The notes under the pieces were generated by a model, which was not told the origin of the DNA, did not search any database, and saw only the letters and a list, made by a program, of their open reading frames with translations. Below are positions 1 through 20,046 of a DNA stretch of 20,046 nucleotides, piece by piece; positions within the stretch are counted from its first letter, which is position 1, and each line of letters opens with the position of its first letter. The translations under genes and the position numbers were made by a program. Source of the stretch: a virus; the IMG/VR virus record IMGVR_UViG_3300028892_000389, positions 1 to 20,046 of that record; one strand, written 5' to 3'.

Positions 1-17
1 CTGGAACTAGGAATCCT

Positions 18-620
18 ATGACTGGAATGCTTGAATATTATGGCCATGAACCAACAGTTCCAACTCAAGCAGATCTTTATGTTCCTGATATAACTACACA
101 AGGTGATGACATTGTCCAGCAAAATACACAAGATGTTGTCGATAATGGTTATTATGTTAGTTCAGGCTCAGGAATCTTCTCAAATAGTGGTACTATTGAA
201 GAGAATTTTGATAAGGAAGCTTATAAACAGGCACTAATGGCAGGTACTCAGGTAGAGTATTTGAAGCAAATTGGAGTCCCTGAAAACAAATTAGAATATT
301 TTGAGTCTAATATTAATATGGATGAACTTGGTTTTGCACAGGATATATATAGCACAGGAACACAAGCATTAAGTCTACAGACTGGATCAAGCTTAGGAGA
401 TATATACGGACAGACAGAGCAGCTTCAGCAAGCTTCTGGATTAGAGTCTAGTGGATCAATTGATTATGCAAAGACAAAGGCAACAAAGGGAGTAATGGGT
501 GACTATCTAAACCAACAGAAAGGATTGCAGACTCAGTTAGCAAGCTCCAAGAGTACTTTCTTCCAAGGGGCTGCAGAAGAGTTCTGGGATAACTTAACAA
601 ACATGGATAAATTTGGTTAA
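18..620 (+). CDS. Unrecognised phage protein, probable virion-associated, possibly 5'-partial
   Basis: A 200-residue open frame rich in Gln, Ser, Gly and Asp; no signal peptide, membrane segment or catalytic motif is visible. The C-terminal half (from about residue 105) has repeated Gln/Ser/Gly-rich helical stretches, and the protein ends in Trp-Asp-Asn-Leu. The ATG at 18 has a weak AGGA six bases upstream, but the frame has no stop back to position 1, so the real start may lie outside the window and this could be the tail of a longer protein. It sits 16 bases before the next gene, at the head of a co-directional run leading to two giant proteins, which suggests a structural or internal virion role. 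That role is inferred from position only. Confidence 0.65.
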   Translation: MTGMLEYYGHEPTVPTQADLYVPDITTQGDDIVQQNTQDVVDNGYYVSSGSGIFSNSGTIEENFDKEAYKQALMAGTQVEYLKQIGVPENKLEYFESNINMDELGFAQDIYSTGTQALSLQTGSSLGDIYGQTEQLQQASGLESSGSIDYAKTKATKGVMGDYLNQQKGLQTQLASSKSTFFQGAAEEFWDNLTNMDKFG

Positions 621-636
621 ATAAAGGAGATATGAC

Positions 637-2043
637 ATGGCAGTAACTTATGGAAATAAGCCAAGAATAGTAGTGGAAGAAAGCCCATGGGGAGACTTCT
701 TTGCAAGTTTACCAAATACGGTACTCTCCTTTATGCAATTACAAAATCAGCTTGACTATCAGCGACAGGAAAAGGAAAAAGATAGACAGTTTAGAGAATC
801 ACAGTTATATCTAAAGGATTTATTGGATACTAAACAGCTACTTCATAAAAGTCTTTTAAAGTCTAAGGAGATTGCTCAGGCAAAAGGACTTTCATTTGAT
901 ATAGCATTTAATAAGTTAGCATCTGCTTCTCCTGAATCTGTTACATCTGCAGGACCACAGGTAGCAGGTAATTATATGAATATAGTAAATCAGAAGATTA
1001 ATCAGTTAGAAGATATGGATTCAAGGTATGATGATGAACTTAAGTTAGCTGGCTTGGGAGCTAAATATGCTATGGAGATGGATACAGATTTTAATAGTCT
1101 TATTGATGCAGATGAGTTAATTGCATATAAAAAGGCTAATCCTGAATTATTAGAACAGCTAGGTGTCACAGAGTTCCCTAAGTCCTTAGTAGAAGGAGCC
1201 ATCAATAGGCTTACAGAACCTGAAGTTAGAGAGGAACAGCGAAAGCAAAAGGATTTAAATACTGCTATAAATATTATGCAGATTCAGTGGGACTTTGATA
1301 AAACTACACCAGGATATCAAGAAGATCCTAATATTAGTGATACGGTTAGAAGTGAGCGTAGACAGGCTAAAATAGCTCATAAGTTAGGGAATATCCCTGC
1401 TATGCAGAAGCATATTATAGCATCTGAGGATTTAAAATCTACAGATCCAACTGAAGCAGATTTACTAGAACAAGATCAAGAAGATGCTGACCTTAAGGGG
1501 CGAACTTATATGGATGAAATCCAAGATCAAATTACTAGAACTAGTGACAAATTCAAGGCAACTCTTGCTTGGGGGGCTGGGCAAGATTTCAAGCAAGGTG
1601 GTTTTCTATTAAATGTAGATTCACATAAAGCAAATATAGAGAAAACTCTTGAAAATTGGTTTACTAAAACTGCTGGCGATAATACAGACAGGTCAATTAG
1701 AAAGAAATATGCAAAGTATTTTTCACAAGCTGTTGGAACAGAGGCTCAAAAAAGAACAACTGCTGTTGGAAAAATGCTCATTGATCCAGAAATAGAGAAA
1801 GTGATCGGTAAGGATGATTTGATACGGAATAGTTTTGGTTGGGACGGAAGTAATGCACAAGAGAAAGCTGCTATTCAGGTTTTTCGTACTACTATAGATA
1901 TGTATAATCTTACATCTAAATGGTCAGGAAAGTCAGGTGGAGGTATATCGAAACTATTAGAAGGACTAGGAATTTCTAAGATAACTGGAACAGGAATAGA
2001 TCCTTGGCTTAATAATAGCAGACAATCAAGGGGGACTAAGTAA
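637..2043 (+). CDS. Helix-rich probable internal virion protein, 468 aa
   Basis: The start is well supported: an AAGGAG sits about eight bases before the ATG. Residues about 25-85 are strongly charged and coiled-coil-like (Gln/Glu/Lys/Arg-rich, with heptad-spaced Leu), and much of the remainder also reads as helical. The C-terminal 40 residues are Gly/Ser-rich. No signal peptide, membrane helix or enzyme motif is visible, and I do not recognise the family. Its stop codon overlaps the next ATG by one base (TAATG), so the two are probably translationally coupled. Placement before the giant proteins suggests a virion component such as an internal or scaffold-like protein; this is inference. Confidence 0.75.
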   Translation: MAVTYGNKPRIVVEESPWGDFFASLPNTVLSFMQLQNQLDYQRQEKEKDRQFRESQLYLKDLLDTKQLLHKSLLKSKEIAQAKGLSFDIAFNKLASASPESVTSAGPQVAGNYMNIVNQKINQLEDMDSRYDDELKLAGLGAKYAMEMDTDFNSLIDADELIAYKKANPELLEQLGVTEFPKSLVEGAINRLTEPEVREEQRKQKDLNTAINIMQIQWDFDKTTPGYQEDPNISDTVRSERRQAKIAHKLGNIPAMQKHIIASEDLKSTDPTEADLLEQDQEDADLKGRTYMDEIQDQITRTSDKFKATLAWGAGQDFKQGGFLLNVDSHKANIEKTLENWFTKTAGDNTDRSIRKKYAKYFSQAVGTEAQKRTTAVGKMLIDPEIEKVIGKDDLIRNSFGWDGSNAQEKAAIQVFRTTIDMYNLTSKWSGKSGGGISKLLEGLGISKITGTGIDPWLNNSRQSRGTK

Positions 2044-2933
2044 TGGCTAATTTTACTATCAATCCAGAAGAATTAATACAGGGCATGCAAGATCCAGAAC
2101 GTGTTATAAGTGCTGGTGGTGATATATTTGAGGAACAAAAAGGAATTACTCCAGATCAGGTAGCAGCCTTGGATGCATTAATGGGCAGTTTAATCGGACC
2201 AGCAGATGAAGGTGGTTCTTTTGAGAGCTTAGGTGATATTGTATCAAATCTTAGCCCAGAACAAGCAGCTATCTTTACCCCTCCAGCTAAAAGAGATGTC
2301 CCTAATTATCTAGCAGGAGCTCTACCTGGAGATCTACCATCAGGAGATCCTAATGAATATAATTCTATGATGCATGACCCTTACTATAAAGAAAAAATTC
2401 AACATCCAGGTACTTTTGAGGAATATGTTAGTAGCCAACCAGAAGCTAGAAGGGCTGGAATTAAGCTTCAAGAAAAAAGGTTCTTTCTTCAGTCTCAGTT
2501 TCCTGAGGTAGAAGGAGATATATCTCAAATAACTAGTAGTAAAAAGATTCAATCTGAGATTTTCAATAAAGCTGATGAATATGCTGAATCTGTAGTTGAT
2601 TCTAGTTATCATCAAATATTATCTAAAGAATATCAATTGAAGATACAGCCTATATTAGAATCTTTAAATTATATTGAAGATAAGGATGATTATAATGCTA
2701 CTTTAAACTTGCTTACAGATCTTAAAACTAGCATTACTGGTTCTACTGAATTAGTTGAGACTGTTGTAAACAAAGGCTCTATATTTAGCAATGATCAGAT
2801 GGCAGAATTTTTATCTTTTCCAAAGGAAAGGCAGGATGCTATAAAGCTCCAGATGAATGAGGACGAGAGAAACGAATTATTAAGTTATAAGAAGAGCCGA
2901 GGTATTAATCTAGCAGGATTCCAAAAAAAGTAA
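2043..2933 (+). CDS. Unrecognised acidic helical phage protein, 296 aa
   Basis: This gene starts inside the previous stop codon (TAATG), a usual sign of coupled translation. The protein is acidic and reads as mostly helical. An N-terminal region of about 110 residues is rich in Gly, Pro and Asp, and charged helices follow. There are no Cys pairs, no P-loop, and no membrane or signal segment. It stops only six bases before the ATG of the first giant gene, so it belongs to the same transcription unit. A structural or internal virion role fits the context, but no family can be named from sequence alone. Confidence 0.72.
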   Translation: MANFTINPEELIQGMQDPERVISAGGDIFEEQKGITPDQVAALDALMGSLIGPADEGGSFESLGDIVSNLSPEQAAIFTPPAKRDVPNYLAGALPGDLPSGDPNEYNSMMHDPYYKEKIQHPGTFEEYVSSQPEARRAGIKLQEKRFFLQSQFPEVEGDISQITSSKKIQSEIFNKADEYAESVVDSSYHQILSKEYQLKIQPILESLNYIEDKDDYNATLNLLTDLKTSITGSTELVETVVNKGSIFSNDQMAEFLSFPKERQDAIKLQMNEDERNELLSYKKSRGINLAGFQKK

Positions 2934-2939
2934 CTAGCA

Positions 2940-4592
2940 ATGCCATTAACTTACAATGACCTAGCAAAAACTCTCCGAGCACAATATCCAGGCATGTATG
3001 ATATAGATGTATGGACTAATGAAGATTTAGCTAAACGCTTTATCAACTTAGAGCCAGCACTCAAAGACTATGTATCTGATTGGGAACATCTATATGAACC
3101 TACTGCAGAAGATAGATCTGGAGATTTGTCGTTTATGTATTATCAATTTCGAGAACAAATGTCTGGAATACCAGAATGGTTTGTTGGATCTATGGCGGTT
3201 GCTACTAATATGGCAGGCATCCCTATTAGTCAAAATCTAGGTGCTTGGTCTGAAGAAATGCGAGCTGAATCTGCTGAATGGACAAGAAATTATCTTACAG
3301 AAAATCCTGAAATAGCAGGATACTTGAAATGGATTGAGGAAGAACCTATCACATTAGATAACTGGTGGCATTTGGAGATCTTCCAGAGAAGTCTAGCTCA
3401 AGCTGCTCCTTCTATGGTTACTATGATTGTTACAGATTTACTGCTAATTCCTATTACAGGTGGTGTGGGAGCCTTAGTTACAAAGGCAAAGGCTGGTAAG
3501 AAGTTCTTAGATGTATATAGAGGTATAAAAGGAGCAAGAAAGGTTGCCAGGGGTATTGATGTGGCTGAGGATGTTGGTGAGTTTGCGAAATTAGCTAAAA
3601 CAGTAGATAGAGCTAGGACAGCAGGTACTATGTTTTCTATGGGAGTATATGAAGCTGCTGGAGAATATTCAGAAGCTATGAGTTATCTTGTAGATGAGAA
3701 AGGTATGGATCCTATGCAGGCACAGGAGATTGCAACTGCATCTGCTGCTATAGTTGGTACTATCAATGGTATTATAGAGTATATGCCTTATGGAATGTTT
3801 AAGAATCAATTATTTACTAGTGCTGCTAAGAAGCAAGCTAATTCTAAAATTATAAAACGTGTTGCTGATTCATTCTTAAAAGATAGTAAGATAGCTAGGG
3901 GTGTGGCTAGAATTGGCAAGGGCGCTATTCAGCAGGGACTTGCTGAAGGAGGACAGGAGTGGGCACAACATATGGTTCAAACCCTTTCTCAGTTTGCATA
4001 TAAAAGTGGTTATGGAGATACAGAAGAAACAGCATTTGAAGAGTTTATAAAACAGGCTACTTCTCCACAAGCAATATCAGCTGCACATGCAGGTGGATCT
4101 ATGGGTGTATTAATGGGACCATTGGCTGTTGGTGGCCAAGGCTTAATTGCTAGACAGAGAAGAGTACTCGAAAGAGAGGATGAGCTTGGCGTATCCTTTG
4201 TAGGTGAACGTCCTCCACCACTAGATGTTGAAGAAGAGGGTATTACTGTAGAAGCTAAACTTGTTGAGGAAGATCTCTCTAAGAATGAATTGATAATGCG
4301 TTCATTTACAGGACAAAATCTAGATAATCTTAGTCTAAATACTCAAGTTGCAATGGATGCTATAGAAGAAGAGTTTGGTTCTCCTTCAGACATACAAACT
4401 GATCCTGAGATAGAAGCTAACTGGAAAGGTGCATTAGAAGATATTGTAACAGACGATCCTGGAGCTTTTGAGGATATACCCGATAGAGACCTTGCATTAG
4501 AAGCAATTGAAGAAAGATTAGGTGAAGATTTCAGGGTGTTGAAGAAGCTTGGACTCCACCTGCTGAAGAAGCTCCTCCTGTTGAAGAGGTAG
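2940..4592 (+). CDS. Giant virion polyprotein, N-terminal fragment (membrane-active region)
   Basis: First of three frame-broken pieces of one about 2,300-residue protein. Visible features: a Trp-rich N-terminal region; a hydrophobic stretch at about residues 158-180; and Gly/Ala-rich amphipathic segments near residues 270-290 and 380-400. Near residue 340 there is a Glu-Gly-Gly-Gln-Glu-Trp-x-Gln motif of a kind often seen in very large phage proteins with membrane-interacting helices. The normal protein ends near Glu-Asp-Phe (about 4529). Beyond that this frame turns into a low-complexity Leu/Lys run to the TAG at 4590, while the frame one base back reads as a sensible Pro/Glu/Ala linker. 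No clear ribosome binding site precedes the ATG, so coupling to the upstream gene is likely. Inferred role: ejected virion protein that helps DNA or cargo cross the host envelope. Confidence 0.7.
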   Translation: MPLTYNDLAKTLRAQYPGMYDIDVWTNEDLAKRFINLEPALKDYVSDWEHLYEPTAEDRSGDLSFMYYQFREQMSGIPEWFVGSMAVATNMAGIPISQNLGAWSEEMRAESAEWTRNYLTENPEIAGYLKWIEEEPITLDNWWHLEIFQRSLAQAAPSMVTMIVTDLLLIPITGGVGALVTKAKAGKKFLDVYRGIKGARKVARGIDVAEDVGEFAKLAKTVDRARTAGTMFSMGVYEAAGEYSEAMSYLVDEKGMDPMQAQEIATASAAIVGTINGIIEYMPYGMFKNQLFTSAAKKQANSKIIKRVADSFLKDSKIARGVARIGKGAIQQGLAEGGQEWAQHMVQTLSQFAYKSGYGDTEETAFEEFIKQATSPQAISAAHAGGSMGVLMGPLAVGGQGLIARQRRVLEREDELGVSFVGERPPPLDVEEEGITVEAKLVEEDLSKNELIMRSFTGQNLDNLSLNTQVAMDAIEEEFGSPSDIQTDPEIEANWKGALEDIVTDDPGAFEDIPDRDLALEAIEERLGEDFRVLKKLGLHLLKKLLLLKR

Positions 4593-5269
4593 CTCCAGAA
4601 GCAGTAGTAGAACCAACAGAAGAAGTTCCTCCTGTTACCGTAATAGAAGAAGAACCTGAGCCAGGAGAGGTGGTAGAAAGAGAAGCTCCTAAAGATCTAT
4701 TTAAGAAGAAAGCTCCAGCTGAAGTAACCCCTGAAGATGTTCATAAAGCAGCGGAAGCAGTTGGTATGGCATGGGATGATGATGCAGACTTTATGGCTCT
4801 TTCCAAGAAAGTTACAGGTCAAGAACGTATAGATGATATGACCTCTGAAGAGAGGGCTAGTCTTATTTCTGAGATAGAGAAGGCTCCAGCTGAAGAGGAA
4901 TATTTATGGAGCAAAAAAGATCAAGAAGTATATTTATGGAGCAAAGAAGATCAAACTGTATATACAGCAAGTAAGGTGTGGAAAGATTCTATGCCTGCAG
5001 CTACCCCTGAGCAAATTGCAAAGTATCCAGTAAAACCTCTTCCAGAAGAAGCTCCAGCTAAAGAGAGGCAACAACCAATTATACCTCCAGTACCCATTAC
5101 TAATGAGGAAAAGCGTGTTATGCTTGTAGAATCTGCTGAGGAGATACAACAGCTTCAGAAGGAGGGTCTTTTCTATACTACTCCTGGTGCAAAACAATAT
5201 TTTAACTTGGAGATGTACGTATTCCTGATGTTGACAAGAAGTTTAGTGGTCTGGGTACGAGATTTGTAA
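4526..5269 (+). CDS. Giant virion polyprotein, middle fragment (linkers and small modules)
   Basis: Continuation of the giant protein in the -1 frame relative to 2940-4592; open from 4526 with no credible start of its own (a GTG at 4670 is the nearest candidate). It opens with a Pro/Glu/Ala-rich linker and continues with a small helical module (about 4724-4880). Next is a 10-codon tandem repeat with YLWSK at its core, then an EAPAKE linker. A stretch leading to Lys-Gln-Tyr-Phe-Asn-Leu (about 5192-5209) follows. After that this frame becomes implausible and the sequence continues naturally in the next -1 frame as Gly-Asp-Val-Arg-Ile-Pro. Most likely one gene broken by two single-base losses, rather than a separate gene. 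Confidence 0.6.
   Translation, partial: RFQGVEEAWTPPAEEAPPVEEVAPEAVVEPTEEVPPVTVIEEEPEPGEVVEREAPKDLFKKKAPAEVTPEDVHKAAEAVGMAWDDDADFMALSKKVTGQERIDDMTSEERASLISEIEKAPAEEEYLWSKKDQEVYLWSKEDQTVYTASKVWKDSMPAATPEQIAKYPVKPLPEEAPAKERQQPIIPPVPITNEEKRVMLVESAEEIQQLQKEGLFYTTPGAKQYFNLEMYVFLMLTRSLVVWVRDL
4901..4960 (+). repeat. 30-bp in-frame tandem duplication
   Basis: Two adjacent 30-base units (4901-4930 and 4931-4960) differ at about four positions and encode YLWSKKDQEV and YLWSKEDQTV. The length is a whole number of codons, so the repeat extends the protein without shifting frame. It lies in a linker region of the giant protein, between the small helical module and the GNAT-like domain, where length changes are probably tolerated. 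Confidence 0.85.
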
Positions 5270-5310
5270 ATGCTAAGAAGAAAGAATTTTTAGCAAAAGG
5301 TCATGATCAT

Positions 5311-8300
5311 ATGGAAATTATAGCACAGCCAGGATCAGAAGGCTTCTGGGAAAAGCAGGGCTTTTATCATACTGGAGTAACTGAGGATTATCGTGATCCT
5401 GAGACTGGAGAGTTATTAGAACCACATAGTAAAATGAGATTAGACTTACCTGTTGTATCTAAAGAAGCTCCAGCTGAAGAGGGTGAAATGATTACCCTGT
5501 ATAGGGCTGTTCCTGTAGATAAGGAAAATATAGTGATAGATGGCAATATTGTTTCTCCTGCTGATAATAATGATGCTAGGGCAATAATGGAAAAGTTTGG
5601 GCAACGTGGAGTGTGGGCAGCAAGAAAGAGAGAAGATGCTAAAGGGCAAGGTGGAAAACAGGATAAGATGCTAAAGTTTAAAGTACCTAGGAAATGGTAT
5701 GAGCAGAAGGCTAAAGAGCTTGGATTAGAAGGTGATGAACAGATAAATATGTTCTTAGGTGGTATCCCTGCAAAATATTTAGTTAAAGATGAAGCTCCAA
5801 CTGGACTTACAGAAGAGGAAGCAGAAGCAAAATTAGCAGAGTATCTAGGACCTATAGAAAGAGTACAATTTCCTGCAGCAAAATCTTTTGATGACATACA
5901 TGCTATTGTTGATGGTAAGCGGGTTGAACTAACTAAAATACAAAAAGAACAGCTTAATAAAATTAGGGAGGGCAAGGATAGTGCTAGCAAGTATATGCGA
6001 GCTGGGGCTGAAGTTGCTCATCTAAAGTTTGGAAGGGACTTAATTCGCCAACAAGAAGCTCCAGAAATTGTTGAGCCAAAAGCTCCTGTCATAGATGATA
6101 TCAAGGAAGTAAAGGGCAATCGTTTTGCTAATGAGAAAGAGATTGATGAGGTTCAGGAAGTTGATATCAGTGAGACCAGAGAAGGGTTAGCTGACATAGA
6201 AGGAACTAGTGACTATAGAAACTTTAATAATATCAATGCAAAGATTAATCATGCATTAGGTATTAGGATATTTAAGGAGACCGAGAAAGCATGGCATACA
6301 CAGCAAATTATAGGTAATTATGCTAATGCTGATGAAGCAATAGATGCTACTATCGAAGAGTTTACTACAGTTAAAGATAATAAGGGTAATATTATAACTC
6401 CTGGTATTAGACCTGAAGTTCTTACTCCTGGAATACGTAATGCTCTTAGGAATAATTACTATAGACTGCATAATATGGATAGAACTAATCAGAATGATCC
6501 TTCTAAGAATGATCAAGTTAATGCTGAAGTTATACTCCCTACTCATGGAATACCTAGGATACAGATTAAGAAAGAAAAAAATAAGATCCTTAAGAAGACT
6601 AATCCTAGTTATGCAACCTCACTGTCAGCTGTTACTGATAGAGATCTTGTCTGGATATCTCCTAGAGATATTTACGATAGAAAAATAACGGCAGATATAC
6701 TAGACCATAGCATTGTAGAAACAAATAGTAGATATCAGCCTATCACTACAAATGAAGTATTAACACTGCATTACTCTGAAGCAAATAAGGGTCTCTATGC
6801 TTTTTCCTTTGTAAAGGGTGAGGGTAAAATTGCATTCACAAAGATCAATCCTGAACATAAAGAGCTAGCAAAAGATGTTAAAAAATTAAGAGAGTACTGG
6901 AAGAATGAAGGTATGTCTAAAGAAGATATTGGGAATTACATATTGGATCCTAGTCTAAAGCATACTTTTCCTAATCCTGATGGGACTGGAGATATAGTAT
7001 TAGATCCTGTTAACCTATCTGCAGCTAATGTAGCTAGATATGAAGCTATTAAGAGGCATTATCCTAAGTTCCTAGATGATCCTGGTGGGATGCCTAATGT
7101 GTTTAAGCGCATGAAGATACCAATGACTCCTACTATACAGTTAAAAGATTTTCGTCCTGTTAAAGTAAAGATTGTTAATAAAGATAATCTTGTATATGTC
7201 TATCCAGATCGAGTTGTTAAAGCTACTGAAACTGGTATCTATAAGGGTGATGGCGGTACTCCTACATCTAAACAGTTCTTTAAAGATTCAGCTAAACTAT
7301 GGGGAGAAGGTGCAAATAGTCGAATTTCTAAGAATGTAATATATGAAAATAATGAATTAGGTACTTTGATGGTTAAGCATTTAATGTTTCAACCACAAGG
7401 AAATGCTTTAATTTATGAGAACTATGGTCAGGAAAATGAGAAGCTGATAGGTGAACTTCGTGATGGTGATATTTATGCATTTAATAAACCTAAAGCATGG
7501 ACCAAAACTAGCCTTGATAAGTATCTGAAAGACAATGATCTCATAGGAGCCGATTCTAAGCGCCTTATTGATGCCTTTACGGACGAAACTGCAGATAACA
7601 TAGGTAGACTGACATCTGCAGTAAATAGTGTCTTAGAGGTCCCTAAATTCAAGGAATTAAGCCTACCATCAATTAATGATCAATTAGAGTTCATTAGTTC
7701 TAAAGAAGGATTGCTTAAACAATTAGTTCGTAAAGTGGCTAGTCCAGAGGAGATGGAGCTTATTGATCATCTTCTTACAAGTGATGAAGCAAAGGTTACT
7801 ACCGATTCATTTGGTGAGTTTGCTAAAAGTGGAGAGACATTTGAAGTTCAAGGTGAATCTCTAGGCTTTATTTATAGTACTGAAGGACGAAAAGATAAGA
7901 CTCCATATCCAGATCAACATCATAATTATGTTAGGGATGAAGCATTACAGCAAGCTTGGAGTGATTATTATATACCAAAAATGCATGAACAAATTCGTAA
8001 TGTATTTAATAAGTCGAGAGGTAAAGTGATAGATAATATTGCTAGCTTTGCAAATCATATACGCAATAGAGATACTGAATCTATTGATGATCCCACAGCA
8101 GATTCCTTTGAAGTAGGTATGGGCTTACATTATTCAGGTGCACAATTCCTTGATGTATTAATGCAGAAAAAAGGTGTTATCCCTGCAGTTCAAGTAGCTA
8201 ATCAAAAAGGCATTTCTGAGAAGATGCAGTCAGATATACAGGGAATATTAGATCGTAATGAAGTAAGTCCTTCAAAGAAAAATGCTAGTACTATATATGA

Positions 8301-9843
8301 ATCTTATGCTAAGGATAAAGGTATTTCTTTTAAGGAAGCTAAGAAAAGTGCTAGCATGGAAGATATTAATGAATGGCTTGCTGATGAGAATACTCCTGAT
8401 GTATATCTATTAGGTTTTAGATCTCCTACTTCGTATGTACATGGTGCTGGAATGGTAAGAGTTCACAGTATACATGATAGCTTAGATGTTGTATTTATGC
8501 ATTATCTAGATATAAAAGTTAATTATGAAGCTGATGGAGATGGTGATACATTTAATATGGTTGCATTACCTGACGAGCTGACAAGATTATATAGAGAATA
8601 TTATGAGTCTGATGAAATTAGGCAACAGTTAAAAGCTATCAACCTTGATGATTTTCTACCTAAGAAACCTAGAGAATATAAGTTCTCAAGTATTAAAGAT
8701 ATGGCAGCATTAACATCTGCACTAATGAGAGGTAAAAATGCAATACCTGAAATTGCTAAGACACAGCGTATTTATGGCCAGCTATTAGATAGAGAATTTT
8801 CTATGAAGATAGAGGGAGTTAAGATTGGATTAAGATCTCCTGGATCGTTACAAAGTACAGATAACTTCAAAGCTGGTAGCAAGTATACAATGAGCGATTA
8901 TCTGAGAATTTATTTACAGGCAGCTGTAGATAATGGTAAATATATGTTGCTTGATAAGTGGGATTATAGTAATGAAAAATTGAGAAGAAGTCTATTTATA
9001 ACTGAAGATAAAGAGGACATTACACCTACTCAATGGAAAGCGATAAAGATAGTGGTGGATATACATGGTCTAAATGGTCAGATAAGGAAGGGTAAAGACT
9101 CTGACCTAGGAATATGGGGTCTTAAAACAATGATAGAGAAAAGTGGATTCTATCTATCCTATACACAAGATCGTGAAGGATTTATTAGAAATAAGATAGC
9201 TGAAAGATACCCTGAGTTATATGTTAGCGAGATAAATTTCAAAGAAGGCTTATCTAATCAGGAAGCAGCAGCAGTACAGCCTGCAATTATGTATAATGAT
9301 ATGGCTAGGACTGGAGAAGAGGGTAGTCCTTTTTCATTTAATATGGCACGACATCAGGATGCTCACGATGTAGCAATTCAAAAGATACAGAACTTGAAAG
9401 AAGATATTGTTGAATCTGATAAAGGTTTATATTATGGTCAAGATATGGGACAAGATCTGTATGATATGTATGATGAGCTTGCAGATGCTGGAGTAGAGAT
9501 AGGATTTTTAGGATGGTCGCATAATGAAAAGATGGTTGACTTTGCTGAAACATATTCTAAAAGATTTAATGCTCTTTCTGATAATGCTAAGAAAGTAGCT
9601 ACCTTTACATTCCTAGAGGGAGTTAAAAGATTGACTGGTAAACAAGTGCATTATCCTCTTAACTTACCCCCTATGAGTAAAAGGAAAAATGGTATAAGCC
9701 TTCTCGATCACAGGGTAATGAGATCGTATTTCAAAAAATATAATGATAGATTGTTATCTCCAGAAAATATTAGAGATGATGTTATAAAAGCTAACTCTAG
9801 ACATACTGGATTTCTTACATTTATAGCAAAGAACTGTTTATAA
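5311..9843 (+). CDS. Giant virion polyprotein, C-terminal fragment: GNAT, ART-like and DxDGD RNA polymerase-like regions
   Basis: Coding continues upstream to about 5206 in this frame; the ATG at 5311 lies inside a GNAT-like domain and is not a natural start. In order: the end of the GNAT-like domain (residues 1-50 here); an ADP-ribosyltransferase-like domain (about 60-165, beginning ITLYRAVP and ending in a Glu-Gln...GGIPAKYL segment); linkers with EAP motifs; then a long region to the end. That region has RSPT at about residues 1037-1040 and EADGDGDTF with Asp at 1075, 1077 and 1079. This spacing matches the R-x-P ... NADFDGD signature of RNA polymerase beta' and the DxDGD motif of YonO, eukaryotic RdRP and crAss-like virion polymerases. 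The lysine-bearing partner barrel should lie upstream; a stretch around 7140-7500 is a candidate only. Inferred role: virion-packaged transcription of early genes. The stop overlaps the next ATG (TAATG). Confidence 0.75.
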   Translation: MEIIAQPGSEGFWEKQGFYHTGVTEDYRDPETGELLEPHSKMRLDLPVVSKEAPAEEGEMITLYRAVPVDKENIVIDGNIVSPADNNDARAIMEKFGQRGVWAARKREDAKGQGGKQDKMLKFKVPRKWYEQKAKELGLEGDEQINMFLGGIPAKYLVKDEAPTGLTEEEAEAKLAEYLGPIERVQFPAAKSFDDIHAIVDGKRVELTKIQKEQLNKIREGKDSASKYMRAGAEVAHLKFGRDLIRQQEAPEIVEPKAPVIDDIKEVKGNRFANEKEIDEVQEVDISETREGLADIEGTSDYRNFNNINAKINHALGIRIFKETEKAWHTQQIIGNYANADEAIDATIEEFTTVKDNKGNIITPGIRPEVLTPGIRNALRNNYYRLHNMDRTNQNDPSKNDQVNAEVILPTHGIPRIQIKKEKNKILKKTNPSYATSLSAVTDRDLVWISPRDIYDRKITADILDHSIVETNSRYQPITTNEVLTLHYSEANKGLYAFSFVKGEGKIAFTKINPEHKELAKDVKKLREYWKNEGMSKEDIGNYILDPSLKHTFPNPDGTGDIVLDPVNLSAANVARYEAIKRHYPKFLDDPGGMPNVFKRMKIPMTPTIQLKDFRPVKVKIVNKDNLVYVYPDRVVKATETGIYKGDGGTPTSKQFFKDSAKLWGEGANSRISKNVIYENNELGTLMVKHLMFQPQGNALIYENYGQENEKLIGELRDGDIYAFNKPKAWTKTSLDKYLKDNDLIGADSKRLIDAFTDETADNIGRLTSAVNSVLEVPKFKELSLPSINDQLEFISSKEGLLKQLVRKVASPEEMELIDHLLTSDEAKVTTDSFGEFAKSGETFEVQGESLGFIYSTEGRKDKTPYPDQHHNYVRDEALQQAWSDYYIPKMHEQIRNVFNKSRGKVIDNIASFANHIRNRDTESIDDPTADSFEVGMGLHYSGAQFLDVLMQKKGVIPAVQVANQKGISEKMQSDIQGILDRNEVSPSKKNASTIYESYAKDKGISFKEAKKSASMEDINEWLADENTPDVYLLGFRSPTSYVHGAGMVRVHSIHDSLDVVFMHYLDIKVNYEADGDGDTFNMVALPDELTRLYREYYESDEIRQQLKAINLDDFLPKKPREYKFSSIKDMAALTSALMRGKNAIPEIAKTQRIYGQLLDREFSMKIEGVKIGLRSPGSLQSTDNFKAGSKYTMSDYLRIYLQAAVDNGKYMLLDKWDYSNEKLRRSLFITEDKEDITPTQWKAIKIVVDIHGLNGQIRKGKDSDLGIWGLKTMIEKSGFYLSYTQDREGFIRNKIAERYPELYVSEINFKEGLSNQEAAAVQPAIMYNDMARTGEEGSPFSFNMARHQDAHDVAIQKIQNLKEDIVESDKGLYYGQDMGQDLYDMYDELADAGVEIGFLGWSHNEKMVDFAETYSKRFNALSDNAKKVATFTFLEGVKRLTGKQVHYPLNLPPMSKRKNGISLLDHRVMRSYFKKYNDRLLSPENIRDDVIKANSRHTGFLTFIAKNCL

Positions 9844-12800
9844 TGGCTAAGACGATATGTAAAGATCATATGGATGTTATAGGACTCTATGCAGATCAGG
9901 ATCGTAGAGAGAGTGAACTCTTTGGACTAGATACAACAAGACCTATGTCTTCCTGGTCTTCCAAAGTTATGCAAAGAATACTAAAGATGGTTAGGAGTAA
10001 AGATTCTCCTATTAATCAAAAACATATTAAAAAGGCAATTAAAGACGAATGGGGCAAAGTAGAGAAGGTAAAAGTGTTAGCTCTCGAATATGGTATGCTA
10101 ATAGAAAAGAATCCTGGATTAGAGGATATTATGAAGCACTTTATAAGAATGCAGTATACCGCAATGGAACATGGAGATCCAAGTGGTAAGGCTAAAGAAG
10201 AGCGTGATACTCCTGAGATTGAATGGAAGAGAGATAAAAATAAATTAGAAATCGACTTGGCGAGTTTGCCTGAGAATGTTTTGAGAAATATAGTGAATGA
10301 ATTAAAAGGACTTATTCGTCATGGCATGGGAGAGAATATAGGAAAATCATGGCTTTGGGGACTATTTGGACCTCTTGATGTTCAGGTGACTACGTCAAGG
10401 ACTATGACTAGGAAAGAATCTTCTGGGGCTTTATTTGCAATGCATGAGGCAGTTAAGAAGTTCCCTAGAGCACTAGCCAGCCTGCTTCAAAGATTCTCTG
10501 GAGCAGATCCTACCCATAAAGACTATGTAACAAGCTCAACTGGGAAAAAGATACTAAGAAAGTATGGGATAGATCAGATAATAGAGAATATTGAAAAACT
10601 AGCTACTGATCCAAGTTTATCCAAGCTAGGAATGGCTCAATCTAAAAGAATTCTTTATGATAGATTTGTATGGTATAATGTAAGGGATGATCTTGGTAAT
10701 CGTAGAATAAAGATTGATGATGATGGTAATATGACTATTGCTATGTTGCATGGAGCTACACGTGATGAGGAAGGTAATCTTATTCTGTGGGACAAATCAG
10801 CTGAAGAATCGCAAGTTAATGCACCAAAATATGAATTTAGTAATTATATATCAATAGAAGATTATAGTATAGATCAGAAGACAGGCAAAAATCTTCATGT
10901 TCCTATGAATAGGACTATGATAAGGAAATTTAAAGAAGAGTCTGAAAAATATGCAGCATTACATAAGAATGTTTGGGAATTTCTACAGAAAGAATTTGCA
11001 GAAAGTGAGAAGGAACAGCATGCTCAGTTAAAAAGTTTAGTCCCAAAAGGATGGACAGATGAGGATGTAGATAGACTATTCTTCGGTCCAGATCCTACCA
11101 AGTTCAAGAGAATTGATAGAAAGACTGGCAAAGTTACTCAGTGGTCTGACTTACATAAAGAGCGACAACAATTAATTTTGCAACTTTATAATAATGCAAC
11201 TAGATATAGTATTCTTAAACCTTATGTATTTAATGCTAGAAATGATGATGCTCCCAGTGAAGGTAGAGCATCTTTCCCTGTTCTTTACAACCAAATGCGT
11301 TTTTCTTATATGTGGGATGATATGATAGCGGATAAGGCTGAAGAATTAAGGAAGATAAACAAAGAGCTAGATAATCCTAGACTTAAAGATCCTAAAGATC
11401 CTAAGCTCAAGCGGTATAAGAATGGCTTACTGCAAGAGAGAAAGGTCCTGATTTCGACTATAACAAGAGCTGAGAAGATAAGAGATAGTAAAGATGACTA
11501 TCCTGTAGATATGTCTACTGGTACATACTTAGCATTAGGTGGAGATGTTAAACATGCTAAACATATTAGCAATCAATTTGATATAAGAAAAGCACGCAGC
11601 GATAAATCTGTTTATTCTGACTATTTACAACATAATTTTACTCAGCTAGAGAGAAATAAATTAACCATCGAACTTATAAAGAATTTAAAGAGAGCTCGAT
11701 CAGCGCCAGTACAGGATTATATTTTAAATCAGTATAAAGTATCTCTGTATCAGCCTGATGCTGCTTCAGGATTTGGTTGGTTGAAATGGGATAGTGATTC
11801 TGTATCTAAAGTGTTTGGAAAAGATGCATCAAAAAGAAGAAATGTTTCTGCTGCTAAAATAGATCGAAAGACAAGACAAGTTCTTTCCTTTATATCAGGT
11901 AACCTTTTACGAGGATGGGGTACTGCTGCTCAGAACTATACTGCTGTAATCCAGAAATTAATTGATATAGGTATTGATAGATTGGATGATGCATACCAGA
12001 TCTTAGGTGCAGGAGATAAAAATATTGATCGTCTTATTGGCTTATCGGGAGTTGTAGATTTCAGGGAATTCTTTAGTAAAACCCTTACAAATGATGCAAA
12101 TACTCTTGGAGCAGAGAATAAACATATCATGAGAATGACAAAAGAAATGCTTAAGTATTGGAAGGCAGTAGGCAAACTGCCCAAGGCAAATACTGAGGCT
12201 CAAATAGCATCAAATAACAGGACGAAGGCAAAATTACATCAAGAATTAGAAAAGAAATTAGGAGAAACTATTAGATCTATACCTCCCCCTAGTAGGTTAA
12301 AGAAAAGATCTGCAATTCAAGGGGATATGCATAGAACTAATATTCTTAGTAAATGGGTTAACTATGCTATTAATAAAGAGTATGAAGCAGCTCCTTATCT
12401 AAAATCTGCTCCTGCAAAGACTCTTGCCACTTTAACAGAATGGTGGGCAAGTGCTCAAAGAAGAGGACATGCCCCAACAATGGGTAAGACTGAACAAGAG
12501 TTACGTGCTTTAAGTTTCATCATTGGAGTACGAGCTGCTATGAGAAAAGGTGATATAACTGAAATGCCCTTAGGAGATCTTTTAAAGTATCCTGTATTAG
12601 TAGAAAAAGCTATTGCAATTGGAGTTGATTATGTAGAGACAATGGATTTTGGTTTGTCTAGACAGGATTTAGGCCAAATGTCCTCAGGCAATATTGGAGC
12701 ATTCTTTACACAATTTAAGGTATGGTCTATGCAGAAATTCTCTAAAGATCTTGATACTGTAAGGCTAGCATACCAAGAGTTAAAGAATACAGATAGCCAA

Positions 12801-13331
12801 TATGTAGATTTTAAGGCAACTTCAAAGATGCTTGAATCATTGGTTAGATATAATAAATATAGTCAAGACCATTTACGTACTGTAAGTCCTAGATTAGCAG
12901 CATTCAGAGCATGGATCTTTACTCAAGGACTATGGACTGCTGTATGGGACTTTGGAATCATGGGCCCATTAACACTAATACCAGGAGTAAAAAAAATAAC
13001 CAGGCTTGTACCAGGAATTCGTACTATTGGAGGTTCTACTTCAGACTTGATTAGTTTAATGCTTCTTGTGCCAGGACTTGCTGTGGCCTTAACATACGGA
13101 GATGGAGATGATGAGGTAGAGAAGATTATAGACTATTATTCTAAGAAGACTCTTCTTGGATTTGGTGCTAGATGGACAATAGATGCATTCCTTACTATGC
13201 TTGCCATCATAGAAGGGGAAGATGAAGATGAATATATAGATAGAGCAAACAAAGTTATATCACCATTACTTCCCCCTCCAGCAAGAGAACTTCAATTAGC
13301 CTATCCCTTACTTAAAAAAATTCTTGATTAA
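9843..13331 (+). CDS. Second giant virion protein with hydrophobic C-terminus, 1,162 aa
   Basis: Begins in the stop codon of the preceding gene (TAATG). The first 1,000 residues are charged and largely helical, with no signature enzyme motif that I can place. Around residues 950-975 is an Asp-Phe-Gly-Leu-Ser ... Gly-Ala-Phe-Phe-Thr-Gln-Phe stretch. I associate that kind of stretch with the C-terminal parts of very large phage proteins ejected with DNA, but it is only suggestive. Hydrophobic segments follow near residues 1030-1050, 1070-1085 and 1113-1127, with an acidic patch after the second and third. Together with the upstream giant protein it probably forms the ejected virion protein set; it might also complement the polymerase region. 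Its end overlaps the convergent membrane-protein frame by 24 bases. Confidence 0.72.
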   Translation: MAKTICKDHMDVIGLYADQDRRESELFGLDTTRPMSSWSSKVMQRILKMVRSKDSPINQKHIKKAIKDEWGKVEKVKVLALEYGMLIEKNPGLEDIMKHFIRMQYTAMEHGDPSGKAKEERDTPEIEWKRDKNKLEIDLASLPENVLRNIVNELKGLIRHGMGENIGKSWLWGLFGPLDVQVTTSRTMTRKESSGALFAMHEAVKKFPRALASLLQRFSGADPTHKDYVTSSTGKKILRKYGIDQIIENIEKLATDPSLSKLGMAQSKRILYDRFVWYNVRDDLGNRRIKIDDDGNMTIAMLHGATRDEEGNLILWDKSAEESQVNAPKYEFSNYISIEDYSIDQKTGKNLHVPMNRTMIRKFKEESEKYAALHKNVWEFLQKEFAESEKEQHAQLKSLVPKGWTDEDVDRLFFGPDPTKFKRIDRKTGKVTQWSDLHKERQQLILQLYNNATRYSILKPYVFNARNDDAPSEGRASFPVLYNQMRFSYMWDDMIADKAEELRKINKELDNPRLKDPKDPKLKRYKNGLLQERKVLISTITRAEKIRDSKDDYPVDMSTGTYLALGGDVKHAKHISNQFDIRKARSDKSVYSDYLQHNFTQLERNKLTIELIKNLKRARSAPVQDYILNQYKVSLYQPDAASGFGWLKWDSDSVSKVFGKDASKRRNVSAAKIDRKTRQVLSFISGNLLRGWGTAAQNYTAVIQKLIDIGIDRLDDAYQILGAGDKNIDRLIGLSGVVDFREFFSKTLTNDANTLGAENKHIMRMTKEMLKYWKAVGKLPKANTEAQIASNNRTKAKLHQELEKKLGETIRSIPPPSRLKKRSAIQGDMHRTNILSKWVNYAINKEYEAAPYLKSAPAKTLATLTEWWASAQRRGHAPTMGKTEQELRALSFIIGVRAAMRKGDITEMPLGDLLKYPVLVEKAIAIGVDYVETMDFGLSRQDLGQMSSGNIGAFFTQFKVWSMQKFSKDLDTVRLAYQELKNTDSQYVDFKATSKMLESLVRYNKYSQDHLRTVSPRLAAFRAWIFTQGLWTAVWDFGIMGPLTLIPGVKKITRLVPGIRTIGGSTSDLISLMLLVPGLAVALTYGDGDDEVEKIIDYYSKKTLLGFGARWTIDAFLTMLAIIEGEDEDEYIDRANKVISPLLPPPARELQLAYPLLKKILD

Positions 13332-13499
13332 GTAGAGTATCACACCAAATACAATCTGTATTGGTAGAAATACTCCTACCATCATTAAAACTTTCTCAAA
13401 TTTTAACTTAGGATCGTGGAGATTCTGAGTATTGGGAACGTAGGGCCAAGACTCTACATAGTTCTTTTTCGGCTTTATTCCTTCTTGTAATTGATGCAT
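13308..13499 (-). CDS. Small single-helix membrane protein, 63 aa (start uncertain)
   Basis: Residues about 37-62 form one hydrophobic helix (from MMVGVF through YLIKNFF) preceded by a polar, Pro-containing N-terminal part. The ATG at 13499 has GGAG eight bases upstream, but the N-terminal two thirds overlap the 54-aa gene in another frame. A shorter 25-residue version starting at 13385, after that gene ends, has only a weak GAGAAAG upstream. This is the last gene of the minus-strand block and its 3' end overlaps the converging giant gene. A small phage membrane protein here could be holin- or spanin-like, but nothing in the sequence proves a function. Confidence 0.5.
   Translation of the reverse strand: MHQLQEGIKPKKNYVESWPYVPNTQNLHDPKLKFEKVLMMVGVFLPIQIVFGVILYLIKNFFK
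13345..13364. terminator. Small hairpin at the convergent gene junction
   Basis: CCAA-A-TACA / TGTATTGG can form eight base pairs with one bulged A around a 3-base ATC loop, just after the plus-strand stop at 13331. There is no clear T-run on either side, so it is not a textbook intrinsic terminator. Its position between converging blocks is the only reason to list it, and it lies inside the small minus-strand membrane-protein frame. Confidence 0.25.
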
Positions 13500-13572
13500 T
13501 ATCCCACTCCATATAAGCTTTGAATATATCCTCTGCGAGTACTCTTTGTACTCCCCATTGTGAATCTGTCAT
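13408..13572 (-). CDS. Small helical protein, 54 aa
   Basis: ATG at 13572 is preceded by ATAAGGAGAATCA, a strong ribosome binding site at good spacing, ten bases after the nuclease gene stops at 13582. The product is charged and probably forms two helices (MTDSQWGVQRVLAEDIFKAY near the start, then an Arg/Lys/Glu-rich stretch). No family is recognised. It overlaps the 63-aa membrane-protein frame by 92 bases; of the two, this frame has the better start signal. Confidence 0.6.
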   Translation of the reverse strand: MTDSQWGVQRVLAEDIFKAYMEWDNASITRRNKAEKELCRVLALRSQYSESPRS

Positions 13573-13581
13573 TGATTCTCC

Positions 13582-13941
13582 TTATCTAGCTTCATTTTCA
13601 GCTTGTAGCATGTCACAAAATACGGTAAAGGGTATTGCTACGTATGGTTCTTTACCATTCTTTTTAAAGACTATAGCTGATGAGCTACAGTCAGGCCTAT
13701 TAGTTTCACACTGTTCTATGGCCCTCCATATTTGCAATTTCTCTACATTTTTACATTCAAAGCTAAATGTACATACTTTCTTAGCTGCGGGGGTTCTGAC
13801 GATATCTTCACCTGTCATGCCCATTGTTTGGGACTTTATATCATCAGGATGCAATTGTGTGTACACATCTCTCAGCATATCTCTTACATAGTTCTGAAGT
13901 CTGCGTCCTTTAGCTTTGCTTGATCTTGCGCTTCTCTGCAT
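13582..13941 (-). CDS. PD-(D/E)xK-type nuclease, resolvase-like, 119 aa
   Basis: The protein opens with a basic SSKAKGRRLQNYV helix, then MTGEDIVR (Asp46) and FECKN (Glu62-x-Lys64). This Asp ... Glu-x-Lys arrangement, with a conserved Gln near residue 77 (IEQC), is the core of small PD-(D/E)xK nucleases such as archaeal-type Holliday-junction resolvases and related phage endonucleases. The length suits a single catalytic domain. GGGGGTAAAAG precedes the ATG, and the start overlaps the upstream gene's end by 32 bases. In a replication and recombination operon it probably resolves branched DNA or processes ends; the exact substrate is unknown. All three catalytic positions look intact. Confidence 0.75.
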   Translation of the reverse strand: MQRSARSSKAKGRRLQNYVRDMLRDVYTQLHPDDIKSQTMGMTGEDIVRTPAAKKVCTFSFECKNVEKLQIWRAIEQCETNRPDCSSSAIVFKKNGKEPYVAIPFTVFCDMLQAENEAR

Positions 13942-14116
13942 CTTTTACCCCCAATCGTCTATATTGTGATGATAACCATTGATCTATAGATTTAATATCT
14001 CTATATATATGATTTTTTCTTTCTTCTGATGCAGTTTCTTCGTAATGTTTTCTCTCATCATGGTATAGATATATTACTATTTTAGCAATGATATCGAGTT
14101 GTTTTCTAGTTATCAT
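13910..14116 (-). CDS. Small charged helical phage protein, 68 aa
   Basis: ATG at 14116 follows GGAGACCTTAA, a good ribosome binding site, and overlaps the end of the previous gene by 11 bases. The product is helical and highly charged (His/Glu/Lys/Arg-rich), with a basic C-terminal tail. There are no Cys motifs or membrane segments. The family is unrecognised; it belongs to the tightly overlapping row of small early genes. Confidence 0.65.
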   Translation of the reverse strand: MITRKQLDIIAKIVIYLYHDERKHYEETASEERKNHIYRDIKSIDQWLSSQYRRLGVKDAEKRKIKQS

Positions 14117-14363
14117 TTAAGGTCTCCTTGTCTGGTATTCCAAAGCCAAATTCGTCCCTAAGACGCTTTAAGGCCTCTTTTATCTTATGGTGCAGTATAC
14201 CTCCACTTTCTTGAGAAACCGCCTCTAAGGCATCATTACACCCCATTTGCACCCCCATAGTGACATTGTATTCATCAGCAGTGGTTTGTTCATATTCCAT
14301 TACAGTTACCTCATTACAAGATTTACATGTCATTTTAACAAACCTTTTCTTAACCTCATTCAT
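14106..14363 (-). CDS. Small protein with an N-terminal CxxC, 85 aa
   Basis: Residues 13-16 are Cys-Lys-Ser-Cys, typical of half of a zinc-binding knuckle, with one further Cys near residue 42. A single CxxC cannot complete a zinc site alone unless other residues or a dimer help. The C-terminal half is helical and charged. The ATG at 14363 overlaps the upstream gene's stop by eight bases, which indicates coupling, since no strong AGGAG lies in front. Function unknown. Confidence 0.6.
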   Translation of the reverse strand: MNEVKKRFVKMTCKSCNEVTVMEYEQTTADEYNVTMGVQMGCNDALEAVSQESGGILHHKIKEALKRLRDEFGFGIPDKETLNDN

Positions 14364-14547
14364 CTGTCACTTTTGTAGCTTGAATAGAAAACGATTCTTG
14401 ACCGTAACTTTCATTCTTCCACAAAGCGATGTTTACCTTCTCGTCATTGATGGTTAGTTCACCAGTAAACATAGGATGTTTGCTATTAGGTGTATGTTTT
14501 GGATTTTTATTAGCATATCCAGAGCCTACTTTCTCATACTTCTTCAT
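14356..14547 (-). CDS. Small conserved-looking phage protein, 63 aa
   Basis: The start at 14547 has GGAGGAAA directly upstream; the frame is open further upstream, but that extension lies inside the neighbouring gene and reads poorly. The pattern Asn-x-x-Pro-Lys-His ... His-Pro-Met-Phe-Thr-Gly ... Ile-Asn ... Ala-Leu-Trp-Lys-Asn ... Phe-Ser-Ile resembles small beta-rich phage proteins with a His-Pro-x-(Phe/Tyr)-x-Gly and Trp-Lys signature found beside replication genes. That resemblance is from memory and no function is assigned. Overlaps the upstream gene by 14 bases. Confidence 0.6.
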   Translation of the reverse strand: MKKYEKVGSGYANKNPKHTPNSKHPMFTGELTINDEKVNIALWKNESYGQESFSIQATKVTDE

Positions 14548-14848
14548 TTTCCTCCTCCACCATTGCCCATAATAGGCATAAATATACAATAGCATCTTTA
14601 ATACGACCTCTAACATCTTCTCGCTGTGACTTATGTCCAGCAAGATATGCAGTTATGCCATCAATATGTTTCATGAGATATACAAGTAATACATTGCCTG
14701 GTTTAACATTGAGAAGATTACCTACTCTATTAAAGTTTGCAAATACGTTATCCTGGTCATGAGCATATTCTTTCTGTCCATCATCTCTAGTTTGCTGTAC
14801 TTGTTTCCAGATGTTGTCCATCAGACTTGTCATTTTTACGTAATTCAT
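14534..14848 (-). CDS. DUF1599-like protein (nucleotide-modification-associated family), 104 aa
   Basis: ATG at 14848 is preceded by AGGAGGTAGAAA, one of the strongest ribosome binding sites here. The sequence has a Lys-Glu-Tyr-Ala motif, Phe-Ala-Asn-Phe-Asn-Arg-Val, then Val-Leu-Leu-Val-Tyr-Leu-Met-Lys-His-Ile-Asp, and an Arg-Ile-Lys-Asp-Ala-Ile-Val-Tyr-Leu end. This matches my recollection of the DUF1599 family, associated in the literature with phage nucleotide or base modification. The biochemical role is not established. It is a small all-helical, single-domain protein and overlaps the upstream gene by 62 bases. Confidence 0.62.
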   Translation of the reverse strand: MNYVKMTSLMDNIWKQVQQTRDDGQKEYAHDQDNVFANFNRVGNLLNVKPGNVLLVYLMKHIDGITAYLAGHKSQREDVRGRIKDAIVYLCLLWAMVEEENEEV

Positions 14849-15068
14849 TTTCTACCTCCTCTTCTTTTACTTCGGTTTGCATTTCTTTTATCTTCACATT
14901 CATCCATTCGTTGAATAATATGTTATCTCCACGATATTCTATATAAGCAATAAGATAGGTTTGGATTTCATGTACCTTACTAGCTAATATTTCAATCTTC
15001 TGGTGAGCTTCAGATAAAAGAGCTGCGTATTCTTTATATCCAAGTTTCTTATGTTTTTGTTTGCTCAT
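14787..15068 (-). CDS. Small coiled-coil-like phage protein, 93 aa
   Basis: The start at 15068 overlaps the previous gene's stop (ATGA). The first half alternates hydrophobic and charged residues in a pattern suited to a coiled coil (about residues 10-45), followed by a strongly acidic and basic tail. The last about 20 residues are encoded in the region shared with the DUF1599-like gene. No catalytic or zinc motif; family unrecognised. Confidence 0.62.
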   Translation of the reverse strand: MSKQKHKKLGYKEYAALLSEAHQKIEILASKVHEIQTYLIAYIEYRGDNILFNEWMNVKIKEMQTEVKEEEVENELRKNDKSDGQHLETSTAN

Positions 15069-15229
15069 AGTCCCATCCTTATCTTGACTCTTTTAACATC
15101 TTTAATAAGAGTATTTATTGCTTGTGCATTAGTGTCAATGCTTTCTAACAATTCAATATAATCATCTTGATTCATGCTCCATTTAGGAGTAGTTTCCTTT
15201 GTAGGTTTTTCTTTAGTCTTAGTCGGCAT
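15065..15229 (-). CDS. Small protein, 54 aa
   Basis: Read directly from the reverse strand: ATG at 15229 with AAGGAG seven bases upstream, ending in TGA at 15067-15065 that overlaps the next ATG. The product has a Lys/Thr/Pro-rich N-terminus and a helical second half with Leu-Leu-Glu and Ile-Asn-Thr-Leu-Ile. It overlaps the 31-aa gene by 11 bases. Good start signal and coupling on both sides, but no family is recognised. Confidence 0.55.
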   Translation of the reverse strand: MPTKTKEKPTKETTPKWSMNQDDYIELLESIDTNAQAINTLIKDVKRVKIRMGL

Positions 15230-15314
15230 TTTCAGTCTCCTTGTTTTGTTTAGTTCTATCCCAAAGATCTATCCATTGGAATCCGTAATCATCTTTTAAA
15301 TCTTTATCTAACAT
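15219..15314 (-). CDS. Micro-protein, 31 aa
   Basis: ATG at 15314 is preceded by AATAAGGAGTAACA, a strong site at ideal spacing. The product is short and acidic, with two Trp and several Asp/Lys residues (MLDKDLKDDYGFQWIDLW at the start). The following 54-aa gene begins inside its end. It is also the first gene downstream of the long hairpin at 15335-15431. It may be a real micro-protein or mainly a coupling leader for the next gene. Confidence 0.5.
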   Translation of the reverse strand: MLDKDLKDDYGFQWIDLWDRTKQNKETENAD

Positions 15315-15334
15315 TGTTACTCCTTATTATTTAT

Positions 15335-15431
15335 GCAGGGAAGGTAAGCTGTAGATTGAAAGCTAGTTTAGTACATACTACTAGCAAATAATCCTAGATT
15401 TTGACTCTCCTCAGCGTTACCATTTCCCTAC
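15335..15431 (-). promoter_or_regulatory. Long imperfect RNA hairpin between two small genes
   Basis: On the minus strand, successive arms pair as GTAGGGAA/TTCCCTGC (one G-U), GGTAA/TTACC, GCTG/CAGC, TAG-G-ATT/AATCTA (bulged G) and GCTAGT/ACTAGC. That is about 29 base pairs in 97 nucleotides, with a large asymmetric loop (15397-15411). The 5' arm lies in the last codons of the 56-aa gene and the 3' arm ends just before the ribosome binding site of the 31-aa gene. It could be an RNase III processing site, a stability element or a translational control structure. There is no T-run for termination. Confidence 0.5.
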
Positions 15432-15587
15432 CATTCGATTTGGATTAATGATTAAAAACTGATAAACCCACCAACACTCGCCATTATTAGAGGCTTTTAA
15501 GGCACATTTACGTTCCCTACCTTTAATTGTAAGATTTCTATATTTAGGTATGAAAACTGCTTCCTTATATGTATAGGGTTTATGCAT
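15417..15587 (-). CDS. Small basic protein, 56 aa
   Basis: Read from the reverse strand: ATG at 15587 follows the Gp157-like stop codon directly (TAA-ATG), so translation is probably coupled. The product is basic and aromatic, with alternating hydrophobic residues suggestive of beta strands (KYRNLTIKGRERK, then ECWWVYQFLIINPN) and a Trp at the C-terminus. The family is not recognised. The end of the gene forms the 5' arm of the downstream hairpin. Confidence 0.55.
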   Translation of the reverse strand: MHKPYTYKEAVFIPKYRNLTIKGRERKCALKASNNGECWWVYQFLIINPNRMVGKW

Positions 15588-16079
15588 TTATTTTAATCCT
15601 CTAACGTATGCATTATTTGCAAGACGTACTCCAGGAATTGTAGTACCATCCTTGAGCTCTTGTAAAATACGTTTTTTATCTAACCTTTTAGTTATTACTT
15701 CTATCCAATATTCTCTTGGAATTGTCTCTTCATCTATAATATCTACTGCTCCTGATGATGTTGATATTTTAATAGGATTGAATACAGAATGCTTTGGTAA
15801 TTGTTTTACTTCAGCATATGTACCTACAACCAACATCTTGATTCGTTCTTGAGCTCTTTTCATTACAGCGGTATGGGTTTTCAATTTCTTGATTTGTTCT
15901 TCAAACATCTCAATTTCTTTTTCTGCCTCTTTATACATCCAGAAGATTCCATCTTCTTTTTGATGCATTTCTGTAAAAAGTTCATCGACTCTTTCCATAA
16001 GTTCTTCTTCATTGAATATCTCATAATCATTCTTTGCTAATACTAGTTCACGAGTAATTTCAACTAACGACTTGTTCAT
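15588..16079 (-). CDS. Siphovirus Gp157-family protein, 163 aa
   Basis: The layout matches the Sipho_Gp157 family: an N-terminal helical region, a long coiled coil with Glu-Glu-Gln-Ile-x-x-Leu (about residues 55-85), then a short beta-rich end with DIIDEETIPREYW, Asp-Lys-Lys and a Leu-Lys-Asp-Gly-Thr-x-Ile-Pro-Gly-Val motif. Family length is close to this. I chose ATG 16079: GGAGGT sits eight bases upstream, whereas the GTG at 16085 is only two bases from it. The start lies inside the end of the primase-helicase gene. Gp157 proteins are common beside phage recombination and ssDNA-binding genes, but their biochemical role is unclear. Confidence 0.85.
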   Translation of the reverse strand: MNKSLVEITRELVLAKNDYEIFNEEELMERVDELFTEMHQKEDGIFWMYKEAEKEIEMFEEQIKKLKTHTAVMKRAQERIKMLVVGTYAEVKQLPKHSVFNPIKISTSSGAVDIIDEETIPREYWIEVITKRLDKKRILQELKDGTTIPGVRLANNAYVRGLK

Positions 16080-17823
16080 AGGCACATACCTCCGTTCCAG
16101 TTATTCTTACATCTTCTACCCATAGCTTGACATTTAAGGTTTCACGCTCACGATTAGCTTCAGATTTAACATGTAATTGTGTTATTTGTCCATCTGCTCC
16201 TCTGATAGGATTAATAGATATTAGTTTATTTGCATTATATGCAATTCTAAACGAACCTTTAGCTGATGCTAAATTCATACCTTCATTGTATGCTTGTTTC
16301 GTTATCTCACTAACAGCAAATACAATGATGTTGTTTTGTACTGCTAGTTCCATTAATGCCTGCGATGCTTCTTCTACTTTCATATTATTATCTCTCTGTT
16401 TACTGCGAAGTAATCCCATATGGTCAACAACTACTATTTCAGGTTTAATAGGTAACATAGATATTCTCTTTTGTAATTCAGCTGGATAACAAGATCCATA
16501 ATCTACAGTTAACCATTCAAAACCCTTAGTAATTCCATTACGCATACGTTTATAATGTTCTGCAATTTCCTCTTCTGACCATCCATTTTCTATCATTACA
16601 AATCTAGACCATATTTGTCTAGGTGACATTTCCATTTCCATAAAGTATGTTGGTTTCTTCCAATGATTAACCCAATTCTGTAATAGCATTGTTTTCATTG
16701 CTTTAGGAGGAGCTTGTATAATAATTACTTCTCCAGGATATATAGGGAATTTTTGTCCATACATAGCACCTAAATCTAATGGTTGTTGATTTGTAGTATA
16801 GAATTCAGACATTATTTTATCCATATCTATAGCTGTCATTATTGATTGATTCTTTTTAGATTTATACAGTTTGCATGTATTCTTACACAATGAATCTTTA
16901 ATAGGATCATCGCAACCAAATCTATAACCAGCTCCATCATGACCTTCATAACAGTTGTTGATAATTGAATCCATCTCTTCTACAGTGAATGGTTTATCAG
17001 GTAAATCTACAGATAATCTCCAATGTTCTGCAAGGATTCTTACTATTTCTTCTGGGTATAACCATCTGAAATGTGCAACAACTCTTAATGCATATGCATG
17101 TCTATTACCGAATTTAGTACCTTCTAACATAGATTGTATACAAGGATAGTTCACAGAATCTGGAGCTCTACCTATTGATTTTGCAGCAGAAACATTTTCT
17201 TTATTAGTATGTTTAATTAAGACATCAAATACTGGTTCACATTCTAATTCTCTTGGTACTAATGATTGAGGTTTAGAAGCATATTCTAAAATATGATCTA
17301 TATGTTTATGAATCATTTCATCTGGAATATGAACTTTCCATTTACCACTTTTACCATTTCTAGTATTAAGTAGTCGAATTAATCTCGTCTTATCAGTTAC
17401 AGAAGGATCAGCATAATCATATATACCAGCAGATTTTAATGCAAACTTTACTTTGATATGAAGATTTTTGTCAGGCTTCCATCTAAATGCTGTTGCTGGA
17501 ATACCAACATGAAATCCAGTACCACTAAAGTATAGATTATATGGTATCTCTAAATCTTTTAATACAATAGTAAGACCGATAGTCTTTTGTCTTGCATTAT
17601 CTGGATTAGATCCATCTATATCTAGAATGAGTTCATCTGGCATGTACAATAATCCATCATATCCTGATAAAGAATTCTTCTTCTTTGTGTATTCTATCAC
17701 ATAATCATCGTAATCCCATAAAGACATAAATGTATCTTTACCCATATTCATCCAATCTGATACCTTTTCTTCTTGTACGAAATGATGTCTATTGTTTAAT
17801 CCAAATGCTAGTTCTTTAATCAT
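16060..17823 (-). CDS. AEP-type primase fused to DnaB/RecA-like helicase, 587 aa
   Basis: N-terminal half: archaeo-eukaryotic primase (AEP) signatures, LDID (Asp68, Asp70) as the metal-binding pair, then SGTGFH (His105) and a TRLIRLLNTRNGKSG stretch. A Cys cluster near residues 295-325 (CYEG, FGC, LCKNTCK) looks like a zinc-binding linker. C-terminal half: RecA-fold helicase with GEVIII followed by a P-loop APPKAMKT (about residue 370), Walker B EIVVVDH (about 463) and an IIVFAVSEI motif 3, where DnaB usually has Ser-Gln. Both P-loop glycines are replaced (Ala and Met), which is unusual but may be tolerated. Likely role: unwinding and priming at the phage fork. GGAG precedes the ATG, which overlaps the upstream stop (ATGA). 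Confidence 0.85.
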   Translation of the reverse strand: MIKELAFGLNNRHHFVQEEKVSDWMNMGKDTFMSLWDYDDYVIEYTKKKNSLSGYDGLLYMPDELILDIDGSNPDNARQKTIGLTIVLKDLEIPYNLYFSGTGFHVGIPATAFRWKPDKNLHIKVKFALKSAGIYDYADPSVTDKTRLIRLLNTRNGKSGKWKVHIPDEMIHKHIDHILEYASKPQSLVPRELECEPVFDVLIKHTNKENVSAAKSIGRAPDSVNYPCIQSMLEGTKFGNRHAYALRVVAHFRWLYPEEIVRILAEHWRLSVDLPDKPFTVEEMDSIINNCYEGHDGAGYRFGCDDPIKDSLCKNTCKLYKSKKNQSIMTAIDMDKIMSEFYTTNQQPLDLGAMYGQKFPIYPGEVIIIQAPPKAMKTMLLQNWVNHWKKPTYFMEMEMSPRQIWSRFVMIENGWSEEEIAEHYKRMRNGITKGFEWLTVDYGSCYPAELQKRISMLPIKPEIVVVDHMGLLRSKQRDNNMKVEEASQALMELAVQNNIIVFAVSEITKQAYNEGMNLASAKGSFRIAYNANKLISINPIRGADGQITQLHVKSEANRERETLNVKLWVEDVRITGTEVCAYEQVVS

Positions 17824-18149
17824 ATTGTTTCATCTCCAAAGCATTGATATGATGGCATTTCCTTTTTGATTGTTCTAGCTCTTTTATGACGTTGATGCCA
17901 TTGATTACCTCTGAGATATGGATATTCTTCTTGTAATTTACGTCTACATCTTGATATGGACTCATAACTAGGTAATGTTCCATGAGATAAAGCAGATAAT
18001 AAATCTCTTCCACTCATATTATCTAGGTCTTTTTCTCCTATATACATACCCCATATATTAGCCATTAATTTTTCATCATTATCTCTTATTGATGTCCAAT
18101 TAGTCAAGAGTTCTTTTACATTATCCATCATCTGAAATAGTTTTTCCAT
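17820..18149 (-). CDS. Conserved-type small helical phage protein, 109 aa
   Basis: ATG at 18149 has AAGGAG six bases upstream; the gene ends overlapping the primase-helicase start. The sequence is helical, with LPSYESISRCRRKLQEEYP in the middle. That Pro-x-x-x-Ser-Ile-x-Arg-x-Arg-(Arg/Lys)-Lys-Leu/Ile-Gln pattern is common in small phage proteins next to replication genes, and a basic C-terminal tail follows. No function has been assigned to that group as far as I know; a helper of the replication machinery is a guess from position. Confidence 0.7.
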   Translation of the reverse strand: MEKLFQMMDNVKELLTNWTSIRDNDEKLMANIWGMYIGEKDLDNMSGRDLLSALSHGTLPSYESISRCRRKLQEEYPYLRGNQWHQRHKRARTIKKEMPSYQCFGDETI

Positions 18150-18158
18150 TAGTTCTCC

Positions 18159-18380
18159 TTATTTACATTTAAAACATGTTTGTTGATACAAACCTCTTCT
18201 TGGAAAATCTTCATGATAATGAGTTGTTACTGTTTTTTTATATTCATTACGTGTCAACTCATAGGCTATATTACATATAGGACATAATTTAACAGAAAAA
18301 CTTTCCCTTTCATATATTAGCCTTTTACTTTTAGATACAGAATGAGTTATATTATACATTAATCCCCAATCATTTGTCAT
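18159..18380 (-). CDS. Small zinc-ribbon protein, 73 aa
   Basis: A CPIC pair near residue 33 and a CFKC pair near the C-terminus, separated by a His/Tyr/Arg-rich stretch, form a four-Cys zinc ribbon. I chose ATG 18380 because AAAAGGAGAAAAT directly precedes it; an earlier in-frame ATG would place the ribosome binding site inside the gene and the start inside the upstream hairpin. Zinc ribbons of this size in phage early operons are usually nucleic-acid or protein binding, but no specific role can be read here. The hairpin element at 18400-18469 ends 20 bases upstream. Confidence 0.72.
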   Translation of the reverse strand: MTNDWGLMYNITHSVSKSKRLIYERESFSVKLCPICNIAYELTRNEYKKTVTTHYHEDFPRRGLYQQTCFKCK

Positions 18381-18399
18381 ATTTTCTCCTTTTAAATTT

Positions 18400-18469
18400 A
18401 GGGGAGCCATGGGTTGGCATCCGACTGACTCCCCTTATTATCTCTTCCTAATGGAAGATTACCCAATTA
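18400..18469 (-). promoter_or_regulatory. Hairpin element 1 (TAATTGGG ... GGGGAG-CTCCCC) after the SSB-like gene
   Basis: On the minus strand, TAATTGGG begins at the stop codon of the SSB-like gene and is followed by AGGGGAG (18429-18435) pairing with CTCCCCT (18400-18406). An inner GCCA/TGGC hairpin lies inside. The CTCCCC arm is followed by TAAATTTAAAAGGAG, so it could pair either with GGGGAG or with the ribosome binding site of the zinc-ribbon gene, giving a possible translational switch. A related element occurs at 19921-19999. Confidence 0.5.
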
Positions 18470-19003
18470 GAATGGTAATTCAGCAGTTTCTTCTCTCATC
18501 TCTGTTTCAGGAGAAGCTACATGTACAGTAGTTGTTGTACTGTTTCCAGGTGTGTACTTAGCAAACCTAGTTTCTGCTCTCTTTTTCCAATATGCTACAT
18601 CATTATCAGTAAAAGTATCCATTGCATTAGAGAATTCAGCAGGAGCTACAGATGAATATGCACGAGTGTATTCGCCCTCTTTATAGAATAATATATTCAG
18701 TTTAGTACCAACCATTTGTTCTGCAGAATCATCTATCTTTACAACTTTATCTCCACCAGTACCCTCTAATACTTCAGTAATACCAGCATTAGCAAAACGA
18801 TAGACATTTCCTATTGCAAATTCTTCACCATCTTTACCTTTCTTAGCATAAATTCTAAGTGTAAAATTTTCAGGATAATGTTCAAATCCAAGTTCTAAGA
18901 ATTTAGATTCATTATAAGTACCATATTTTGCTGTACTTATAGTTAATTCATGCCAGCCTGTAGCCCAATCAGAGCCACCTTGTCTTACTGTTAATGTTCT
19001 CAT
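18467..19003 (-). CDS. SSB-like single-stranded DNA-binding protein, 178 aa
   Basis: The N-terminal about 120 residues read as alternating beta strands with aromatic residues, consistent with an OB-like fold, though I cannot place it in a named SSB family. The C-terminus is a flexible Thr/Ser/Glu-rich linker ending EETAELPF, which resembles the acidic (Asp/Glu)...Pro-Phe tip that SSB proteins use to recruit partners. It is translationally coupled to the Sak4-like ATPase upstream (TAATG, with AAGGAG 12 bases before the ATG); Sak4-type recombinases commonly pair with SSB genes. Inferred role: protects ssDNA and loads replication and recombination proteins. Hairpin element 1 starts at its stop. 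Confidence 0.65.
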   Translation of the reverse strand: MRTLTVRQGGSDWATGWHELTISTAKYGTYNESKFLELGFEHYPENFTLRIYAKKGKDGEEFAIGNVYRFANAGITEVLEGTGGDKVVKIDDSAEQMVGTKLNILFYKEGEYTRAYSSVAPAEFSNAMDTFTDNDVAYWKKRAETRFAKYTPGNSTTTTVHVASPETEMREETAELPF

Positions 19004-19806
19004 TATGCAGTTACTCCTTCACTTTTTTTAGTTTTTTTTTCTGTTTTAGTTTGTGTTTCAGGTGTAGTTATTAATGTCTTAAGAGCATATGTTTTACCAG
19101 ATCCTGGAGTTCCAATAACTAATATTTTAGAACCTTCAAATCCAGCTTCTCTTGAAACATTTAATACTAACTGATAATCTTGAGGAATTTCTCTATCAAG
19201 TAAACCAGTTCTATCCTTAGCATGATCATATTTCTCAGATCTTCCTGTTACCCATACATAACTAGCATTACCTTTTATATCAACATTAGTTTTTGTATAG
19301 AATACAAAATCAAACCATTTAGCTATATCTTCTTTGGTTGAACCATCAATATAAGGTAATATCTTATTTTGACCATCATCCATGGTTTGAAGTTTGCTAT
19401 GACAATTACATATTACTACGCCAGGTATTCGTGTTACAAATTCTAAACATCCATCAAGTTTACTCTTGAGTTTACCCCAATCTTGTAACATCATTTTACC
19501 AGTTTCTTTATTTACTAGACTTCTCATGAATTTTTTACTTAATTCTGAGAATGTATCTATTATTATAGCATCTATAGTAGGAGCACTTTCTCTTAAAAGA
19601 ATACTTTCTTGTTCTTCTTCAATTTTTAGCTCACCTATATGTTTTTCAACAACAGTTTTCTTCTTAGTATATAATTGTCCAATTACATGCTGGAATGAAT
19701 CCCATGTAGATGGACGAAGTACACTATATCCAAATAACTGCTGTATTACTTTTTCACTTCCAAGAGTTTGACTACCATGCTCTAGGTCGAAATACAGAGT
19801 TTTCAT
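19003..19806 (-). CDS. Sak4/RecA-like ATPase with C-terminal Walker A (apparent circular permutation), 267 aa
   Basis: The protein starts with MKTLYFDLEHGS, normally the strand after the P-loop in Sak4/AAA_24-type ATPases. It continues with Walker B IDAIIIDTFSE (Asp84), a LQDWGKLKSKL helix, the VVICNCHSK sensor strand, and a YVWVTGRSEKY...DRTGLLDREIP end region in the usual Sak4 order. Only then comes KILVIGTPGSGKT (Walker A, Gly232-Thr239), followed by a Lys/Thr-rich tail. So the first strand, P-loop and helix of the fold have moved from the N- to the C-terminus. The start is firm: AAGGAG precedes the ATG and an in-frame TAA lies directly before it, so there is no hidden N-terminal P-loop. 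The stop is coupled to the SSB-like gene. Likely role: ssDNA-annealing or recombinase ATPase. Confidence 0.82.
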   Translation of the reverse strand: MKTLYFDLEHGSQTLGSEKVIQQLFGYSVLRPSTWDSFQHVIGQLYTKKKTVVEKHIGELKIEEEQESILLRESAPTIDAIIIDTFSELSKKFMRSLVNKETGKMMLQDWGKLKSKLDGCLEFVTRIPGVVICNCHSKLQTMDDGQNKILPYIDGSTKEDIAKWFDFVFYTKTNVDIKGNASYVWVTGRSEKYDHAKDRTGLLDREIPQDYQLVLNVSREAGFEGSKILVIGTPGSGKTYALKTLITTPETQTKTEKKTKKSEGVTA

Positions 19807-19837
19807 TTACTTTCTCCTTGTTATTATTGACTATTTT

Positions 19838-19854
19838 ATGCTCGGGGAGAGCAT
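19838..19854 (-). promoter_or_regulatory. Leader hairpin ATGCTC-loop-GAGCAT with C-rich loop
   Basis: A perfect 6-base-pair stem with a five-base TCCCC loop on the minus strand, about 32 bases upstream of the ATPase start. The loop and its flank read CTCCCC, the same sequence as the 3' arm of element 2, so it could compete for or kiss with the GGGGAG arm. On the plus strand it is followed by CTTTCTTTT, so it could instead act as a weak plus-strand terminator. Confidence 0.35.
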
Positions 19855-19920
19855 CTTTCTTTTACTATTGCAGTATCTTAAATCTACAACTTTTCTATGT
19901 GATATACAACACAATTTTAA

Positions 19921-19999
19921 AGGGGAGTATCCATTTTTGTATCTCGGTTTCCATGGCTCCAATAACTCCCCCTTACCTCTTAGGCTAATTGCCCAATTA
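19921..19999 (-). promoter_or_regulatory. Hairpin element 2 (TAATTGGG ... GGGGAG-CTCCCC) upstream of the ATPase gene
   Basis: On the minus strand, TAATTGGG lies directly after a candidate gene stop. An AAGAGGTA stretch follows, then AGGGGGAGT (19965-19973), which pairs with ACTCCCCT (19921-19928); an inner CCAT/ATGG pair can form. The order and wording of motifs match element 1, including GGGGAGT-YA-T-GGA-GCCA. It sits in the 5' leader of the recombination genes, about 115 bases before the ATPase start. Confidence 0.5.
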
Positions 20000-20046
20000 T
20001 TATAGTTTACTCATCATCATTGTAGGAAAATTAAAACTAAAGTTAC
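20000..20046 (-). CDS. Possible C-terminal tail of the preceding minus-strand gene (partial)
   Basis: One minus-strand frame is open from the window edge to TAA at 20002-20000, ending PTMMMSKL. Its stop abuts TAATTGGG of element 2 just as the SSB-like stop overlaps the same motif in element 1, which favours this frame. A second frame is also open to the edge, ending at 20017, so the call is tentative. Too short to identify. Confidence 0.3.
   Translation of the reverse strand, partial: NFSFNFPTMMMSKL

Follow-up and report, generated by a model that had tools for sequence, protein, structure and literature searches.

A probable circular permutation of the Sak4 recombinase core, with the P-loop at the C-terminus, in uncultured tailed phages

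A 267-residue protein encoded on the minus strand of a viral contig is very probably a naturally circularly permuted Sak4, an ssDNA-binding and annealing recombinase of tailed phages that would work with its own SSB. The window analyzed here is the whole 20,046-nucleotide stretch of IMG/VR record IMGVR_UViG_3300028892_000389 (positions 1 to 20,046), and the open reading frame occupies 19003-19806. Its motifs stand in swapped order, the swap is conserved among viral relatives, both parts of the protein are homologous to one canonical core, and a confident model shows a single domain. A circularly permuted Sak4/RecA-like ATPase had been proposed in a sequence-only reading of this DNA; the order swap is now borne out by profile rotation, by 89 homologues, and by a core match to 8RC5, the solved Sak4 of phage 52A. 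The features of the locus are these:

19003..19806, minus strand: putative circularly permuted Sak4-type RecA-like ATPase gene, 267 aa (ORF, PHROG 124, AAA_24, 89 distinct homologues)
19186..19800, minus strand: residues 3-207, canonical Sak4 core from beta2 on, canonical positions 40-233 (hhalign)
19780..19788, minus strand: D-x-E motif (D7, E9), on the strand next after the P-loop helix in the canonical order (invariant, n=40; aligns with the canonical D-x-E)
19555..19569, minus strand: Walker B strand AIIID, residues 80-84, with D84 (D84 invariant; aligns with canonical IIDSISEL)
19210..19221, minus strand: AKDR motif, residues 196-199, common with canonical Sak4 (AKDR/AGER) (A196-R199 invariant)
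19069..19143, minus strand: relocated beta1, P-loop and alpha1, residues 222-246, canonical positions 15-39 (hhalign; model strand 226-232, helix 240-245)
19090..19113, minus strand: Walker A GTPGSGKT, residues 232-239 (translation and invariance)
19006..19059, minus strand: tail, residues 250-267, low confidence and variable in length (pLDDT <50 for most; varies among homologues)
19807..19819, minus strand: in-frame TAA directly 5' of the start codon, and AAGGAG ribosome-binding site (sequence)
18467..19003, minus strand: coupled SSB-like gene, 178 aa, tail ending TAELPF (overlaps the permuted gene by TAATG)

Walker A and Walker B are read in the translation where that reading had placed them, the latter as Asp84 within IIIDT. 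Residues D84, G232, P234, G235, G237, K238 and T239 are invariant in an alignment of 40 sequences, as are D7 and E9 of the D-x-E motif and A196-R199 of AKDR. By analogy with RecA and Rad51, E9 is likely the catalytic glutamate. The gene boundaries described earlier also hold: a TAA abuts the ATG with AAGGAG upstream, and the TAATG overlap of stop and start joins the gene to its SSB-like neighbor.

Matches to family profiles come in two pieces. PHROG 124, a family of Sak4-like ssDNA annealing proteins, matches residues 3-209 on profile positions 66-249 (9.2e-22), while a second Sak4 PHROG, phrog_2872, matches the tail, residues 226-249 on positions 3-26. The Pfam model AAA_24 (PF13479) is matched at 9.9e-14, with 52 bits against a cut-off of 27, in two stretches that carry residues 2-199 on positions 24-194. 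Each of the 13 records with relatives has a single AAA_24 gene whose profile match exceeds the cut-off, and in four of them positions 23-195 come before positions 2-24 in the same frame, the reverse of the order in the AAA_24 profile itself.

For direct comparison, a canonical reference profile was made from eight phage proteins that match the query weakly, several with Sak4 or RecA-like annotations. All eight carry an N-terminal P-loop, in agreement with the ordinary Sak4 order assumed at the outset. The query profile, A1, holds 40 relatives of the window protein. When A1 is aligned to the canonical profile with hhalign, residues 3-207 fall on positions 40-233 (score 117, P 5e-17) and residues 222-246 on positions 15-39 (score 45, P 1e-5). 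Rotation of the columns at residue 215 yields a single alignment that spans positions 15-233 and raises the score from 117 to 156. Among the 23 rotation points scanned, the maximum is a plateau at 205-222, with lower scores on either side, so the check that the sequence-only reading had suggested recovers the whole core in one alignment and peaks at the predicted junction. The rotation peak and the two-piece alignment together locate the cut in the alpha1/beta2 loop, after the P-loop helix, and show beta1 joined to the canonical C-terminus. Searched with an HMM of canonical Sak4, 79 of 80 relatives give the main core first and the P-loop stretch second; none gives the reverse order. Identity to canonical Sak4 is about 22-31%.

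An AlphaFold2 model built from A1 has a pLDDT of 90.7 and a pTM of 0.86. Its C-terminal strand (226-232) and helix (240-245) are clearly defined, unlike most of residues 250-267. In VIA-align, the best solved match is the Sak4 of phage 52A (8RC5; Z 12.5, rmsd 3.1, 167 aligned), with model residues 1..222 on chain residues 49..259. In the structure paper for that protein, Lys41 and Thr42 lie at the nucleotide (PMC11846896), and as the alignment begins at chain residue 49, the model starts just past the P-loop of 8RC5. The next matches are RAD51, DMC1, RadA and RAD51 paralogues, at Z of about 7.5-10.8, and the Sak4/Rad51-family matches span model residues 1-222 or 1-210. The aligned ranges in the Rad51-family proteins likewise start after what we take to be the positions of their P-loops. 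The earlier expectation, that the C-terminal GTPGSGKT forms the first strand, P-loop and helix of the same core, stands in part: residues 1-222 match the Sak4/Rad51 core past its P-loop and the C-terminal P-loop strand is modelled confidently, while its position in the core is a matter of inference. A plain Foldseek search of the PDB gave no significant match for the permuted model, as expected for a permuted chain in an order-dependent search. Foldseek against viral models returned A0A516LUR7 (BFVD/UniProt) as a full-length match (E 7.7e-34, TM 0.86/0.92, 45% identity). To judge from the models, this unnamed viral protein is apparently another permuted member; the permuted family is already in public databases.

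Scans of viral contigs returned 201 loci, a count that includes overlapping fetches of the same contigs, and these reduce to 89 distinct proteins that are 46-90% identical to their queries. In three relatives the contig stops short of the P-loop, and three others are missing their front part; the rest have D-x-E first and the P-loop last. Wherever the C-terminal end is present among the 89, the P-loop lies there, which supplies the homologues of like order that had been sought, and neither the ORF nor any of the 89 contains a second P-loop. Among the matches listed, the next relatives down share 27-31% identity, and those that were complete and inspected show the ordinary order. An identity gap thus separates the two orders among those matches: at 46% or above all are permuted, and at 31% or below the complete ones inspected are canonical. 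No two-P-loop intermediates or close relatives of canonical order were found among the matches listed from the viral contig scans. A pattern-based scan of bacterial and archaeal genomes, which distant relatives could escape, found no relative, and tblastn against 50,697 phage records found no match at 1e-3; at weaker E-values, matches annotated as Sak4 or RecA-like span only part of the query. All permuted members come from uncultured virus contigs, with no isolate in the phage collection. One related record of 62 kb encodes terminase, portal and major head protein, which identifies the carriers as tailed phages.

Other explanations of the swapped order were weighed against permutation. The window is a 20 kb contig of an uncultured virus, and an assembly or annotation artefact might be suspected, but the order recurs in frame, beside the same neighbor, in 89 distinct proteins from many separate metagenomes, and such an artefact deserves almost no credence. 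Because the order is conserved across independently assembled contigs, assembly artefact is rejected and chance is excluded. It is also highly improbable that the protein has decayed into an inactive or regulatory form without a working ATPase, since Walker A, D-x-E, Walker B and AKDR are invariant down to 50% pairwise identity.

Two further alternatives concern the P-loop itself. The N-terminal P-loop might have been lost and an unrelated one gained at the C-terminus, making the order convergent without any permutation. P-loops are short and alike across families, and the tail also matches FtsK, ClpX and EccC; yet what it matches in the canonical profile is precisely the segment that the main core leaves uncovered at the front, the two ranges abutting (15-39 and 40-233), and it is matched at positions 3-26 of a Sak4 family, PHROG 2872, so we hold this replacement to be improbable. 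Alternatively, the P-loop module could be swapped into a neighboring subunit, with ATP sites formed only in a filament or ring. The ATP sites of RecA-family proteins sit between protomers, and the new C-terminal module follows a short linker helix at 211-220, both of which suit such an exchange; the single-chain model is nevertheless confident across the module (pLDDT 95-98 for residues 201-240, pTM 0.86), and exchange between subunits appears unlikely. We favor a permuted Sak4 in which, as the model suggests, the P-loop would return to its usual place within its own chain.

The permuted protein resembles canonical Sak4, as known from HK620, from phage 52A (8RC5) and from PHROG 124, in being a RecA/Rad51-like core-only ATPase encoded next to an SSB-like gene, and it has the same motifs from the D-x-E strand through the AKDR region. 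It differs in having the P-loop with its strand and helix at the C-terminus and in beginning at beta2. Ordinary members have an N-terminal P-loop and this protein does not; it is therefore classed as a permuted variant of Sak4. The Sak4 family is known, and the permuted architecture, related to it by homology and context, appears new. As the sequence-only reading noted, circular permutation is established in P-loop GTPases, namely the YRG family (YjeQ, YlqF, YqeH) and cpRAS (PMC2430557). Those cases share with ours the natural permutation of a P-loop NTPase and a changed order of nucleotide motifs, but they are GTPases where this is a RecA-type ATPase, their cut points differ, and YRG members act in ribosome assembly. 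Searches of the open-access literature turned up no permuted core in Sak4, Rad51 or RecA. The wider claim, that the RecA/Rad51 superfamily has here its first natural circular permutation, fixed in one phage clade, with a filament contact that may be altered and possibly with swapping of the P-loop module, is offered as a possibility on the doubtful side.

In the proposed architecture, the canonical C-terminus would be fused to the canonical N-terminus at a junction of about residues 208-221, and the new termini would lie in the loop that otherwise leads from the P-loop helix into the strand after it. The protein would then begin with the D-x-E strand and end with strand, P-loop and helix, followed by a disordered tail. 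The permutation probably arose once, through sak4 duplication and fusion followed by loss of the outer pieces; no evolutionary intermediate of that route was found among the relatives. RecA-family proteins use the canonical N-terminus in subunit contacts. With that N-terminus buried in the fusion, filament assembly may use a different contact. The RecA-family core is among the most conserved folds, and annotation and profile methods take the N-terminal P-loop order as fixed. A viral family of the opposite order would mean that both the fold and a filament-forming ATP site can survive re-wiring, and such a family offers a test, made by nature, of which chain connections are important. Permuted proteins may be split or wrongly annotated by profile searches.

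The neighboring gene suggests a role. The HK620 Sak4 is an ATP-dependent annealase with an SSB encoded next door, its stimulation needs the last six residues of that SSB, and ssb adjoins up to 80% of sak4 genes (PMC5928155). By analogy with this pairing, the same job is proposed for the permuted protein and its SSB-like partner: the permuted Sak4 may bind and hydrolyze ATP, assemble on ssDNA, and anneal or recombine phage DNA with help from the SSB of the coupled gene. In each of the 85 distinct loci that extend far enough, a related SSB-like gene lies downstream. Its product has no Pfam match; its model matches OB-fold proteins, best PrgE (Z 7.7; Foldseek E 3e-3, prob 1.0), with PriB and SsbA at lower Z, and we regard it as a putative SSB with a predicted OB fold. 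These proteins usually have an acidic ..PF tip: 52 of 80 SSB-like relatives end in PF, and the window protein ends TAELPF.

The other recognizable minus-strand genes of the window encode a primase-helicase, a Gp157/Gam-like protein and a RusA-like resolvase, all functions of replication and recombination. The primase-DnaB-like helicase (16060-17823, minus strand) has QAPPxSMKT in place of the Walker A pattern GxxxxGK[ST], with both glycines replaced; this form is conserved in aligned helicase relatives, and the Walker B region VVDHMG is retained. The Gp157 or Mu Gam-like end-protection protein (15588-16085, minus strand) matches PHROG 253 at 4e-22 and PF05565 at 2e-18. The plus strand from 18 to 13331 holds large ORFs of up to 1510 aa. 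Five plus-strand ORFs scanned gave no clear PHROG match; 2940-4592 had only a weak match to virion RNA polymerase (0.0056).

Two observations were made in related records. In the 62 kb record, similar small genes, in pairs of 149 aa and 105 aa, lie near both ends (L211:505-951, L213:18137-18583), which suggests duplication or terminal redundancy. In many relatives the permuted gene is also directly preceded by a ubiquitin-like module, in a region that lies past the end of the window:

L002:2233-5886, L029:1885-5610, L060:2346-5431, L053:2749-5764: upstream ubiquitin-like module

The module includes a JAB-like protease, in which EIGG..HSH..SGTD looks like a JAMM motif and which has no relative in the phage collection, and a protein of 500-670 aa in which a stretch resembling E2, HPYIS..C.G, was picked out by eye. 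Locus L002 adds a 74 aa ThiS-like protein with the C-terminal end KGGGQYFINL. A ThiF/E1-like protein (PF00899, 5e-19) completes the set and occurs in 41 of the 70 distinct loci with enough upstream sequence.
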